In this document: positions 1 to 64,000 of the stretch, piece after piece
How positions within the stretch are numbered: position 1 is the stretch's first letter
How the letters are laid out: each line of letters starts with the position of its first letter
NCBI GenBank assembly: GCA_003020925.1
Contig: PXRT01000005.1
Span: forward strand, 68,052 to 132,051
DNA length: 64,000 nucleotides
Source: Halobacteriales archaeon QS_6_64_34
GTDB lineage: Archaea > Halobacteriota > Halobacteria > Halobacteriales > Haloarculaceae
Reading direction: 5' to 3'
The notes under the pieces: model-generated
Told to the model about the DNA's origin: nothing
Database searches by the model: none
What the model saw: only the letters and a program-made list of their open reading frames with translations
Made by a program: the position numbers and the translations under genes

Positions 1-135
1 GTGACAGTCGTCTCACCGCCCGAGAGGACGACCGCAGGCGGTGAGATGGTATCACGCGTCGGCCCATTAATCCCGGCAACCCGGCCTGGGCCCGGCCGTC
101 CCGCCTGTAGCGACCAGTCGAACCAGCCCGCCGTG
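1..135. other. Window edge, no gene recognised
   Basis: This stretch precedes the stop codon of the leftmost gene. The ORF track has an open frame through it, but that frame runs antisense to the oxidoreductase gene and looks like a shadow. I see no tRNA, repeat or convincing promoter. Confidence 0.4.
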
Positions 136-1170
136 TCAGCGTTCGTCAGCGATTCGCTCGCCGGTCTCCAGTCCGTTCCTGACGGCCGCGTGCAATCGCG
201 GTTCCTCGGCCACCCAGTCGCCGGCGACGTAGAGGTCGTGGTCGGCCCCGGTCGACAGGGCGTCCCGGTCGACCGGCTCCTCGGGCTGGGCGTAGCGCCA
301 GTGCTGGTGGTCGGTCCAGTCGGGGTCGGTCAGCCGGTCGTCGTCGAGCAGGTGGGCGGCCCGCCCGGCTATCTCCTCGAGCAACCGGTCGGGGTGGGCG
401 TCGTAGTTGGCGACCGACCAGCCCTCGTTCATCTGGACCAGAAGCAGCGACTCCCCGTCGGGGACGTGGCCCGCCTTGCACTCCTCGCGGGCGAGCCAGC
501 CGATGTCGTGGGCCGTGTCGGTGTTGACGGCGGCGTACCACGGGACGTCGAGTTCGAAGGGGTAGTGGAGCATCCCCGAGATAACGGTCCGGTAGGGCAC
601 GGAGGCGATGGTCTGGCGCAGGTCACGACAGTCGTCGTGGTCCCAGTCGGCCTCGCCGAGCAGGTCGGCGGTCTGTGGCGCCGGCGGCGTGAGCAGGAGC
701 GCGTCGTAGTGTCCGTAGTCGGTCCCGTCGGCCGCGTGGACGCGCCAGCCGTCAGTCCTGCGGTCCAGCGTCTCGACCCGAACGCCGTTCTGAACGGTCG
801 CGTCAGTGGCCGCGAACAGCCGCTTTGCCAGTTGCGTGATGCCGGACTCGTAGGTCCACTTGTGGTCGTCGCTGTCCCGACCTTCGCCGATGTCGCCGTC
901 GCGCTCGAACGCGTAGATTGGCTCGTCCACGTCGACCAGCCCCTCGGTCGGGAGTGTCTCGGTGACCAGTTCGGTGACGCGCTCGTCGTCGGCCTTGAGA
1001 TAGTTGGCCCCGTACTCGTAGACGCAGTCGTCCTTCCGGCGGGTCGCGGCCCGCCCGCAGACGCCGTGACTCTTCTCGAAGACTGTGACGTCGAAAGCGG
1101 CGTCCCGGAGGGCGTAGGCTGTGGCCGCACCCGCCCCGCCTGCACCGACGACTGCGAGCTTCGATGTCAT
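136..1170 (-). CDS. FAD/NAD(P)-dependent amine oxidoreductase, renalase-like
   Basis: 344 aa. The N-terminus is a Rossmann dinucleotide-binding site (VVGAGGAGAATAYALR, about residues 7-22) followed by the FEKSHGVCGRAATRR stretch typical of flavin monooxygenase/renalase-type enzymes, where the acidic residue binds the ADP ribose. The C-terminal DLYVAGDW segment (about residues 312-320) matches the second FAD-contacting motif of this family. It is probably a soluble cytoplasmic flavoprotein acting on an amine or reduced nicotinamide; the substrate cannot be told from sequence. It is a stand-alone gene, divergent from nothing and about 60 bp downstream of elp3 on the same strand. The ATG at 1170 directly precedes the binding motif, as expected. 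Confidence 0.82.
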   Translation of the reverse strand: MTSKLAVVGAGGAGAATAYALRDAAFDVTVFEKSHGVCGRAATRRKDDCVYEYGANYLKADDERVTELVTETLPTEGLVDVDEPIYAFERDGDIGEGRDSDDHKWTYESGITQLAKRLFAATDATVQNGVRVETLDRRTDGWRVHAADGTDYGHYDALLLTPPAPQTADLLGEADWDHDDCRDLRQTIASVPYRTVISGMLHYPFELDVPWYAAVNTDTAHDIGWLAREECKAGHVPDGESLLLVQMNEGWSVANYDAHPDRLLEEIAGRAAHLLDDDRLTDPDWTDHQHWRYAQPEEPVDRDALSTGADHDLYVAGDWVAEEPRLHAAVRNGLETGERIADER

Positions 1171-1230
1171 GGTCGGACAGTGGGGCGGGGCGAGTAAATA
1201 ACCAGCCCAAAACGGCAGGCCGGAGCGAGA

Positions 1231-2922
1231 TTACTCCAGCTGTTTGCTGACGTAGGGGCCGTCCTGCTTGTAGCCGAGTTTCTCCCGGTAGTACTGCCGG
1301 ACGCCGATGCCGGAGATGACCGCAATCTTCGAGAAGCCGGCATCACGAGCCAGTTCCTCCGCCTCGGCGAGCAGGCGCTTGCCGTACCCCCTGTGTTGGT
1401 GGTCGTCGTCCCCCGCCGTCTGTCCGACACCCACGGAGTTCCCGTAGACGTGGAGTTCCCGGACCAGCGCGGCGTCGTCGAGTTCGCGGCGGACTGGGTC
1501 CGATGCTGTGGACGGCGCGGTTCCGCCGTCCGCGTGGGAGGGAAACCGGAGCCGACAGAAGCCCACCAGCACGTCGGTGTCGAAGTCCTCGAAGGAGATA
1601 AACTGCTCCGTGCCGCCACAGGCCTCGTAGGTCATCACGTTCAGGTCGATGTCCTCGGCGACCGCCTCGGAGTGACCCGCTTCCCGACAGCGGATACACT
1701 CGCAGGCCCAGCCGTGCTTTTCCATCTCCTTCCAGGCGAGTTGACGGAGGTTGGACTTCCAGACGCCACCCTCGATGAAATCCGCCGGAATGTCCCGCTG
1801 GACCCGCTGGAGGCGGGTGTAGCGGGGAATCATGTCCTTGATTTCGGCGACGAGTTCGGCCGCCTCCTCGTTGTTCAGGGGGTCGTAGTCGTTCTTTTTC
1901 CACCAGTCGTACGTGACGGTGCCCGGCACGACGAGTGTCGGATAGATTTTGAGGTAATCCGGCTTCCAGTCGGTCTCCGAGAAGATTCGCCGGAAGTCCT
2001 CCAGACACATCTCCTTGCTCATCCCGGGTTGGCCCGGCATCATGTGGAAGCCGACCTTGAACGCCGAGTCTCGCAGCCGGCGGTTGGCGTCGATGCTCGC
2101 CTGGACGCCGTGGCCCCGGTGCATCTCGCGGTTGATTCGCTCGAAGGTCGTCTGGACGCCGACCTCCACTTTCGTCCCCCCAAGCCGGAGCATCCGGTCT
2201 ATCTGCTCGGGGTCACACCAGTCGGGCTTGGTCTCGAAGGTGGTCGCGACGTTTCGGACGTCGGCGGTCTCGTTTTCGGCGATGACGTCCTCCAGATAGC
2301 GGAAGTCGTAGTCGTCCTCGGCGAAACTGATGTCTTCGGCGGGCTGTGGCTCGGCGTCGACGTCGAAGTCGTTCATCGCCTCCAGGGCCCGCTTGACGAA
2401 CCACTCCTGATAGTCGTGGCTCCGAGCGGTCATCGTCCCGCCCATGATAATCAACTCCGCTTTGTCGACCGGGTGGCCGATTTCCCGGAGCTGATTCAGC
2501 CGGAGGGTCACCTGGCCGTAGGGGTCGTAATCGTTTTGCTCGCCGCGAGCGGCGGCGGGCTCGTGGCCGGTGTACGATTGGGCCGAGGAGAACTCCGAGT
2601 CCGGCCCGCCCGGACAGTAGAGACACTTCCCGTGGGGACACCGATGGGGCGAGGTCATGATGGCAATCGGCGAGACGCCCGACGCGGTACGGACCGGCTT
2701 GCGCTGGAGCACCTCCTCTAAGACCTCGCGGTGTTCCTGTGGCGCGTAGTCGAGCAGTTCGGAGTTCTGGGGGACCTTCGGGGCCGAGTACTCCCGGCAG
2801 ACGTCGATTTTGGCTCTCTCGACATCGTCGCGTTCGACCTCGCCGGCGAGGATGCGGTCGACCAGCTCCGCACACACCTGCTGGAAGGCCTCGGTCTCCT
2901 CCGGTTCGGTCTCCGTGCTCAT
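1231..2922 (-). CDS. elp3: tRNA uridine(34) carboxymethyl-modifying radical SAM/GNAT enzyme Elp3
   Basis: 563 aa, the usual size of archaeal Elp3. The radical SAM cluster motif is visible as CPHGKCLYCPGG (about residues 94-105), preceded by the conserved VSPIAIMTSPHRCPHG region. The C-terminal third is a GNAT acetyltransferase fold (HVYGNSVGVGQ... GYGKRLLAEAEELA). Elp3 uses acetyl-CoA and SAM chemistry to start cm5U modification at wobble uridine 34 of tRNAs. Archaea carry Elp3 without the other eukaryotic Elongator subunits, so its isolated position here is normal. An internal Cys-rich segment (CECIRCREAG) matches the zinc-binding part of the family. No frame damage is seen. Confidence 0.95.
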   Translation of the reverse strand: MSTETEPEETEAFQQVCAELVDRILAGEVERDDVERAKIDVCREYSAPKVPQNSELLDYAPQEHREVLEEVLQRKPVRTASGVSPIAIMTSPHRCPHGKCLYCPGGPDSEFSSAQSYTGHEPAAARGEQNDYDPYGQVTLRLNQLREIGHPVDKAELIIMGGTMTARSHDYQEWFVKRALEAMNDFDVDAEPQPAEDISFAEDDYDFRYLEDVIAENETADVRNVATTFETKPDWCDPEQIDRMLRLGGTKVEVGVQTTFERINREMHRGHGVQASIDANRRLRDSAFKVGFHMMPGQPGMSKEMCLEDFRRIFSETDWKPDYLKIYPTLVVPGTVTYDWWKKNDYDPLNNEEAAELVAEIKDMIPRYTRLQRVQRDIPADFIEGGVWKSNLRQLAWKEMEKHGWACECIRCREAGHSEAVAEDIDLNVMTYEACGGTEQFISFEDFDTDVLVGFCRLRFPSHADGGTAPSTASDPVRRELDDAALVRELHVYGNSVGVGQTAGDDDHQHRGYGKRLLAEAEELARDAGFSKIAVISGIGVRQYYREKLGYKQDGPYVSKQLE

Positions 2923-3023
2923 CGCTTACCGGAACTGGTCGACACGGCCGAATAAGCGTGTCGCTCGGGCAGCCGCCGACGGAGTCGGGCCCACAGCCCG
3001 CGAACGCCGGGTATGACCGACGT

Positions 3024-3314
3024 GTGACGCCGTACATCGCGACGAGCATTGACGGACCGTCGCGGCCGAACGGGAGTCGACTGGTTGGCGGCGTTCGACG
3101 CCGGCGACAGCTACGAGCGGTTCGTCGTCGGCGTCGACGCGCTCGTCGTGGGTCAGCGACGTACGAACAGGTTCGTGACTTCGGGTGGCTCTACGGCGAC
3201 CGGCCCACATGCGTCCTCACGAGCCGCGAGCTACCGAGTCCGTCGAACCGCGACACGACATCACCGAGTGACCGGTTGTGCGCGGGTGTCACACCTCGCC
3301 GCCAGTTTCAGTAG
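3024..3314 (+). pseudogene. Frameshifted and C-terminally truncated DHFR/RibD-C-like reductase
   Basis: Three frame-hopping pieces read as one protein. Frame 3 gives VTPYIATSIDGPSRPNGS, then frame 1 gives VDWLAAFDAGDSYERFVVGVDALVVG (from about 3076), then frame 3 again gives ATYEQVRDFGWLYGDRPTCVLTSRELP (from about 3156). This is the order of motifs in the RibD C-terminal/dihydrofolate-reductase-like family (start IATSIDG, then VDWL, then DALVVGRxTYE, then VLTSR). Two single-base frameshifts are needed, and the second half of the domain (after the VLTSR strand) is absent. The GTG at 3024 is only the presumed old start. The gene is therefore inactive unless the shifts are sequence errors. Confidence 0.72.
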
Positions 3315-3336
3315 GGTAGCGATCGAAGATACAGGT

Positions 3337-3468
3337 ATGAGCGACGCCACGGCGAGCGACACGTCGGACCGGCCCGAGTTCCGCGGCTGCGTCTTCTGTT
3401 ATGCGGGCGAGTGGGCTTACTATGGCGCGAAGACGGCCGTAAGGTCGGTGTCCGGGACACGCGAGTGA
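3337..3468 (+). CDS. Possible 43-aa small protein, unrecognised
   Basis: A short frame with an ATG start reads MSDATASDTSDRPEFRGCVF and ends AVRSVSGTRE. It is preceded by GATACAGGT and ends 2 bp before the stop of the convergent antiporter gene. It has two cysteines (CVFC) that could be half of a zinc site, and acidic N-terminal composition like other haloarchaeal small proteins. I do not recognise a family. It could equally be the 5' end of a truncated gene, or chance. Confidence 0.3.
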   Translation: MSDATASDTSDRPEFRGCVFCYAGEWAYYGAKTAVRSVSGTRE

Positions 3469-3470
3469 CC

Positions 3471-5198
3471 CTACGCGTCCCCGTCAGCGGATGAGCGGTC
3501 ATCAACGCCGTCCACGTTTAGCCCGTATTCGGCCGCCCGTCGCCGCCAGAACTCTTCGTACTCTTCTTCGGTCTCCGAGACCGTCCGCTGGCCGCTTCTG
3601 ACCCTGTCGAGCTTGACGTTCAGCTCCTCGACGAGTTCGTCCCCGACGTCGCCCGAGACGACGCCATTGCGCGTCGCGTCCAGCGTCGCGCTCTTCTCGC
3701 GCTGGAGAATTTGCCGTTCGCCGGCCAGCACCCGCTCGTGTCGGAGCACCGGGTTCTCGCGCGTCAGCGTGGCGATGGCCTCGCTGAGCTGTGCCCGCTC
3801 CCGCTCGTACTCGGCGATGAAATCGTCGTAAACGTCCTGTGGAACGTCGCCGTTCCGATGGAGTTCCTCGGTCGCGTCCAGCGCGGCCTCGACGGCTCGT
3901 GCCCGTCCGAGGAGGAGTTCGAACAGCTCTTCGGCGTCGCTGCGCGTGACGATGCCGACCCGGTCAAGCAGGTTCGACATCGTCAGTCCCTGTACCACCA
4001 GCGAGAAGGCCGCGACGCCGAACACCATCGCGCGAAGCTGCGCACGCAGCGGCGTCGACGGCGGTAGGCCGAGCACCAGCGCGATGGAAATCGACGCGTG
4101 AAGCCCGCCCCAGACTATCACGTGCTGGTACTGTCGCGGGACGGTCGGCTCCGTCACGCGGTTCGCCACGGCCGCGAGGGGGTAGACGACGGCCGCCCTG
4201 GCGGCCAGCACGAGCGGGATGGCCAGAGCGATGAGCGCCGCGTTGGCGACGAGGTCGTCCAGCGGCGTCGTCACGCCTATCATCAGGAAGATGAACGTGT
4301 TGACGATGAACGCGGCCGTCTCCCAGGTGTTGAAGACGGCGACCTTCGTCTGCGGGCTCATCGCGTACTCGGCGCCGCGGTTGCCGATGAAGAGGCCGGC
4401 GGTGACGGTGGCGATGACCCCGGAGAGATGGATGCCGAGAACGTCCGCCGCGTAGTGTTCGGCCAGCAGGAACGCGCCGTATGCGAGGATGATGGTCAGG
4501 ATTATCTCCGTCATGTGGTCGTCGAGCGACGACATGACCGAGTACGCCAGCAACCCACCCACCAGCCCGACGACCAGCCCGCCCCCGGAAACCAGGACGA
4601 TGTCGAGGAGCAACGTTCCGAGACCACGCGCGGTGAACAGCGCCGCCGAGCCACCCGCTTCGGAGCCGCTCACGTAGCCCAGCAGCGCCGTGAACACGAC
4701 GACGCCCACGCCGTCGTTGATGAGGCTCTCGCCCTCGACGAGGGTCGCGAGCCGTTCGGGCGCGCCGAGTTCCTCGAATAAGGCTAGCACCGACACCGGG
4801 TCGGTCGGCAGTATCATCGAGGCGAACAGCAGCGCGAGCAGGAGGTCGAACCCCGGGAACAGGGACGCGCCAGCGAGGCCGAGCAGCGTGACCGACACCA
4901 GCAGGCCGACGACGGCGAGCAGCAGTATCGGCAGGCGGTCCCGGCGCAGGCGCTCCAGGTCGGTCGTCGCCGCGCCCTCGAACAGCAGTGGGGGCAGGAG
5001 CACGAGCAGGATCAAGTCGTGGGAGAGTTCGATTTCGATGGTGATGCCGACCACTGAGGCCGCGAAGCCGGCGATGAGCAGGGCGATCGTGTAGGGGAAA
5101 TCGCCGATTTTCGCGACGAAGATGCCGACGGCGGCCGCGATGATGAAGACGGCGAGCAGATCCGCGAGCAGTGCTACGGGGATGCCACTTTGTGCCAT
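3471..5198 (-). CDS. CPA1-family Na+/H+ (monovalent cation/proton) antiporter
   Basis: 575 aa. The first ~400 residues are about twelve hydrophobic segments. The transport signature of the CPA1/NhaP group is present: FASMILPTDPVSVLALFEELGAPERLATLVEGESLINDGVGVVVF, which holds the TDP of the discontinuous helix and the ND pair of the ion-binding site. The last ~150 residues are a soluble, charged, coiled-coil-like tail (AIATLTRENPVLRHERVLAGERQ). In a halophile it would exchange Na+ or K+ for H+ at the cytoplasmic membrane for pH and ion homeostasis. It stands alone, convergent with the small ORF/pseudogene region at 3.0-3.5 kb. Confidence 0.9.
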   Translation of the reverse strand: MAQSGIPVALLADLLAVFIIAAAVGIFVAKIGDFPYTIALLIAGFAASVVGITIEIELSHDLILLVLLPPLLFEGAATTDLERLRRDRLPILLLAVVGLLVSVTLLGLAGASLFPGFDLLLALLFASMILPTDPVSVLALFEELGAPERLATLVEGESLINDGVGVVVFTALLGYVSGSEAGGSAALFTARGLGTLLLDIVLVSGGGLVVGLVGGLLAYSVMSSLDDHMTEIILTIILAYGAFLLAEHYAADVLGIHLSGVIATVTAGLFIGNRGAEYAMSPQTKVAVFNTWETAAFIVNTFIFLMIGVTTPLDDLVANAALIALAIPLVLAARAAVVYPLAAVANRVTEPTVPRQYQHVIVWGGLHASISIALVLGLPPSTPLRAQLRAMVFGVAAFSLVVQGLTMSNLLDRVGIVTRSDAEELFELLLGRARAVEAALDATEELHRNGDVPQDVYDDFIAEYERERAQLSEAIATLTRENPVLRHERVLAGERQILQREKSATLDATRNGVVSGDVGDELVEELNVKLDRVRSGQRTVSETEEEYEEFWRRRAAEYGLNVDGVDDRSSADGDA

Positions 5199-5242
5199 TG
5201 TCGACAGTTGGGTGGCTCGGACTGTAAGTCTGGTTTACACTT

Positions 5243-5734
5243 TCACGATTCTTCCCAGTAGTTCAGTTCGGCGTGCCGGTCGAGATACGTCGATAGCGAC
5301 CGCTCCTCGCTATCGCCGCCCGGTGGGGCACCGGCGTAGAGCCCGACCATGTCCCGGTCCGGATAGACGGTGATGTCGGGCTCCTCCATGGTCGAGTGCA
5401 TCAGCAGGCGGAGGCCCTCGTCGCCGGCCTCGATGTCGTGGGCGCTCTCCTCGCCGGCCGGCAGGGCGACGTAGTCGCCGGCCGAGAGGGGGTGTTCGGT
5501 CTCGTCGGACCCCAGAAAGAGGGTCCCACTCCCGTCGAGGACGAAAATCGACTCCTCGTTGCCCTCGTGGTAGTGCCGGACCCACAGCCGCTTGCCCGGT
5601 GGTACCTCATAGAGGCTCGTTCCCAACGCCTCGCCGCCGGCGGCCGCGCCCAGTTGCTTGCGCTTGAACTGTCGGTCGCCGTGGTCGTGTTCGGTCCACT
5701 CCAGGTCGGCAACGTTCACGGGGCCGTCGCTCAT
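5243..5734 (-). CDS. Cupin domain protein, copy A
   Basis: 163 aa single-domain cupin. Motif 1 is readable as RHYHEGNEESIFVLDGSGTLFLG (about residues 48-70) and motif 2 follows PLSAGDYVALPAGEESAHD. It is clearly paralogous to the cupin at 8066-8593: both begin with an acidic leader then L-W-E-DHG-R-FKRKQLGAAAGGE-LGTSLYE and end with L-(N/D)YW(D/E)E. The substrate is unknown; cupins of this type are often metal-binding sugar or small-molecule enzymes or sensors. Immediately upstream on the same strand sits a copy of the 3' end of the DHH gene, so the pair repeats the arrangement at 8.07-10.8 kb. Confidence 0.85.
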   Translation of the reverse strand: MSDGPVNVADLEWTEHDHGDRQFKRKQLGAAAGGEALGTSLYEVPPGKRLWVRHYHEGNEESIFVLDGSGTLFLGSDETEHPLSAGDYVALPAGEESAHDIEAGDEGLRLLMHSTMEEPDITVYPDRDMVGLYAGAPPGGDSEERSLSTYLDRHAELNYWEES

Positions 5735-5776
5735 ACCGAGTCGACAGCGACCGGAGAAAAAAACCCTGTGTCGTTA

Positions 5777-5990
5777 CAGGTCCTCGGCCAGCCGTTCGAG
5801 CGTGGCGTCGAGCACCGCGTCACGCTCGCCGGCCAGATACCGGAGGGAGCCGTCTCGGACGCTGCGGGTCGTGACGCCGCCCTCGGGCGCGGCCTCGTCA
5901 ACGTCGGCGACGAGTTCGTGGAGGTCCACGTCGGCGTCGGTGCGGACGTACAGTGTGTCCGTGTCGTCACCGTAGCCGGTGGCTGGGCGG
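5777..5990 (-). pseudogene. 3'-end fragment of a DHH/RecJ-like gene (duplicate of the 8633-10789 gene)
   Basis: Reading leftwards, the frame gives DTDTLYVRTDADVDLHELVA and then the rest of the same C-terminus to DAVLDATLERLAEDL and a TAA stop at 5777. It matches the last ~65 residues of the intact DHH gene; the final ~10 residues differ (intact copy: DAVLDAVIDVVADEVA). The nucleotide match is 163 bp (5804-5966) with three mismatches, all synonymous in this frame. Homology stops at 5967, next to unrelated sequence. There is no start codon or N-terminal domain, so this is a broken leftover of a duplicated gene. Confidence 0.85.
5804..5966. repeat. 163-bp direct repeat, copy 1 (partner 8666-8828)
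   Basis: Aligned base by base against 8666-8828, the two copies differ at three positions only, all transitions. Same orientation, 2,862 bp apart. They lie in the C-terminal coding part of the intact DHH gene and of its fragment. Confidence 0.92.
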
Positions 5991-6091
5991 GGTTCGTTCA
6001 GGACTGGTCTAGAAGAGTCGGCGACAACCCGGCGCTGTTTTTCAATGAAGTCTGGGGATGGGATATCCCAGAGTTCATCGCGAAGCGAGCT

Positions 6092-6610
6092 ATGCTGGCT
6101 GCTCCTCTAGGAATGCAACCGTTCATTGATTACATGAGCGTCGTTCCGAACACCTACTCGTTCATCGAATTCATCGTGCTCGCAGACGGTCGGCGGTACG
6201 CCAGAGTCTGGGACGCTAGTATCTATCCGTCACTCGCAACGTACGTCGATAAAAGATTACAGGAACTGGAGAAGATGCCATACAACACGGACGAACGGTT
6301 CAACGCAAATGTCTTCGCGTTCATGCTGGAGGCATCAGTTGGTGTAACTCCGTATCACACCCCACTCGACTTCTACTCCAGACTGATCAAAGATGACGAT
6401 CTCAGAGAAGGGATGCTGCAGGAACCGATACAGGATCTGATCGACCTCCTGCCAGTTGGCTGGGGGGTCAACGAGTTGATGTCCGATGTACCCCGGGCGA
6501 CTGTCGGCTTAGATAGTTATGACGGCGTGCCGCTCGACGAACAGGATGCTCCCTTCGGACTGGCTGAGGGCCTTTTATTCCCATTGGCAAATAAGGTAGA
6601 GTCGGAGTAG
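6092..6610 (+). CDS. Unrecognised protein, probably 5'-truncated
   Basis: From the first in-frame ATG the product is 172 aa (MLAAPLGMQPFIDYMSVVPN...). Protein-like sequence in the same frame continues upstream to about 6000 (NPALFFNEVWGWDIPEFIAKRAM) with no ATG or GTG, and then runs into the antisense of the DHH fragment at the 5967 breakpoint. This suggests that the real N-terminus was lost in the rearrangement. Composition is less GC-rich than the neighbours, with more AT-ending codons, which points to foreign origin. No motif, signal peptide or membrane segment is recognised. The ORF-track start at 5396 is an artefact of the open antisense frame. Confidence 0.5.
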   Translation: MLAAPLGMQPFIDYMSVVPNTYSFIEFIVLADGRRYARVWDASIYPSLATYVDKRLQELEKMPYNTDERFNANVFAFMLEASVGVTPYHTPLDFYSRLIKDDDLREGMLQEPIQDLIDLLPVGWGVNELMSDVPRATVGLDSYDGVPLDEQDAPFGLAEGLLFPLANKVESE

Positions 6611-6666
6611 TACCCGACCAAACCCCCTCGGTTGCTCGGCGGACTGCTTAAACCTCTACGCTCCCC

Positions 6667-7749
6667 ATGCCCCCCATATCACTGAACCGAAGATCATTCA
6701 TTTCGGCCCTCTCAGTCTCGACTCTCTCGACAGCGGGTTGTGTGGAAATCGATACCGACCCTGAGCGAACGTGGACACCAGACCGCGACCGCCTCCGATG
6801 GCGTCGCTGGGTAGACGGACGTGCCGCTTCGAGTCCTGCTCTGCACGATGGGACTCTCTATATCGGGAGCTTCGACGGGGCCCTCCGAGCACTCGATCCG
6901 GGTGATGGATCCGTTCGCTGGACGTACGAGACAAATGGCGAGATATGGTCGAGTCCTGCTGTTACCGATACTGCGGTCTACGTCGGTAGCAAGGATTCGA
7001 ATCTACACTGTCTCGGGCACGACGGGTCGGAAAAGTGGCAATTCGAAACGGAAGGAAGCATCTGGGGAGGTCGCCCCGCCGTGCATAGGAACTCCGTGTA
7101 CGTCGGAAGTGAAGACGGAGTCGTCTACGCGATCGACGCCGGAACTGGGACCGAACAGTGGGGCTATCAAACCGGTGATGGGGTATTCGGACCCCCGAAT
7201 GTAACTGGTCAGACAGTATTCGCCGGAAACAGGGGTGGCTCACTCATGGCACTCGATTCGTCGACGGGCGACCGACGGTGGGAGTTCACAGTCGATGATT
7301 CGTTCGACGCTGGCCTCGCGATGGCAGGAGACATAGTGTTAGCAGGGTGCAAGAACGAGACCCTCTACGCACTGGATGCCGAGAACGGCCGAAATCGTTG
7401 GTCCTACGGGACTAGCGAAGGGATCAACGTTAGTCCCGCGATTGCTGGTGGAACTGCCTACTTCGGCGATTGGGGCGGTAACTTCTACGCCATCGATGTG
7501 GATTCCGGTAACGAACGGTGGACGAGTGACGCTCCGATCGGGACGATCAACTGTGACCCGGTGGTCGTCGACGGGCTGGTCTACACGGGGGACCTCCGGG
7601 GGTACCTGCGCGCCTTCGATACCGAGACAGGGGAAGAGCAGTGGTCGTACCGAACTGACAACGCGGTCCACTCGACACCGGTCCTCACCGATGACACCAT
7701 CTACTTCGGGAGCAACGACGGATACGTTTACGCCGTCGAACGACCGTAA
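6667..7749 (+). CDS. Tat-exported lipoprotein with PQQ-like beta-propeller repeats
   Basis: 360 aa. The N-terminus has a twin-arginine signal (LNRRSFISALSVSTLSTAGC): RRSFI, a short hydrophobic stretch and a lipobox LSTAGC, the usual haloarchaeal route to a membrane-anchored surface lipoprotein. The rest is a series of about seven WD-like/PQQ-like blades, each with a strand of the form xVYVGSxDGxLxALDxxxGxxxWxYxT. This is the BamB/PQQ-dependent dehydrogenase-like propeller fold. The catalytic residues of true quinoprotein dehydrogenases are not evident, so a scaffold or binding role is more likely. It lies between the two cupin/DHH duplications, and like the gene before it is somewhat less GC-rich than average. 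Confidence 0.85.
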   Translation: MPPISLNRRSFISALSVSTLSTAGCVEIDTDPERTWTPDRDRLRWRRWVDGRAASSPALHDGTLYIGSFDGALRALDPGDGSVRWTYETNGEIWSSPAVTDTAVYVGSKDSNLHCLGHDGSEKWQFETEGSIWGGRPAVHRNSVYVGSEDGVVYAIDAGTGTEQWGYQTGDGVFGPPNVTGQTVFAGNRGGSLMALDSSTGDRRWEFTVDDSFDAGLAMAGDIVLAGCKNETLYALDAENGRNRWSYGTSEGINVSPAIAGGTAYFGDWGGNFYAIDVDSGNERWTSDAPIGTINCDPVVVDGLVYTGDLRGYLRAFDTETGEEQWSYRTDNAVHSTPVLTDDTIYFGSNDGYVYAVERP

Positions 7750-7848
7750 GCAGTCGGCTAGCGCTCTCACAGGCGTTCTACGGTTCGAGCGACGGGGACC
7801 GGTTCGGCGGCAGCGGTTTCTATCCGTGAGTCCTCATCCCCCGTATGC

Positions 7849-8062
7849 ATGCGCGTCACCGATTTCGACATTGAACGAGTACAGCGACGAGCGGTTCACC
7901 GCCCGCGAGGCGTTCCGGAGCGACCACATGAAGGTCGTCTGGGGGTACTTCGAGCCGGGGCAGTTCGTCCCGGTCTACGCGCCCAGCAGCGACATCGCCA
8001 GCCACGTCCGCGATGGGCTCCGCCGCGGCGTCTTCGATCCAAAGGCGGAGGTGGGAGACTGA
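7849..8062 (+). pseudogene. Frameshifted cupin-like fragment
   Basis: The frame from the ATG at 7849 reads MRVTDFDIE and then becomes nonsense. The neighbouring frame continues NEYSDERFTAREAFRSDHMKVVWGYFEPGQFVPVYAPSSDIA, which has the F-x-PGQF-x-P-x-x-AP-x-SD core of a small haloarchaeal cupin-like family. One frameshift near 7875 is needed. After HVRDG the sequence no longer resembles a cupin and ends at a TGA (8062), so the 3' part is lost too. It is convergent with cupin copy B and 3 bp away. Confidence 0.6.
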
Positions 8063-8065
8063 CCG

Positions 8066-8593
8066 CTACTCGTCCCAGTAGTCGACTTCGGCGTCCAGGT
8101 CGACGGTCTTCGAGATGAACCGGTCGTCGTAGTTACCGGGCGCGCCGCCAGCGAACAGCATCGCCGCGTCGCGGTCGACCAGCACGGACATGTCCGGCTC
8201 GTTCATCGTCGAGACAACCAGGAAGCGCGCGGTCGTCTCGCCTCGCGTCTCCACCTCGTGGGCGTGGTCCGGCGCGCTCGGCAGGGCGACGTAGTCGCCC
8301 GGTTCGAGGACGTGCTCTGTCTCGCCCGACTCCGAATCGTCACTTCCCAACCAGAGCGTCAACTCGCCGCCGAGGACGTAGATGGCCTCCTCGTTGCCGG
8401 CGTGGTAGTGGCGGGGCCAGGTCCGCTTGCCGGGGTCGAGTTCGTAGAGACTGGTTCCAAGCTCCTCGCCGCCCGCCGCCGCGCCGAGTTGTTTGCGGCG
8501 GAACGCTCGCTCCCCGTGGTCGTACTCCTCCCAGTCGAGGTCGGATTCGGTGACGATCGGGTCGGTGTCGTCGATTGGGTCGCTGTCGCTCAC
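8066..8593 (-). CDS. Cupin domain protein, copy B
   Basis: 175 aa from a GTG at 8593 (VSDSDPIDD...), chosen because the paralogue at 5243-5734 begins MSDGPVNV at the equivalent place; the ORF-track start 27 bp upstream has no counterpart. Cupin motif 1 is RHYHAGNEEAIYVLGGELTLWLG, motif 2 is LEPGDYVALPSAPDHAHEV. Relative to copy A it has a small insertion (DDSESGE) after the LGSD turn. It lies 39 bp downstream of the DHH gene on the same strand, so the two may be co-transcribed. The substrate is unknown. Confidence 0.85.
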   Translation of the reverse strand: MSDSDPIDDTDPIVTESDLDWEEYDHGERAFRRKQLGAAAGGEELGTSLYELDPGKRTWPRHYHAGNEEAIYVLGGELTLWLGSDDSESGETEHVLEPGDYVALPSAPDHAHEVETRGETTARFLVVSTMNEPDMSVLVDRDAAMLFAGGAPGNYDDRFISKTVDLDAEVDYWDE

Positions 8594-8632
8594 GGGCGAA
8601 GCGACGAATGAGAGCGGCAAAAAGGTCCGTCG

Positions 8633-10789
8633 TCAGGCTACTTCGTCGGCGACGACGTCGATGACGGCGTCGAGCACCGCGTCGCGCTCGCCGGCCAGAT
8701 ACCGGAGGGAGCCGTCTCGGACGCTGCGGGTCGTGACGCCGCCCTCGGGCGCGGCCTCGTCGACGTCGGCGACGAGTTCGTGGAGGTCCACGTCGGCGTC
8801 GGTGCGGACGTACAGCGTGTCCGTGTCGATACCGACGACGGCGTCGACCTCGTCGCGGACCGAGCGGTAGAGTTCGTCGAGCAGAAGCGTCTCCGGGGGG
8901 AACTCGTACTGGTGGGAGAAGGCGTCCGTGTCCAGGACGGCCACGTCGGCGTCACCGACGGTCTGGTACTCCAGGTTGGCCACGGCGGTGGCCACCTCGT
9001 CGTCGACCTTCTCGCGGAACTGCTCGGCGACGTGGCCGGCCAGCCCGCCGACGTCGTTCTCGTCGTCGCCGAAGACGAGGTCGGTGATGAGTTCACGCTT
9101 GTCCTCGTAGGACTGGTAGTGTGCTTCGAGCGCGACGGCCTCGCGAAGCTGCGTGACTGCGTCGCCGTCGTAGCCGGCCTCGCCCGCGAGGTCGACGTAC
9201 GCCTCGGGGGCGTCCTCCCAGAAGCTCACGGCGGGGAGATGTCGGAGGTCCGCTCGCACGTCGGCGTTGACGTGGGCGGCGACGTTGGCCGACAGCGTCG
9301 TCGCAGTGGTGTCGGGTGCGTCGGCCAGGCTCGGCGAGACGACCGCGTCGACCGCGTCGGTGACGGTGCCGTCGACCTCGATGTCGTCGACGACGACGGT
9401 CAGCGCGCCGTAGACGTTCAGCAGGTCGAAGCCGTCGAGGCTCTCGCGGGTGCCACCGGCCGCGACGAAGACGAACAGGGGGAGCGCTTCGTCGTGGCGC
9501 TCCTTGTTGTCCAGCATCTGTGAGGTATCTTTGGTGGCGTCGTCCATGTCGTAGACGCCGCCCTCCAGGGGCCGGCGGTCGAAGTAGTGGTACTGGGCGT
9601 CGGCCCGCCGGTGCTGGTCGGTGACCAGCGGGAGCGTCGCACGCTCCAGTGCGCTGCCGGCGAGGTAGCCGTCGGCAGTGTTTGCGTGACGGACGATGAC
9701 CGGCCGCTCGGTGAGGACCGCCTTGCGAATCTCGGTGGCCACCTCGATTAGGTCCTCCGAGAGGGCTGCGATAGTGTCGTCGTCGGCCAGCGGTTCCACG
9801 GCGTCGGGCCTGGCCTCGTCGTCAAGGGCGTCGGCCAGCCGCTGTTTCACCGCCTGGCTTTCCTCGTCGTCGAGGACCCTGAGTTCCTGGGTCTCGACCT
9901 GCAACTCGCCCCGTCGTTCGCGCACCTCACCGTCGAGTCGGGCGAAATCGCCTTCCTCGACTTCGGGATAGGCACGGACGCCGGCTTCCACGAACGCGGC
10001 GCAGTCGACGGTGCCGCTGGCGTCCTGGAGTTCGAAGACCGTCGGGCCGGAGGTCTGGCGGATGCCGACGACCTCGCCCTCGAGTCGGACGTCGTCGCCG
10101 ACGTAGTCCGAGAGGCTGTCGACCGGAACAGTCTCGGGTTCCGCTTTGGCCTCGACTGTGGCCACACCGCCGCCCGTCGAGTCCGTTCCAGGCGAGTCTT
10201 CGGCAACCTGTTCGGCGTCGCTGTCCGAACCGACCGAGCTACCGGTGTTCGGTTCGGAGCGAGCGTCTGTGGTCGCTGCGTCCGACTCGGCCACGTCGTC
10301 TTCGGTGTCGTCCTCGTCGGCGGTGTCGTCTCCCGCGTCGTCGGCCGTCTCGGGGGACTGGGCGGACGCCCCGTCCCCGTCAGCGTTTCCCGATTCGTCT
10401 TCCTCGTCAATCAGCGTCGCGTGGCCAACGTCGGGGTCGTCGGCGAGCACGCCGCGGAACTCGCGTTCGGCCTGGCGGATGGACCAGCCGAGGTCGACGT
10501 TGCCGTTGTCGCGGACGTTCTTGACCTGGACGTACACCTCGTCGCCCGGCTCCCAGTCCAGCGAGTCGAGTCGCTGGTCCAGTTCGCTGCGGTGGAGCAG
10601 GCCGGTAACGCTGTCGCCGATGTCGACGAAGACGCCGAACTCGGCGAAGCCGTCCACGCTGCCGCGGTAGTATCGACCAACGTTGAGCTGGTCGGCGCTA
10701 TTCCCTCGGAACTCGAACAACGCGTCCTCCTCGTGGAGGTCACAGATGTGTCCGTCGACGGATGTGCCGCAAATGATACACGAACCCAT
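8633..10789 (-). CDS. Zinc finger/S1/OB-fold/DHH-superfamily protein, RecJ- or Cdc45-like
   Basis: 718 aa from ATG 10789 (MGSCIICGTS...), supported by a TATA element 27 nt upstream. Order of parts: Cys/His zinc finger (CIICGTSVDGHICDLH, residues 2-18), S1 RNA-binding domain (VGRYYRGSVDGFAEFGVFVDIGDSVTGLLHRSEL, about 37-100), an Asp/Glu/Ser-rich linker of about 90 residues, an OB-fold (DVRLEGEVVGIRQTSGPTVFELQDASGTV, about 220-300), then a DHH-type domain to the end. The DHH catalytic motifs are degenerate: HANTADGY where D-x-D-x-DG is expected and VVVDDIE in place of DHH. It is thus probably a nucleic-acid-binding protein with weak or no nuclease activity, possibly working with the replication or RNA-processing machinery. 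Its last ~55 codons are duplicated at 5804-5966. Confidence 0.82.
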   Translation of the reverse strand: MGSCIICGTSVDGHICDLHEEDALFEFRGNSADQLNVGRYYRGSVDGFAEFGVFVDIGDSVTGLLHRSELDQRLDSLDWEPGDEVYVQVKNVRDNGNVDLGWSIRQAEREFRGVLADDPDVGHATLIDEEDESGNADGDGASAQSPETADDAGDDTADEDDTEDDVAESDAATTDARSEPNTGSSVGSDSDAEQVAEDSPGTDSTGGGVATVEAKAEPETVPVDSLSDYVGDDVRLEGEVVGIRQTSGPTVFELQDASGTVDCAAFVEAGVRAYPEVEEGDFARLDGEVRERRGELQVETQELRVLDDEESQAVKQRLADALDDEARPDAVEPLADDDTIAALSEDLIEVATEIRKAVLTERPVIVRHANTADGYLAGSALERATLPLVTDQHRRADAQYHYFDRRPLEGGVYDMDDATKDTSQMLDNKERHDEALPLFVFVAAGGTRESLDGFDLLNVYGALTVVVDDIEVDGTVTDAVDAVVSPSLADAPDTTATTLSANVAAHVNADVRADLRHLPAVSFWEDAPEAYVDLAGEAGYDGDAVTQLREAVALEAHYQSYEDKRELITDLVFGDDENDVGGLAGHVAEQFREKVDDEVATAVANLEYQTVGDADVAVLDTDAFSHQYEFPPETLLLDELYRSVRDEVDAVVGIDTDTLYVRTDADVDLHELVADVDEAAPEGGVTTRSVRDGSLRYLAGERDAVLDAVIDVVADEVA
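8666..8828. repeat. 163-bp direct repeat, copy 2 (partner 5804-5966)
   Basis: Copy lying inside the intact DHH gene near its 3' end. Identical to 5804-5966 except at three third-codon positions. Recombination between the copies would remove cupin B, the beta-propeller lipoprotein and the truncated gene. Confidence 0.92.
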
Positions 10790-10811
10790 TGCCCGATGCA
10801 AGCAGGTGGGG

Positions 10812-10819
10812 CCTAAAAC
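10812..10819 (-). promoter_or_regulatory. TATA element of the DHH gene
   Basis: On the minus strand the sequence is GTTTTAGG, centred 27 nt before the ATG at 10789. This spacing predicts a leaderless mRNA starting at that ATG and argues against the upstream TTG used by the ORF track. Confidence 0.5.
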
Positions 10820-10864
10820 TGTTGTCGGATTCCGCGCGCCGGAGAACTCGCCCTCACCGACCGC

Positions 10865-11128
10865 TCATTCGAAGACCTCGCTTTCCGATTCCAGCAGTTC
10901 CAGCCCCTCTCGGACGGCCCTGGCCTGTTCCGGGAACAGCGCCACTTCGACCTCGCTTCCCTGTTCGTCCTCGAAGGCAAGTTTGACGCGCTTGTCGCCG
11001 TACTCGCACACGTCAACACCCTCGACGTCGTAGAGCTTGACCGTCGCAGCTTTGTTCGACGGGCCGACGTTCTTGAACGCGCCGTCCTTGAGTTCGAGCA
11101 TGAAGTCGTCGATGTCAAGCGTGAGCAT
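10865..11128 (-). CDS. Conserved small haloarchaeal protein, function unknown
   Basis: 87 aa, acidic, MLTLDIDDFMLELKDGAFKN... with alternating short strands and a C-terminal helix (EQARAVREGLELLESESEVF). No cysteines, membrane segment or signal. The composition and codon use match the surrounding core genes, so it looks like a genuine expressed gene. It sits between the YIP1-type membrane protein (downstream) and the DHH gene (upstream) on the same strand, with gaps that allow separate promoters. I do not recognise a named family. Confidence 0.7.
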   Translation of the reverse strand: MLTLDIDDFMLELKDGAFKNVGPSNKAATVKLYDVEGVDVCEYGDKRVKLAFEDEQGSEVEVALFPEQARAVREGLELLESESEVFE

Positions 11129-11149
11129 ACTGACCCTACAGCCCCCGGC

Positions 11150-11782
11150 CTAAAGTCCGCTCGCACTCGCGAGCGCGGACATCGCGGCGAACCCACGAAA
11201 GCCGTACCCAAAGAGGATGGCGGCTGGCACGGCGCCGACGGCAGCGGCTTTCGGCAGGCTGAGTTCGTGGATGATGGCCGTCCCGACGACGTACAGCACC
11301 CCGGACCAGAGCGTGACGACCACGCGCAGTTCCGGGACGGGGAGTCCCGCGACGACGCAGGGCGCCATCGCGTAGCACATCACCTGGACGGTCTCGCTGA
11401 TACCGCCCCGGTCGGGCGCGGTGGCGACCAGCAGGAGCGTCTGTATCGCCGCTGTCAGGTGGACCGTGATAGGCGCGACGAAGACGATGATACCCAGGAG
11501 GGCAAGCACGGCAACGCCCGGTGAGAACCCGCCGATTGCGGGGTAGGGGAACGGTCCCGTCGAGACGAGACCACGGGCAGCGAGTTCGACCACGAGGAAG
11601 CGGCCCAGTTCCTCGACCAGGACGACCAGCGACGCGAAGATAAGCCCCGGTGCCTGGTCACCAGGGGCGATGCCGGTCCTGAAGAACCGGCGCGGTCGTC
11701 GGAGGACTTCCGCCCAGGCGCGGACGATTGCCACCGGTCCCCGGTCCCGTCCCGTGCCCGTGGTCTCGACCCACTGTGTCAC
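11150..11782 (-). CDS. YIP1-family integral membrane protein
   Basis: 210 aa with about five hydrophobic segments (from FASLVVLVEELGRFLVVELA onward). The N-terminal VVRAWAEVLRRPRRFFRTGIAPGDQAPGLIFA matches the haloarchaeal Yip1-domain proteins, where a short amphipathic stretch containing a P-x-x-FF motif precedes the first helix. Role in the cell is unknown; eukaryotic Yip1 relatives are membrane-trafficking proteins, but the archaeal branch has no defined function. It is 21 bp downstream of the 87-aa gene in reverse order and may share a terminator region with it. Confidence 0.78.
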   Translation of the reverse strand: MTQWVETTGTGRDRGPVAIVRAWAEVLRRPRRFFRTGIAPGDQAPGLIFASLVVLVEELGRFLVVELAARGLVSTGPFPYPAIGGFSPGVAVLALLGIIVFVAPITVHLTAAIQTLLLVATAPDRGGISETVQVMCYAMAPCVVAGLPVPELRVVVTLWSGVLYVVGTAIIHELSLPKAAAVGAVPAAILFGYGFRGFAAMSALASASGL

Positions 11783-11887
11783 GTCCGTGACTGTGGACTC
11801 GGCCAGTAAGACAATTGCGAGTCACAGTCAGTCGTCTCCGGCACCTTCGGAGCGGATGCTCACGGCTCGGATAGAGTTCCTTCCCGG

Positions 11888-12466
11888 CTAATCATCCGCT
11901 CCGATGTTCTCTACCGACTCCAGACACGGCGGGTCGGGCTCGATGTTGGCGTACTGGACGGCTTCCTCGCCGAGTCGGGCCACCCGCTCGTCGATTCCGT
12001 CGTCGATAATAGCCCCGCGCTGGACGGCCTCGCGGGCTCGCGGCACGGCCGCCTGATGGGGGATGACCCAGCAGTTCAGGGCCCGGCAGACGGACCGCAG
12101 ATGTTCCAAGGCGGTGATTGGAAACCCCCCGCCGGCGACGGCCAGCAGGCCCACAGTTTTGTTCTCGAACTCGTCGAAGCCACAGTAATCGAGCGCGTTC
12201 TTCAGCGGCGCCGAGTAGGAGCCGTGATAGACGGGCGTCCCGAGCAGTATCGAGTCCGCGTCGCGAATCCGCCGGGTGACCTCGGGCGCGTCGCCCGCAT
12301 CGCGGTCGTCCGCGTCGAAGACGGGGAGGTCGTACTCGCGGAGGTCGAGCAGTTCGGTCGTCCCACCGGCGTCTTCGGCCGCCTCGAGGGCGCGCTGGAT
12401 GGCGACGCGAGTGTAGCTTTCATCACGGAGACTGCCGACGACGCCGACGACGTTGGGTCGTGTCAT
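11888..12466 (-). CDS. NADPH-dependent FMN reductase
   Basis: 192 aa from ATG 12466 (MTRPNVVGVVGSLRDESYTR). The GSLRxxSxxR phosphate-binding loop is diagnostic for the NADPH-dependent FMN reductase (flavodoxin-like) family, and the GTPVYHGSYSAPLKNALDYCGFDEFENKTVGLLAVAGGGFP block supplies the second and third FMN loops. It reduces flavin or quinone/azo-type substrates in the cytoplasm. The ORF-track start lies 69 bp upstream in sequence unlike the family, so the internal ATG is preferred. Confidence 0.88.
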   Translation of the reverse strand: MTRPNVVGVVGSLRDESYTRVAIQRALEAAEDAGGTTELLDLREYDLPVFDADDRDAGDAPEVTRRIRDADSILLGTPVYHGSYSAPLKNALDYCGFDEFENKTVGLLAVAGGGFPITALEHLRSVCRALNCWVIPHQAAVPRAREAVQRGAIIDDGIDERVARLGEEAVQYANIEPDPPCLESVENIGADD

Positions 12467-12542
12467 GTGCGAATACAGACAGCGGCGGGCCATAGGGGTA
12501 TCGCACCCCCGGGGTGCCAGGTCGGGGGCGGACATTGAAACG

Positions 12543-12665
12543 ATGCGGACGTGGCTCGACAGCCACGGCGTCGACTACGAGTGCAACTCACGGACCCGCC
12601 GGAAGGTCAGACGCGCCATCCGCCGAGTCACGGGGCCGCTGTTCGGCAGCGAAACCGTCGGATAG
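12543..12665 (+). CDS. Possible 40-aa basic protein, unrecognised
   Basis: A short frame reads MRTWLDSHGVDYECNSRTRR and continues to SETVG. It fills the space between the divergent FMN reductase start and the convergent mutY stop. It is unusually basic for a haloarchaeal protein (RTRRKVRRAIRR), which either suggests nucleic-acid binding or that it is not coding. No ribosome binding site is evident. Confidence 0.3.
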   Translation: MRTWLDSHGVDYECNSRTRRKVRRAIRRVTGPLFGSETVG

Positions 12666-12681
12666 GCGCTCCGTTCGCCGG

Positions 12682-13599
12682 TCAGTTGTGGAGGGAGGCG
12701 ACGGTGTCGCCGTCTTCATCGGCGAGCGTGACCAGTTCGTCGTCTTCCAGGTCCGAGAGCAAGCCCCGCAGCCATTCGCGGCCGTGGTCACCGTCGGGCG
12801 CGTAGTCGACACGGATACGCGGACCCAGCTCATCCAGCGCCAGTTCGTCGTACTCGTTGAGGACGCTGATGACCCGCCCACGGAACTGCCGCCGGCTCCC
12901 CTCGAAGGTCGGCTGGGTCGGGACGTCCGGCGCGGTGAAATCACCCGACTGGTAGGCCCCACAGTACTCGCGCCAGGGACACTGCGCGCCGTCACAATCT
13001 GGCGTCTTCTCGCAGGCGACCCCGCCCAGTTCCATGATGGCGTTGTTCCACACCGCCGATTCCCCCTCGGGCATGAGCGCTTGGGCTGTCGCCTCGAAGG
13101 CGCTGTCGTCGTCGGGCACGTCGAATGCGCGATAGAGGACGCGCTTGACGTTCGTATCCACGACGGCGTTCCCGTTGTTGAACGCGAAGGAGGCGACGGC
13201 GTTTGCGGTGTAGGGCCCGACGCCCATCAGCTCCGAGAGCCCGTCCGGGTCGGTCGGCCACTCGCCGTCGCGCTCCTCCACTACCTGCCTGGCCGCCTCG
13301 TGGAGATACTTCGCGCGGTTGTTGTACCCCAGCGAGTGGTCCGTCCAGAACCCGACCACGTCGCCCCGCTTCGCTGCCGCGAGGTCCGCGACCGTCGGCC
13401 ACCGCTCCAGGAAGTCCTGCCAGGCCGCGACGACGCGGTCGAGCTGGGTCTGCTGGCTCATCACCTCCGAGACCAGAATCTCGTAGGGCTCGTCGGTCCG
13501 GCGCCAGGGGTAGTCCCGGTGGTCGGCCTCGTACCACTCGACGAGGGCGTCCTGAACCGCCGTCACGTCCTCCAGGTACTCACCCGACTGCTCGCTCAT
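12682..13599 (-). CDS. mutY: A/G-specific adenine DNA glycosylase MutY
   Basis: 305 aa from ATG 13599 (MSEQSGEYLEDV). The helix-hairpin-helix/GPD glycosylase core is complete: YPWRRTDEPYEILVSEVMSQQTQ holds the catalytic Glu, and GVGPYTANAVASFAFNNGNAVVDTNVKRVL holds the HhH and the catalytic Asp. Four cysteines follow for the [4Fe-4S] cluster (CEKTPDCDGAQCPWREYC). MutY removes adenine mispaired with 8-oxoG or G. The MutT-like C-terminal domain of bacterial MutY is missing; instead there is an ~80-residue tail that looks like a winged helix (YDELALDELGPRIRVDY). The ORF-track start at 13860 is too far upstream. Confidence 0.9.
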   Translation of the reverse strand: MSEQSGEYLEDVTAVQDALVEWYEADHRDYPWRRTDEPYEILVSEVMSQQTQLDRVVAAWQDFLERWPTVADLAAAKRGDVVGFWTDHSLGYNNRAKYLHEAARQVVEERDGEWPTDPDGLSELMGVGPYTANAVASFAFNNGNAVVDTNVKRVLYRAFDVPDDDSAFEATAQALMPEGESAVWNNAIMELGGVACEKTPDCDGAQCPWREYCGAYQSGDFTAPDVPTQPTFEGSRRQFRGRVISVLNEYDELALDELGPRIRVDYAPDGDHGREWLRGLLSDLEDDELVTLADEDGDTVASLHN

Positions 13600-13742
13600 T
13601 GTCTGCCCTTTGGCTCTCGGTGGTTTGTGTGTGGTGATTGTGGCTTCGATCACGGCTACTTCTGCAGGTGGCATCGAACTCATCGAACTGACGACGGCGG
13701 ATAGTCGCAAGTCGTTTCTGCGGGCTGGCCGTTCGGACAGGC

Positions 13743-14072
13743 ATGACCCTCGACGAACTGCAAGACGAGATACAGGATAGATACGCTGACCTGGACGACG
13801 ACCTCCCGGTGTCGCTGGACCGCGAGACGCGCAACGAACTGGCGATGCTGTCGGTCGCACTCGACCCGGAGGACACCGACGAACTCGTCCGCCGGGCTAT
13901 CCACATGCTGTTTCAGTCGACCGTCGAGCGGGGAACGCTCGACTTTCACCTCCGGTCGGGCTATGACTGCACGTACGACGAGTATCTCTCCGGGATGACC
14001 TTCGACGAGATGGCCGGTGGGAACCAGTTCCCGCAGGCCCAGGACAACGACGACCGGCGCTATCAGTTCTAG
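13743..14072 (+). CDS. Conserved haloarchaeal protein, function unknown
   Basis: 109 aa, MTLDELQDEIQDRYADLDDD..., acidic and mostly helical, with LDRETRNELAMLSVALDPEDTDELVRRAIHMLFQSTVE in the middle, which could be a dimerising helical or ribbon-helix-helix-like segment. No catalytic motif seen. Its stop overlaps by 4 bp the stop of the convergent MgtC/SapB gene. GC-rich codon use agrees with a core gene. Confidence 0.7.
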   Translation: MTLDELQDEIQDRYADLDDDLPVSLDRETRNELAMLSVALDPEDTDELVRRAIHMLFQSTVERGTLDFHLRSGYDCTYDEYLSGMTFDEMAGGNQFPQAQDNDDRRYQF

Positions 14073-15397
14073 AGGAGCAGTAGGACCGTCAGCGCACTCG
14101 CCCCGCCCAGTACCACCGTACTCCAGATGGCGACACGCCCGGCGAAGCTTCGGTTCGGTCCCGGCGCCGTCATGGCGGCCTTGACGGCGATACTGGCAGC
14201 GGTGGCGAGCAGGATAGCGAGCGTCGCCGTCGTCTGGTCGATAGCGCCGCCCCGGTAGAGCAACACGGCGGAGGTGGTCGCGCCGGCACTCGAGACCAGC
14301 CCGGAAAGCACCGACGTGACGTACAGCCCGGCGGTTCCGAATCGAGCGCTGGCAACACCCCCGACGACGACCACGAGCAGGAAGACGCCGCCGAAGCTAA
14401 GAACGCCCCGCAGCGAGAACGGACTGCCCAGGTCCATCTCGACGTTCTCCGACCAGTCGGCGGAGTAGGCCGCGACGGCGACACTCCCGATAATAACGGC
14501 CCCCAGTGGGAGCAACGGCGACAGCAAGAGCCCGCTTTCGACGGTGAACACGACCGTGATGAGCAGGTTCCGCAGGGCCATCGCGGCGTCGGCAAGCATG
14601 ATGGCGGCGACGGCATAGGAGGCGGCGGCGGGCTCCTGACGGACGTGGTCTATCATCGTTCCGACGACGGCCGTCGAGGAGGCCAGCCCGCCGAAGAAGC
14701 CGGTGACGGCGATACCGCGCCCGCCGTAGGTCTGGACGATGGCGTAGTTGACGAAACCGATGCCGGCGACGAACACCACCATCAGCCAGACCACCCGTAA
14801 CTCGATAGCGACGCCGAGCGCGTCTCCGGGGAGGCGCACCGGGTCGCCCGGCAACAGCGGATAGATGACGAACGCGAGGATGGCGAACTCCGTCCCCGAC
14901 CGGAGTTCCGCCTTGCTCAGTCCCCAGGCGAAGCTGTGGAGCTCCCGTTTCAGGACGAGCAACAGCGACGAGAAGACCGCGACGGTCACGCCCTCTAAGA
15001 TGTATCCCGCTGCGACGACCGCGCCGACGCCGTAGGCGACGAGCAGGGAGACAGACGTAGTCAGCGACAGCGTCGGCTCCTCGGCCTGGAGCCCCTGCAC
15101 CGCCAGCAGAATCCCCTGGACGATGACCAACACCCCGCCCAGCGTCAGCAAGGTATCGCGTTCCGTGACGGTGAAGACGGCGGCCAGGAGACTGACCAGT
15201 GCGAACGTCCGGATGCCGGCGGACTTCTGGGACCACTCCCGTTCGAGTCCGAGGAACATCCCGAGCAAGCCTGCGAGCAGGATTCGCAGGACGTCGGCGT
15301 CTATCCCAGGGGCCAGTTGTATCGACGTCAACACAGTCAACGTACGAACTGGACCGACTAATATGCCGGCTGTAATGACCTGACTGAATGTCTTCAT
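14069..15397 (-). CDS. MgtC/SapB-DUF4010 membrane protein
   Basis: 442 aa with about twelve predicted membrane segments. The N-terminal half has the MgtC/SapB signature (LLAGLLGMFLGLEREWSQKSAGIRTFALVSLLAAVFT), with the conserved GLERE and the G-x-RT-F. The C-terminal half is the DUF4010 extension (GRGIAVTGFFGGLASSTAVVGTM). This two-part architecture is common in archaea and proteobacteria; a role in Mg2+-linked or other ion homeostasis is inferred only from the MgtC name. A PadR regulator gene lies just downstream on the same strand, 121 bp away... on the other side of an untranslated gap. Confidence 0.87.
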   Translation of the reverse strand: MKTFSQVITAGILVGPVRTLTVLTSIQLAPGIDADVLRILLAGLLGMFLGLEREWSQKSAGIRTFALVSLLAAVFTVTERDTLLTLGGVLVIVQGILLAVQGLQAEEPTLSLTTSVSLLVAYGVGAVVAAGYILEGVTVAVFSSLLLVLKRELHSFAWGLSKAELRSGTEFAILAFVIYPLLPGDPVRLPGDALGVAIELRVVWLMVVFVAGIGFVNYAIVQTYGGRGIAVTGFFGGLASSTAVVGTMIDHVRQEPAAASYAVAAIMLADAAMALRNLLITVVFTVESGLLLSPLLPLGAVIIGSVAVAAYSADWSENVEMDLGSPFSLRGVLSFGGVFLLVVVVGGVASARFGTAGLYVTSVLSGLVSSAGATTSAVLLYRGGAIDQTTATLAILLATAASIAVKAAMTAPGPNRSFAGRVAIWSTVVLGGASALTVLLLL

Positions 15398-15519
15398 CTA
15401 CTACGCGACGGCGCCACCGCGTTCAGCCCCCTCGACTTCGTCGCCCCGGAGATAGACGACGTCCGGGAGGGGCAACGGAGCGACGATTCGACTCCGAAGC
15501 TGGGCACCGAGGACCCTTC
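15398..15519. other. Gap between MgtC/SapB start and PadR stop with coding-like minus-strand frame
   Basis: The minus strand carries an open frame of about 36 codons (LGAQLRSRIVAPLPLPDVVY... ending GGAVA and TAG) without a start codon. It may be a trimmed C-terminus of a lost gene. No promoter for the MgtC gene stands out. Confidence 0.3.
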
Positions 15520-15807
15520 CTAGGCATCCGCTTCGGTATCGACGTACTGGTTCTCCCAGTCGCGTCGGGCGTCAAGTTCCCGACGGCCGCGACGGGTCAG
15601 CGTATAGAAGTTGGTCCGACGGTCACGCTGGCCCTTCTCGATGAGTCCCTTCTCGACCAGTGTATCGAGGTTGGGGTAGAGTCGGCCGTGGTGAATCTCT
15701 TTCTCGTAGTAGGCCTCCAGGTCCTCCTTGATAGCGAGCCCGTGTGGCTCGTCGTGGCCGGCAATCACGTAGAGGAGGTCCCGCTGAAACCCGGTCAGGT
15801 CGTGCAT
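15520..15807 (-). CDS. PadR-family transcriptional regulator
   Basis: 95 aa from ATG 15807 (MHDLTGFQRDLLYVIAGHDEPHG). It is a winged-helix PadR protein: helix 1 LTGFQRDLLYVIAG, recognition region GLAIKEDLEAYYEKEIHHGRLYPNLDTLVEKGLIEKGQ, and wing RTNFYTLTRRGRREL. The TATA element TTTAAA lies ~41 nt upstream of this ATG and overlaps the ORF-track start (15843), so the later start is right. Effector and targets are unknown; autoregulation and control of the adjacent MgtC/SapB gene are possible. Confidence 0.88.
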   Translation of the reverse strand: MHDLTGFQRDLLYVIAGHDEPHGLAIKEDLEAYYEKEIHHGRLYPNLDTLVEKGLIEKGQRDRRTNFYTLTRRGRRELDARRDWENQYVDTEADA

Positions 15808-15842
15808 CGTCTGTCCCTCTGCATGTATCAGGCTCTGAACCA

Positions 15843-15848
15843 TTTAAA
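15843..15848 (-). promoter_or_regulatory. TATA box of the PadR gene
   Basis: The sequence CATGTTTAAATGG on the minus strand holds TTTAAA about 41 nt before the PadR ATG, predicting a leader of roughly 15 nt. The element is palindromic and so could also serve the plus strand. Confidence 0.5.
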
Positions 15849-16008
15849 CATGTCGGATTAACGGGCTACCAGTTCGAATACGCGACCGACGCTACCGGAA
15901 AGCGGCCGGAAACCGATGAGACAGATACATCCTCCATCTGATATAATCTAGCAGCTTCTCGGTGTGTGACGCCGGTGCTGTTATCTACCCGCCCGACCAA
16001 CCGTCGGT

Positions 16009-16284
16009 ATGCCAGAAAAAACCCTGTTCGAGAGTGAGCAGCTCATGGGTCGTGACGCCGTCGCCGACTACCTCCGCACGTTCGCGGATTCCCTGGAGTC
16101 CGGGTCCGACGTGACGTTGCAGGCGGGCGACCAGTCGGTGACGATGAGCCCACCGGGCGAGGTGGAGTTCGAGGTCAAAGCCGAGCGCGAAGGGCCGACC
16201 GACGGGGACGGCGAACTCAGTATCGAAGTCGAACTGGAGTGGCCCAAAAACGCGAGCGGGGACGGCGGCCTCTCCATAGAGTAG
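16009..16284 (+). CDS. Amphi-Trp domain protein
   Basis: 91 aa. The sequence contains the amphi-Trp layout: a helical N-terminus (LMGRDAVADYLRTFADSLESGSDVTLQAGDQSVTMSPPGEVEFEVKAE) and a paired C-terminal strand ending ELSIEVELEWPKN. The family is small, haloarchaea-rich and of unknown function; the Trp-tipped amphipathic strand suggests membrane or lipid association. It stands alone between PadR and the structured non-coding block. Confidence 0.82.
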   Translation: MPEKTLFESEQLMGRDAVADYLRTFADSLESGSDVTLQAGDQSVTMSPPGEVEFEVKAEREGPTDGDGELSIEVELEWPKNASGDGGLSIE

Positions 16285-16332
16285 GCCGAACAGTCCCATC
16301 GCTGGGTCGTTTCGCAGTTACACCACGGACGC

Positions 16333-16452
16333 GGTAGCGTCGCTACCTGAGTTATTTCAGCGAAGTAAGTGGAAAGCGGCCGCCGAAAATGCGGCCGCTT
16401 GCCGCCCTGAATTGGTCCCCGCTGACGCTTCGGCCCTCCAAGCGAAGCGTCA
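16333..16452 (-). ncRNA. Candidate structured small RNA
   Basis: Transcribed leftwards from a TATA element centred at about 16479, the expected start (about 26 nt downstream) falls at 16453, exactly where a perfect 10-bp stem begins (TGACGCTTCG/CGAAGCGTCA). A second perfect 10-bp stem (AAGCGGCCGC/GCGGCCGCTT) and a 6-bp stem (GGTAGC/GCTACC) follow within 120 nt. There is no frame with haloarchaeal coding character. It does not show the SRP, RNase P or tRNA signatures I know. The strand is inferred from the promoter geometry; a plus-strand transcript cannot be excluded. Confidence 0.45.
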
Positions 16453-16475
16453 ACTGAGGTGAGGTGAGTGAGAGA

Positions 16476-16483
16476 CTTAAAAG
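16476..16483 (-). promoter_or_regulatory. TATA-like element for the candidate small RNA
   Basis: Minus-strand CTTTTAAG, about 26 nt before the first base of the 16452-16423 stem. Read on the other strand it is CTTAAAAG, so direction is not settled. Confidence 0.4.
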
Positions 16484-16635
16484 TACCGGCCGTATGGCGA
16501 TACGGTAGTTCACTGATATTCCAGTTGTCCGTAACCCATAGCCGAATAAAGCCGACTGGTATACAGTTGCGCGTCGCCAGCAGCGTCGTGCTGACAGTCT
16601 GGCGCTCATCATGAGCGGGGCAGGCCGTTTTCGGC

Positions 16636-16923
16636 CTACCGGTTCTCGCGTTGTTCGACCTTGTTCAGCTCGATGAGCAGCCGGAACGTCGCCTTCACGA
16701 GGTTGGCGTCGACGTCGAACCGCTCTGCGTTCTCGCCGGCGCGGTCCATGACAGCCTGTTCCTGGGACTCGTCGGTCGTCGGCAGCCCCTGTTCTTTCTT
16801 GACCTGTGCGATAGTGTCGGCGACGTAGGTCCGCTGAGCGATTTTCTCGACGATTTCGCGGTCGATGGTGCGTATCTCCTCGCGCAGTTCCTCCAGTGAC
16901 ATCTCCTCCGGGTTCGAACTCAT
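16636..16923 (-). CDS. Chorismate mutase, AroQ type
   Basis: 95 aa, all-helical. It has the AroQ pattern LEELREEIRTIDREIVEKIAQRTYVADTIAQVKKEQGLPTTDESQEQAVMDRAGENA: the first R of R-x-x-ID, the second R (QR), the K of KK and the E/Q residues of the active site. It converts chorismate to prephenate, the branch point to Phe and Tyr. Its ATG overlaps the stop of the preceding shikimate kinase gene by 4 bp, so the two are translationally coupled steps of the same aromatic pathway. Confidence 0.92.
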   Translation of the reverse strand: MSSNPEEMSLEELREEIRTIDREIVEKIAQRTYVADTIAQVKKEQGLPTTDESQEQAVMDRAGENAERFDVDANLVKATFRLLIELNKVEQRENR

Positions 16924-17792
16924 ACTGTCTGTGTTCCGTCCGTTTGCGTGGTCGTCAACAAGGTTCTACCGGGCCGTTCGTCCCAGTACTCCCTGACCTG
17001 TTCGAGTGCCGCGCGCTCGCCGACGGCCGTAAAGGACGGGCCGGTGCCCGACAGCGAGACGCCCTCGACCTGTGAGACGCCCTCGATAATCGGCTCGGTG
17101 TCAAAGCCAAGCGCGGCACAGAAGGCCAGTCCGTTGACTGTCATCGCGCGCCTGTAGTCGCCGTCGAGGGCCAGGTCCTCGACCAGTCGAGCCATCGGCG
17201 CAATCTGGCGGCAGCGGTCCACGTCCGCGTCCGCCGAAAAGGACTGCTCGGGGGGCGTCCAGACGAGCACGTCCCAGTCGACCGCCTCGCGGGCCAGCAG
17301 GTCGTCGTTCCCGTTGTCGGTGACGGTGACGCCGCCGAGCATCGACGCCGAGGCGTCGTCGAAGGCGCCCGTAATCGTCACGCCGACGTCGCGGGCGGCC
17401 ATCACGCCCAGTCGCGCCATGTCCTCGCGGGTCATCCGGTCGGTGGCCTCGAGCGCGGAGAGCGTCGCCATCACGGTGGCGTTGGCCGCCGCGCTCGAAC
17501 TCTTCAGCCCGGAGGCCATCGGGACCTCACTCTCCGTGCGGACCGACCCGCCCGACACCGCTGGCATCCCCACGGCGCCACCGTGGGCGTCGATGACGTA
17601 CTCGACGCAGCGCTCGACGAGGCTCGTGTCGGCGTCCGGCGCGCCCGCCACCTCCCCGGTCACGTCCTCGCGCTCCGTCGACAGCGTCACTGTCGCGGTC
17701 GTGTATTCGTCGATAGCGAACGCCGACCCACGCCCCGTCGCCAGCGCGTTCAGGACCGTCCCGGCGGCCGGCGCTCGTGCTTGCCCTTCCAT
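16920..17792 (-). CDS. aroK: Shikimate kinase, archaeal GHMP type
   Basis: 290 aa from ATG 17792 (MEGQARAPAAGTVLNALATG). This is the archaeal non-homologous shikimate kinase of the GHMP superfamily: SGGSVRTESEVPMASGLKSSSAAANATVMATL carries the P-x-x-x-GL-x-SS-A-A phosphate loop, and VEGVSLSGTGPSFTAVGE near the C-terminus is GHMP motif 3. It phosphorylates shikimate with ATP. Coupled by overlap to chorismate mutase. The ORF-track start 57 bp upstream lacks family similarity. Confidence 0.93.
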   Translation of the reverse strand: MEGQARAPAAGTVLNALATGRGSAFAIDEYTTATVTLSTEREDVTGEVAGAPDADTSLVERCVEYVIDAHGGAVGMPAVSGGSVRTESEVPMASGLKSSSAAANATVMATLSALEATDRMTREDMARLGVMAARDVGVTITGAFDDASASMLGGVTVTDNGNDDLLAREAVDWDVLVWTPPEQSFSADADVDRCRQIAPMARLVEDLALDGDYRRAMTVNGLAFCAALGFDTEPIIEGVSQVEGVSLSGTGPSFTAVGERAALEQVREYWDERPGRTLLTTTQTDGTQTV

Positions 17793-17884
17793 CAGTGAGT
17801 GGTCCCGGCCGCCGGTATTTACTATCTGCGGAAGCGGCCAGTCCGACACGCGTTACTTTTGCCCGGTGAGCCTGAACGGCGGGT

Positions 17885-18313
17885 ATGAGCAACCGTTCGG
17901 ACATCCCGCCCGACACCGTCTCAGTGGAGTTGACCGAGGACGGCGTCGCCGTCGAGTACCTCGACGGCCGGACCGCCTTCTACCACGGGGTCCCGACGAA
18001 GGCCGAGGAGAGCGTGACGACCGCGCCCGGCAAGGACGCGCACGTCCTCATCACGGACAAGACCGAGACCTCGGGCATCATGGTCTACGTGAACGACCTC
18101 CGCACGCACGACGACATCATCGAGGAGAGCGGCGTCGGTCGCGTCATCCTTGAGGACGGCGAGGAAGACGAGCTGTTTCCGGGCGTCACGGTCACTGACC
18201 ACCAGATGCGCGTCGAGGTGACCGTCGATTACGACGTGACCAACGGCCGCGTGTTCGTCTTCGAGGAAGACGAGATGAGCGAGCGGAGCGTCGAAATCGT
18301 GCCGGCCGAGTAG
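17885..18313 (+). CDS. DUF5796-type haloarchaeal protein
   Basis: 142 aa, MSNRSDIPPDTVSVELTEDGVAVEYLDGRTAFYHGVP..., rich in beta strands and Asp/Glu. The compact all-beta look and the sequence GRTAFYHGVPTKAEESVTTAPGKDAHVLITD fit the haloarchaea-restricted DUF5796 family as I remember it; the family number should be verified. Divergent from shikimate kinase with a 92-bp promoter region between. Function unknown. Confidence 0.7.
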   Translation: MSNRSDIPPDTVSVELTEDGVAVEYLDGRTAFYHGVPTKAEESVTTAPGKDAHVLITDKTETSGIMVYVNDLRTHDDIIEESGVGRVILEDGEEDELFPGVTVTDHQMRVEVTVDYDVTNGRVFVFEEDEMSERSVEIVPAE

Positions 18314-18358
18314 AGCAAATCTCAAGGAGGCTGTCGACGGCGCCGGTTCAGTCAGCGT

Positions 18359-18493
18359 TCACTGCAGGTACGAGGGGTCTTCGTCGTCGCAGTTTTTCTC
18401 GTGTTGTTTCGCGTCCGCCTGGTCGTCGAACATGAGCCCGCAGGTCTCACATTCGTACCAAGTCATCTCGTCGCGCTCGGTAGTGACCACCAT
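18359..18493 (-). CDS. 44-aa C2H2-like zinc finger protein
   Basis: Starts at ATG 18493. Residues 13-35 form one zinc finger: YECETCGLMFDDQADAKQHEKNC (C-x2-C, then H-x3-C). Such single-finger haloarchaeal microproteins are common; they may bind DNA/RNA or a partner protein. An AACAATTTACC element about 30 nt upstream is a plausible TATA. The 284-aa ORF-track entry in this frame is an over-extension into antisense of cdc48. Confidence 0.75.
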   Translation of the reverse strand: MVVTTERDEMTWYECETCGLMFDDQADAKQHEKNCDDEDPSYLQ

Positions 18494-18635
18494 GTGTGAA
18501 ACTCTGTCGTCGGGCGGTAAATTGTTTTCCCGCAGTTGGTCAGAGTGACCACTGTGGGGCGCTGTCGGCGTACCGTCTCGGCTAGCTGCCAGCACAACGG
18601 GAACTCTCAAGGGTTCCGGAGGGCTAGCCGCTGGT

Positions 18636-20807
<2,172 letters not shown>

Positions 20808-21025
20808 GACGGCCGCTGTCCTTTACAGGGGATTCCCGGGGGGCGATCGTATCGAGGATGGAACGGCGCCGCTGACGAGGAGCGGTGAAAGGCTGTCCGG
20901 ACAGCCTTTGGCGGACGAGCGACGCCGTGTGGCCGAGCAGCGAGACGGGCTAAGCAACCGGCATCGACGTGAAAAGCGCCTTGCCGGCATCGGAGGGACG
21001 GTGCCCAGGGACAAAAAAGGCGCGG
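20808..21025. other. Intergenic, contains a 22-bp perfect palindrome
   Basis: AAAGGCTGTCCGGACAGCCTTT (20888-20909) lies between the cdc48 stop and the convergent nitrilase remnant. No gene is supported here; the plus-strand ORF from 20908 is mostly antisense of the SRPBCC gene. Confidence 0.6.
20888..20909. repeat. 22-bp perfect palindrome downstream of cdc48
   Basis: The two 11-base arms AAAGGCTGTCC and GGACAGCCTTT are exact reverse complements without spacer. It could be a transcription terminator hairpin shared by convergent genes, or a binding site for a dimeric protein. Confidence 0.8.
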
Positions 21026-21183
21026 TCAGCGACGGTCGGCGAGTGCCGGGAACTCCGCGCGGACCGACTCGACCTGCCCAGCAGCGCCGCGTCGGCGGCC
21101 CGCTCGATGGCCTCGACCGCTCGCCGTCGGTTCTCGGTCAGTGCAGCGGCGTCGATATCCAGCTGTGCGAGCCCGAGTTTCAT
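21026..21183 (-). pseudogene. Nitrilase (carbon-nitrogen hydrolase) with large internal deletion
   Basis: The frame starts MKLGLAQLDIDAAALTENRRRAVEAIERAADA, the typical beginning of the nitrilase superfamily. After the codons for AALLG the frame shifts, and the next frame reads QVESVRAEFPALADRR and stops at 21026, which looks like a normal C-terminus of the family. The Glu, Lys and Cys catalytic triad region (normally >200 residues) is gone. The ATG overlaps the SRPBCC stop by 4 bp, so this was the second gene of an operon. It cannot be functional. Confidence 0.72.
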
Positions 21184-21608
21184 CTGTCGTCTAGATACTC
21201 GTTTAGCGCGCGTTCGAGGTTCTGTAGCTCCTGGTCGAGGTTCCGCTTGAAGAAGCGCTCGACGCCCGGGAGCTTCCCGTCAACGATGAACCGGTTTGTC
21301 ACCCGCGTCCCGCCGTCGCCTGTGGGTTCGAGTTCCTGTTCGCCCTGGACTCGCATGACCTTCGACTTGCCGATAAAGCGGACGTACTCGGGTGCCCGGC
21401 GTTCGACGTCTTCCGTCTCGACCGCGATGGTCTGGTCGATGACTGGAATCGGGAGCGAGACGTGCCACGTCGCGCGGTCGTCGTCGTGAATCTCCCAGTC
21501 TTCGACGACGCTTATCGGCCGGGCACGCTGGTCGGGGTCGCCGATGAACTCCCAGACGCGCTCGGGGCTGGCCGCCACTGACATCGTCCGTTCGACCCGG
21601 ACAGTCAT
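21180..21608 (-). CDS. SRPBCC (START/Bet v1-like) protein
   Basis: 142 aa. It opens with MTVRVERTMSVAASPERVWEFIGDPDQRARPISVV, the standard polyketide cyclase/SRPBCC N-terminus where xPERVWEF begins helix 1, and closes with a long C-terminal helix (VERFFKRNLDQELQNLERALNEYLDD). The fold makes a hydrophobic pocket for a lipid or other ligand. Its downstream partner, a nitrilase, is destroyed, so the operon now yields only this protein. Confidence 0.85.
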   Translation of the reverse strand: MTVRVERTMSVAASPERVWEFIGDPDQRARPISVVEDWEIHDDDRATWHVSLPIPVIDQTIAVETEDVERRAPEYVRFIGKSKVMRVQGEQELEPTGDGGTRVTNRFIVDGKLPGVERFFKRNLDQELQNLERALNEYLDDR

Positions 21609-21687
21609 ACCCTCAGTCGGGCGTGCACCGGGATGAATCCACCGACTACTCGGTCGTTAGCCACGGAGCTTCCAAACCACGACCGGG

Positions 21688-21912
21688 TTAGCTCGGTGTG
21701 ACGCGCCAGGTCGTCGAGCGGGCCCGACCCCACTTCTCGATATCTACTTCGTCGGCTTCCTCGGCGAGACGCGGCAGGCGGGCTCCGACCTGTTTCGACG
21801 AGAGGCCGAGTTGAGAGGCGATGTTCTTCGCGCGGAAGTAACTCTCCCCGCGCGAGACACTCTCCCGGAGGTACTCAAGAATGCGGCGGTCCTCCTCGCT
21901 GAAATCCACCAT
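21688..21912 (-). CDS. Small winged-helix DNA-binding protein
   Basis: 74 aa: MVDFSEEDRRILEYLRESVSRGESYFRAKNIASQLGLSSKQVGARLPRLAEEADEVDIEKWGRARSTTWRVTPS split here only as helices. YFRAKNIASQLGLSSKQVGARL is the helix-turn-helix and the WGRARSTTWRV end is the wing. It is very conserved in haloarchaea as far as I recall (DUF7123-like). It probably acts as a chromatin-like or gene-specific regulator. No partner gene in the same operon. Confidence 0.8.
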   Translation of the reverse strand: MVDFSEEDRRILEYLRESVSRGESYFRAKNIASQLGLSSKQVGARLPRLAEEADEVDIEKWGRARSTTWRVTPS

Positions 21913-21957
21913 ATAGACGTTACGTGTCCAGCGTTATTAATGGTTGCTTTCAGGACG

Positions 21958-22185
21958 TCATTCGGCGTAGACGTGCATGGCCACGAGTGCCAGCGAGGCG
22001 GCCACCATCGCGACACCGAAGGCCAGCCCGCTGTTGGTCAACAGCCCCGCCGTCTCTACCCCCTGTGCATCGCGGATGGCGTAGTTGTAACTGCTCACGG
22101 CGGTCACGCCCGCACCGATGAGGGCCACGACGCCAAAGAGCGCGCCCAGGCCAACGCCCATGTCGGATGCCGACTCCGTTGTCAT
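21958..22185 (-). CDS. 75-aa two-helix membrane protein
   Basis: MTTESASDMGVGLGALFGVV is followed by two clear hydrophobic segments (about residues 9-30 and 48-70) and a short polar end (HVYAE). It fits the many small haloarchaeal membrane proteins; the MTTES-SDM-VG start recalls a DUF7525-like group, unverified. Divergent from the LEA-type gene. Confidence 0.68.
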   Translation of the reverse strand: MTTESASDMGVGLGALFGVVALIGAGVTAVSSYNYAIRDAQGVETAGLLTNSGLAFGVAMVAASLALVAMHVYAE

Positions 22186-22268
22186 GGGCGTGCGTTCCGC
22201 CCTGGCACACTTAGTTCATTCGGGGGAGGCCAGAAGACATATGAGGGCCCAGTATAGAGGGGGGTGTA

Positions 22269-23408
22269 ATGAGCAAGCTGGTAGGCGCGGTACGCGGATT
22301 AGGGCGGCTACAGCAGGTCGCTATCGCGGTGACTGTGGTCGTCGGAGTCGCCGTCGGGGCCGTGGGGCTCGGTGTGGTCGGTACACCCAGCGTCGAGACC
22401 GTCGAGAACCGATTCACCGGCGTCTCGGCGAACACCACGACCGTCGGGACGACTATAACGGTGACGAACCCGAACCCAATCGGCGTCACGCTGAACGGGA
22501 CGACAATCGACTACACCGTCTCGATGAACGACGTCGCGGTCGCGAGCGGCGAGAAACGGGGCCTCAGTCTGGAGCGCGGGAACACGACCCTCCAGTTCAG
22601 CACCGAGATGCGAAACGCCAGGATTCCGCCCTGGTGGGTCAGTCACATCCAAAACGGCGAGCGGACACAGGTCACCATCGACGCCAATATCACCGATTCG
22701 CTGGCGGGCGAGCGGTCCGTCACCGTCACGCAGAACCGGACCGTCGAGACCGACATACTGGGGGCGTTCAACTCCACGGAGACCCGCCCGGTCAACGCCG
22801 ACAAGCCGTTCGTCTCGGACCCGGTGTTGTACATCAACGAGACGCGCGGGTCCTGGGACCGGGCGGCGACCAATCGTTCGGAGACCCCAATAGAGATGAC
22901 TTTCGACGTCTACAACCCGAAGTCGGTCCCCTACACCGTCACCAAAATCGGCTACCGGACGTATATGAACGACGTCCGTGTCGGGTCGGGCGAGACTGAC
23001 AGCGGGGCCCTCATCATGCCCGGCGAGCGCAAGACCATCGGGGTCCGGAACGTCATCCGGAACCAGCGCCTCGACCGGTGGTGGGTCACCCACCTCCAGC
23101 GCAACCAGAACACGACGATGTACATCGATTTCTATTTCATCGTCGAGGGCGGCGGCGAGCAGTTCCGCGTCGACCTCGACGCTATCGACTACGGGACGGC
23201 CATCGAGACGGATATCTTCGGCAACAAAGCGCAGTATCCGACCGGCGGGGAGACAGAATCGAGCGGGGACCCGACCACGGGCGGAAATGCTGGTGGTGAC
23301 GCCACCGGGAGTGGCGATGGCTCGACGGACGGCGGTTCGACGGGCGAGACGGCGACGCCATCTGGGGCGACACCGACCGACGACGGCGAGCTGTTGGGCA
23401 AACTCTGA
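22269..23408 (+). CDS. LEA type 2 (WHy domain) membrane-anchored protein
   Basis: 379 aa. One N-terminal membrane anchor (VAIAVTVVVGVAVGAVGLGVVG, about 17-38) precedes two LEA14/WHy-type beta domains: NTTTVGTTITVTNPNPIGVTLNGTTIDYTVSMNDVAVASGE (about 55-95) and ETPIEMTFDVYNPKSVPYTVTKIGYRTYMNDVRVGSGE (about 208-245). A Gly/Ser/Thr/Asp-rich tail follows, so most of the protein is outside the cell. LEA-2 domains bind hydrophobic surfaces and are linked to desiccation or salt stress. Convergent with and touching the PhoU gene stop. Confidence 0.85.
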   Translation: MSKLVGAVRGLGRLQQVAIAVTVVVGVAVGAVGLGVVGTPSVETVENRFTGVSANTTTVGTTITVTNPNPIGVTLNGTTIDYTVSMNDVAVASGEKRGLSLERGNTTLQFSTEMRNARIPPWWVSHIQNGERTQVTIDANITDSLAGERSVTVTQNRTVETDILGAFNSTETRPVNADKPFVSDPVLYINETRGSWDRAATNRSETPIEMTFDVYNPKSVPYTVTKIGYRTYMNDVRVGSGETDSGALIMPGERKTIGVRNVIRNQRLDRWWVTHLQRNQNTTMYIDFYFIVEGGGEQFRVDLDAIDYGTAIETDIFGNKAQYPTGGETESSGDPTTGGNAGGDATGSGDGSTDGGSTGETATPSGATPTDDGELLGKL

Positions 23409-24443
23409 CTACTGAATCGTCGTGTGTTCGGACTCTTGGTCGAGCGCGAGATTCGTCGCGATTTCGGCGTTCCGAACGGCGTACTCGGCGGTCTGCTGGA
23501 GACTCACGAGCACCTCACGGACCTTGAGCAGGGCCTCGTTGTCCATCTCCGGCAGGTCGCTGAGGATGTCCCGTTCCTTGTCGTCGATGCCGGCGTAGCT
23601 CTTGCGGACCTGGATGGCGGTGTCGTAGTCGCGTTCGACGGCCGCCTGGACGGCGAGTTCGGTTATATCATTGACCTCCTCGGTGAAGTCACGGATGCGC
23701 CGCATGGTCGAGCTATCGACGGCCAGCGAGTGGTCCTCCGCCTCCAGAGCGATTTCGGCGATGTCCTCGGCGTTATCGGCCGTGAGTTCGAGGTTCTTCG
23801 CGATGGAGCGGTAGCCGATGAGCGGGAAGCCGTCGTCCAGCCCAACCGCTCGGGCCAGGTTCGGGTTCTGATAGGAGGTAAAGATGAGCCGCAACAGGAG
23901 GACGAATATCTTGTTGGCCTGGCGCTCGCGGTTCAGGGCCCGCTGGGCGAGGTCGGGGTTGCCGTGGGCTAAGGCCTTGATGGCCTCGTTGCGCATCGTC
24001 GAGCCGGTCGATTCCAGGCGTTCGAGCAGGTTATCGAGCGTGAAGTCCTCGGGGTCGACCGAACACCGAATCGTTATCCTGTTTGGCGTCTCCTCGATGA
24101 CGCCCAGCCCCATCAGCTGGGTCTCGGCGTTGTAGACGGCGTTGATGTGGGTTGATTCGAGGGTCTGGTCCTCGGGAGCCTCGACGTGGATGATACGCCG
24201 ACCGAGCACGTACTGGGCGACGATGGCCCGCTCGACGGCGTCGGCGTCGAGATTCTCCGCGTGGATGACGGCCTCGGACTCCTCGGTCTGGACGGATTCC
24301 GGCATCACGGTCAGGGTCCCTTTCCCACCCATCCGCAGCGACACTTCGTCCCCTTTCTCGACGTCGTGGGCGCTCGCCCACTCGGCGGGAAGCGTCATCG
24401 CCAGCGTCGATGGCCCGAGTCGTTGAACTTTCCGCGTTTCCAT
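23409..24443 (-). CDS. AbrB-type DNA-binding domain fused to PhoU
   Basis: 344 aa. The first ~50 residues are a SpoVT/AbrB swapped-hairpin domain (METRKVQRLGPSTLAMTLPAEWASAHDVEKGDEVSLRMGGKGTLTVMPE), the rest two PhoU helical bundles with the usual E-x-x-x-D metal pairs (VNDITELAVQAAVERDYDTAIQVRKSYAGID). Haloarchaeal proteins of this type control phosphate uptake genes. No pst genes are nearby, so it acts in trans. Its upstream region (24444-24547) is AT-rich with GTATA/TATAC half-sites that may be an autoregulatory site. Confidence 0.88.
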   Translation of the reverse strand: METRKVQRLGPSTLAMTLPAEWASAHDVEKGDEVSLRMGGKGTLTVMPESVQTEESEAVIHAENLDADAVERAIVAQYVLGRRIIHVEAPEDQTLESTHINAVYNAETQLMGLGVIEETPNRITIRCSVDPEDFTLDNLLERLESTGSTMRNEAIKALAHGNPDLAQRALNRERQANKIFVLLLRLIFTSYQNPNLARAVGLDDGFPLIGYRSIAKNLELTADNAEDIAEIALEAEDHSLAVDSSTMRRIRDFTEEVNDITELAVQAAVERDYDTAIQVRKSYAGIDDKERDILSDLPEMDNEALLKVREVLVSLQQTAEYAVRNAEIATNLALDQESEHTTIQ

Positions 24444-24547
24444 ATGTCCTTGGTTACAGATGAGAGACCTTAATCTTCACTATACAGCATATAATCTGCC
24501 GCAGGGTATACAATCATTTACAATCCGGGAGGTGTAGCCTACGACCC

Positions 24548-25621
24548 TCAGTCCAGCACTTCGACGAGTCGGCGTTCGTACCGACCGACACGAACCTGCA
24601 GCCAGCCGGCCAGTTCGGCGTCGAGGTCAGGGTCGCCCGTGTCGACCCGCAAGGTTCCCAGGCCGTCGAGTTTCCGACGGGAACCGACCACCTCGATGTC
24701 ACACCGCTCGATGACCGCCGGGGAGAGCTGCTGGTTCCCCCGGCCGAAGACGAAGCCCTGGCCGCCGATGGGCGAGACGACGATGACGTTCCGGTCGCCG
24801 AGCGCGGCGAGGATATCCGACTCCGAGGCGTCCAGGGCCACCACCTCGCCGTCGCGCCAGACGTCGACGCCCAGCGTCGTCCCCTCGAAGCCGAGGCGCT
24901 CCTTGATACCCCCGACCGTGCTGCCGGGGCCCAGAACGTAGGTGACGCCGTCCTCGACGCTCTCGGCGACACCCTCAGCGAGCGTCTCAACGGTCCCCCC
25001 GCCGAGCTGTTTGGCCGACTGGCGTTGGTCCGCGACCGGAACGGTCGCCACGGCCCGGAGTTCGGTCACCACTTCGCCGCCGCGGAACGCGTCTTCGTCG
25101 ATGTCGTTGACCTCGGCGGGTTCGGTCTCCGAGAACGTCGCGACGATGCGACCGGCCGCCCGTGGCGAGACGCCGAAGACCGACGAGTACACCTTGACGC
25201 CGGCCGGCACACCGAGCATGGGCGTCTCGGCGTCGAGGTCCGCGAGCGTCTCCGCTACGTCGACGGCGGTGCCGTCGCCGCCGACGAAGAGGATGCAGTC
25301 CACGTCGTGGTCGACGAACGCCCTCACGGCCGCCCGGGTATCCGCGCTCGTCGTCGCGTCGGGGTCCTCGGGTTCGCCGACGACGAGCGGGTCAAAACCC
25401 GCCGCTCTGGCGATAGACGCACCCATCGGGTCGCCGTAGGTCACCACCTCGACGTCCCCGCCCACTTCCGCCAGCGAATCGAGCGCCACGCGGGCTCGGT
25501 CGGGCGCCCGCTGCTCGGCCCCTCGCTCGCGTGCCTCGGCGACTTTCCCGTCAGTACCCTTCAGCCCGACCCGACCGCCCATCCCGGCGATGGGGTTGAC
25601 GACGACGGCGATACGGCACAT
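24548..25621 (-). CDS. ATP-NAD kinase family protein
   Basis: 357 aa from ATG 25621 (MCRIAVVVNPIAGMGGRVGLKGTDG). The diacylglycerol/NAD kinase motif GGDGT appears as ILFVGGDGTAVDVAE (about residue 105), and the N-terminal NPIAGMGG loop binds the nucleotide phosphates. C-terminal strands (YVLGPGSTVGGIKERLGFEGTTLGVDV) are typical of the COG3199 branch of ATP-NAD kinase-like proteins. It probably phosphorylates NAD or a related small molecule, but this branch is poorly studied and another substrate is possible. Confidence 0.83.
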   Translation of the reverse strand: MCRIAVVVNPIAGMGGRVGLKGTDGKVAEARERGAEQRAPDRARVALDSLAEVGGDVEVVTYGDPMGASIARAAGFDPLVVGEPEDPDATTSADTRAAVRAFVDHDVDCILFVGGDGTAVDVAETLADLDAETPMLGVPAGVKVYSSVFGVSPRAAGRIVATFSETEPAEVNDIDEDAFRGGEVVTELRAVATVPVADQRQSAKQLGGGTVETLAEGVAESVEDGVTYVLGPGSTVGGIKERLGFEGTTLGVDVWRDGEVVALDASESDILAALGDRNVIVVSPIGGQGFVFGRGNQQLSPAVIERCDIEVVGSRRKLDGLGTLRVDTGDPDLDAELAGWLQVRVGRYERRLVEVLD

Positions 25622-25698
25622 ACCCCGCCTTCTGCACCCGGCGGCAAAAGGCACCCGGGAACGGGTCATTGAAGACGGCAGGCACAAAACGAACGACC

Positions 25699-25815
25699 AT
25701 GCTTCAACCTCTCGCGACCGGCGTCCAGCCCGACGTCATCAACGCCGCCGGCGCGTTCGTCAGTCTCGGCGGCCTCGCACTGACCTTCGGCTGGCTGGCC
25801 TATCTCTACCGGTAG
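25699..25815 (+). CDS. 38-aa single-helix membrane microprotein
   Basis: MLQPLATGVQPDVINAAGAF leads into a single hydrophobic helix (AAGAFVSLGGLALTFGWLAYLYR) ending in a tyrosine/arginine anchor. Too short for the ORF track. The start lies 77 bp from the divergent ATP-NAD kinase ATG. Small haloarchaeal proteins of exactly this layout are frequent; function unknown. Confidence 0.6.
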   Translation: MLQPLATGVQPDVINAAGAFVSLGGLALTFGWLAYLYR

Positions 25816-25825
25816 TCAGTGACGG

Positions 25826-26518
25826 TCACTCATCGACGGGGTCGACCCGCTCGCGAAGCCACGCCGCCGCCTCTTCGACGGCCTCGGCGTCGGTCCCCTC
25901 GAACCGCACGGTGACGTACTCGCCGGGGTAGCTACCCACCGTCACCGGAAACAGCTGTCGCACTTTGCCTATCCGGTCCAGCAGCGCGCTCTCGGGTTCG
26001 GCCGCGTCGACGGTGACGACGTGGCGCTTTTCGCCGGTGAACTCCTCGGCCACCTCGGCGAACATCCGTTTCATCTCGCTTGGCACGCCCGGCAGCACGT
26101 AGCAGTTCTCGACGACACAGCCCGGGGCGACGCCCTCGTGGTTCGGGAGCATACGGCTTCCCGCCGGTAACTCGTCGGTCCCCTCGGCCAGGTCCTCGCG
26201 GCTGTACCCGCCGTGTTCGGCCAGCCACTCGAGGACCGCCTGGCTCTCGACGACCTCGCGACCGAAGGCGGCGGCGACACCATCGATTGTCAGGTCGTCA
26301 TGGGTCGGCCCCAGCCCCCCGGTCACGATGACGGCGTCGTACTCAGCGTGGTACTCGTTGACGACTCTCGCGATGTCGGCGGTTCGGTCCGGGAGCGTGG
26401 TCATCCGCTCGACGGTGACACCGCGGTCGCGGAGCTGTTCGCCCAGCCACGCGGCGTTCGTGTTGAGCGTCTCGCCGACGAGCAGTTCGTCCCCGACTGT
26501 GACCACCGCGACGCGCAT
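25826..26518 (-). CDS. CinA/MoaB-like molybdopterin-binding domain protein
   Basis: 230 aa, starting MRVAVVTVGDELLVGETLNTNAAWLGEQLRDRG, the characteristic N-terminus of the CinA competence/damage-inducible family. The MPT-binding loop VIVTGGLGPTHDDLTIDGVAAAFG is present. The C-terminal nicotinamide-nucleotide amidase domain of bacterial CinA is missing, as usual in archaea. The role is probably ADP-ribose/pyrophosphatase-type nucleotide clean-up, by analogy to characterised CinA proteins. Convergent with the 38-aa gene (10-bp gap). Confidence 0.87.
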   Translation of the reverse strand: MRVAVVTVGDELLVGETLNTNAAWLGEQLRDRGVTVERMTTLPDRTADIARVVNEYHAEYDAVIVTGGLGPTHDDLTIDGVAAAFGREVVESQAVLEWLAEHGGYSREDLAEGTDELPAGSRMLPNHEGVAPGCVVENCYVLPGVPSEMKRMFAEVAEEFTGEKRHVVTVDAAEPESALLDRIGKVRQLFPVTVGSYPGEYVTVRFEGTDAEAVEEAAAWLRERVDPVDE

Positions 26519-26603
26519 GCGGCGTGTTTGGGCGGCCGGCTACAAATACTGTCTGGCGGCGTCCGGACGAAGGTTGAAATACGAACCCGGGACCACCCCC
26601 GCT

Positions 26604-27656
26604 GTGAGCTTCGTACTCGGACGAGAGGCGGGCATCGAGACCGGCCCCGTCGGGAACCTCGGGTCGTACCGCGCCCTCGACGGGAGCGAGGGAGCGCCCC
26701 TGCACATCGACCTCGACGGCTCCCATGCCGTGCTCGTCGTCGGGAAGCGGGGCTACGGGAAGTCCTACACGCTGGGTGTCATCGCCGAATCGCTCGCGCG
26801 GACAGCGGGCGTGGCGCCGGTCGTCATCGACCCGATGGGCGTGTTCGGGACCCTCGCCGAGGCGGCCGACGGGGCGCCGGTGCCCACGACTGTCGTCGAC
26901 GAGCCGACGGTGACGCCGGGCTCGCTCGACCCCAAATCCTGGTGTGCGCTGCTGGGGTTGGCACCCGAGAGCGGTGCGGGCGGGCTGGTCTGGCAGGCCG
27001 CCGGCGAGAGCGGGTCACTCGCTGAGATGTGCGCCCACGTTGAGGCCACCGACGCGCCGAGAGTCGACAAACGGGCCGCGACGAACCACATTATGCTCGC
27101 GGAGTCGTGGGGCGTCTTCGACGCGGATGGGATGACGGCTGCTGACTTGGGACAGGGGGAGATTACCGTCGTGGACGTCTCCGGGCTGGACGACGCACCG
27201 ATGAACGCCGTCGCCCGTGGTATCGGCGAGGCGCTGTATCGGGCTCGCGTCGACCGGGATATTCCACGGCTCCCCTGGCTGCTCGTTGACGAGGCCCACA
27301 CCTTCTTCGACGGCGTGGCGCGGTCGGCACTGGAGACCATCCTCACGCGTGGCCGCGCCCCGGGTGTAAGCCTCGTCACGGCGACACAGCGACCGAGCGC
27401 CGTCCCCGAGGTGGCCGTCTCGCAGTCCGACATCCTGGTCTCCCATCGCCTGACCGCCGAGGCCGACCTGGAGGCCCTGGCGGCCGCCCGGCCGACCTAC
27501 ATGCAGTCCTCGCTGAGCGAACGGCTCCCGACAGAACCGGGCGAAGTCGTCATCGTCGACGACGCGACGGAGACGGTTCACGCCGCACAGATACGGCGAC
27601 GGGCCACACTCCACGGCGGGGACAGTCCGAGTGCCAGCGACGTGTCCGTCGAGTGA
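26604..27656 (+). CDS. HerA/VirB4-like P-loop ATPase
   Basis: 350 aa from GTG 26604 (VSFVLGREAGIETGPVGNLG). It starts with a HerA-type beta barrel strand (FVLGREAG...VGNLGSYRALDGSEGAPLHIDLDGSHAVLVVGKRGYGKSYTLGVIAESLA), with Walker A GKRGYGKS near residue 53. Walker B is PWLLVDEAHTFF (about 230) and sensor VTATQRPSAVP follows. HerA pumps DNA with NurA during end resection; no nurA is adjacent, and haloarchaea carry several such ATPases, so the substrate is not certain. Upstream ORF-track extension lacks homology. Confidence 0.85.
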   Translation: MSFVLGREAGIETGPVGNLGSYRALDGSEGAPLHIDLDGSHAVLVVGKRGYGKSYTLGVIAESLARTAGVAPVVIDPMGVFGTLAEAADGAPVPTTVVDEPTVTPGSLDPKSWCALLGLAPESGAGGLVWQAAGESGSLAEMCAHVEATDAPRVDKRAATNHIMLAESWGVFDADGMTAADLGQGEITVVDVSGLDDAPMNAVARGIGEALYRARVDRDIPRLPWLLVDEAHTFFDGVARSALETILTRGRAPGVSLVTATQRPSAVPEVAVSQSDILVSHRLTAEADLEALAAARPTYMQSSLSERLPTEPGEVVIVDDATETVHAAQIRRRATLHGGDSPSASDVSVE

Positions 27657-27675
27657 GCGGTCCAGCCCGTGACCG

Positions 27676-28524
27676 CTACCGCCGCGAGAAACCCGTCTCG
27701 TCCGGACCGCCGTCGGCGATGTCCCGCCCGTGGTCGCCCGGCGCTGACAGCCGCCGCCCCAGAAAGTCGGCGGTCAGGTCGTCGGTCGCCTCGTAGTGGG
27801 CGCCGTCGAAGGGAAAGCCGTGGCCGCCGGGGACGACATGGTGCTCGACCGTCGTCAGCGGGTCCAGCGTCTCGGCCAGGACCGCTGATTGCTCCGGGTC
27901 GACCACGCCGTCGTCCTCGCCGTGGAGCAAGAGCGTGGGCGGCATCGACATGTCCGCTTGCTCGACCGGCGAGGCGAGGTCGCAGGCGGCTGGCAGGTCC
28001 TCGGGCGAACCGCCCAGATACGTCTCCCGACGGTCATCAAGGCCCATCCGGAAGTCGTAGACGCCGCTGTAGCCGACGACCGCCGACAGCGCCGAAGAAG
28101 CGCCGGGGTACTGCTCGGGTTCGAGCGCCGGGTCGTCGGCCGTCGCCGCCGCCAGAACGGCGAGGTTCGCGCCGGCGGAGTGACCGACGGCTGCCACGCG
28201 CTGTGGGTCCACCTGTTCCTGTGTCCGGCACCACTGGATAGCCGCCTTCACGTCGACCAGCGGGGCCGGAAACGTCCACTCGGGTGCGAGCCGGTACTGC
28301 GGTTCGACGACGAGATAGCCGTCCGCTGCGAGGTCGATTGCGTGGCGGGCGAACTCCCCCTTGTCGCCGACGGTGAAGCCGCCGCCACGGACAAGCACGG
28401 CTGCCGGCTTCGGCGCGGTCCCGGTGGCGTCTTCGTACACGTCGAGCAACAGCGTCTCGCCGTCGACTTCGTGGAACGGGATGTCCCGACGGACCGTGAC
28501 GGTGGATTCTTCGGGTGGGTTCAC
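27676..28524 (-). CDS. Alpha/beta-hydrolase esterase
   Basis: 282 aa from a GTG at 28524. It belongs to the hormone-sensitive-lipase/BD-FAE-like esterases: VLVRGGGFTVGDKGEFARHAIDLAADGY (oxyanion region, about 42-70), nucleophile elbow GHSAGANLAV (about 113), catalytic Asp and His in LLLHGEDDGVVDPEQ and VVPGGHGFP. The oxyanion HGGG is RGGG here. It hydrolyses carboxyl esters in the cytoplasm. Its start region overlaps the tail of the Hsp20 pseudogene, so the deletion there may have changed its upstream control. Confidence 0.85.
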   Translation of the reverse strand: MNPPEESTVTVRRDIPFHEVDGETLLLDVYEDATGTAPKPAAVLVRGGGFTVGDKGEFARHAIDLAADGYLVVEPQYRLAPEWTFPAPLVDVKAAIQWCRTQEQVDPQRVAAVGHSAGANLAVLAAATADDPALEPEQYPGASSALSAVVGYSGVYDFRMGLDDRRETYLGGSPEDLPAACDLASPVEQADMSMPPTLLLHGEDDGVVDPEQSAVLAETLDPLTTVEHHVVPGGHGFPFDGAHYEATDDLTADFLGRRLSAPGDHGRDIADGGPDETGFSRR

Positions 28525-28852
28525 GGCCGGCAGTCGGGCCGAGTCGAATAAAAATAGTTCGGGCCATAGGCCTCGACTTCGATGGTCTTGCCCGCTTGGG
28601 GAACCGGAAACGCCGGTGGTAGGTGCGGCGCTGGTTCCGCTGCCCGTCCTCGGTCTCGGCAGCGATGTTCAGCATGCTGTCGTCCCACGTGACGTCGATA
28701 TCGTCGACGTCGAAGCCGGGGAGCTCCACACTCGGTACGAACTCCCCGTCTTCCTCGTACAGTTCGTCGTCGTCACGGCCTGTTTCGAAGAACTGTCCTG
28801 GCAGGTCTAGCTCACCCATCCACGAACTGGGTGTGGTCGTGGGAAGCGCCAT
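28521..28852 (-). pseudogene. Hsp20/alpha-crystallin gene with internal deletion
   Basis: From ATG 28852 the frame reads MALPTTTPSSWMGELDLPGQ and then EFVPSVELPGFDVDDIDVTWDDSMLNIAAETEDGQRNQRRTYHRRFRFPK, the first two thirds of an Hsp20 domain. Immediately afterwards another frame gives GKTIEVEAYGP, which looks like the end of an Hsp20. The missing part is the GILEVRLP strand region. The deletion is out of frame. An ATAT-rich TATA element lies 22-30 nt before the ATG, so a truncated mRNA could still be made. Confidence 0.75.
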
Positions 28853-29029
28853 ACAGCGTGTCATATAAGTATATTCACAGGGATTAGCACAAGACATAGA
28901 AGTTAGAAGAAATTTTGTTTATTTGCGCTTTTACCAATGAATAGTAACTTATTGGCCCTATACCAAATCGAATATCGGTTTAGACCAGCGGAAACTTTGT
29001 ATGTGGACAGCCACTGTAGTTCATACGTT

Positions 29030-29413
29030 GTGGCAGAAAATAATCATCCCACGACCACGCGAACGAACGAGAGAATTTTCACCGTGGCAGAGGCCGTCGA
29101 GTTCTCTGATGAACACGCCGAGATGACACAAATCTCCGAAACATCCGATTCGGCTGTCTTTGTTTGGGGTGTGAAACCCGGTCAGGAAGTTGCCCCACAC
29201 ATCCACCCCGACGGTCAAGACACATGGGTGATAATCCAAGGAACGCTCACCTACCATCTTGGAGACGGACAAACCAAGCAGATCGACGCCGGTCAGGTAG
29301 ATGTCGCTCCGGAGAGAAACGTCCACGGGGGCGTCAACGAAGGGGATGACAACGTAATTTTCGTTTCTATCCATTCCGGCCCGGATATCGGATATGAAGA
29401 AGTTGACGATTGA
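29030..29413 (+). CDS. Cupin domain protein
   Basis: 127 aa from GTG 29030; a longer start at ATG 28937 (158 aa) and a shorter GTG at 29084 are alternatives. The core FVWGVKPGQEVAPHIHPDGQDTWVIIQGTLTYHLGDGQTKQIDAGQVDVAPERNVHGGVN contains both cupin motifs with three His ligands. The 28870-29040 stretch upstream is strikingly AT-rich compared with the window, and the coding part also uses more AT-ending codons, suggesting recent acquisition. I prefer the middle start because the first 30 residues of the long form look unlike the family. Confidence 0.7.
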   Translation: MAENNHPTTTRTNERIFTVAEAVEFSDEHAEMTQISETSDSAVFVWGVKPGQEVAPHIHPDGQDTWVIIQGTLTYHLGDGQTKQIDAGQVDVAPERNVHGGVNEGDDNVIFVSIHSGPDIGYEEVDD

Positions 29414-29529
29414 CATCCTAGAGCGTGCCATAGCATCCATGTTATAGCTTCTCACACCCCGGATTCGCTCAAAGTTGGTGGTTGCAACGACAAAGGTCGC
29501 CGCCGGGCACCTCCAGCCCGCTCGGACGG

Positions 29530-29647
29530 CCGACGGGGACGTCGCGTACGGGCTTTGGACTCGACATCGTCAGCACCATCGCGGACACACGGGTGGGCGG
29601 TCACCGAGGGCGACGCCGGCGGTGCGCGCTTCGAGTTCCGTTTCTAG
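29530..29647 (+). pseudogene. C-terminal scrap of a sensor histidine kinase
   Basis: One frame reads TSRTGFGLDIVSTIADT (G2 box of the HATPase domain) from about 29539, then, after a single-base shift near 29588, the next frame reads HGWAVTEGDAGGARFEFRF and stops at 29647. Together they form the usual last ~35 residues of a haloarchaeal histidine kinase. Nothing of the dimerisation or N/G1 boxes is found upstream. The stop overlaps the stop of gltX on the opposite strand. Confidence 0.7.
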
Positions 29648-31374
29648 GGATGTGTGAAGTACGCGACCGACTCGCCCTCGGGGTCGACGCTGTCGACGCG
29701 GACGAAGCCGATGCGCTCGAACTGGAGCATGGTGTCGGCCTCGTAGTCGAGATAGCCGGGTTCGGCCACGCCGGTCACGTCGCGGTCCATCGTCCGCAGC
29801 CACAGGACGGGGCCATCGGCCGGCGCCCAGTGGATTACGTCGACCCCCTCCTCCCGGACCGCAGTGATGTCGTCGCCGACGTACTCGAAGGCGTCGCCAG
29901 TGTGTCGGACACAGCCGTACCCTTTCAGCCAGACCCGCTCGCCCTTCGGGGGTAGGTCGTCGCCCTCGACGACCACGCCCGACTCGACCGAAATCTCCCG
30001 CCGGCCACGCGACTCGAAGTCGGGATGCAACGGCGGGTGGCCGGCGTCCGGTCCGTCGAGGACCGCTTTTTCGACCAGTCCGCCGTGGGCCTCGTCGTCA
30101 CGGACAAAGAAGGCGCGGTCGGTGTCGTCGTCTATCAGCTCCCGGTTGTTCGCATAGACCGACGACATCGCGAGGTCGACGTTCGAGGTGGAGGTGCCCA
30201 GTTCGACCATCGCGTCGACGAGCGCCTCGCCCCGGATGCCCCGCCGTCGGAGGCTCGCCACCGTCGGCGCACGTGGGTCGTCCCACCCGTCGAGTTTCCC
30301 GTCGGCGACCAGCTCACTGATGGTCGAGGTCGACATCGACACGTCGTAGGCGTCGACCTGCACGTGGCCCCAGTGGACCACTTCGGGGTACTCCCAGCCG
30401 AAGTAGTCATAGACAAAGCCCTGCCGCTTCGCGGAGTCCTGCAGGTCGATGCCGCGGATGATATGCGTGATTCCCAGCAGGTGGTCGTCGACGCCACTCT
30501 GGAAGTCAAGCATCGGCCAGCAGCGGTACTGTGTCGCCTCCTCGCGCGGATGGGGCGTCTCTATCATCCGGAAGGCGACGAAGTCCCGCAGCGCCGGGTT
30601 CTTGTGGGTGATATCCGTACGCACCCGCAGGACCATCTCGCCGCTGTCGTACTCGCCGTCGACCATCGCCTCGAACTCCTCGGCGACGGTCGCCCCGTCT
30701 TTCTCGCGGTGGGGACAGGCCTCACCGCTGTTTTTCATGTCAGAGAACTCCCCTTGCGGACAGGAGCAGGTGTAGGCACCGCCCAGCTCGATGAGTTCGC
30801 GGGCGTGGTCGTAGTAGATGTCGACGCGGTCACTCGCCCGATAGACGTCGTCGGGCTCGAAGCCAAGATAGTCGATGGCGTCGAGAATCTCGTCGTAGGC
30901 GTCGAGGTCCGGCCGCTTGGTCTCGGGGTCGGTGTCGTCGAACCGGCAGACGAACTCGCCGTCGTAGCGGTCCTTGTACGTCCCGATGACCGCCGCCATG
31001 CGGGCGTGGCCGATATGCCACGGGCCGTTGGGGTTCGGGGCAACACGCATTCGCACCTCGCCGTCCTTGGCGTTCGGGAGGTCGGGCAGCGGGTGGTCAT
31101 CGCCCTCGTCCTCGCTCTCTATCTCGTCTAACCTCTCCGGGGCGAGTTCGGCGATACGCTCCCGGCGCTCTGTACTACTCATCCCGTTGACCCGCTCGAC
31201 CACCGGCGCGATGATACCGGGAATCTCGTCGCCGTACTCGCGAAACTCGGGGTTTTCCCCCATCAGCGGCCCCATGATGGCCCCGACCTGTGCCTCGCTG
31301 TCGTGTTTGACCGCGTTGAGGAGGGCGTTCGTCTCTGCTGTCTCCTCGATACGTTGGCGCAACTCGTCGTCCAT
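29644..31374 (-). CDS. gltX: Glutamyl-tRNA synthetase (archaeal type, non-discriminating)
   Basis: 576 aa from ATG 31374 (MDDELRQRIEETAETNALLNAV), the size of archaeal GluRS. The HIGH motif is PNGPWHIGHARM (about residue 112) and the KMSKS-like loop is VSMSTST. The C-terminal half is the beta-barrel anticodon domain of the GlnRS-like archaeal subtype (ERVWLKGYGCVRHTGDAFEYVGDD). It charges tRNA-Glu and, in archaea, mischarges tRNA-Gln for GatDE/GatCAB. It follows the idsA/ArsA genes in the same direction as in related genomes. Confidence 0.96.
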   Translation of the reverse strand: MDDELRQRIEETAETNALLNAVKHDSEAQVGAIMGPLMGENPEFREYGDEIPGIIAPVVERVNGMSSTERRERIAELAPERLDEIESEDEGDDHPLPDLPNAKDGEVRMRVAPNPNGPWHIGHARMAAVIGTYKDRYDGEFVCRFDDTDPETKRPDLDAYDEILDAIDYLGFEPDDVYRASDRVDIYYDHARELIELGGAYTCSCPQGEFSDMKNSGEACPHREKDGATVAEEFEAMVDGEYDSGEMVLRVRTDITHKNPALRDFVAFRMIETPHPREEATQYRCWPMLDFQSGVDDHLLGITHIIRGIDLQDSAKRQGFVYDYFGWEYPEVVHWGHVQVDAYDVSMSTSTISELVADGKLDGWDDPRAPTVASLRRRGIRGEALVDAMVELGTSTSNVDLAMSSVYANNRELIDDDTDRAFFVRDDEAHGGLVEKAVLDGPDAGHPPLHPDFESRGRREISVESGVVVEGDDLPPKGERVWLKGYGCVRHTGDAFEYVGDDITAVREEGVDVIHWAPADGPVLWLRTMDRDVTGVAEPGYLDYEADTMLQFERIGFVRVDSVDPEGESVAYFTHP

Positions 31375-31446
31375 GCACGTCACTGCTACCGCCCCGCTCA
31401 AAACGCCGTCGGACCACCTTTTTCGTCGTCGCCTTTCCTCACTCAC

Positions 31447-31561
31447 TTCGTTCGTTGCAGGACGGCTCCTCGAAAAACGTGGGCGAAAAAGTGCTGACCG
31501 CTCGGCTTCGCCTCGCGGTCAGAGAAACGCCTCGCTACGCTCGGCGTATGCTACCGGTCGT
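31447..31561. terminator. Intergenic gltX/arsA gap with hairpin
   Basis: CTGACCGC-13 nt-GCGGTCAG (about 31495-31523) and the nested GGCTTCGCC loop form a strong stem in the gap between the arsA-like stop and the gltX start. Low-complexity CGCTTCGC/GCGAAGCG motifs of this kind are common in haloarchaeal spacers. It may terminate arsA-like transcription. Confidence 0.35.
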
Positions 31562-32491
31562 TCAGCCACCAATGTGTTGCCCGACTCGCTCCAGCGCCGC
31601 CAGCCCGGTCACCTCGCCGGATTCGTCGGGGACGGTCCACAAATCGAGGCCGGGCAGTGACTCCCGCAACGCCGCAAGCGCCGCCTCCTGAACTGCTTGC
31701 TTCCCGAGACACCGCTTGCAGTCACCGGGGTCCTCGATGAGCTTGTTCACGACCAGCGTCGTCACCGGCACCTCGAACTCCCGTAACTGTTCGACCAGCC
31801 GCTCACTTTCTCTAACTGCCATCGTCTCGGGAACAGTAACGACGCGAAATTCGGTCCGCTCGGGGTCCCGAAGCGCTGCGCCGACCCGTTCCATCCGGTC
31901 GCGCATTTCAGTGAAATCATCGGCGCCGTCGCGCCGCTTCCGTCCCATCGGCCCGAACAGCATCGTCCGGGCGGTGTCGACCTTCTGGCGGACCTGGTCG
32001 CGGAGGTCCAGCGCCGTCGCCAGCCCGCGGTCCATCACCTGTGGCAGGTCCAGCAGTCTGAGGGTGTGGCCCGTCGGCGCGGTGTCGAAGACAACCCGGT
32101 CCCAGCGCTCGTCGTCGACGTAGGTCGCCAGCCCGTCGACGGCGGCGAGTTCGTCGCTGCCCGGCAAGACGCCCGAACTGAACAGCTCGGCGACCTGCTC
32201 CTCGTCCAGGTGGATACCTGCGTCGTCGAACTCCGAGGCCAGCGCCTCGAAGATGGCTTCGTAGCGGTCGATGCCCGCCTGCGGGTCGACCTCGACGCCC
32301 CAGAGCCTGTCGCGTATCTCGACTGGCTCCGGGCCGATGGCCCGTTCGACGGCGTCGCCTAGCGAGTGGGCCGGGTCCGTCGAGACGACCAGCGTCTCGA
32401 ACCCCTCACGGGCCAGTCGCAGGCCAGTGGCCGCCGCGACAGTCGTCTTTCCGACCCCGCCTTTCCCGCCGTAGAGGACGAACTGGGTCAC
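31562..32491 (-). CDS. Get3/ArsA-family ATPase
   Basis: 309 aa, beginning MTQFVLYGGKGGVGKTTVAAAT with the deviant Walker A of ArsA/Get3 (KGGVGKT). Switch regions VSTDPAHSLGD and VFDTAPTGHTLRLLDLPQVM follow. A C-x2-C type motif (CKRCLGKQ) near residue 275 fits the Get3-like zinc-binding dimer. Archaeal homologues are tail-anchored-protein targeting or arsenite-related ATPases; no arsB/arsR genes are close, so a Get3-like role is more likely. Separated from idsA by 56 bp, same direction. Confidence 0.88.
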   Translation of the reverse strand: MTQFVLYGGKGGVGKTTVAAATGLRLAREGFETLVVSTDPAHSLGDAVERAIGPEPVEIRDRLWGVEVDPQAGIDRYEAIFEALASEFDDAGIHLDEEQVAELFSSGVLPGSDELAAVDGLATYVDDERWDRVVFDTAPTGHTLRLLDLPQVMDRGLATALDLRDQVRQKVDTARTMLFGPMGRKRRDGADDFTEMRDRMERVGAALRDPERTEFRVVTVPETMAVRESERLVEQLREFEVPVTTLVVNKLIEDPGDCKRCLGKQAVQEAALAALRESLPGLDLWTVPDESGEVTGLAALERVGQHIGG

Positions 32492-32547
32492 GGCTACCTG
32501 TAGGTGTCACACGTCTTTAACGCTCCGCCGGAGAAAAACGGCCTGCG

Positions 32548-33588
32548 TCAGTACTCGCGTTCGACCAGGTAGTCCGCGATGCCGGACAGCAGGTCACGGG
32601 CCTCGTTGTCGGGGAGGACTTCGAGGTTCTCCTTGCCGCTGGTGACCAGTTCCTGTGCCCTGTCGCGGGCGTACTCGATGGAGCCCGCCTCACGGAGCGT
32701 CTCGACGGCCGCGTCGATTTCGGCCTCGGAAACGGCCTCGACTGAGTCGGTGTCGACCAGGTTCGCGACGTCGACACCCTGCTGGCGAGCGTGTAGCGTC
32801 ACGAGCGTCTGCTTGTTCTCGACGAGGTCCGACCCGCGTTGCTTGCCCAGCTTCTCCGAGGGCGTCGTCAGGTCGAGCAGGTCGTCCTGAATCTGGAAGG
32901 CCCGGCCGACGTCGAGGCCGTGGTTGTACAGCGCCTCGACGGTCGCGTCGTCGGCGCCAAGCAGCGTGGCCGGAATCGCCGCCGCCGCCCCGTAGAGGAC
33001 AGCGGTCTTGAGTTCGACCATCTCGAGGTACTCGTCGGGCGTCACCGCGTCGCGGGCCTCGAACTCGATGTCCAGTGACTGGCCCTCACAGATTCGGGTA
33101 CAGGTCTCGGCCAGCCGCTTGTTCGCGGCGACGCTCCGGTCGTGGGCCGCGCCCGTCTCGAGCAGGAACTCGAAGGCCTTCGAGTAGAGGGTGTCGCCGG
33201 CCAGGATGGCCGTCGAGAGGTCGTACTCCTCGTGGACGGACGGGACGCCACGACGGAGGTCGTCGTCGTCCATGATGTCGTCGTGGATGAGCGTAAACGT
33301 CTGGATGACCTCGATGGCGATAGCAGCCGACAGCAGGTCGGCCTCCCCGTCGTCGAGCGTGGGAAACGTCCGGTAGTCGGCCGACAGCGGTTCGACGTCC
33401 AGTAGCGACTCGCCGACCAGCAGAAGGACTGTCGGCCGGAGTCGCTTCCCGCCGGCGTCGAGCAAGTACCGGGTCGCCTCGTAGAGCCCCTCCGGTCTGA
33501 CGACCGGGAGCTCCTCGGGCAGGGCCGCGTTGACCCGCTCTCGACGGGCGAGGATAGCTCGCTCGACCTGCTGATAGCGTTCGGACAT
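32548..33588 (-). CDS. idsA: Geranylgeranyl diphosphate synthase (polyprenyl synthase)
   Basis: 346 aa from ATG 33588 (MSERYQQVERAILARRERVN). Both aspartate-rich motifs are present: FTLIHDDIMDDDDLRRG (FARM, about 90-105) and FQIQDDLLDLTTP (SARM). The enzyme condenses DMAPP with IPP to make C15/C20 chains for archaeol lipids and carotenoids. It starts one base after the rnj stop codon, so it is co-translated with RNase J, in the known haloarchaeal order mvk-ipk-rnj-idsA. Confidence 0.95.
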   Translation of the reverse strand: MSERYQQVERAILARRERVNAALPEELPVVRPEGLYEATRYLLDAGGKRLRPTVLLLVGESLLDVEPLSADYRTFPTLDDGEADLLSAAIAIEVIQTFTLIHDDIMDDDDLRRGVPSVHEEYDLSTAILAGDTLYSKAFEFLLETGAAHDRSVAANKRLAETCTRICEGQSLDIEFEARDAVTPDEYLEMVELKTAVLYGAAAAIPATLLGADDATVEALYNHGLDVGRAFQIQDDLLDLTTPSEKLGKQRGSDLVENKQTLVTLHARQQGVDVANLVDTDSVEAVSEAEIDAAVETLREAGSIEYARDRAQELVTSGKENLEVLPDNEARDLLSGIADYLVEREY

Positions 33589-33589
33589 C

Positions 33590-34936
33590 TTAGTCCGTGA
33601 GCTGAATCCTGTTGCCGTTGCGTGTGACATGCAGGTCACGACCGGACTCGAACCCGAAGTCCTCGGCGAGGTCTACGTACGGTGCGAACCCTTTGAGGCT
33701 CTGGTGGGCCGGGATGACGTGCTGTGGCTGGAGGGCATCGAGCATCTCGTAGTGGCCTTCCTGTCGGAGGTGGCCCGAAACGTGGATGTCGTCGTAGATG
33801 CGGGCGCCCTGCATGCCCAGCAGCTTCTCGGACTGGTAGCGCTGGCCCTCGTTGGTCGGCTCCGGGATGACCCGGGCCGAGAACAGCACCTTGTCGCCGT
33901 CGTCCAGTTCGTAGGGTGTCTCACCCCGGCCCATACGGGTGAGCATCGCGCGGGGCTCGCCCTGGTGACCGGTGACGATGGGGAGGAAGTTCTCCTTGCC
34001 CTCGTTCATGATTCGCTTGAACGTGCGGTCGACGGACTTGCGGTGGCCGTACATCCCGAGGTCCTCGGGGAAGTCCACGAAGTCCAGCCGTTCGGCGGTC
34101 CCCGAGTACTTCTCCATCGAGCGACCGAGCAGGACCGGCTGTCGGCCGATGTCGTCGGCGAACTCGACGAGGGACTTCACACGGGCGATGTGCGAGGAGA
34201 ACGTGGTGGCGACGATGCCGCCGTCGTAGTCCTCGATGCTCGTCATGACGTCTTTCAGGTGGGTTCGAGCGACGTTCTCGGAGGGCGTGCGCCCCTTCTT
34301 GCCTGCGTTGGTACAGTCCTCGATGTAACAGAGGACACCCTCGTCCTCGCGGCCGATTTCCCGGAACCGCTTCATGTCGATGGGGTCGCCGATGACCGGC
34401 GTGTGGTCCATCCGCTTGTCCAGGCCGTAGACGACGGCGCCCTCGGGCGTGTGCAGGACGGGGTTGATGGCGTCGATGATGGAGTGGGTGACGTTGACGA
34501 ACTCGAGTTCCGTTCGCTCGCCGATTTGCATCGTCTCGCCGGCGTTCATCTTGACGAGGTCGTTCTGGACCCCGAACTTCTCCTCGCCCTTTATCTGCTG
34601 TTTGACCAGTTCGATGGTAAAGGGCGTCGCGACAATGGGGGCGTCGTACCGGTGGGCCAGCTTCGAGATGGCGCCGATGTGGTCCAGGTGACCGTGTGTC
34701 GGCACGATGGCCTGTACGTCGCCCTCGAGTTCGGACATGACCCGGTCGTCCGGGATAGCACCCATGTCGATGAGGTCGAGCGAGTGCATCCGCTCGGTCT
34801 CGACGTTGTCGTGAATCAGTACCTTCGAGAGGTTCAGGCCCATGTCGAAGATGACGACGTCGTCCCCTGCCCGGACGGCCGTCATCTGTCGGCCCACAGC
34901 CTCGTATCCGCCAATTGTTGCGATTTCGACTTCCAT
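33590..34936 (-). CDS. rnj: Ribonuclease J (aRNase J, beta-CASP metallo-beta-lactamase)
   Basis: 448 aa. The MBL metal site is [14 protein letters not shown] (about residues 76-88), followed by [23 protein letters not shown] and the beta-CASP part with motif A/B/C features ([47 protein letters not shown]). Archaeal RNase J is a 5'-3' exonuclease for mRNA turnover and rRNA processing. It sits inside the lipid-precursor operon, just upstream of idsA. A ~210-nt leader precedes it (see finding). Confidence 0.94.
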
Positions 34937-35171
34937 GGTTGTAGCTCCGAGTAGGAGCCGTCCGCGAGCACGCGGTCGGAGGTGGCAACGACGGTAACGG
35001 CTGGAACGGCGTCTCGATTCCGGTGGACACGAGGCCGGCCGGGTGTCGCCCGTAGCCCCGCTGTCCGCAATGGAAGGGACTCGCGTCCCGACGACTGCGC
35101 CCGTCGTCTGCCGGCCGCCGACCCGTCGCGGGCGGCCGTGCGCTCGGTTACCGGCTGGTACAAGCCGAGTT
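34937..35171 (-). promoter_or_regulatory. Structured leader of rnj with stem-loops
   Basis: No gene lies between rnj and the membrane-protein gene. Minus-strand sequence has a TATA-like GTTTTATG at 35172-35179, then a leader of roughly 200 nt. Within it, GGGAC-GCGA-GTCCC (35076-35089, a GNRA tetraloop) sits beside GACGAC-7 nt-GTCGTC (35090-35108). Leaders of this length are unusual in an organism where most genes look leaderless. Confidence 0.5.
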
Positions 35172-35179
35172 CATAAAAC
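35172..35179 (-). promoter_or_regulatory. TATA element upstream of rnj-idsA
   Basis: Minus-strand GTTTTATG, about 235 bp before the rnj ATG. Predicted transcription start is near 35150. Confidence 0.45.
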
Positions 35180-35231
35180 GGTGTGGGTTCGGCGGGAGCG
35201 GAACGTGAGTGCGGTCGGTGTGTAAACCGTT

Positions 35232-36188
35232 TCAATTGTTACTATAGGAGTCGTCCAGCGCGTCCGAGAGCGGGTCACCGTCGGATTTGGTCTCGAAGGG
35301 AGTCGACTCGGCCGCGTCGTCATCGGCTGTCTCGACTTCCTCGTCGCTCTCGTCGAAGAGGTCGTCAGCGCTCCGGGGCTCCGCCGCCGATGCCTCGTCG
35401 TCGTCAGCCATCTCCCAGTCCGACGCGCCCTCGGTGGACGGGGAGTCCTCGGCCGGGTCCGACACCTCGGTCCCGAACTCCGATGGGTCCGGTGGGGACC
35501 ACTCCTCTGGCTGTGTGTCGGCCGGCTCTGGCTCGCTATCGGCCGGCGTCGACGGCTCGTCGTCTCCGGCCGTCGACCCGTCGTCCGTCTCCGGTGGCTC
35601 CTCGACCACTGTCTGTGCGTCGGTCGCCCGCTCCGGCGGGGAGTCGGTCGCTGTCACCCCGTCCGAGGGCTCCGTGGCCGGCCGGTCTGCCGGGGAGCCG
35701 GTGTCCGCACCGATATCGGCGTCGTCAGCGACGGCTGGCTCCTCGGCTCCATCCGCGTCTGGGGCCGCCACGTCGGCTGCCTCTGTGGCCCCCGCTGCCG
35801 TGGCTTCACCGTCCGTCTCGGCCGGCTGTTCGTCCCCAGCGGCGGATTCCGTCTCACTTTCCGTACTGTCCTCGCTACCGTCGGCGCTCGTTTCGACGGC
35901 TCGTCCCTGTGTGACACCCACCATCGTCGCGTCAGCGACGAGTTTGTGTCCCAGCCCAACGAGTCCAGACACGAAGAGCAACGCGCCGATGGCGACGAGC
36001 GCGATGGCCGCTACCGCCTGGCCGGTCGCTGCCGTCGCAACCCCGCCGTTGATGACTGTCGTGAGTACCTGACCGCCGACGAGAGTGCCGCCGACGACGA
36101 ACGCGCCGGCGACGAGTGCCACGGCGAGCAGGTAGCCGACGAAGCGGACACCGTATCGGTAAACATCTAACAACCCAGTAGCAGACAT
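35232..36188 (-). CDS. Two-helix membrane protein with long acidic tail
   Basis: 318 aa from ATG 36188 (MSATGLLDVYRYGVRFVGYLL). Two hydrophobic segments (about 16-40 and 62-85) are followed by ~220 residues of Asp/Glu/Ser/Thr/Ala/Pro low complexity with no obvious fold, ending FETKSDGDPLSDALDDSYSNN. The tail is presumably disordered and cytoplasmic or extracellular depending on topology. It lies between ipk and rnj in the mevalonate block, as a conserved haloarchaeal insertion gene, which hints at a role tied to membrane lipid supply; the function is not known. The ORF-track start at 36308 overlaps ipk and is wrong. Confidence 0.75.
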   Translation of the reverse strand: MSATGLLDVYRYGVRFVGYLLAVALVAGAFVVGGTLVGGQVLTTVINGGVATAATGQAVAAIALVAIGALLFVSGLVGLGHKLVADATMVGVTQGRAVETSADGSEDSTESETESAAGDEQPAETDGEATAAGATEAADVAAPDADGAEEPAVADDADIGADTGSPADRPATEPSDGVTATDSPPERATDAQTVVEEPPETDDGSTAGDDEPSTPADSEPEPADTQPEEWSPPDPSEFGTEVSDPAEDSPSTEGASDWEMADDDEASAAEPRSADDLFDESDEEVETADDDAAESTPFETKSDGDPLSDALDDSYSNN

Positions 36189-36231
36189 AGTCGGACAAAT
36201 GATAACTGCGGTCAAATATGTTACGACGGGA

Positions 36232-36978
36232 TTATGCCGACCCTTCGCCCGCGACCGTCGTGCCCGGCTCCCCACCGTCGAGGAACGCCCCGAGTCCCTC
36301 GGGGCCAAAGACCTGCGCCGGCGAGGACAGCGAGAGCAGCGCCCGTATCTTCCCCGCCATCCCGCCGGAGACGTCGGTCGCGTCGCTGCCGCCCAGCACC
36401 GACCGCACCGCCTCGAAGTCGGTTATGCGGTCGATAACGGCGCCGTCCTCGTCGAGCACGCCCGGCACCGTCGAGCAGACGCCGACCCGGTCGGCGGCCA
36501 CTGCCGGCGCGAGTTCGACCACGAGTTCGTCGCCGCTCAGGACCGTCGCGCCCTCGCCCCGATGGGCCACGAGGTCGCCGTGCAGGACGGGGACAAACCC
36601 CTCCGCCAGCAGCGTCCGGACCTGTCCTGTCGGGAGCTCCAGGGTCCCGTCGACATCGCGGCTGGCGGCGGAGAACGGGTGGACCGGAACGGCCGGCACG
36701 TCCCTGTCGGTCAGTGCCTCGACGATTGTGGCGTTGAGTCGCTTCATCGCGCCGTGGATGGCGGCGACCCCGGCGGCGTCGTGGGTCCCTTTGGTCGTGC
36801 TGACGCCGTAGTCGGCGGCGTGGTGGTGGCCGAAACTCCCGCCGCCATGGACGACGACGAGGCCCTCGTCGCTGTCGGCGACGGCATCGGCGGCACGGGC
36901 GAGGGCGCCTTCGTCGACAGTCTCGGGCTCCGATTTCTCGGTGACGACGCTCCCGCCGAGTTTCAGGACGACCGTCAC
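36232..36978 (-). CDS. ipk: Isopentenyl phosphate kinase
   Basis: 248 aa of the amino-acid-kinase fold: VLKLGGSVVTEKSEPETVDE (nucleotide loop, residues 4-23) and LVVVHGGGSFGHHHAADYGV (about 41-60), where the His is the catalytic residue that distinguishes IPK from other AAK enzymes. Then MSGG-like GGSDATDVSGGMAGKIRALL. It converts isopentenyl phosphate to IPP in the archaeal mevalonate pathway. The start overlaps mvk by 4 bp. Confidence 0.95.
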   Translation of the reverse strand: MTVVLKLGGSVVTEKSEPETVDEGALARAADAVADSDEGLVVVHGGGSFGHHHAADYGVSTTKGTHDAAGVAAIHGAMKRLNATIVEALTDRDVPAVPVHPFSAASRDVDGTLELPTGQVRTLLAEGFVPVLHGDLVAHRGEGATVLSGDELVVELAPAVAADRVGVCSTVPGVLDEDGAVIDRITDFEAVRSVLGGSDATDVSGGMAGKIRALLSLSSPAQVFGPEGLGAFLDGGEPGTTVAGEGSA

Positions 36979-37958
36979 TCCGCCCGGACCCCCTCGGTGT
37001 CCAGTGTCGCCCGGAACGCCTCGTCACAGCCCGGGGTGTATCGCAGGGCCGTGAGCGCGGCGTCGGTGTCGTCAAGCGCGACGATACAGCCGCCGCCGCC
37101 GGCGCCCGTGAGTTTCGCGCCGATAGCGCCCGCATCGCGGGCCGCCCACACCATCGTATCCAGCGAGCGCGAGGAGACCCCAAGCGCCGCGAGCAGCCCG
37201 TGATTGAAATCCATCAGTTCCCCCAGCGTCTCGGTGTCCTCGGTGCCCAGGACGGACTCGCCCTCCCGGACGACGTCCCCGATTGCTTCGACGGTGTCGG
37301 CGGCGAACTCGTACTCCGCACGCAGCGCCCGCACGCCGGCGACCAGTTCGCCGGTGTCGCCGGCGCCGCCGTCGTACCCGATGACGAACGGGAGATTGCC
37401 GACGCCCTCGACCCGGCTGCAGTCGTCGCCCTCGACACGGACCGCACCGCCCATCGCCGAGCAGAAGGTGTCCGCACGCGAGGCCTCACCGTCCTGGACC
37501 GCCGCCTCGACCCGGTAGGCCCGGTCGGCGATTTCTTCGGGAGCGAGCGCGACGCCCAGTTCGCGACAGCCGGCGTCGATGGCCGCACAGGCGACCGCCG
37601 CCGAGGAGCCCAGTCCCGCACCCAGCGGGATATCGCTCTCTATCCAAATCTCGAAGCCGGCCTGGGGCGCGTCGGCGGCCTCGCGGACCTGTTTGACCGC
37701 CTCGTTGACGTAGCCCATCGCGGCCTCCAGCAGGGAGTTCTCCGCATCGACGTCCGGGTGGTCCGTGCCCTCGTCAATGTACTCGACGGTAAAGCCATCG
37801 AGCTGGAGGTCCTCGGCGTGGACGACCAGCCCCGCATCTCGCTTCTCCGCCGTGACGCGGGCCCGTCGCTCGATGGCACACGGGACCGCCGGCTCGCCGT
37901 AAACGACTGCGTGCTCCCCGAACAGATACACCTTGCCGGGAGCGCTCGATGTGACCAT
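36975..37958 (-). CDS. mvk: Mevalonate kinase
   Basis: 327 aa. GHMP motifs: TSSAPGKVYLFGEHAVVYGEPAVPCA (motif 1, residues 3-28), SDIPLGAGLGSSAAVACAAIDAG (motif 2 phosphate loop, about 110-132), and AKLTGAGGGGCIVAL (motif 3, about 280). Phosphorylates mevalonate to 5-phosphomevalonate. First gene of the mvk-ipk pair; its upstream region (37959-38041) is shared with a divergent antiporter fragment and contains TAATTGAG as a possible TATA. Confidence 0.96.
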   Translation of the reverse strand: MVTSSAPGKVYLFGEHAVVYGEPAVPCAIERRARVTAEKRDAGLVVHAEDLQLDGFTVEYIDEGTDHPDVDAENSLLEAAMGYVNEAVKQVREAADAPQAGFEIWIESDIPLGAGLGSSAAVACAAIDAGCRELGVALAPEEIADRAYRVEAAVQDGEASRADTFCSAMGGAVRVEGDDCSRVEGVGNLPFVIGYDGGAGDTGELVAGVRALRAEYEFAADTVEAIGDVVREGESVLGTEDTETLGELMDFNHGLLAALGVSSRSLDTMVWAARDAGAIGAKLTGAGGGGCIVALDDTDAALTALRYTPGCDEAFRATLDTEGVRAE

Positions 37959-38041
37959 ACCCCTGCCTGTGAGCGCAGGGTGTTAGGTGTTTTCGGAGCG
38001 GGCCAAAGACGCACACGCGAAAGCTCAATTAACTACTACGA

Positions 38042-38240
38042 ATGGGTGTATACGAAACGGGACTGGCGCTGGCGGGGCTCGCAATTTTCGGCGCCGTCGT
38101 CCTGCCGCGATTGTTCGCCGACAAGCCGATGTCGTTCCCGGTTGGGGTCACGACCGGTCCCGGGACGAGGCGGCCCAACGGTGACGATGCAGAGGCGACT
38201 CCGGGCTCCGAGTCGCCCGGGACGGTGAGACGAGACGCTA
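38042..38240 (+). pseudogene. N-terminal fragment of a cation:proton antiporter
   Basis: The first ~34 codons read MGVYETGLALAGLAIFGAVVLPRLFADKPMSFP, matching the first transmembrane helix and the DKP-SFP turn of CPA-type cation:proton antiporters. After that the frame turns into Thr/Gly/Asp-rich sequence (VGVTTGPGTRRPNGDDAEAT) without hydrophobic segments and runs into the 3' end of the convergent P450. The bulk of the transporter is missing. Call is based on motif recall, so the identity is moderate. Confidence 0.5.
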
Positions 38241-39575
38241 CCGCTTTAGGACCCGCATCGACATCTCCTGTCGGGGATGGGCAGTCAGGGAGGGCATCAG
38301 CTCCAGCGGTGTCTCACCCAAAAAGTCCAGTTCGTACTGCTGGGCCGTCGCCGCGACGATGAGCTGGGCCTCGAGCATCGCCAGGTGTTTGCCGATGCAG
38401 TGGCGCGGACCGCCGCCAAAGGGGAAGTACGCAAAGCGGGGCCGTTCCGTGGCGCGTTCGGGCTTCCACCGTTCGGGGTCGAACGTCTCGGGGTCGTCGT
38501 AGAACCGCTCCGAGCGGTGGACACCCCACTGGGGGAGCATCAGCGTCATCCCCTCCTCGACGGGATAGCCCGACAGCGTCACGTCTTCCGTGGGCTCGCG
38601 GAACATCACGTACACCGGCGGGTACATGCGCATGGACTCCTGGATGACCCACTCCAGATACTCCAGTTCTCGTACGTGTTCCATCCCCGGGCTCTCGTCG
38701 CCGATGACCTCGTCTATCTCCTCGTGGACCCGGCGTTTGACCTCGGGATGCTCGGAGAGTAAGAACCACGTGTATGTCAGCGTCAGCGCCGTGGTGTCGT
38801 GGCCCGCAAGCAGCATCGTCATCATCTCGTCGCGAAGCTGTTCCGGACTCTCCACCCCGTCGTCGCGGGCCCGGATGAGCACCGAGAGGAAGTCCATCGG
38901 GCCCTCGTCGCCGCTGCCGGCCGTCCGCTCGCGCACCGCGATGATGTCGTCGAGAATCGAGTCGAGCGTCTCGACGGCCGCGTCGAACTCGGCGTCGTCG
39001 GGCATCGGCATCCACTCCGGGGCGGCAAACCGCAGCGGGTCCGGCTCGAAGCGCTGGCCCAGCGGCAGCAGCTGTTTCTCTATCGTCTCGACGCGCTCCT
39101 CGCTCAGTTCGACCCCCATCATCAAATCGAGGATGACGTCGAGCGTGGTCCGCGTCATCGCCCGCTCGACGTTGACCACGTCGCCGTCTTCCCAGCCGGC
39201 CAGCCGGTCCTCGGCGTGGCCGGTGATGCGGTCGGCCATCCCCGCGAGCCGACGCATCGAGAACGCCGGGTTGGCCAGCTGGCGCTGTTTCTCCCAGGTG
39301 TCACCCTCCGAGAGCAAGAGCCCATCGCCCAGCAGGTCCCCCAGGGCGTCCCCCTGGAAGTCCGGTTTCCGGAAGCTGTCGGCCTCCGAGACCAGCACCC
39401 GCTCGATTGCGGTCGGGTCACACAGCATCACCGTCTCCATGGGCCCCATATCGAAGTACGCCACGTCGCCGTAGGCGTCTTCCAGTGTCGAGATGAACCT
39501 GAACGGGTCGTTCGCATACGTTCGACTGCTCCCGAACAGCGGTTCGCCTTTCGGTCCGGGTGGCGTTTCTGCCAT
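38238..39575 (-). CDS. Cytochrome P450
   Basis: 445 aa, soluble type without a membrane anchor. The heme ligand motif is FAYFPFGGGPRHCIGKHLAMLEAQ (Cys about residue 389). The I-helix oxygen-activation motif is LLAGHDTTALTLTY (about 247-260), the K-helix E-x-x-R is ESMRMYPPVYVMFRE. It oxidises an unknown hydrophobic substrate using electrons from a ferredoxin; none is encoded nearby. It lies in an accessory stretch between mvk and the rpsB operon. Confidence 0.94.
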   Translation of the reverse strand: MAETPPGPKGEPLFGSSRTYANDPFRFISTLEDAYGDVAYFDMGPMETVMLCDPTAIERVLVSEADSFRKPDFQGDALGDLLGDGLLLSEGDTWEKQRQLANPAFSMRRLAGMADRITGHAEDRLAGWEDGDVVNVERAMTRTTLDVILDLMMGVELSEERVETIEKQLLPLGQRFEPDPLRFAAPEWMPMPDDAEFDAAVETLDSILDDIIAVRERTAGSGDEGPMDFLSVLIRARDDGVESPEQLRDEMMTMLLAGHDTTALTLTYTWFLLSEHPEVKRRVHEEIDEVIGDESPGMEHVRELEYLEWVIQESMRMYPPVYVMFREPTEDVTLSGYPVEEGMTLMLPQWGVHRSERFYDDPETFDPERWKPERATERPRFAYFPFGGGPRHCIGKHLAMLEAQLIVAATAQQYELDFLGETPLELMPSLTAHPRQEMSMRVLKR

Positions 39576-39682
39576 TGGCGCGGGTTAGGACTCAACACGT
39601 TTGAATCACGTGCCAACTCGAGCGGTCCGGTGTAGTCTCGTGGCGGTATCGCTGTCCCGGGACATAGCTACGACAATCCGTA

Positions 39683-40063
39683 TCACAGCCACCGAACGGG
39701 GTCGAGATTCCAGTCGGTGTTCCGTCTGGCCCACGTCCCGCCCACCCCGCCGAGTGCGCTCAAACCGACCGTATAGAGGAGGAAGAAGACGAAGACGATG
39801 GCCAAGAAGATACCGTACCCAGGCGACGAGGGCGGAATTCCGAACCCGAGGAGTCCAGCGATGAACAGCGACGGGACGAACAGCGCAAGCAGTGGCACCA
39901 TCGCGGCCACGCCAGCGAGCGTCCCGAGCCACAGCCCACTGGCGTAGCCGCCGCTGTGGCGGTTCGCCGCGACGGCGCCGCCGACGACCGACGAGAACGG
40001 GAGTATCGAGAGCGCGAGCGTGACGAGCGCGCCCCAGCCCGCGTCGACGAAGGTCTCGCGCAT
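39683..40063 (-). CDS. DUF5518 membrane protein, paralogue 1
   Basis: 126 aa from ATG 40063 (MRETFVDAGWGALVTLALSILPFSSVVGGAVAA). Four hydrophobic segments; the motif SxxGGAVAA...GxxxGxxAG..AG near the N-terminus and LYTVGLSALGGVGGTW near the end match the DUF5518 family of haloarchaea. It has about the same order of residues as the next gene, so the two arose by local duplication. Function unknown. Confidence 0.8.
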   Translation of the reverse strand: MRETFVDAGWGALVTLALSILPFSSVVGGAVAANRHSGGYASGLWLGTLAGVAAMVPLLALFVPSLFIAGLLGFGIPPSSPGYGIFLAIVFVFFLLYTVGLSALGGVGGTWARRNTDWNLDPVRWL

Positions 40064-40115
40064 ACTGTCAGCGGTGTCGGCAGCAGCGGATATATAATGT
40101 ATGTGTCCGGCCCGT

Positions 40116-40487
40116 TCAGATATCGAGTTCGTGTTTGGCGTAGTTACCCAGCCACCCACCGAGCGCGCTCAGCCCGACCGTGTACAGAGCGCTGACGATG
40201 GCAGCGATGAGCACGAAGAGGAGGCCAAAGGCACTGAACATCGGCGGCGCGTTCGTCCCCAGGAGGAACGCACCGAACAGGAGGAACGTCAGGCCAAAGA
40301 AGACCGCCCCGATTAGCAGACCGATGACCCCGGAGATGGCGCCGACCCGGAGCCCGTCCGAGCGGGTCCCGCCCTGAAGATAGCCGGCGACCGCCCCGCC
40401 GAGTGCGGGCGAGAGCGGGACGAAACTCAGGACGACGCTCGCAACGGCCCCGATGACGGCGTTGAGGAAGGTGTCGTGTTCTCCCAT
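40116..40487 (-). CDS. DUF5518 membrane protein, paralogue 2
   Basis: 123 aa (MGEHDTFLNAVIGAVASVVL...), four hydrophobic segments, PLSPALGGAVAGYLQGGTRSDGLRVGAISGVIG as the DUF5518 signature, and LYTVGLSALGGWLGNYAKHEL close to that of paralogue 1. Located 52 bp upstream of it, same strand, so probably co-transcribed. Role unknown; pairs like this suggest a hetero-oligomeric membrane complex or dosage. Confidence 0.8.
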   Translation of the reverse strand: MGEHDTFLNAVIGAVASVVLSFVPLSPALGGAVAGYLQGGTRSDGLRVGAISGVIGLLIGAVFFGLTFLLFGAFLLGTNAPPMFSAFGLLFVLIAAIVSALYTVGLSALGGWLGNYAKHELDI

Positions 40488-40571
40488 CGCACCCCTATAC
40501 AGAAGCGGCCCTACTATGTTTTGGGTTCTATCGGCACTGGGGACCGAGAAGAAAAGAAACAGACTGCGCGC

Positions 40572-41369
40572 TTACAGTTCGGATTCGAAGTCGTCGAGCC
40601 CGTATGTGGGCTCGGCGCCGCGGCGGTCGAGCGTCTCGTTGGCCAGCAGCCAGTACACCACGGAGAGGGCCTTGCGCCCCTTGTTGTTGGTCGGGACGAC
40701 CAGGTCCACGTTCGAGGTGGTGTTGTTGGAGTCACACATCGCGATGACCGGGATGCCGACCGTGATGGCCTCCTTGACGGCCTGTGCGTCACCGATGGGG
40801 TCGGTGACGACCACGACGTCCGGCTCGATGTAGCCGTCGTAGTCCGGGTTCGTCAGTGTCCCGGGGATAAAGCGGCCCGTGCGGGCACGGGCGCCGACGG
40901 CGTCGGCGAACTTCTCGGCCGGGAACCGGCCGTACTGGCGCGAGGAAGCCACCAGAATCTGCTGGGGCTCGTAGTTGGCCAGGAAGTTCGCGGCGGTCCG
41001 GATGCGCTGGTCGGTCATCGAGACGTCCAGCACGTAGAGCCCGTCGGTCCTGACCCGATGGATGAACCGCTCCATGTCCTTGGTCTTTTGCTGGGTCCCG
41101 ATGTGGACACCGGCGCCCAGATAGTCCTCGACGGGGATGAGGAGGTCGGCCTCGCTCTGCTCGTCGGGCATGACGTCCTCGTCGAGCTGGGGGGCCTCGT
41201 CGTCGGCCTCGTCGGCTGTCTCTGCGTCGGCCGCCTCGTCGGCGGTCTCAGCGGGCTGTTCGGCGTCCGTCTCGGTCTCCGCGTCGGCGTCGTCGACGAC
41301 CTCGTCCTCCTCGGACGGGTCGAACTCGGACTCCTCTGCGTCGAGACCTTCTTTCTCGTTGCCGCTCAT
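40572..41369 (-). CDS. rpsB: 30S ribosomal protein S2
   Basis: 265 aa. An acidic N-terminal extension (about 65 residues, [19 protein letters not shown] type) typical of haloarchaea precedes the S2 fold: [40 protein letters not shown], then [14 protein letters not shown] region and [17 protein letters not shown]. Last gene of the long leftward translation operon; its ATG overlaps the enolase stop by 4 bp. Confidence 0.96.
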
Positions 41370-42571
41370 ACTGCGTTGTCCTCGATACGGATGAGTTCGT
41401 TCAGCTTGGCAGTGCGCTCGCCGCCGACGGCGCCGGTCTTGATGAACTCGGCGCCGGTCGCCACGGCGAGGTGTGCGATGGTCGTGTCCTCGGTCTCCCC
41501 GCTTCGGTGGGAGACGACCGAGGCGTAGCCGTTCTCGGTCGCCAGTTCGATGGCGTCGACGGCGTCCGAGAGGGTCCCAATCTGGTTGGGCTTGATGAGG
41601 ATGGAGTTGCCGGCGCCCTGCTGGATGCCGGTCTGCAGGCGGGAGACGTTCGTGACGAACAGGTCGTCACCGCAGATGAGCGTCCGGTCGCCGACCCGCT
41701 CGGTCAGCTCCGTATGCCCCTCGTAGTCGTTCTCGTCGAGGGGGTCCTCGACGTAGACGAGGTCGTACTCCTCGACCTTCTCGGCGATGTAGTCTATCAT
41801 CTCACCGGTCGATTTGACGCCGTCGTCGAAGACGTAGCCGTCCTCGTCCTCGTCGTAGAGTTCGGCGCCGGCGACGTCCAGTCCGAACTGGATGGTAAAG
41901 CCGACGTCGTCCGCGACCGTCTCGACGGCCTCAGCCATGATTTCGAAGGCCTCGTCGTCGGTGACCGACGGCGCCCACGCGCCCTCGTCACCCTTGCCGG
42001 CCGGGATGCCCCGGTCGGCGAGCATGTCGTGGACCTCCTGGTGGACCGCCGCGTTGGCGAAGACGGCCTCCTCGACGCTCGGGGCGCCGACGGGGGCCGA
42101 CAGGAACTCCTGGATGTTGGTTGCGTCGGCGGCGTGCTCGCCGCCGCCGATGATGTTACCCAGCGGCGTCGGGTACTCATTTCCCCGGAAGGTCCCACCG
42201 AGGTGTTGGTATAGCGGCGCGCCCAGGACGTCGGCGCCGGCCGCGGCGGCTGCCATCGAGATGGCGACCGCGCTGTTGGCCCCGATGCTGGAGAAGTCGT
42301 CCGTCCCGTCCGCACCGCGCAGGGCGGTGTCGACCTCGCGCTGGTTGCCGGCGTGTACTTCGCCGATGAGGCGGGGTAAAGCGTCTTCACGAGCGCTCGC
42401 GATGGCCTCCTGAGCCGGCAGTTCCAGAGCCTCGTACTCGCCGGTGCTTGCGCCGCTCGGTGCCTTGCCGCGGCCAAAGCCCCCACTCTCTGTGAGGACG
42501 TCGGCCTCGACGGTTGCGTTGCCACGCGAGTCGAGCACGCGGCGGAGTCGGATGTCAGTGATTAGCGTCAT
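41366..42571 (-). CDS. eno: Enolase (phosphopyruvate hydratase)
   Basis: 401 aa. The signature [15 protein letters not shown] and the active-site regions [13 protein letters not shown] (about 36-48), [12 protein letters not shown] and [19 protein letters not shown] are all present; the Lys and Glu acid-base residues fall in these. Glycolytic/gluconeogenic conversion of 2-phosphoglycerate to PEP. Position within the ribosomal operon is the usual archaeal arrangement. Start overlaps rpoK stop. Confidence 0.97.
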
Positions 42572-42747
42572 TTGTGGTCACCACGTTTGACGGTGAACGG
42601 AAGCACCCCGGCGTCGTACTCCTCGGCCGCGATGAGGATGGGCTGGGTGTGTTCCGTCTCGATGAGCACGGGTGCGCCGTGGGCCAGCTGGAGCGCGCGA
42701 GCGCCCAGTTTGCGGGCCTTCTCGTATCGGCTTTCCTGTGCGTTCAT
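42568..42747 (-). CDS. rpoK: DNA-directed RNA polymerase subunit K
   Basis: 59 aa, too short for the ORF track: [23 protein letters not shown]... then [34 protein letters not shown]. This is the RpoK/Rpb6/omega core ([22 protein letters not shown]). It stabilises the assembled polymerase. Start overlaps rpoN stop by 4 bp, and the stop overlaps the eno ATG, so it is fully embedded in the operon. Confidence 0.94.
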
Positions 42748-42941
42748 TGGTAGGGAGCGACGATGTCGACCAGGTCCTTGTGTGAGACGAGCATCCGGCG
42801 ACAGCAGTGTCGCTCGACGCCGAGTTCGTCGAGGACCATCTCGGGGTCCTCGGGCTCTTCGGCCTCGCGGGTTCGGGCCTTGAACTCCTCCCAGTGCTCG
42901 CCGACGACGTTACCGCACGTGAAACACCGGACCGGTACCAT
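42744..42941 (-). CDS. rpoN: DNA-directed RNA polymerase subunit N
   Basis: 65 aa from ATG 42941 ([17 protein letters not shown]). The zinc site of Rpb10/RpoN is complete: CFTCG near the N-terminus and CCRRM (about residues 46-50). The ORF track starts one codon earlier (MM); the second Met matches the family. RpoN anchors subunits D and L in the polymerase. Confidence 0.95.
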
Positions 42942-42955
42942 CATATCAAATCACC

Positions 42956-43354
42956 TCAGCGGTAGGATTTCTGGTACCGGGCCCGTGCGCCGGGACCGCC
43001 CCACTTCTTGGGTTCGGACTGGCGGACGTCGTTGACCAGCAGCGAGCGGTCGAACTCCATGAACGCGTCACGGAGCTCGGCGTCGTTGGTGAAGTCGACG
43101 AGGCCACGCGCGATGGCGGTACGGGCCGCGTCGGCCTGCCCCATCACGCCGCCGCCCTCGACGGAGACGTCGACGTCGACGTCGTCGCGGAGAGCGTCCT
43201 CGGCGATGCGGAACGGCTCCAGCATCTTCAGCTGAGCCAGCTCCGGGTCGACCAGTTCGACCGGCTGGGAGTCGATACGCACGCGACCCTCGCCCTCGCG
43301 GATGGTGGCGCGAGCGACGGCGGTCTTTTTCTTGCCAGACGTGTTCGTTACCAT
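42956..43354 (-). CDS. rpsI: 30S ribosomal protein S9
   Basis: 132 aa ending in the invariant RARYQKSYR tail whose Arg contacts the P-site tRNA. Internal [20 protein letters not shown] matches the S9 core. It overlaps L13 by 7 bp and lies 14 bp upstream of rpoN. Confidence 0.96.
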
Positions 43355-43830
43355 GTCTTGTTCGCTCCGAGTGTCTCGCTCACTTCCGCGAGCGTGACGA
43401 ATTTGATGTTCGAGAGTCGGTCCAGCGACGTCCCTTCGAGCACCGCTGCTTCGACGGCTTCGCCGTCTCCGCTTTGCGGGCTACCGCCCGCGCTGTCCTC
43501 GTCGTATGGGTTACCCACGTAGACGCGGACGTTCTCGAACGCCTCGCGGCCACGCTGCTCCTTGTGGGGCAGCATGCCACGGATGGAGCGCTTGAGGATG
43601 CCGTCCGGTCGCTTCGGGTAGAAGTACTGGTTGTCGGCGCCGATGTCGATGCGTTTCTTGTACTTCTCCTTTATCTGCTCTTCGCGGCCGGTGATGACCG
43701 CGCCCTCGGCGTTGACCACGGCGACGGTCTGCCCGTCGAGGGCCGTCTCGGCCACCTGTGAGGCGACCCGGCCCATGATACAGTCGCGGGCGTCGACGAC
43801 GACGTCGGCGTCGAACTCCGCGACGCTCAT
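43348..43830 (-). CDS. rplM: 50S ribosomal protein L13, with an unusual insertion
   Basis: 160 aa. Core: [41 protein letters not shown] and [28 protein letters not shown]. The segment after GNPYDED ([18 protein letters not shown]) then returns to [15 protein letters not shown] do not expect it in haloarchaeal L13, which normally goes almost directly from NPYDE to the GTSLDRLSN motif; the extra ~15-18 residues make this copy longer than usual. The insert DNA contains two perfect hairpins (see finding). Confidence 0.95.
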
Positions 43831-44177
43831 CGAATCACCCGGACGTGGGAGCCTTCGGGATTGTTCTCGATTGCCTGTTCTAGTGATACAGCCTCTCCGA
43901 CCTTGTCGATCTTCGTCTCGGCGGTTCCGGAGAAGTCGACGGCGGCGACGGTGACGTCCTTCTGCAGGACGCCGGAGCCGAGCACCTTGCCCGGAACGAC
44001 CACGGTCTCGTCTTCCTGTGCGTACCGCTCGATGCGGCCCAGGTTGACTTCGGCGTGTGTTCGCCGCGGCTTCTGCAGCCGCTCGGCGACGTCGCCCCAG
44101 ACTGCGCCGCCCGAGTTGCGAGCGGCCGACTTCAGGTCGGCGATGAGACTACTGAGTCTCGGATTCGTCTTGCTCAT
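43827..44177 (-). CDS. 50S ribosomal protein L18e
   Basis: 116 aa from ATG 44177 ([20 protein letters not shown]). The L15/L18e core [46 protein letters not shown] is complete. Archaeal/eukaryotic-specific protein. It is the first protein gene after the tRNA-Leu; the ORF-track start runs back into that tRNA. Confidence 0.95.
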
Positions 44178-44201
44178 AGGGTTCCTCCTTGATAGGAAAA
44201 G

Positions 44202-44286
44202 TGCAGGGAGCAGGATTTGAACCTGCGGACCCCTACGGGACAGCGCCCTGAACGCTGCGCCGTTGGCCAAACTTGGCTATCCCTGC
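44202..44286 (-). tRNA. tRNA-Leu (anticodon CAG)
   Basis: Type II tRNA of 85 nt. Acceptor GCAGGGA pairs with TCCCTGC; the T arm GCAGG-TTCAAAT-CCTGC is perfect; the anticodon stem CAGCG-TTCAGGG-CGCTG places CAG in the centre of the loop; the long variable arm (TCCCGTAGGGGTC) is the leucine/serine class. No intron seen. CCA is not encoded. Confidence 0.95.
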
Positions 44287-44310
44287 TCGCGTTAGTGGGT
44301 TCTTGATGCC

Positions 44311-44320
44311 CCGTAAAACC
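44311..44320 (-). promoter_or_regulatory. TATA-like element upstream of tRNA-Leu
   Basis: Minus-strand GGGGTTTTACGG about 30 bp before the tRNA. It would give the tRNA-Leu/L18e/.../rpsB half of the operon its own promoter, independent of rpoD. Confidence 0.4.
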
Positions 44321-44388
44321 CCTTTCGGTCCTCGCGCTCGGGGAACGGGCGGTCATCGGCGTCGAAGGGATGTTTCGGGGCATTGGCG

Positions 44389-45171
44389 TTACAGTTGGAC
44401 CGCGTTTTTCAGCTCTGTCGCTCGGTCGCGCAGTGTCTCGACGGCGCGAACGAGGAGTTCGTCGGTGGTAAAGGAGCCGTCAGTCTCGACGTGGAACACG
44501 AAGGCGTTCTCGACGTCGGTGACCTCGACTTCCTTGCCCGGATACCGCCGGGAGAGGTCGTTGCTGAACGACGCCGTCGGGACGAGGTCGCCGTCTGTGG
44601 CGGCTGGGTCGGCGGCGTGCTCGGCCGCGGCCTCTTCGATAACACCGCGAAGGATGTTGGGTTCCTCGTCCTCGAACTCGCCCGTGTCACCGACGACCTC
44701 CACCCGCTGGAGGTGTCGGTACCCGACGGCCACGCCGCCCTGGTGTTTGGCGTGTTCTTTCCCCGTATCGAGGACGGCGTCGGCCTCGACTTCGAGGCGC
44801 TGGCCGTCTTTCAGGTCGATGATGGGGATGTTGTCGTCGGCGGGTTCGACCAGCGCATCACTGGAGACGATGTCGCTGGAGTAAGCCGTCGACGGCCCGT
44901 CGACCGACAGCGACAGCGTCACCTCGTCACCGATTTCGAAGTCATCGAGGTCCGTCGTCAGCGGGACCAGCCCCAGTCGGAGGCCGATCTGCTCGTTGAA
45001 CATCACGCTGGTGTTCTCGATGACGCGAACGGTGTCGATGCTGAACGTGGGCACGTCGGCAATCATCGCCCGCCGGATGCCGTTGGCGAAGGCCGGCGTG
45101 ATGCCACGGACGAGCACGAGCGACTCCCGCTCGCCGCGTTCGACGAACGCAACCTCGTAATCCTGTGTCAT
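44389..45171 (-). CDS. rpoD: DNA-directed RNA polymerase subunit D
   Basis: 260 aa, [77 protein letters not shown]; the [16 protein letters not shown] and N-x-S-x-x-x-D/N-E motifs are those of archaeal RpoD (alpha/Rpb3 homologue). It forms the assembly platform with subunit L. Three bases separate it from rpsK upstream. Confidence 0.96.
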
Positions 45172-45174
45172 TGG

Positions 45175-45564
45175 TTAGAATCCGGAGTTCTTCGGCGCGC
45201 GGGTGCCGTCGTGGGGCGTCGGCGTGACGTCCTCGATGCGGCCGATTTCCAGTCCCGCTCGGGCCAGCGCTCGGATGGTGGCCTGGGCGCCCGGCCCGGG
45301 GGAGGTCTGCTGGTTCCCACCGGGGCCACGCACACGGACGTCGACGCCTTCGACGCCACGGTCGAGGGCCTTCTCGGCGACGACCTCGGCCATCTGCATC
45401 GCCGCGTAGGGCGAGGCCTCGTCGCGGTTCTGCTTGACGACCGTCCCGCCGGAACTCTTTGCGAGCGTCTCCGCGCCGGTCTGGTCGGTGATGGTGATGA
45501 TGGTGTTGTTGAACGATGCGTGGACGTGGGCGATACCCCAGATGTCGTCGGGTGCTTCGCTCAT
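45175..45564 (-). CDS. rpsK: 30S ribosomal protein S11
   Basis: 129 aa: [30 protein letters not shown] near the start and [50 protein letters not shown] at the end are the S11 signature. Overlaps rpsD by 4 bp. Confidence 0.97.
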
Positions 45565-46076
45565 TCTTGGGCCTCCGCGCGCTCAGGGTGCAGTTCGTCC
45601 GCCAGCGAGCTGTGCTCCTCGAAGCCGACCGTGCTCTCGACGGCCACGTCGACTTTCATCGACGGTCGGGTGACGCGTGCGTCGTCGAGTTCGATGTGGC
45701 CGTGGACGATGAACTGTCGCGCCTGCTCGGGCGTGTTCGCGTAGCCCTTGCGGTAGACGACCGTCTGGAGTCGGCGTTCGAGGACATCGGTAACGTCCAG
45801 GGACAGGACGTCGTCGAGTTGGTCCTGCTCGTTGAGAACCCCGTAGCGTTTCAGTCGGGCGAGGAACTCCTCGGCCTCGAGGTCGGTTCCCTCGGTGCTG
45901 CCGAGCAGCTTCCGGGCCTCGCGGCGGTAGCCACGCAGCTCGGACTGGGCGCGCCAGAGTTCCTCCTTGTTCTTTAAGCCGTAGCGACCGAGGAGGTTGC
46001 TCTCGTCGGCGATTCGCTCTCCCTGGTAGGGGTGGTTCGGCGTCTCGTAGAACTTCGTGTTGGAACCGAGCGCCAT
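45561..46076 (-). CDS. rpsD: 30S ribosomal protein S4
   Basis: 171 aa, archaeal S4/uS4 form. The S4 RNA-binding fold is [48 protein letters not shown] overlaps the stop of S13 by one base. Confidence 0.97.
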
Positions 46077-46603
46077 TATTCGGCATCCTCCCCAGCGGCT
46101 TCCTCGGCCTGTTCTTCCTTGATGGCCTCGACGTTGACGCCGATGGTCCCCTCGGTACGACCGGTGGACTTCGTGCGCTGGCCACGGACCTTCTGCCCGC
46201 GCTTGTGACGGACGCCACGGTATGAGTCTATCATCTTCATGCGGTTGATGTCCTGTCGGCGGGTGAGCTGGAGGTCGTTGCCGATTTCGTGGGTGGTCTC
46301 ACCGGAGAAGTAGTCCTTCTGGTGGTTCGTCATCCACTCGGGGACGTTGTCGGCGAAGTTCTGGACCTGGTCGACGACCTCGTCGATGACGTCGTCGTCC
46401 AGTTTGCCAAAGACCGCGCGGCGGTCCACGTCAGCGCGCTGGGCGATGATGCGGGCGGCGCGGTGGCCGATGCCGTTCAGTTCTGTCAGTGCTCGCTCGA
46501 CGGACTTGGTGCCGTCGAGGTCTGTCTGTCCGATGCGAACGAAGTAGCGGATGTCCGCCTCCGCATCCACGTCCTCGCCCGCGTCTGGGTCTTCTGCACT
46601 CAT
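46076..46603 (-). CDS. rpsM: 30S ribosomal protein S13
   Basis: 175 aa from ATG 46603 (MSAEDPDAGEDVDAEADIRYFVRIGQTDLDGTKSVERALTELNGIGHRAARI). Acidic haloarchaeal N-extension, HhH core and C-terminal RGVRHKRGQKVRGQRTKSTGRTEGTIGVN are all present. First protein of the operon after tRNA-Ser. The ORF track extends wrongly into the tRNA. Confidence 0.96.
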   Translation of the reverse strand: MSAEDPDAGEDVDAEADIRYFVRIGQTDLDGTKSVERALTELNGIGHRAARIIAQRADVDRRAVFGKLDDDVIDEVVDQVQNFADNVPEWMTNHQKDYFSGETTHEIGNDLQLTRRQDINRMKMIDSYRGVRHKRGQKVRGQRTKSTGRTEGTIGVNVEAIKEEQAEEAAGEDAE

Positions 46604-46621
46604 ATCTTGTAGTGGTGTGAG

Positions 46622-46706
46622 CGTCGTGGCTGGGATTCGAACCCAGGAGGCTGTACGCCACAGAGTTAGCAACCCTGCGCCTTGGGCCAGGCTTGGCTAC
46701 CACGAC
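46622..46706 (-). tRNA. tRNA-Ser (anticodon GCT)
   Basis: Type II tRNA of 85 nt. Acceptor GTCGTGG/CCACGAC, anticodon stem CAGGG-TTGCTAA-CTCTG with GCT in the loop centre (Ser AGC/AGU codons), long variable arm, T arm CTGGG-TTCGAAT-CCCAG. No CCA, no intron seen. Confidence 0.95.
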
Positions 46707-46747
46707 ACGCTCTACACGAGTCTGTACGTACGTATCCCGGGGTCGTA

Positions 46748-46753
46748 TTTAAA
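46748..46753 (-). promoter_or_regulatory. TATA box of tRNA-Ser and the ribosomal operon
   Basis: Minus-strand GCGTTTAAATACG about 45 bp upstream of the tRNA. It is followed by a GC-rich start region. Probably the main promoter for tRNA-Ser-rpsM-rpsD-rpsK-rpoD. Confidence 0.55.
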
Positions 46754-46839
46754 CGCAACGAAGGGGGGCTGGCTCGTGAAGGCGAGCCATGAGTGGGCGT
46801 GACACAACGCAGTAGTGGCGGGCGGCCCTTCCACCGCGT

Positions 46840-47142
46840 ATGGACGACGGCCCGACCACGGACGAGAACGAGACGGTCGACCCGACCGACAGGGAGACGC
46901 TCCGCAGGCATCTCGAACAGTTCGCCGGCCCCAACAGCGTGACGGCGGGCACCGACGGGACCGTGACTGCCCGGTTCAGTTCCTCGACGTACGTCTCGGT
47001 CGACCCTGACGGACACGTGCACAGCGGGATGCCGCTGCACGCCTTCGACGGGCCCGCCGAGCGACTGCACTTCGACCACGGGGACGGTGAACTCCACGTC
47101 GTGACGGGCGAGGGGTCGAATTACATGTTCCGACGACCGTAG
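46840..47142 (+). CDS. Conserved acidic protein of unknown function
   Basis: 100 aa, MDDGPTTDENETVDPTDRETLRRHLEQ..., with an N-terminal acidic helix and a beta-rich second half (GTVTARFSSSTYVSVDPDGHVHSGMPLHAFDGPAERLHFDHGDGELHVV) ending in GSNYMFRRP. No membrane segment or metal cluster. It resembles conserved haloarchaeal hypothetical proteins; no family name recognised. Confidence 0.68.
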   Translation: MDDGPTTDENETVDPTDRETLRRHLEQFAGPNSVTAGTDGTVTARFSSSTYVSVDPDGHVHSGMPLHAFDGPAERLHFDHGDGELHVVTGEGSNYMFRRP

Positions 47143-47190
47143 CCGTGACGCTGCGGGGCGAGAGCCCTCGAACAGGGCCGACCGTCCGTA

Positions 47191-47526
47191 TCAGTCGGCC
47201 GAAACCGGCTTGAACACCGGTTCGAGGGGGGCCGTTTCCGATGGCTCACAGACATTGATACGGCCGTCGCCCGCGACGAGGACGTTCCAGCCGGCGATGT
47301 GGAAGCTGAGAATCTCACAGGCGTCCGTCCCCGAATTCGTTAACAGTCTGTCGAGCGCTTCGAGGTCGAGTTCGCCGGAGAGCGGCGTGAGTTCCATAGG
47401 GTCGACGCCTTCGGCGGTCGCGACCGCGTCGATAATCACCATCGACGGTGCTCGCTGACTTTCGGTCCAGTCAGTTTTGTAGACGGGCGTGTATCGGCAC
47501 TGTGCTGGCTCACAATCTGTAGCCAT
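47191..47526 (-). CDS. HalOD1 output domain protein
   Basis: 111 aa. The core SMVIIDAVATAEGVDPMELTPLSGELDLEALDRLLTNSGTDACEILSFHIAGWNVLVAGDGRINV is the HalOD1 domain, which is fused to response-regulator receivers in many haloarchaeal proteins. Here it stands alone. A TATA element and two operator-like repeats lie directly upstream (47548-47640), so this gene appears to be tightly regulated. Confidence 0.85.
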   Translation of the reverse strand: MATDCEPAQCRYTPVYKTDWTESQRAPSMVIIDAVATAEGVDPMELTPLSGELDLEALDRLLTNSGTDACEILSFHIAGWNVLVAGDGRINVCEPSETAPLEPVFKPVSAD

Positions 47527-47547
47527 AGTTACCTGTTAGGAGGATAG

Positions 47548-47555
47548 CATAAAAG
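47548..47555 (-). promoter_or_regulatory. TATA element of the HalOD1 gene
   Basis: Minus-strand CTTTTATG ends ~22 nt and begins 29 nt before the ATG (47526), which suits a leaderless mRNA. Confidence 0.5.
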
Positions 47556-47588
47556 ACTTCTCCAACACGGTTGTGTGTCCGTGTGATT

Positions 47589-47640
47589 ATCTCCGATATA
47601 TCGGCGTTACACACCCCTATCTCCGTTTATCGGCGGTTAC
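47589..47640. repeat. Paired 22-bp imperfect direct repeats upstream of the HalOD1 promoter
   Basis: ATCTCCGATATATCGGCGTTAC (47589-47610) and ATCTCCGTTTATCGGCGGTTAC (47619-47640) share most bases and are 30 bp apart, i.e. about three helical turns. The first contains the perfect 12-bp palindrome CCGATATATCGG (47593-47604). Placement is 40-90 bp upstream of the TATA box. Likely a binding site for a dimeric activator. Confidence 0.6.
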
Positions 47641-47727
47641 CGGGGCTAGAGTATAAATCGCCAGCTGACATATCAAGTACATAAGTAGTTCCGGGCCCGG
47701 GTCGATACATCGAGACGAGGACCCGTA

Positions 47728-48765
47728 TCAGTCGTCGGCGGCCAGCGGCTCCTCGACCGGGCCTCGCTCGATATACTCCTCGTTGACGACCCACTCGCCG
47801 TCGTCGTTCCGGACCATATACTCGCCGTAGTAGGGCACGCGGTTGGCGACGGTCTCGCGGAACGTCTCACGGATTTCGTCTGTGGTCATCTCGCCCATCG
47901 ACCGCAGGTCGTCGGTCCGGTTCAGGCAGCCTTTCAGCTTCCCGTCGTGGGTAACGCGCACGCGATGGCAGTTGTCACAGAAGTCGGTGTTCTCGACAGG
48001 GTCGACGATTTCGACCATCCCCTCGCTCGACCCGTCGTCGTCGCTCACCCAGTAGCGCTTGCGGTCGTGCATCTCCCGCGCTTCGATTCGGTTGGCCTGC
48101 TCGGCCAGCCAGTCGTGGACCCGCGATATGTCGATGGCCCACTCCGGCCGACCGACGAGTTCCGGCATGTACTCGATTAGCTGGAGGCACAGCCCCTCGT
48201 TTGCGGCGACGTGGTCGACCATCTCCGGGACGTATCCGGCGGTGGGTTCGAAGACGACCATGTTCAGTTTCACCGGGTCCAGCCCCGCGTCCATGGCGGC
48301 TTCGACGCCCTCGATGACCTGCTCGTAGGCGCCGCTTTTCGTTATCTCCGCGAAGGCCTCCTGGTCGATGGCGTCCTGGGAGACGTTCACGCGGTCCAGA
48401 CCGGCCTCGACGAGGGCCGGCGCACGCCCGGGGAGGAAGGTCCCGTTCGTCGTCATCGACACCTCCATCGCGTCGGGCGTGCGCCGGATTATCTCCGCCA
48501 GGTCGCCCCGCAGCATCGGCTCGCCGCCGGTGAATTTCACCGCCTCGATGTCGAACTCCCGCGCCACTTCGAGAAAGCGGACCACGTCGTCTGTCTCCAT
48601 CTCGTGGTCCTGGGCCTCCATCGGCCCGCGCGTGTCGCCCAGCCCCTCGTTGTGACAGTACACACAGTCGAAGTTACAGCGGTCTGTCAGGGAGACGCGG
48701 ACCTGAGACACCTCGCGGCCGTGGCCGTCTGCTAACACGATTTCGGATTCGCCGTCCACGAACAT
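47728..48765 (-). CDS. moaA: GTP 3',8-cyclase MoaA
   Basis: 345 aa from ATG 48765 ([41 protein letters not shown]). N-terminal radical SAM cluster CNFDCVYC and C-terminal second cluster [19 protein letters not shown] (C-x2-C-x13-C) are both intact. It makes the first intermediate of molybdenum cofactor. The ORF track over-extends by ~400 residues upstream. Divergent from the mrp gene with 144 bp between the starts. Confidence 0.96.
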
Positions 48766-48909
48766 AAAACGGCGGTTCCGTACCAAATTTGTTCTAAGTC
48801 CGTCCGCCGTCTGGACGTTCGTCCGGAAACACGGGCTTATCGTTTCACTCGGCGACGCGACAGCGTCGGTGTCACAATCCTTATCGCACCTCCATGGCCT
48901 ACCCGACGT

Positions 48910-50013
48910 ATGAACGAGCAGGACGTGCGCGAGCGGCTCCGGGCCGTCAACGACCCGGACCTGGGCGACGATATCGTGTCGCTGGGACTTGTAAACAGTA
49001 TCGAGGTGGACGGCGACGAGATACGCATCGACCTCGCGCTCGGGGCACCCTACTCCCCGACGGAGACCGGGATGGCCAACGCGGTCCGCGAAGCCCTGTC
49101 CGACCTCGACCAGCGAGTCGACCTGTCGGCGAGCGTCGACCGTGGCGTCAGCGAAGCGGACGACCCGCTCCCCAACGTCAGGAACGTCATCGCGGTCGCA
49201 TCGGGGAAGGGCGGCGTCGGCAAGTCGACCATTGCCGTGAACCTGGCCGCTGGACTCGCCCGCCTGGGCGCCCGCGTCGGCCTGTTCGACGCCGACGTCT
49301 ACGGGCCGAACGTGCCCCGGATGCTCGACGCCGACGAGTCCCCACAGGCCACCGAGGACGACGAGATACTCCCGGTCGAGAAGTACGGCATGAAGCTGAT
49401 GAGCATGGACTTTCTGGTCGGCAAGGATGACCCGGTCATCTTCCGGGGCCCGATGGTCGACAACGTCCTCACCCAGTTGTGGAACGACGTGCTCTGGGGC
49501 ACCCTCGACTACATGATTGTGGACCTGCCGCCGGGCACCGGCGACACGCAGCTGACGATGCTTCAGCGGGTGCCCGTCTCCGGCGCAGTCATCGTCACGA
49601 CGCCACAGGAGGTCGCACTTGACGACGCCCGCAAGGGGCTCCGGATGTTCGGCCGCCACGAGACGCCGGTGCTTGGCATCGTCGAGAACATGTCCACGTT
49701 CGTCTGTCCCGACTGCGAGGGCAGCCACGACATCTTCGGCAGCGGCGGCGGCCACGACTTCGCCGACGAGACAGAAATGCCGTTCCTGGGCGAGGTGCCA
49801 CTCGACCCCGCCGTCCGCGAAGGGGGCGACAGCGGCGAGCCACTGGTACTGGACGACGACAACGCGACCGGCGACGCGTTCCGCGAGATAGCCGCAAACA
49901 CCGCCAACATGCAGGGCATCATCCACCGCAAACGCCAGTCTGACAGCCGGACCGGCCAGGACCAGGCGCCGACGGACGACCGACCGGACGGGGAGAATCA
50001 GGCAGAGCAATAG
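48910..50013 (+). CDS. Mrp/NBP35 iron-sulfur cluster carrier ATPase
   Basis: 367 aa. A MIP18/DUF59 domain ([30 protein letters not shown], residues 1-90) precedes the ParA-like ATPase with deviant Walker [23 protein letters not shown] (about 99-120). The cluster-binding C-x2-C is FVCPDCEG (about 264-270). It transfers Fe-S clusters to client enzymes such as MoaA next door. The C-terminal tail is Gln/Asp-rich ([13 protein letters not shown]). Confidence 0.94.
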
Positions 50014-50056
50014 CAGGCGCTACAGGGGTTTCGAGCGTGGCAGAGAGAAGAGCGGA

Positions 50057-50248
50057 TTACGCTTCGACCGGGCGGTTGTACTTGCGCGTGACGTAGCCGG
50101 CGATGCGGTTACGGACGCCCTTGGACTCGATGTTCGTCACCTTGGTGACGACCTCCTTGTTGTGCTCGAACTCGGCGCCGAAAGCGTCGGGGTACTTCTC
50201 CATGATGAGTCGCCCTGTCTTCTTGACGTAGGCGGGTTTGATTGCCAT
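50057..50248 (-). CDS. 30S ribosomal protein S17e
   Basis: 63 aa from ATG 50248 (MAIKPAYVKKTGRLIMEKYP); KPAYVKKTGRLIMEKYPDAFGAEFEHNKEVV is the S17e core. Archaeal/eukaryotic-specific. Its upstream gap of 188 bp to DUF447 contains an AATAATAAAG sequence that may be its own TATA. Confidence 0.95.
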   Translation of the reverse strand: MAIKPAYVKKTGRLIMEKYPDAFGAEFEHNKEVVTKVTNIESKGVRNRIAGYVTRKYNRPVEA

Positions 50249-50436
50249 GCGCCAATGTTGCCTGCTGGCCTTCAAAAAGGGTTCGACTTCCGGAGCGCGC
50301 AAAGCTTTATTATTTAGCACCTGACCAGCCCGTCCCATGCGCTGAACAGAGCGGTGGCGTGTAAAGCGGTTGTGCGACACAGCACGTCACTGTACGCCGG
50401 TGTCCTGGCCCGAGCACCGACGGTGTCGCCTGTTCG

Positions 50437-51024
50437 CTACCACTCCGCGTCGACCAGCTCTCGAAGTCGGTCGAACGCGGCCCGCTCGCGCTCGCTTCCG
50501 GCCGTCTCGACGACTGATTCGAAGTACCGTAGCCGGTCCAGCATCGTCTCCCGGTCGTAGGCCGGAACGTCCAGCCGCGACGCCGCGACGGTCGCCTCCA
50601 CCACGGCAGCGTGGCCGCGCTTCGTCGTCGGAACCACGCGGCGCTCGACGGCACTCGCCTCGGGGACAAGCGCCCACTCGACCCACTGAGTGTCGCCGTC
50701 TTCCCCCTCGCTCAGCCGTTCGACGCGCACTCGCACCCACGCGTCGGCGCTGTCGAGTACGGGCTCGGCTTCTTCGCGGACCGACAGCGCCGCCTCGGCG
50801 AAATCGACCGGGTCCCGCGTGAACTGGACGTGCCCCTCGCCGCGTTCGCTGAAGTTGCGCCACGTGCGCGTCCGGCCCCACGTCGTCGCCGTCACCTTCC
50901 CGTCAGCATCGGGTTCGTGTAGCCCCAGCGCGGCGACGTTGTACAACCCGTTCGGACCCAGCGTCGTCACTACCGACTCCGTGACACCGGCTAGCTCTAC
51001 GGGCCAGTCGGCCGACTCGGTCAT
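50437..51024 (-). CDS. DUF447 family protein
   Basis: 195 aa. N-terminal LAGVTESVVTTLGPNGLYNVAALGLHEPDADGKVTATTWGRTRTWRNFSERGEGHVQFTRDPVDFAEAAL is a split beta-barrel of the flavin-reductase-like type; the C-terminal part is helical. DUF447 proteins are archaeal or occur in methylotroph C1-pathway clusters; the structure of one member binds flavin. Its ATG overlaps the CitG-like stop by 4 bp, the third tight coupling in this operon. Biochemical role unknown. Confidence 0.85.
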   Translation of the reverse strand: MTESADWPVELAGVTESVVTTLGPNGLYNVAALGLHEPDADGKVTATTWGRTRTWRNFSERGEGHVQFTRDPVDFAEAALSVREEAEPVLDSADAWVRVRVERLSEGEDGDTQWVEWALVPEASAVERRVVPTTKRGHAAVVEATVAASRLDVPAYDRETMLDRLRYFESVVETAGSERERAAFDRLRELVDAEW

Positions 51025-51860
51025 ACTACCAGCCCCCGTTCGAGCGCGACGAACAGCGCACCGGCGACCAGGTCGGCGGTCGTCCCGGGGTTGATGTCGC
51101 GGGCGACCAGCTCCTCGGCCAGGTCGGTCGCGTCTTCCTCGCCGTCGAGCACCGCCCCGGCTCGGCGCGTTACCTCCTCGGCAGCCTCGCGGCCGTTGCG
51201 CGTCACCACGAAGGTGTCGACCTCCCCGGCCAGCAACTCGACGAAGACCCGCGAGGCACGGTCGGGGACCGGCCCGTGGGCTGCCAGTATCGACTCGGCG
51301 GCGTCGAACACCCGCGCGAACTCACCGACCCACTCGGCGGCGATGCCGTCGACGTCGGCGCTCCGGGCCATGATATCGAATAGGGTCAGACCGCGCTCCT
51401 CAAGGGCCGATATCGCGTCGCTCCCGCGACGCACGTCCAGTGGCTCCATGCCCGCTGGCGGGTCGTCGACGGCCACGTCGACGTGCTCGAACGCCCGATA
51501 GAACTCCGCGGCGTCGTCAACGGTCGTCTCACGAACGACACTGTCGGCACCCGAGGGCGTCAGCTCGCCCTCGCTCGCAGCGGCGACAAGCGGTGCGAGC
51601 ACGAGCAGGGCACCGAACTGCGTGTTGCCCGCCGACTGGTCGGCCATCCCGGCGACGGCCCGCTCGAAGGCGTGGCCGACGGCACTCCCGTCGGCCGCCA
51701 GTGCCAGTCCGGGTCGAGCGCCCACCGCGCCGGCCATGAAGTGCTCGAATCGGAGGGCCTCGAAGTCCCGCTCCCGGTCGACGTTGCCGGGCTTGGGCGT
51801 GCCCGTGACTTCCAGTAGGAGCGCCAGCTCGGCGTTCTGAACCGCCGTCCGGCCGCTCAT
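51021..51860 (-). CDS. Triphosphoribosyl-dephospho-CoA synthase family (CitG/MdcB-like)
   Basis: 279 aa from ATG 51860 (MSGRTAVQNAELALLLEVTGTPKPGNVDRERDFEALRFEHFMAGAVGARPGLALAADG). TPKPGNVDR near the N-terminus and QSAGNTQFGALLVLAPL are the family motifs. Bacterial relatives make a citrate-lyase prosthetic-group precursor, but no lyase is encoded here. The archaeal branch must do something else; neighbours hint at cofactor work. Overlaps the dus-like gene by 4 bp. Confidence 0.85.
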   Translation of the reverse strand: MSGRTAVQNAELALLLEVTGTPKPGNVDRERDFEALRFEHFMAGAVGARPGLALAADGSAVGHAFERAVAGMADQSAGNTQFGALLVLAPLVAAASEGELTPSGADSVVRETTVDDAAEFYRAFEHVDVAVDDPPAGMEPLDVRRGSDAISALEERGLTLFDIMARSADVDGIAAEWVGEFARVFDAAESILAAHGPVPDRASRVFVELLAGEVDTFVVTRNGREAAEEVTRRAGAVLDGEEDATDLAEELVARDINPGTTADLVAGALFVALERGLVV

Positions 51861-52603
51861 CGAGTGGCCCCCCGTATGAACCAGTCGGCCGCCGTCTCGC
51901 GGACGGCGGCCAGCACCTCGGGGTCGTCGCTCGCCCGGCCGACACTCACGGCGTCGGCCCCGTACTCGAGGTACTCCTGGGTTGTCTCGCGGTCCCGGAC
52001 GCCGTTGTTGGCGACGACGAACAGGTCCGTCGCGTCGGCGACATCGGCGACGACGGACTCGGAGTCCATCGCATCGACGTGGATTGCGTCGGCACCGGCG
52101 GTTTCGAGCCGGTGGGCCAGGGCGAGGAGGTCGACACCGGGGACTTCCGCCCTGACCTTCACCGAGACTGCGACACCGGTATCGGCAGCGGTCCGGACCT
52201 GCTCTGCGAGCCTCTCGGGACTCCGCAACAGCGTTTCGCCAGCCCCGACGTCGCACATCTCGTCCTGTCGGCAGTGAGCGTTGAGTTCAAGGACCGCGTC
52301 GTGGTCACGACAGACTTCTGCGGCGCACTCGATGGGTGCAAGGGAGGCACTGCGGACGTTGAACGCCCCCCGAAGCGGCACGTCGGCGAGTTCATCGAGC
52401 TGTGCGTCGACGAACGCAATCGGGTCCTCGGGCAGGAACTCCGAACGGTCCCGGTCGGTCATCGCCCGGGCGGCCTCCCGGGTGGCCTCGTCCAGCGCGA
52501 TACCGCCCAGAAACGCACAGCCGGCGTGAGCGGCGACGGCCCGCGCCCAGTCGGCGTCGCCCTCGCCGCTGAGACTCGCCAGGGCGACACGCGGGCGAAA
52601 CAT
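51857..52603 (-). CDS. tRNA-dihydrouridine synthase-like TIM-barrel flavoprotein
   Basis: 248 aa. LNAHCRQDEMCDVGAGETLLRSPERLAEQV and VSVKVRAEVPGVDLLALAHRLETAGADAIHVDAMDS match the Dus family FMN-barrel, with the C-terminal VGRASDDPEVLAAV phosphate-binding strand. It lacks the C-terminal helical tRNA-binding domain, so it may act on a small substrate. Stop/start overlap of one base with cofD (TGATG). Confidence 0.82.
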   Translation of the reverse strand: MFRPRVALASLSGEGDADWARAVAAHAGCAFLGGIALDEATREAARAMTDRDRSEFLPEDPIAFVDAQLDELADVPLRGAFNVRSASLAPIECAAEVCRDHDAVLELNAHCRQDEMCDVGAGETLLRSPERLAEQVRTAADTGVAVSVKVRAEVPGVDLLALAHRLETAGADAIHVDAMDSESVVADVADATDLFVVANNGVRDRETTQEYLEYGADAVSVGRASDDPEVLAAVRETAADWFIRGATR

Positions 52604-53595
52604 CAGGTCACCTCCCCGAGCGCGTCGGCCACCGCGCGGGCCACCCGGTCGGAGTCGGCCTCGGTGTCGAGTGTCGTGTCCGTCCGCACGACCGGTCTGT
52701 CGAGTGCCGTCTCGTCGTCGCTGTCGAGAACGAACGCGTCGGCGAAGGGGTAGGCATCGGCGACGCCGGCCGTACTCGGGTCCCGACCGACACCGGCCAT
52801 CAGGGCTGTGGCGGGGCCGGAGAACACCCGGTCCCCGACGAAGGGGGAGACGGCCACGACAGGCGTCTCCGCAAGCGCCTCCCGAATGCCTTCGACGGCG
52901 AGCATCGGCCCCAGCGACGTGACCGGATTCGACGGGCCGACGACGACAGGGTCGGCGAGTGCCTGCAGGACGGAATCGCTCGCCGTGGCCCGGTCACCGC
53001 CACGGAACTCCACGTCCTCGACAGCCGGTACGCCGTTCCGGCCGACCCACCACTCCTGGAAGTGCATCGGTCCTCGCGGCGTGTGAATCATCGTTGCAAC
53101 GGGGTCGTCGCTCATCGGCAGGAGGGTCCGTTCGAGCCCGAAGGCGTCGGCCAGCCGGCGAGTCACTTCGGTCAGGGAGTGACCGGCATCGAGCAGCGAG
53201 GTCCGAGTCACGTGGACCGCGCGGTCCCGGTCGCCGATATACATGAACTCCGCCACACCGGAGAAACGTCGGTGACGGGCGATATCTCGCCCCGCAGTCT
53301 GGATATCTTCCGGGAGATACTGCGGCCCGGTCGGGAGGTCGGCCGCGTCTGCCAGCCGGTGGAGTTCGTCGTGCGTGGCATCGGAGTCGTCGGCGATACC
53401 CCACCACGTCTCCCGGTCGAGTTCGCCGCCGTCGAGGAACAGAACGGTGTCGAGGTCGGGACAGACGAGGTGCCCGCCCAGTTCGATATCGTCGCCGGTG
53501 TTGGCGACGACTGTGGTCCGCTCGGGCGGGAACACGTCGCCGGCACCGGCGAGTAGCTTCGGCGTCCCGGTCCCGCCGGCGAGGAACGTAACCAT
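52603..53595 (-). CDS. cofD: 2-phospho-L-lactate (PEP) transferase CofD
   Basis: 330 aa from ATG 53595 ([47 protein letters not shown]). The GGTGTPKLL and VVANTGDD motifs, [24 protein letters not shown] and [15 protein letters not shown] are signature CofD. It attaches the phospholactyl-like group to 7,8-didemethyl-8-hydroxy-5-deazariboflavin in coenzyme F420 synthesis. First gene of the overlapping cofD-dus-citG-DUF447 operon. Confidence 0.96.
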
Positions 53596-53739
53596 ACGCC
53601 GAGGTAGGGGAGACGGGCGGTATAAACGTGGCCCTGCGAATCGGCTTCGTATCAACCGCCTGAGAATCACTGCTGAGAACTGCGCGGGTAGACTCAAGAT
53701 GGTCCACTCTAACCGTTGACCTGTTGGGGCCAATCCACT

Positions 53740-54270
53740 GTGAACGCACACCGATTCGCGCCGGCAGCCCCGGACGAGTTATACGTCTACGGGGCCTGCA
53801 CGCCGGGCTGGCATTCGGCCGCCGGCCACGACGCCGCTATCGATGACTGGGTCGAGTGTATGCGGGCTGAAGGTATCGAGCGGGTCTGCTGTCTCCTGAC
53901 TGGCTGTCAACTCGACGACTGTGGCGCTATTCTCGACCACTACCACGAAGCCTTCGGCGAGAGGAACGTCCTGCACGCGCCGGTCCGGGACCACCATCTG
54001 ATTCCCGAGTCCATCCTCGTCGAGGAGATACTCCCCTTCCTCGCCGAGAGTCGGGCGGCCAAAGCGCCGGTCGTGGTCCACTGTCTGGCCGGTATCGGCC
54101 GGACCGGGCAGGTCCTGGCCGCGTGGCTCGTCTACAACCGGGATTACGGCCCGGAGCGGGCCATCGAGACGGTGACGGAGAACGGCCGGGACCCGACCGA
54201 CGCCGTCCGGATGGGCAATGCGACCGAGGACGAACTGCACGCGCTGTTGGGCACCGTCGCCAGACTTTGA
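53740..54270 (+). CDS. Dual-specificity/tyrosine phosphatase-like protein
   Basis: 176 aa from GTG 53740 ([25 protein letters not shown]...). The phosphatase P-loop is [20 protein letters not shown] (C-x5-R at about 115), with a general-acid Asp likely in VRDHHLIPE. It dephosphorylates Tyr/Ser or small phosphoesters; cytoplasmic. The stop TGA at 54268-54270 is directly followed by the right end of the tnpB element, so the original C-terminus may have been altered by the insertion. Confidence 0.85.
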
Positions 54271-55740
54271 CATCCTCCCCGCGCTGAAGCGCGAGGATTC
54301 CCACGGAACCGCACCGCTGGGTTGGGATATTGTGGTTCACGATACGATCTATTCTTGTGGGCGTACTCTGCCAGTGGATTTGTCGAACAGACGTACCGAT
54401 GGCTGTGCCAAGCAGCCGTTACTCCTATCCTCTACAGGATTCGGAGTTACCGTCACTCGCATATTCTCTGCCGCGTTCAGGTCGCCATTAGCGACCAGTC
54501 CACACTCATCACAGACGTACAGGCCACGTTCCACACGGTTTGCGTCGGCTTCTGTGCCACATTCACAGCACGTTTTCGACGTTTTCAATTCCGCTTCATC
54601 AACACGTTCCACGTCGATTCCACGGTCTTCAGCCTTGTACTCGATGTGGTTCAGAAGGGTTTTAAACGCCCAGTTATGCAGCCGTTTGTTGCCGTGTCGC
54701 CCCCAGTCTTGATCGTCATGGATCTGCTTGGGATGGCCGATTGCTATCGTTCCAACATTATGGGCAGCACACTGTTCGACAATATCGTTCGACAAGGCGT
54801 GTAGGAAGTGGTCTTGTCGCCGTGATTTTTTCTGTCGTGCCCACTGTGCGTGTTGGCTTGGGCCGTTTTCACCCGCTGTGTCGTATTCTTCTTGGCGGAA
54901 GTAGTGGGCGTCTTCTTTCAGGGCGTTGCCCGGATACAGCAGTGTCTCGTCACCGATAGAAACAGCCGCCGTATTGCAGATTCCAAGGTCAACACCTGCG
55001 GTGTTCTCGCCTGGCGTTTCGGGGGTCTCAACCCGCATTTTACAGACGAAATGCAGTTCCCACTTGTCACCAGTCCAGACAGCACGCACAGTCTGGACGC
55101 TCTCAACATCCGCGAGCGTCTGGTCGGCGTCTGTTTGGAGCGTGTATTCACACAGCATGTAGTCAGCGGCGTACCGTGAGGCCTTCATATTCGTCCCTTT
55201 CGAGAGCCGAACACGGTTGTACTGAGTGTCGAGTTTGAAGCCTTGATTTTTCCACGTCACCGTTGACCGTGGATGTTGTTCGCCGTGTTTGCGGTAGCCG
55301 GGCGGGTTCGCGTCTGGATCGTCTTGTTCGTACCACGACACAAATGCTTCCCCGAGTTCCTGAAGAACTCGTTGGCTGGATTGTGAGTGCAAATCCGCGT
55401 AGCGGTCGTGGCTTTTGAGATACGAACACAGTTCGTCGGCGTCTGGAATATGGTCGATAGCGTCCCAGACACGTGAAATCGTCCATCGTCCGACGTTCCA
55501 CAGTTTCGAGGCAGCAAAGCCATGCGAATCGAGGCCATCACACACTTGCGAGTGGTTGGTGAGACTCGCTTTGAGTGTCCGAGTGACGACCTGATTCGAC
55601 ATATGTAAGCATAGTATTTTCTCTTACATAATGGTTGCGGATAGCTGTTGTCTGTGGAATATCCAGTCGTGGCTCAGAGGGGAGATTGATACCCAGTTGT
55701 CGGCTTCATCCCCGCGCTAAAGCACGAGTCTTTCGCCTCG
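54271..55740. mobile_element. IS200/IS605-group element carrying only tnpB
   Basis: One tnpB gene (54349-55602) without tnpA. Both ends carry a similar subterminal motif in the same orientation: right end CATCCTCCCCGCGCTGAAGCGCGAGG (54271-54296) and left end CTTCATCCCCGCGCTAAAGCACGAGTC (55704-55730). Each can fold into a hairpin. Non-autonomous unless a TnpA acts in trans. Exact ends cannot be fixed without an empty site. Confidence 0.75.
54349..55602 (-). CDS. tnpB: TnpB-type RNA-guided nuclease (IS1341 family)
   Basis: 417 aa. N-terminal WED/REC-like part, then RuvC pieces: RuvC-I AGVDLGICNTAAVSIGDE, RuvC-III VANGDLNAAENM, and a zinc ribbon CCECGTEADANRVERGLYVCDEC between them. The RuvC-II motif, normally x-x-x-E-D/N-L, reads TIAIGHPKQIHDD here, lacking the Glu at the expected position (see finding). 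The transcript would read through the right end at 54348-54271, where an omega-RNA scaffold is expected. Starts just downstream of an AT-rich upstream region with ATTATGTAAGAG. Confidence 0.9.
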   Translation of the reverse strand: MSNQVVTRTLKASLTNHSQVCDGLDSHGFAASKLWNVGRWTISRVWDAIDHIPDADELCSYLKSHDRYADLHSQSSQRVLQELGEAFVSWYEQDDPDANPPGYRKHGEQHPRSTVTWKNQGFKLDTQYNRVRLSKGTNMKASRYAADYMLCEYTLQTDADQTLADVESVQTVRAVWTGDKWELHFVCKMRVETPETPGENTAGVDLGICNTAAVSIGDETLLYPGNALKEDAHYFRQEEYDTAGENGPSQHAQWARQKKSRRQDHFLHALSNDIVEQCAAHNVGTIAIGHPKQIHDDQDWGRHGNKRLHNWAFKTLLNHIEYKAEDRGIDVERVDEAELKTSKTCCECGTEADANRVERGLYVCDECGLVANGDLNAAENMRVTVTPNPVEDRSNGCLAQPSVRLFDKSTGRVRPQE

Positions 55741-55804
55741 AATCTTCCGTAACCTGCCGTCAGCGGGAGTACTGTTTTGCCGGCTGGCGGCCAATAGGGT
55801 CGTA
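55603..55804. other. Left end of the tnpB element and spacer before the HD gene
   Basis: No gene. Contains the left-end motif 55704-55730 and 64 bp of flanking sequence before the HD gene ATG. Confidence 0.55.
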
Positions 55805-57028
55805 ATGACCACTATCAAGGACAGCGTCCACGACCACATCGCGGTCGAGGGCGTCGCCGCCGACCTGCTGGAGACCCCGCCCGTCCAGCGGCTCCGTCGG
55901 GTGAAGCAACTGGGGACGGTGACGATGGTCTACCCCTCCGCCAACCACACCCGGTTCGAGCACTCACTCGGTGTGTATCACCTGGCCGACCGCGCGCTCT
56001 CCCATCTCGGCATCGAGGGCCAGCAAGCCGAACGGGTCCGGGCGGCCGCGCTGCTTCACGACGTGGGCCACTCCCCCTACAGCCACAACGTCGAGGCGAT
56101 AGTCCATCGGAAGACCGGGAAATACCACGACGACGTCGAGGAGCTGCTCGACAGCGGCGAGGTAGGTCGTGTACTGGCGAGTCACGACCTCTCGCCGTCG
56201 AGAGTCGCGGGGCTGGTTGGCGGTGGAGGCGAACTCGGCCAACTCGTCTCGGGCGAACTCGACGTCGACCGGATGGACTATCTGGTCCGGGACGCCCACC
56301 ACACCGGCGTTCCCTACGGCACCATCGACCACGAGCGGCTGGTTCGGGAGCTGCGATTCGTCGATGGGGACCTCGTGCTCGACGAGGGGAACGTCCAGAC
56401 GGCCGAGTCCCTGTTGCTCGCGCGGGCGCTGATGAATCCCACCGTCTACGCCCACCACGTCGCCCGAATCGCCAAGTCGATGTTGCGGCGAGGGACCGAG
56501 AAGCTGCTGCGGGAGACCGACGTGACCGCCGAGGAGCTGCGCCGCTGGGACGACTGCGATTTGCTGGTCGGGTTACGCGGGAGCGAGGCCACGAGCGAGT
56601 ACGCCCGGCGGCTGAGCGAACGGGACCTGTTCAAGCGGGCGGTGTGGGCCGAACGACAAGCCGTCCCCGACGAACTACTCGAGGCCGACCACGAGGCGGT
56701 CCGCGGGCTGGAGCGGGAGGTCGCCGCCGCCGCTAACGTCGCGCCGGCAGCGGTCATCCTGGATATCCCCGCCGCACCGTCGATGACGGAATCGTCCAGT
56801 CGCGTACTGGTCAACGGAGCGGTGCGTCACCTGGGCGAGCAGTCGACGCTGGTCAACGCCATCCGAGCCGCACAGACGGACCAGTGGCGCCTTGGGGTGT
56901 ACACACCGGCGGGCGACAGCGAGCGCGTCGGCGAGGCGGCCGTCCGCGAACTCGGGTTGGACCTCGACGGGACCCGCATCCGGGACGTGCGCCGAGGTAT
57001 CCACGCTACCCTCGACGAATTTAATTGA
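55805..57028 (+). CDS. HD-superfamily phosphohydrolase (dNTPase/SAMHD1-like)
   Basis: 407 aa. The metal site is spread as HTRFEHSLGVYHLA (about residues 40-53), AALLHDVGHSPYSHNVE (HD pair, about 82-98), and VDRMDYLVRDAHHTGVPYG (about 155-173). This order is that of the dGTPase/SAMHD1-like COG1078 group, which removes triphosphate from dNTPs or cleaves cyclic nucleotides. The tnpB element sits just upstream and may affect its promoter. Confidence 0.88.
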   Translation: MTTIKDSVHDHIAVEGVAADLLETPPVQRLRRVKQLGTVTMVYPSANHTRFEHSLGVYHLADRALSHLGIEGQQAERVRAAALLHDVGHSPYSHNVEAIVHRKTGKYHDDVEELLDSGEVGRVLASHDLSPSRVAGLVGGGGELGQLVSGELDVDRMDYLVRDAHHTGVPYGTIDHERLVRELRFVDGDLVLDEGNVQTAESLLLARALMNPTVYAHHVARIAKSMLRRGTEKLLRETDVTAEELRRWDDCDLLVGLRGSEATSEYARRLSERDLFKRAVWAERQAVPDELLEADHEAVRGLEREVAAAANVAPAAVILDIPAAPSMTESSSRVLVNGAVRHLGEQSTLVNAIRAAQTDQWRLGVYTPAGDSERVGEAAVRELGLDLDGTRIRDVRRGIHATLDEFN

Positions 57029-57082
57029 AAGGGATGGTAACACACACTAACAACTATGCTGTCGGCCGGACAATAGTACAGT

Positions 57083-57547
57083 ATGTACGACCGGATACTG
57101 GTGCCGACAGATGGCTCGCCCAGCATGCAGTCAGTCGTCGACCACGCGCTGGAACTGGCCGACGTCCACGACGCGACGCTCCACGGGCTGTACGTCGTCG
57201 ACACCGGTAGTTTCGCGACGCTCCCAGTCGAGACGACGTGGGACGGCATGACGGAGATGTTACGAGAGGAAGGACAACAGGCGGTCTCGACGTTTGCCGA
57301 GATGACCGGCGACGAGCCCGTCGAGACCGTCGTCAGGGAGGGAAACCCCAGCGGTGAAATCGTCGACTACGCCGAGAGGTGCGACTGTGACGCAATCGTC
57401 ATGGGCACCCACGGCCGTGGCGGTATCGACCGACTGCTGCTTGGCAGCGTCGCCGAACGCGTCGTTCGCGCCGCCCCGGTTCCAGTGGTGACGATGCCAA
57501 TCAGTGACCGGGAAGAGGAGCGAGCGGTCGAGGAGGCGGAGTCATAG
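57083..57547 (+). CDS. Universal stress protein UspA family
   Basis: 154 aa single Usp domain: MYDRILVPTDGSPSMQSVVDHALELADVHDATLHGLYVVD and the ATP-binding C-terminal VMGTHGRGGIDRLLLGSVAERVVRAAPVPVVTM (G-x2-G-x9-G-S). It probably binds ATP and forms dimers in stress response. Overlaps the convergent birA stop by 6 bp. Confidence 0.92.
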   Translation: MYDRILVPTDGSPSMQSVVDHALELADVHDATLHGLYVVDTGSFATLPVETTWDGMTEMLREEGQQAVSTFAEMTGDEPVETVVREGNPSGEIVDYAERCDCDAIVMGTHGRGGIDRLLLGSVAERVVRAAPVPVVTMPISDREEERAVEEAES

Positions 57548-58483
57548 GGGCCGAAGATGGTCGCAGTCGCCGGCCGCGACGGTCACGCGCTCCTCGCCGG
57601 TCTCGACCACGAGCGAGCCCGGATACTCGATGTCGACGGCCTCGCCCCTGATTTCGCCGTGCAGGGTGTCGATTCGGACCGCCCGACCCAGCGTCGAGGC
57701 GTACTCGCGCCACGCCTCGAGGATGGTGTCAGGCTCGGAGCCGACGGTGTCGAACGCCTCCAGGACTCGCTGGGTGAAGCGCCGGCGGTCGACCGGCTCG
57801 CCTCGGACCGCCGAGAGACTCGTCGCGCTGGCCTCGCTCGGGAGGTCGCCGGGGTCGACGTTGGCGTTGATACCGATGCCGACGACCACCCAGGAGACCC
57901 GGTCGGCCTCGCCATCCATCTCGGTGAGGATGCCGACGAGTTTGCGCTCCTCGCCGTCGACCTCGACGAGCACGTCGTTTGGCCACTTGATGACCGCTTC
58001 GACGCCGGCCTCGCGGACCGCACGCGTGACTGCGACGGCGGCCGCGAGCGTGAAAATCGGTGTCCCCGCCATCGGCACGTCCGGCCGAAAGAGGACCGAG
58101 AGCCAGATGCCGCCACTGGGTGAGTGCCAGGCCCGGTCCAGTCGCCCGCGCCCGCCGGTCTGTTCGTCGGCCAGCACTACCACGTCGGTCGCGCCCGCCT
58201 CGGCGAGTTCGCGGGCGCGGGCGTTCGTACTCGAAATCGCGTCGTGGTACTCTATCTCGAAAGGGGCCCCGAGTTCGTAGGCCACGGCCGGCCCGCCGAA
58301 ATCGGGGACGCCACTCAGCGCGTAGCCGTCGTCGCCGCTGGTGATAGTAAAGCCCGCCTCGCGGAGCGCCTCGACGTGTTTCCAGACGGCCGCCCGGGAG
58401 ACGTCGAGTCGTGACGCGATATCCGGCCCGGAGACCGGCCCGTCGGCGATGGCGGCCAGTACCCGCTCGCGTGTCTCGTTCAT
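57542..58483 (-). CDS. birA: Biotin protein ligase with HTH repressor domain
   Basis: 313 aa from ATG 58483 (MNETRERVLAAIADGPVSGPD; the ORF-track start is two codons earlier). An N-terminal winged helix (residues 1-60) precedes the catalytic domain with STNARARELAEAGATDVVVLADEQTGGRGRLDRAWHSPSGGIWLSVLF, which contains the GRGR biotinoyl-AMP loop. It biotinylates the BCCP part of the carboxylase encoded next (58562-60412) and may repress it. Stop codon overlaps uspA. Confidence 0.95.
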   Translation of the reverse strand: MNETRERVLAAIADGPVSGPDIASRLDVSRAAVWKHVEALREAGFTITSGDDGYALSGVPDFGGPAVAYELGAPFEIEYHDAISSTNARARELAEAGATDVVVLADEQTGGRGRLDRAWHSPSGGIWLSVLFRPDVPMAGTPIFTLAAAVAVTRAVREAGVEAVIKWPNDVLVEVDGEERKLVGILTEMDGEADRVSWVVVGIGINANVDPGDLPSEASATSLSAVRGEPVDRRRFTQRVLEAFDTVGSEPDTILEAWREYASTLGRAVRIDTLHGEIRGEAVDIEYPGSLVVETGEERVTVAAGDCDHLRPL

Positions 58484-58561
58484 AGCCACCGCTTAGCCTG
58501 GGGTGGTGAAAAAGGGAGTGTCAGCGGTCGACGAGCTACAGACGACACGGTAGCGTCCGTC

Positions 58562-60412
<1,851 letters not shown>

Positions 60413-60504
60413 ATTCGCTCATACCGAGACTCGCCCCATAAAACTAGGCGGAACCCCGACCGCCGGCGGGGCCCACGAAGGCAGCAGCCGCCACATTGTC
60501 GTCG

Positions 60505-62055
60505 CTACAGCGGGATGTTGCCGTGTTTCCGGTCGGGTCCGTCCTTGCGTTTCCCGCACAGCAGTTCGAGGTCCGAGACGAGCCGCGGACGCGTGTTCTG
60601 GGGTTCGAGCACGTCGTCGACGAATCCCCGTTCGGCGGCCGTATAGGGGTTCGCAAAGGCGTCGCGGTACTCGTCGATGAGCTGTTGGCGGCGGGCCTCG
60701 ACGTCGTCGGCGTCCTCGAGTTCGTCGCTGTAGAGGACGTTTACGGCGCCCTGGGGTCCCATCACCGCGATTTCGGCCATCGGCCAGGCGTAGTTCATAT
60801 CGGCGCCGATATGTTTCGAGGCCATCACGTCGTAGGCGCCGCCGTAGGCCTTGCGCGTGATGACCGTAAGCAGCGGCACTGTCGCTTCGCTGTAGGCGTA
60901 GAGCAGTTTCGCGCCGTTCGTGATGATACCGTTTCGCTCCTGGTCCTTGCCGGGCATGAACCCGGGCACGTCGACGAAGGTGATGATTGGGATGTTGAAG
61001 GCGTCACAGAAGCGGACGAAGCGGGCGCCCTTCTTCGAGGCGTCGATGTCGAGGGTCCCCGCGTTGACGCGGGGCTGGTTCCCGACGACGCCGACAGAGT
61101 GGCCGTCGAGTCGGGCGAAACCGGTGACGATGTTTCGGGCGAAGCTCTCGCCGACTTCGAAAAAGGAGTCCTCGTCGAGGACGCCCCCGACCACCTCGGT
61201 CATGTCGTAGGGTTTCTGTGGGGCGTCCGGAACGGTGTCGCTCAGGCTCTCGTCCCGACGTTCGGGGTCGTCCCAGGGCTCGACGCGGGGCGGGCCAGCG
61301 ATGTTGTTTGGCGGGAGATAGGAGAGCAGATAGCGGATATCGTCGAGAGCGTCTCTCTCGTCGGCGGCGGTGAAGTGAGCCACGCCCGACTCCGTGGCGT
61401 GGGTCTTCGCGCCGCCGAGTTCGTCGAAGCCGACCTCCTCGCCGGTGACCGTCTCGATGACGTCCGGGCCGGTGATGAACATGTGGCTGGTCTCCTCGAC
61501 CATGTAGACGAAGTCCGTAATCGCCGGAGAGTACACCGCCCCGCCCGCACACGGGCCCATGATGGCCGAAATCTGGGGGATGACGCCACTGGCCTGCTGA
61601 TTCCGGTGGAAGATGTCAGCATAGCCCGCGAGCGAGTCGATGCCCTCCTGAATGCGTGCGCCCGCGGAGTCGTTCAGCCCGACGATAGGTGAGCCGTTCT
61701 CGATGGCCTTGTCCATCACCTTACAAACCTTCTGGGCGAAGGCCTCGCCCAGCGACCCGCCGAAGACGGTGAAGTCGTGGGCGAAGACGTAGACCCGCTC
61801 GTCGTTGACCGTCCCGTAGCCGACGACGACGCCGTCGCCGGGGACGCCCTTCTCCGCCATGTCGAAGTTCGTCGAGCGGTGCTCGCGCAATGCGTCTATC
61901 TCGACAAAGCTGTCGTCGTCGAGGAAGTAATCGATACGCTCGCGGGCGGTGAGTTTCCCCTTCCCGTGTTGGGACTCGATTCGCTCCTCGCCGCCGCCTC
62001 TCTCGGCTGCCGCCTTGCGCTCGCGGAGGTCCTCGATACGGTCCTCGTGGCTCAT
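60505..62055 (-). CDS. Acyl-CoA carboxylase carboxyltransferase (beta) subunit
   Basis: 516 aa. Both crotonase-like halves are present: VFGGSLGEAFAQKVCKVMDKAIENGSPIVGLNDSAGARIQEGIDSL (N half) and ITFVDVPGFMPGKDQERNGIITNGAKLLYAYSEATVPLLTVITRKAYGGAYDVM (C half). It transfers CO2 from carboxy-biotin to propionyl- or acetyl-CoA for 3-hydroxypropionate/methylmalonyl metabolism or lipid precursors. Same direction as the biotin-carboxylase gene. Confidence 0.94.
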   Translation of the reverse strand: MSHEDRIEDLRERKAAAERGGGEERIESQHGKGKLTARERIDYFLDDDSFVEIDALREHRSTNFDMAEKGVPGDGVVVGYGTVNDERVYVFAHDFTVFGGSLGEAFAQKVCKVMDKAIENGSPIVGLNDSAGARIQEGIDSLAGYADIFHRNQQASGVIPQISAIMGPCAGGAVYSPAITDFVYMVEETSHMFITGPDVIETVTGEEVGFDELGGAKTHATESGVAHFTAADERDALDDIRYLLSYLPPNNIAGPPRVEPWDDPERRDESLSDTVPDAPQKPYDMTEVVGGVLDEDSFFEVGESFARNIVTGFARLDGHSVGVVGNQPRVNAGTLDIDASKKGARFVRFCDAFNIPIITFVDVPGFMPGKDQERNGIITNGAKLLYAYSEATVPLLTVITRKAYGGAYDVMASKHIGADMNYAWPMAEIAVMGPQGAVNVLYSDELEDADDVEARRQQLIDEYRDAFANPYTAAERGFVDDVLEPQNTRPRLVSDLELLCGKRKDGPDRKHGNIPL

Positions 62056-62198
62056 CTCCGCTCACCGGTCCGGGACCAGCACATATCGGTGCGTAGAGGG
62101 CGGGTGAAAAAAGCGTTGCCCGGCGGATGTGTGGTGACTGCCCCCGCACGATTGCACAAACCGTCGGAGTTTTGGCCGCTTCCCTCCTTGCCCCGTTC

Positions 62199-62822
62199 GT
62201 GAAGAACATCACGGCAACGTTGCACAACCCCTTTGGCTTCGAGGCGCCGTGTGAGCCGTTCGTCCCCGGGTATGGCGACGCGAACGCCGACTTCCACGTC
62301 ATCGGTGACAACCCCCGCGTCCACGGCGGCCGCGACTCGGGCATCCCCTTCACCGGGACCCCCGCCGCCGAGCGGCTCCAGCGGGCCCTCGTCGCGGGCG
62401 GTTTGCTCGGCGAGGTCGGCTCGCCGCCAACCGTCGAGAGGACGTACCTCTCCTATCTGTACATGTGCGGGGACCGAGACCCGACCGAGGACGACTACGC
62501 CGACCACGAACCGCTCTTTGACACGGAGGTCCGGGCCATCACCTCCCACGTCCTCTTTCCCGTCGGCGAGCGGGCGACGAAACACGTCTTCGCGAACATG
62601 ACCGCAGAGCGCGCCGACGACGTCGTGATGGAGGAGTTCCACGCCACGGAGGTCCGTGGCAGCGGCTGGCTGGTCTACCCCATCAAGGAGCCCGCCGACT
62701 GGACGGACGCCGACGAGGACGCCCTCGTCGCGGCGCTGACGGCGCTACTCCGGACCGACTACCGACAGGAGGCCGAACTCGGCCGATTTCTCCCGGGCGA
62801 CGACGTCTGGCGCGTCCGGTAA
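62199..62822 (+). CDS. Uracil-DNA glycosylase family protein
   Basis: 207 aa from GTG 62199 (VKNITATLHNPFGFEAPCEPFVPGYGDANADFHVIGDNPRVHGGRDSGIPFTG). Motif A of the UDG superfamily (FHVIGDNPRVHGG with SGIPFTG) is present and the C-terminal half carries ITSHVLFPVGERATKHVF-type motif B. The first cysteine (PCEPFVPG) may belong to an Fe-S cluster of family 4/5. It removes uracil from deaminated DNA. The ORF track starts 72 bp too early. Confidence 0.78.
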   Translation: MKNITATLHNPFGFEAPCEPFVPGYGDANADFHVIGDNPRVHGGRDSGIPFTGTPAAERLQRALVAGGLLGEVGSPPTVERTYLSYLYMCGDRDPTEDDYADHEPLFDTEVRAITSHVLFPVGERATKHVFANMTAERADDVVMEEFHATEVRGSGWLVYPIKEPADWTDADEDALVAALTALLRTDYRQEAELGRFLPGDDVWRVR

Positions 62823-62828
62823 ACTACC

Positions 62829-62883
62829 CCGCCCTACTCGCTCCCTCGGGCCTTGCGGCCCTCGGTCACTCCTTGAGGGCGGG
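62829..62883. repeat. Nested hairpin near the UDG stop
   Basis: The outer arms CCCCGCCCT and AGGGCGGGG pair perfectly (9 bp), and GGGCC-TTGC-GGCCC pairs inside. This can serve as a terminator for the UDG gene or be a leftover IS-end hairpin. The unrelated sequence after it begins the transporter fragment. Confidence 0.5.
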
Positions 62884-62950
62884 GGCTCCGCGCTACCGCT
62901 CACTGGTGCCGGGCTCACTCGCCCAGTTCCTCGACGGTCAGTGGCTCGGA

Positions 62951-63160
62951 ATGGACGCGGTAGTGGTCGTAGCGTCGCTCGGCCCACTGGGCGGGGCCGG
63001 CCTCGCTGTCGGCCTGCTGGGCGAGACCATCGCACCGATGGCCGGCGTGGGCTTCCTGGTCGTCTTCGCCGGGTTCGCTATACTCAGTAGTGAGTCTATC
63101 TCGATACCGTTCTCGGGCGGCCCACCCCCGCGCAGCGCCGACTACGTCGACGCTGATTAG
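62951..63160 (+). pseudogene. C-terminal fragment of an EamA/DMT transporter
   Basis: The frame from ATG 62951 reads MDAVVVVASLGPLGGAGLAV and then LLGETIAPMAGVGFLVVFAGFAILSSE, the last two membrane helices of EamA-type drug/metabolite transporters with the LGE and G-x-x-L/V-I/V-x-G turns. The first ~8 helices and all upstream coding sequence are absent. It begins ~70 bp after the nested hairpin. A real 69-aa protein is possible but truncation is more likely. Confidence 0.5.
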
Positions 63161-63205
63161 TCAACCGGGCGAACCTTCATACGATTGGCCAGTGAACGTA
63201 CTGGC

Positions 63206-63640
63206 ATGGATTGCAGAGTCGTCGTCGAAGCTGCTGTCCCGGTCTATGACGTTGGCACGGCCGACGAGGCCGTCCGTATCGCTATCTCGAAGACTGGCGA
63301 GATGCTCAATCCGGACCTCAACTACGTGGAGATTAACATGGGCGAACGCGTCTGTCCCCACTGCCACGAGACGCTGGACCCGGCCTTTATCGCAGCCGAC
63401 GAGAGCCTCGTCGCCCTCGAACTGGAGATGACGGTTTTCAACGTCGAGCGCGACGAACACGCCTCCCGTATCGCACGGAAGGAAATCGGACAGCGTCTCA
63501 CCAACATCCCACTCGATATCGTGGAGATAGAGCGACTCCCCGACGAGGACGCAGAGACCGAGGACGCGACGGAAACCGAGGCGACGGCGGCCGACGACGG
63601 CGACATTCTCCCGGAGTTCGAGGAACTCATCGACGAGTGA
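63206..63640 (+). CDS. DUF555 family protein (UPF0212)
   Basis: 144 aa from ATG 63206 (MDCRVVVEAAVPVYDVGTADEAVRIAISKTGEMLNPDLNYVEINMGERVCPHCHETLDPAFIAADESLVALELEMTVFNVE). A C-x-H/C-x2-C zinc-like site (CPHCHE) is in the middle, and an acidic tail follows. Conserved throughout archaea; function unknown. Convergent with the UPF0058 gene (14-bp gap). Confidence 0.9.
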   Translation: MDCRVVVEAAVPVYDVGTADEAVRIAISKTGEMLNPDLNYVEINMGERVCPHCHETLDPAFIAADESLVALELEMTVFNVERDEHASRIARKEIGQRLTNIPLDIVEIERLPDEDAETEDATETEATAADDGDILPEFEELIDE

Positions 63641-63654
63641 GACGGTCGAGAAAT

Positions 63655-63891
63655 TCAGTCCGCGGCGGCAGAAACCGGCTCTTTCTCTTCGGTCGTCATC
63701 TCGGCGGTGATACCGTTCGCGATGGCGAAGACGGCAGCCTTGTGGTCCGTCTTCGATTTGTGAATCGATGTCGGCTTGACACCGAGTTCGGCGTACTCGT
63801 CGTGTTCCACTTCGGAACCCGACTCCGCCTCGTAGTGGTTCTGTACTTGTGCAAGCAGGCCGTGAAGGTGTATAAGCTCCTGCTTCTTCAT
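63655..63891 (-). CDS. UPF0058 family protein
   Basis: 78 aa from ATG 63891 (MKKQELIHLHGLLAQVQNHYEAESGSEVEHDEYAELGVKPTSIHKSKTDHKAAVFAIANGIT). KQELIHLHGLL and PTSIHKSKTDHKAAVF are the UPF0058 motifs. Small helical, archaeal only, function unknown. An ACTATAACC sequence ~35 bp upstream is a candidate TATA. Confidence 0.9.
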   Translation of the reverse strand: MKKQELIHLHGLLAQVQNHYEAESGSEVEHDEYAELGVKPTSIHKSKTDHKAAVFAIANGITAEMTTEEKEPVSAAAD

Positions 63892-64000
63892 GGTCAACAC
63901 ATCCTAGAAACCGAGGGGTTATAGTACTACTCTGAGGACGGTTACCATACGTTCTCGACATAATAGAACGTGAAGAACAGGCCTGGAGAGCCGGGAAATC

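Follow-up and report, generated by a model that had tools for sequence, protein, structure and literature searches.

On the minus strand of the window (the whole 64-kb stretch of DNA analyzed here, part of a 2.2 Mb draft genome that is 80% complete and distributed over 17 contigs), a DHH nuclease gene (10801-8633), cupin B (8620-8066), a DHH 3′ fragment (5979-5774), and cupin A (5734-5243) follow one another. This gene order bears out the claim of an earlier note on this DNA that a DHH 3′ end followed by a cupin gene occurs twice in one direction. Between cupin B and the DHH fragment, the plus strand carries a lipoprotein gene (6667-7749) and a truncated frame ending at 6610. The features of the locus are as follows.

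5243-5734, minus strand: cupin A (163 aa), the native gene downstream of DHH; 62 to 88% amino acid identity to the DHH neighbor in 29 sister species
5774-5966, minus strand: displaced native DHH 3′ end (repeat copy 5804-5966 plus the tail TLERLAEDL and stop); the tail matches sister-species orthologs
5957-5966, no strand: junction J3, GTCCGTGTCG, readable both as the end of the DHH repeat and as the VRV codons with which the truncated-gene homology opens
5957-6610, plus strand: 5′-truncated gene, a C-terminal piece resembling a 756-codon frame of another genome (G006:C61)
5967-7778, no strand: low-GC DNA of third-source type, from J2 (∼7778) to J3 (∼5957-5966), set apart by GC, GC3, and lack of a full-length match
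6667-7749, plus strand: beta-propeller (PQQ/BamB-like) protein (PF13360, 9.1e-64) with an N-terminal Tat-lipoprotein-like signal, read by eye
7779-8665, no strand: Halosimplex-like donor tract, 92.6% identity to PXSD01000181.1 over 7779-8669
7845-8062, plus strand: decayed cupin-like gene running convergently to cupin B, with a disrupted frame and an internal deletion, as aligned to QS_9_67_15
8066-8620, minus strand: cupin B (184 aa, Cupin_2, Pfam PF07883), foreign ortholog of cupin A
8633-8665, minus strand: Halosimplex-type end of DHH, made up of the foreign last 10 codons (VIDVVADEVA) and stop; a close match to QS_9_67_15 and genome G298
8666-8674, no strand: junction J1, native DHH joined to the foreign tail; GGCGTCGAG in the native sequence, where the donor relative reads GGTGTCGAG
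8666-8828, minus strand: 163-bp repeat, the copy in the full-length DHH gene; native type, 98% identical to 5804-5966
8666-10801, minus strand: native part of the DHH/RecJ-like nuclease gene (S1 and OB domains), mostly 80 to 100% DNA identity to sister species

Base-by-base comparison of 5804-5966 with 8666-8828 (offset 2862) confirmed the statement of the earlier note that the two stretches differ at three sites only, all synonymous; the sites, 5822/8684, 5900/8762, and 5954/8816, are all third codon positions. This match lies far above chance, and the longer units, aligned over 777 bases, are 70.8% identical, which makes them the strongest self-match of the window. Elsewhere in the window, two segments of the same orientation (19322-19795 and 20135-20608) form a second direct repeat with 68% identity across 482 bp. 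Comparison with sister species and Halosimplex assigned both 163-bp copies to the native type and neither to the donor type; against the donor relative QS_9_67_15, 8666-8828 reached 52 to 62% identity per 50-bp bin. At all three differing sites, nearly all sister species have the base found in the copy of the full-length gene, and the displaced copy carries the derived state. A test of whether all three would be synonymous by chance, which draws on three differences only, returned a P value of ∼0.02 for all changes and of 0.09 for GC-to-AT transitions only.

The identity of the two DHH ends stops short of the gene end, and the fragment is therefore not a copy of the present one: the last 10 codons are wholly different, reading VIDVVADEVA and stop in the full-length gene and TLERLAEDL and stop in the fragment. 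The former tail, which is in frame with native DHH, has close matches in QS_9_67_15 and G298, whereas the sister species carry the latter. The fragment and cupin A thus represent the old gene end with its old neighbor, and it is the full-length gene that bears the newcomer's tail. Outside a variable linker, the native part of the gene shares mostly 80 to 100% DNA identity with sister species and ∼60 to 83% with Halosimplex. The closest NCBIfam model of the encoded protein is HAN nuclease (NF053577), at 369.7 bits and below the cut-off of 840. In genome G007 (L009, 1261-1530), an unrelated stretch containing a long inverted repeat (CCCCTTTCAGCCCCACCC...) takes the place of the last DHH codons and may be what is left of an insertion sequence.

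The native state of the locus was read from 29 related genomes of the same genus, one of the checks that the earlier note had put forward. In these genomes, DHH is followed by an ortholog of cupin A across a gap of 40 to 59 bp in most and usually of ∼45 bp, and none of the 29 has a second DHH end or the insert of the window. The comparison upheld a single DHH-cupin A locus and lent no support to a duplication of the cupin. Consistently, cupin A grouped with the closest sister species in a maximum likelihood (ML) tree (support 100/99); it shares 56% amino acid identity with cupin B. On the far side of cupin A, the NhaP-type antiporter gene (3471-5198) is 98 to 100% identical at the DNA level to G007, with flanking genes at 82 to 92%, and probably marks a second, separate recent recombination tract beside the insert.

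Cupin B has a different affiliation. Its product shares 95% amino acid identity with that of the MAG Halobacteriales archaeon QS_9_67_15 and 75 to 82% with those of Halosimplex species, and in the ML tree it falls with QS_9_67_15 (99/93) inside Halosimplex (100/100). Its best relatives within the family come from two genomes of another genus, where the gene stands after DHH and is followed by a convergent small cupin gene and elp3. The same order, DHH-cupin B-decayed cupin-elp3, is found in QS_9_67_15 and Halosimplex. The donor tract comprises the DHH tail, intergenic DNA, cupin B, and the decayed cupin with its upstream region, and stops just before the donor's elp3. The decayed cupin is disrupted in both the window and QS_9_67_15, which have its internal deletion in common, while genome G234 carries an intact 130-aa gene at this position. 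Identity to the QS_9_67_15 contig (PXSD01000181.1) is 92.6% over 7779-8669 versus 70.6% over 8680-9281, and elp3 is only 76% identical between the two genomes, so the high identity of the tract does not reflect general relatedness. Given the two placements in the tree and the identity of the donor tract, cupins A and B are two lineages' versions of the same positional gene, i.e., xenologs, and not the products of one duplication. The Halosimplex-type cupin lies at variable distances from its neighbors (L109, L110, L120, L121), 16 to 1053 bp from DHH and, in G298, 3.4 kb from elp3, which indicates a neighborhood that often gains and loses genes. The paper texts yielded no mention of QS_9_67_15, and its link to an Atacama salt-crust study with a driest site called Qs (PMC5532433) is one of name only.

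These assignments recast the earlier claim that the cupin and the DHH 3′ end were duplicated together as one segment. The DHH part stands as a recent within-lineage copy and cupin B comes from a Halosimplex-like lineage; the truly duplicated part is the 163 bp of native DHH only. Nor does the contrast between near-identical DHH ends and divergent cupins call for gene conversion or strong constraint on the DHH part, the two explanations offered in the earlier note, because native DHH was duplicated whereas the cupins are orthologs from different genera. Gene conversion may still have acted after integration.

The remainder of the insert, 5967-7778, resembles neither flank. GC content falls here to 52 to 62% versus 65 to 70% around it, and GC3 to 0.64 to 0.65 versus 0.86 to 0.89, a drop confined to this interval. 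No full-length match to 5970-7780 was found in the genus genomes, QS_9_67_15, or four Halosimplex genomes. By composition and matches, this DNA is third-source in character, of neither donor nor genus type. The best relative of the beta-propeller protein within the family shares 47% amino acid identity. The truncated frame aligns at 42 to 44% amino acid identity to the C-terminal end of the 756-codon frame in G006:C61, which directly precedes a beta-propeller gene, and on contig C17 of the window's own genome a related propeller gene stands together with a small part of this companion frame. Pfam and NCBIfam gave no match for the truncated gene, and haloarchaeal plasmids only weak ones (28 to 49%). 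Among the recognized genes of the insert there is no integrase or transposase frame, and no Rfam family was detected within it; far from the insert, the minus strand of the window matches sot0042 (sense overlapping transcript RNA) at 54276-54452.

The donor lineage and the native state are identified, and the breakpoints are placed to within ∼10 bases, J2 (∼7778) less precisely than J1 and J3. At J1, the match to QS_9_67_15 falls off from 92% identity (bin 8628-8677) to 62% (bin 8678-8727), and the junction occupies the same place in the DHH gene of the host and of the donor lineage. Its anchor is short, 6 to 9 bp within a patch of moderate conservation. At J3, DHH adjoins an unrelated gene. 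The protein alignment of the truncated gene with its G006 counterpart runs on through the VRV codons (5957-5965), overlapping the repeat end, and these codons, in an alignment of 42% identity, suggest ∼10 bp of shared sequence at J3.

Altogether, the native DHH nuclease gene very probably received a composite foreign segment in its 3′ end, with 163 bp of the target duplicated in the process. The incoming DNA would have consisted of a Halosimplex-like DHH gene end, cupin B, and the decayed cupin, linked to third-source DNA bringing the beta-propeller lipoprotein and the truncated gene. One end of this DNA would have been linked to native DHH through a few bases common to both at the gene end (J1), and its other end would have rejoined native DHH 163 bp upstream of the J1 point (J3). 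Such an event would duplicate 163 bp of native DHH, provide the gene with a foreign in-frame tail of 10 residues, and displace the old tail and cupin A downstream. Short shared words are present at both J1 and J3, and we infer one illegitimate-recombination event via junction microhomology rather than several steps. Hybrid illegitimate events are known to use 3- to 10-bp microhomology (PMC3240628), recombination between genera occurs in haloarchaea (PMC4500145), and Haloferax is reported to carry out microhomology-mediated end joining (PMC7521656). The shortness of the J1 anchor, the derivation of the J3 microhomology from a 42%-identity protein alignment, the duplication of recipient DNA where classical events would delete it, and the draft state of the genome count against this account, and J2 implies that the segment itself is composite, possibly with at least one earlier step. 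The earlier suggestion that recombination between the repeats would cleanly remove the segment and leave an intact DHH end holds in sequence terms: a homologous exchange between the two 163-bp copies would take out 2862 bp, the decayed cupin-like gene at ∼7845-8062 included, and yield DHH-cupin A as in the sister species.

The main rival is another route to the same foreign insert, and its probability overlaps with that of the explanation just given. A hybrid allele (native DHH, foreign tail, and cupin B) would first have arisen in another strain of the species; its DNA, circularized by end joining, would then have integrated into a chromosome of the DHH-cupin A type through one crossover in the 163-bp stretch. 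Target duplications of 109 to 950 bp with one illegitimate junction have arisen in this way in E. coli, where an assay traced them to single crossovers of shortened circles (PMC3240628), and three synonymous differences out of three would fit strain polymorphism under selection (chance, 2 to 9% for an unconstrained copy). This route needs an extra event and an unseen intermediate strain, and three differences are too few to decide; we regard it as possible, at perhaps one chance in a few. Less likely, and in our judgment improbable, is the integration by single crossover of a donor circle whose DHH end was of donor type, with subsequent gene conversion of both copies to the native type. Intermolecular gene conversion is efficient in polyploid haloarchaea (PMC8223754, PMC11276520), and the earlier note had suspected conversion too. 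Nevertheless, neither copy retains a donor-type base pattern, and conversion would have to span the repeat exactly from end to end.

An assembly artifact joining two co-occurring haloarchaea deserves mention, as the genome is a metagenome-like draft and a 163-bp repeat can mislead short-read assemblers. We consider it very unlikely: J1 and J3 lie in shared words of ∼6 to 12 bp, less than a k-mer misjoin would require; insert and sampled donor are 7% apart; the new tail keeps the reading frame; and the other resolution of the repeat would be an intact locus plus a 2.9-kb circle without a recognizable replication gene. A duplication of the DHH 3′ end and cupin within the lineage, after which the cupins diverged and DHH was conserved or converted, would account for the common order and direction and for the homology of the cupins, and yet has hardly any standing, since cupin B lies within Halosimplex and its intergenic region, DHH tail, and decayed neighbor are of Halosimplex type too; the ML tree does not trace both cupins to one gene copy within the genus. 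Equally implausible is site-specific integration of a small mobile element carrying a replacement 3′ end, in the manner of prophage e14 in icd of E. coli, which would match the replaced and displaced gene ends, the direct repeat of target sequence, and the unrelated insertion near the same gene end in G007, but for which the recognized genes offer no integrase, transposase, or att-like core, the contents being chromosomal neighbors of DHH in the donor lineage; the 29 sister loci showed no independent insertion that shares these ends and this site.

The insertion of a composite foreign segment, then, is an ordinary kind of gene transfer by a general process already known, and constitutes a well-resolved case of an archaeon gaining a second version of a gene, from another genus, beside the first. 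To judge from this case, haloarchaeal chromosomes are also shaped by illegitimate joining where the anchor is only weakly conserved, and a housekeeping gene can undergo the tail displacement familiar from toxin loci of bacteria. That the DHH 3′ end and the DHH-cupin gap form a recurrent landing site in Haloarculaceae, with inter-genus cassette exchange, target duplication, and tail-swapping outside toxin systems, is hinted at by the unrelated insertion at the same gene end in G007 and by the 16- to 1053-bp gap in Halosimplex-type genomes, and is at present a highly speculative idea.

Among known systems, prophage e14, on inserting into icd of E. coli, supplies this gene with a substitute 3′ end and displaces the old one. 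The DHH locus has the same outcome; its insert differs in being free of integrase and phage genes and in containing ordinary chromosomal neighbors. Rhs C-terminal displacement and the effector-immunity arrays of the Vibrio cholerae T6SS (PMC5361080) likewise place a new 3′ end and partner gene ahead of a retained old 3′ fragment and partner. There, the pair is toxin and immunity protein, whereas here it is a housekeeping-type DHH nuclease (S1, OB) and a Cupin_2 protein, only 10 residues are exchanged, and the arrangement is seen in one genome. In homology-facilitated illegitimate recombination, described in Streptococcus, Acinetobacter, Pseudomonas, and E. coli (the last in PMC3240628), one end is joined in homologous sequence, as at J1, the other at short microhomology, usually of 3 to 10 bp, and the foreign insert is small, a few kilobases; small target duplications were recorded in E. 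coli. Recipient DNA is lost in classical events, whereas here 163 bp were duplicated and both cupin A and the native tail were kept, in an archaeon, with a diverged short anchor and a composite insert. Finally, inter-genus homologous recombination in haloarchaea (PMC4500145) also transfers DNA between Haloarculaceae genera at orthologous loci, but by replacement of the native allele, whereas at the DHH locus the foreign version was added beside it.

Follow-up and report, generated by a model that had tools for sequence, protein, structure and literature searches.

A 351-bp gap separates an amphi-Trp domain gene from a chorismate mutase gene in the 64,000-nucleotide stretch of haloarchaeal DNA analyzed here (the window), and it raises the question of what such a gap encodes, on which strand, and with what partner its product might act. 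An initial annotation had noted four perfect stems in it and proposed either a small RNA or a structured 3' element of the neighboring aromatic operon. We addressed this question by comparing the locus with its counterparts in other haloarchaea.

A structured element lies between two convergent genes

The gap that houses the RNA element is bordered by the amphi-Trp domain gene on the plus strand (16009..16284, Pfam PF20068) and by the chorismate mutase gene on the minus strand (16636-16923), which sits beside a GHMP kinase gene. All four perfect stems were confirmed at their positions: two outer stems of 6 bp (16333-16338/16342-16347 and 16490-16495/16500-16505) and two inner stems of 10 bp (16374-16383/16391-16400 and 16423-16432/16443-16452). 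The fold of the 173-nt region that contains them beat 200 of 200 dinucleotide shuffles on both strands, with z-scores of −3.5 on the plus strand and −4.4 on the minus strand. The two 10-bp stems are kept in relatives and form the arms of two hairpins, H2 and H1, respectively. The outer 6-bp stems were found only in this genome; being private to it and missing in relatives, they are not retained as parts of the RNA. The RNA feature is real and far above chance, and its strand and limits are not those that had been implied: it reads on the minus strand, from a promoter at 16488-16475.

The RNA is near-universal in Halobacteriales

With the intergenic region as a DNA query, 37 of 41 genomes, including the window's own, gave matches. 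A 98-nt core was then searched against 295 Halobacteriales genomes and matched 286 of them, among which are 254 of the 256 of good quality. Across most families, a core of approximately 57 nt is 95–100% identical. The nine genomes that are missing represent every sampled member of three Halobacteriales families, in which a covariance model gave one chance-level match and otherwise none. A phylum-wide draw of 394 genomes yielded 81 matches, all of them in Halobacteriales, and none in the approximately 313 others; the covariance model, whose E-values are rough but leave a wide gap between matches and non-matches, found no homologues outside the core haloarchaea. This distribution suggests that the RNA originated in the core haloarchaea.

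The gene carries its own promoter

Upstream of the hairpins on the minus strand is the sequence CGGTACTTTTAAGT (16475..16488), which contains a BRE-like CGGTA followed by the TATA element TTTAAGT. Aligned over 101 distinct copies, the upstream profile reads C-39 G-38. T A-35 ... T-31 T-30 A-29 A-28 G-27 T-26, with an information content of up to 1.84 bits and a fixed spacing to the hairpin. A promoter of its own, CGGTA-TTTAAGT at −39 to −26, held at a constant distance throughout these copies, is as expected of a stand-alone gene. The predicted start (~16453-16454) falls at the foot of H1, and the predicted 3' end lies at ~16371-16365, delimiting a non-coding RNA gene at 16371..16454 on the minus strand; in 86 distinct copies the predicted transcript measures approximately 80–95 nt. 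Expression of this minus-strand RNA, like its start and end, is predicted from the sequence. We propose that the TATA/BRE promoter would start a transcript of 80–95 nt at the base of the invariant H1, and that a variable hairpin with a pyrimidine tract would end it, serving as intrinsic terminator and 3' protector. Taken together, we estimate at about 85% the probability that the locus is a stand-alone non-coding RNA gene on the minus strand, belonging to a core-haloarchaeal family.

An invariant 5' domain precedes a covarying 3' hairpin

The 5' hairpin H1 (16423..16452, minus strand) has the arms TGACGCTTCG and CGAAGCGTCA around the loop CTTGGAGGGC. It is followed by an invariant single-stranded tract, GCGGGGACC (16414..16422, minus strand; in 42 non-redundant copies, GCGGGGAC is invariant and the last C is present in at least 90%), and then by a linker, AATTCAGGGCGGC (16401..16413, minus strand), which is mostly conserved and varies in some Haloferacaceae paralogues. 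Among 83 distinct copies, the 3' arm of H1 is identical in 82 and the 5' arm in 73. The loop consists of two to four pyrimidines, the last one a U, followed by GGAGGGC (the UGGAGGGC loop). These counts describe a set of copies gathered with a sequence pattern that contains most of H1 (GGAGGGC included) and GCGGGGAC, and the exposed GGAGG of the UGGAGGGC loop is present in every copy collected in this way. Copies found by BLAST only, without the pattern, carry the same 5' block, including the UGGAGGGC loop.

Compensatory changes in both 10-bp stems had been put forward as the check on the RNA. Since the pairs of H1 are almost invariant, covariation gives no test of the 16423-16452 stem, which is neither supported nor refuted by it; the predicted pairing of H1 rests on folding thermodynamics and the inverted repeat instead. 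Among the few changes in H1, the 5' arm of one copy reads CGGCGCTTCG, in which a G-U replaces an A-U pair. We also considered a pseudoknot between the loop GGAGGGC and the tail GCUUUCC, which is feasible in many copies, and rejected it because divergent families do not keep the tail.

The 3' hairpin H2 (16374..16400, minus strand) has the arms AAGCGGCCGC and GCGGCCGCTT and is followed by a TCC pyrimidine tract, with which it probably forms the transcription terminator. Its sequence differs nearly everywhere and its pairing is retained, reflecting massive compensatory change. Native duplexes of the H2 arms averaged −28.0 kcal/mol, versus −15.4 kcal/mol when arms were cross-paired between copies, and only 97 of 6480 cross-pairs (1.5%) were as stable as the native hairpin; the arms were taken from the best hairpin of each copy, which introduces a slight bias, though probably not one that could account for a difference of this size. 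Hairpins of the 3' domain had a mean z-score of −4.9 against shuffles (93 copies), and RNAalifold analysis of 12 copies revealed five pairs that changed on both sides, all within H2. Homologues in other haloarchaea therefore bear out the 16374-16400 stem as a conserved structure with compensatory changes.

Haloferacaceae often have two to four copies, in which the 5' domain is kept and the rest varies, and in Haloferax the second copy is found in the vicinity of TrkA, Lrp-type, and ferredoxin genes; the numbers of copies given are minima, and the assignment to Haloferacaceae and Haloferax derives from a plasmid match, a DHFR comparison (approximate query), and named Haloferax matches. Given that the paralogues keep H1 and GCGGGGACC as the linker and H2 diverge, the block formed by H1 and GCGGGGACC is probably the functional part. 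A Haloferax pattern search of the genome collection matched about a dozen other Haloferax species and did not return H. volcanii. TBP adjacency, considered as a link between a copy and HVO_1727, was not found. Searches of phages and of viral contigs gave no match, and the plasmid matches comprised two records only, Halorubrum lacusprofundi pHLAC01 and one from Haloarcula. The pHLAC01 copy (~2501-2538) retains most of H1 and GCGGGGACC, but its linker is entirely different and its 3' hairpin is weak; it is possibly a decaying or repurposed paralogue.

Candidate partners of the invariant domain

We propose that the RNA would act in trans, with H1, its UGGAGGGC loop, and GCGGGGACC contacting what may be one universal partner, and with the 3' half of the RNA serving as terminator only. 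We expect this partner most likely to be either a protein or the small subunit of the ribosome. The RNA might be a lineage-defining housekeeping RNP of Haloarchaea with a function outside any known RNA class, for example, a global regulator bound to the 30S subunit or to the polymerase, which arose after the deep non-matching families split and is under constraint like that on SRP or RNase P RNA; we hold this reading tentatively, as possible rather than probable. A protein-bound RNP is a plausible mechanism, if well short of an even chance.

As for the small subunit, the GGAGG of the loop could pair with the anti-Shine-Dalgarno (anti-SD) CCUCC at the 3' end of 16S rRNA, in which case the RNA would mimic a Shine-Dalgarno sequence and either dock on 30S subunits or titrate them. 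The 16S rRNA of two relatives terminates in GGATCACCTCC, and the exposed GGAGG is invariant among the pattern-selected copies. Complementarity to rRNA was not above chance: duplexes of segments of the invariant domain with 16S and 23S rRNA were no better than those of shuffled segments, GGAGG:CCUCC aside. The 5-nt GGAGG match alone is weak evidence, a function of the loop only would not need both arms of the 10-bp H1 to be invariant, and we regard anti-SD pairing or 30S docking as quite unlikely to be the mechanism.

The same gene might, alternatively, encode a trans-acting sRNA that pairs through its invariant 5' domain with several mRNAs. Its conserved, seed-like 5' part with a variable intrinsic terminator resembles bacterial seed-region sRNAs, and both GGAGGGC and GCGGGGACC are exposed; however, the RNA is near-universal, whereas 22 of 27 tested H. 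volcanii sRNA genes are confined to that species (PMC3956466), and eight genomes hold no conserved 11-nt complement besides the gene itself. For GCGGGGACCAA or CUUGGAGGGCC, 11-nt complements had no second site common to all eight genomes, and several genomes have none, which makes a single long-pairing mRNA target unlikely. On balance, such an sRNA is a doubtful reading, and seed pairing with several mRNAs is equally doubtful as the mechanism. The remaining options are a protein partner, anti-SD pairing, or short-seed regulation of several mRNAs. As a separate observation, the 11-mer GGCCCTCCAAG, the complement of the loop, is rare outside the RNA gene in eight relatives (five sites, against approximately 60 for the reversed word, the one control used), and codon bias may explain this rarity.

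Alternatives to an RNA gene

An operator-like DNA element, i.e., a protein-bound inverted repeat in double-stranded DNA whose transcription is incidental, would agree with H1 as a perfect and scarcely variable 10-bp inverted repeat. It is highly improbable, however, given that the promoter lies at a fixed distance on one side only, that a covarying, terminator-like hairpin lies on the side opposite the promoter, and that the single-stranded GCGGGGACC tract is just as invariant.

The neighborhood was compared over 146 loci, a set that includes redundant copies for some genomes. The steadiest neighbor is a PadR-family regulator gene (15520..15843 on the minus strand of the window, Pfam PF03551), which follows the RNA on its own strand at 93 loci; upstream of the RNA, 76 loci have a small DUF gene with the ending YKRALGWVLEEEH. 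At many loci an amphi-Trp gene lies between the RNA and PadR, downstream and on the opposite strand, a frequent neighbor that is convergent with the RNA and separate from it. A chorismate mutase gene lies upstream at merely three loci, all from the window's own genus, so the linkage to aromatic genes is local and recent, and a constant association with the chorismate mutase-shikimate kinase pair, as an element of the aromatic operon would have it, is refuted. Were the site instead a 3' structure of that operon, or a terminator that the operon and the convergent amphi-Trp gene share in both directions, its position between convergent genes and the terminator-like H2 and pyrimidines would be accounted for, but the RNA has its own conserved promoter, its paralogues adjoin unrelated genes (e.g., Lrp-type and ferredoxin), and an invariant 39-nt 5' block is unneeded for termination, leaving this explanation a very slight chance.

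A leaderless small-peptide gene, starting at the ATG, GTG, or TTG found at the predicted start in most copies and in keeping with the mostly leaderless mRNAs of haloarchaea (PMC4983044), is practically negligible, since the H1 loop measures 10 nt in 56 copies but 11 nt in the other 27, a 1-nt change in a third of the copies that destroys any conserved reading frame, and since approximately 10 copies have no NTG, synonymous variation at wobble positions is absent, and the open reading frame across the RNA in the window has no Pfam match.

We then compared the non-coding RNA with known classes. None of the Rfam 15 covariance models (including SRP, RNase P, and tRNA) matched it at the gathering threshold, and at an E-value of 10 only two chance-level matches appeared, both outside the RNA; the proposal of a small non-coding RNA without an Rfam family was thus upheld. 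ARAGORN detected no tRNA at the locus. On reading the consensus by eye, we found neither box C (RUGAUGA) nor box D (CUGA) on the sense strand, and, among H/ACA features, no K-turn/K-loop and no 3' ACA; the 10-bp stem is uninterrupted and the end is CUUUCC. Elsewhere in the window, 54276-54452 (minus strand) matches the Rfam family RF02656 sot0042, a family of sense-overlapping transcripts, with 116 bits; sot-type RNAs in other haloarchaea are linked to transposase genes. ARAGORN also predicted a tRNA-Leu (cag) at 44201-44286 (minus strand), for which the Rfam tRNA model was silent at the gathering threshold, unlike the tRNA-Ser at 46621-46706, which that model lists.

Discussion

Our search of open papers for the sequence of this RNA returned none. 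Many uncharacterized haloarchaeal sRNAs, conserved ones among them, have been surveyed (PMC3956466, PMC10927574, PMC12482152), and a halite metatranscriptome contained 22 conserved haloarchaeal ncRNAs with no function given (PMC7002113). One of these surveyed sRNAs, for example, from H. volcanii, may be the RNA described here. Compared by description only, H225.2R/HVO_1727s2 (96 nt), hts10, htsf359, HVO_2908s, and H3.2 of H. volcanii are likewise small intergenic RNAs conserved in haloarchaea; the length of H225.2R fits, and it is conserved in 19 other genomes, and Hbt. salinarum carries close homologues of HVO_2908s and of H3.2 (PMC3956466, PMC10927574). As the surveys may already include this RNA, its novelty is that of an unnamed, uncharacterized family outside Rfam rather than of a never-seen transcript. 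The RNA is short, mostly single-copy per species, duplicated in the tractable Haloferax, and missing from Rfam, and it can therefore be annotated at once.

Like the archaeal H/ACA and C/D guide RNAs, this RNA is a small stem-loop RNA predicted to be stable, but it differs from them in having no C/D boxes, K-turn, 3' ACA, or Rfam match. Trans-acting sRNAs of the Qrr type combine a 5' seed domain with an intrinsic terminator. The haloarchaeal RNA is similar in its invariant 5' part and variable terminator hairpin with a pyrimidine tract, and it is set apart by its much wider invariance, its archaeal promoter, and the fact that no target was found. The rancRNA_s194 of H. volcanii is an intergenic, ribosome-binding ncRNA of approximately 97 nt (PMC6104027). 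It attaches to the 50S subunit and, unlike the near-universal RNA described here, is reported from H. volcanii only among the haloarchaea (PMC3956466). Haloarchaeal sRNAs have been described as evolving fast and as mostly species-specific (PMC3956466). This RNA shows the reverse, with a 39-nt block that is near-invariant throughout practically all Haloarchaea, which implies an essential or universal partner.
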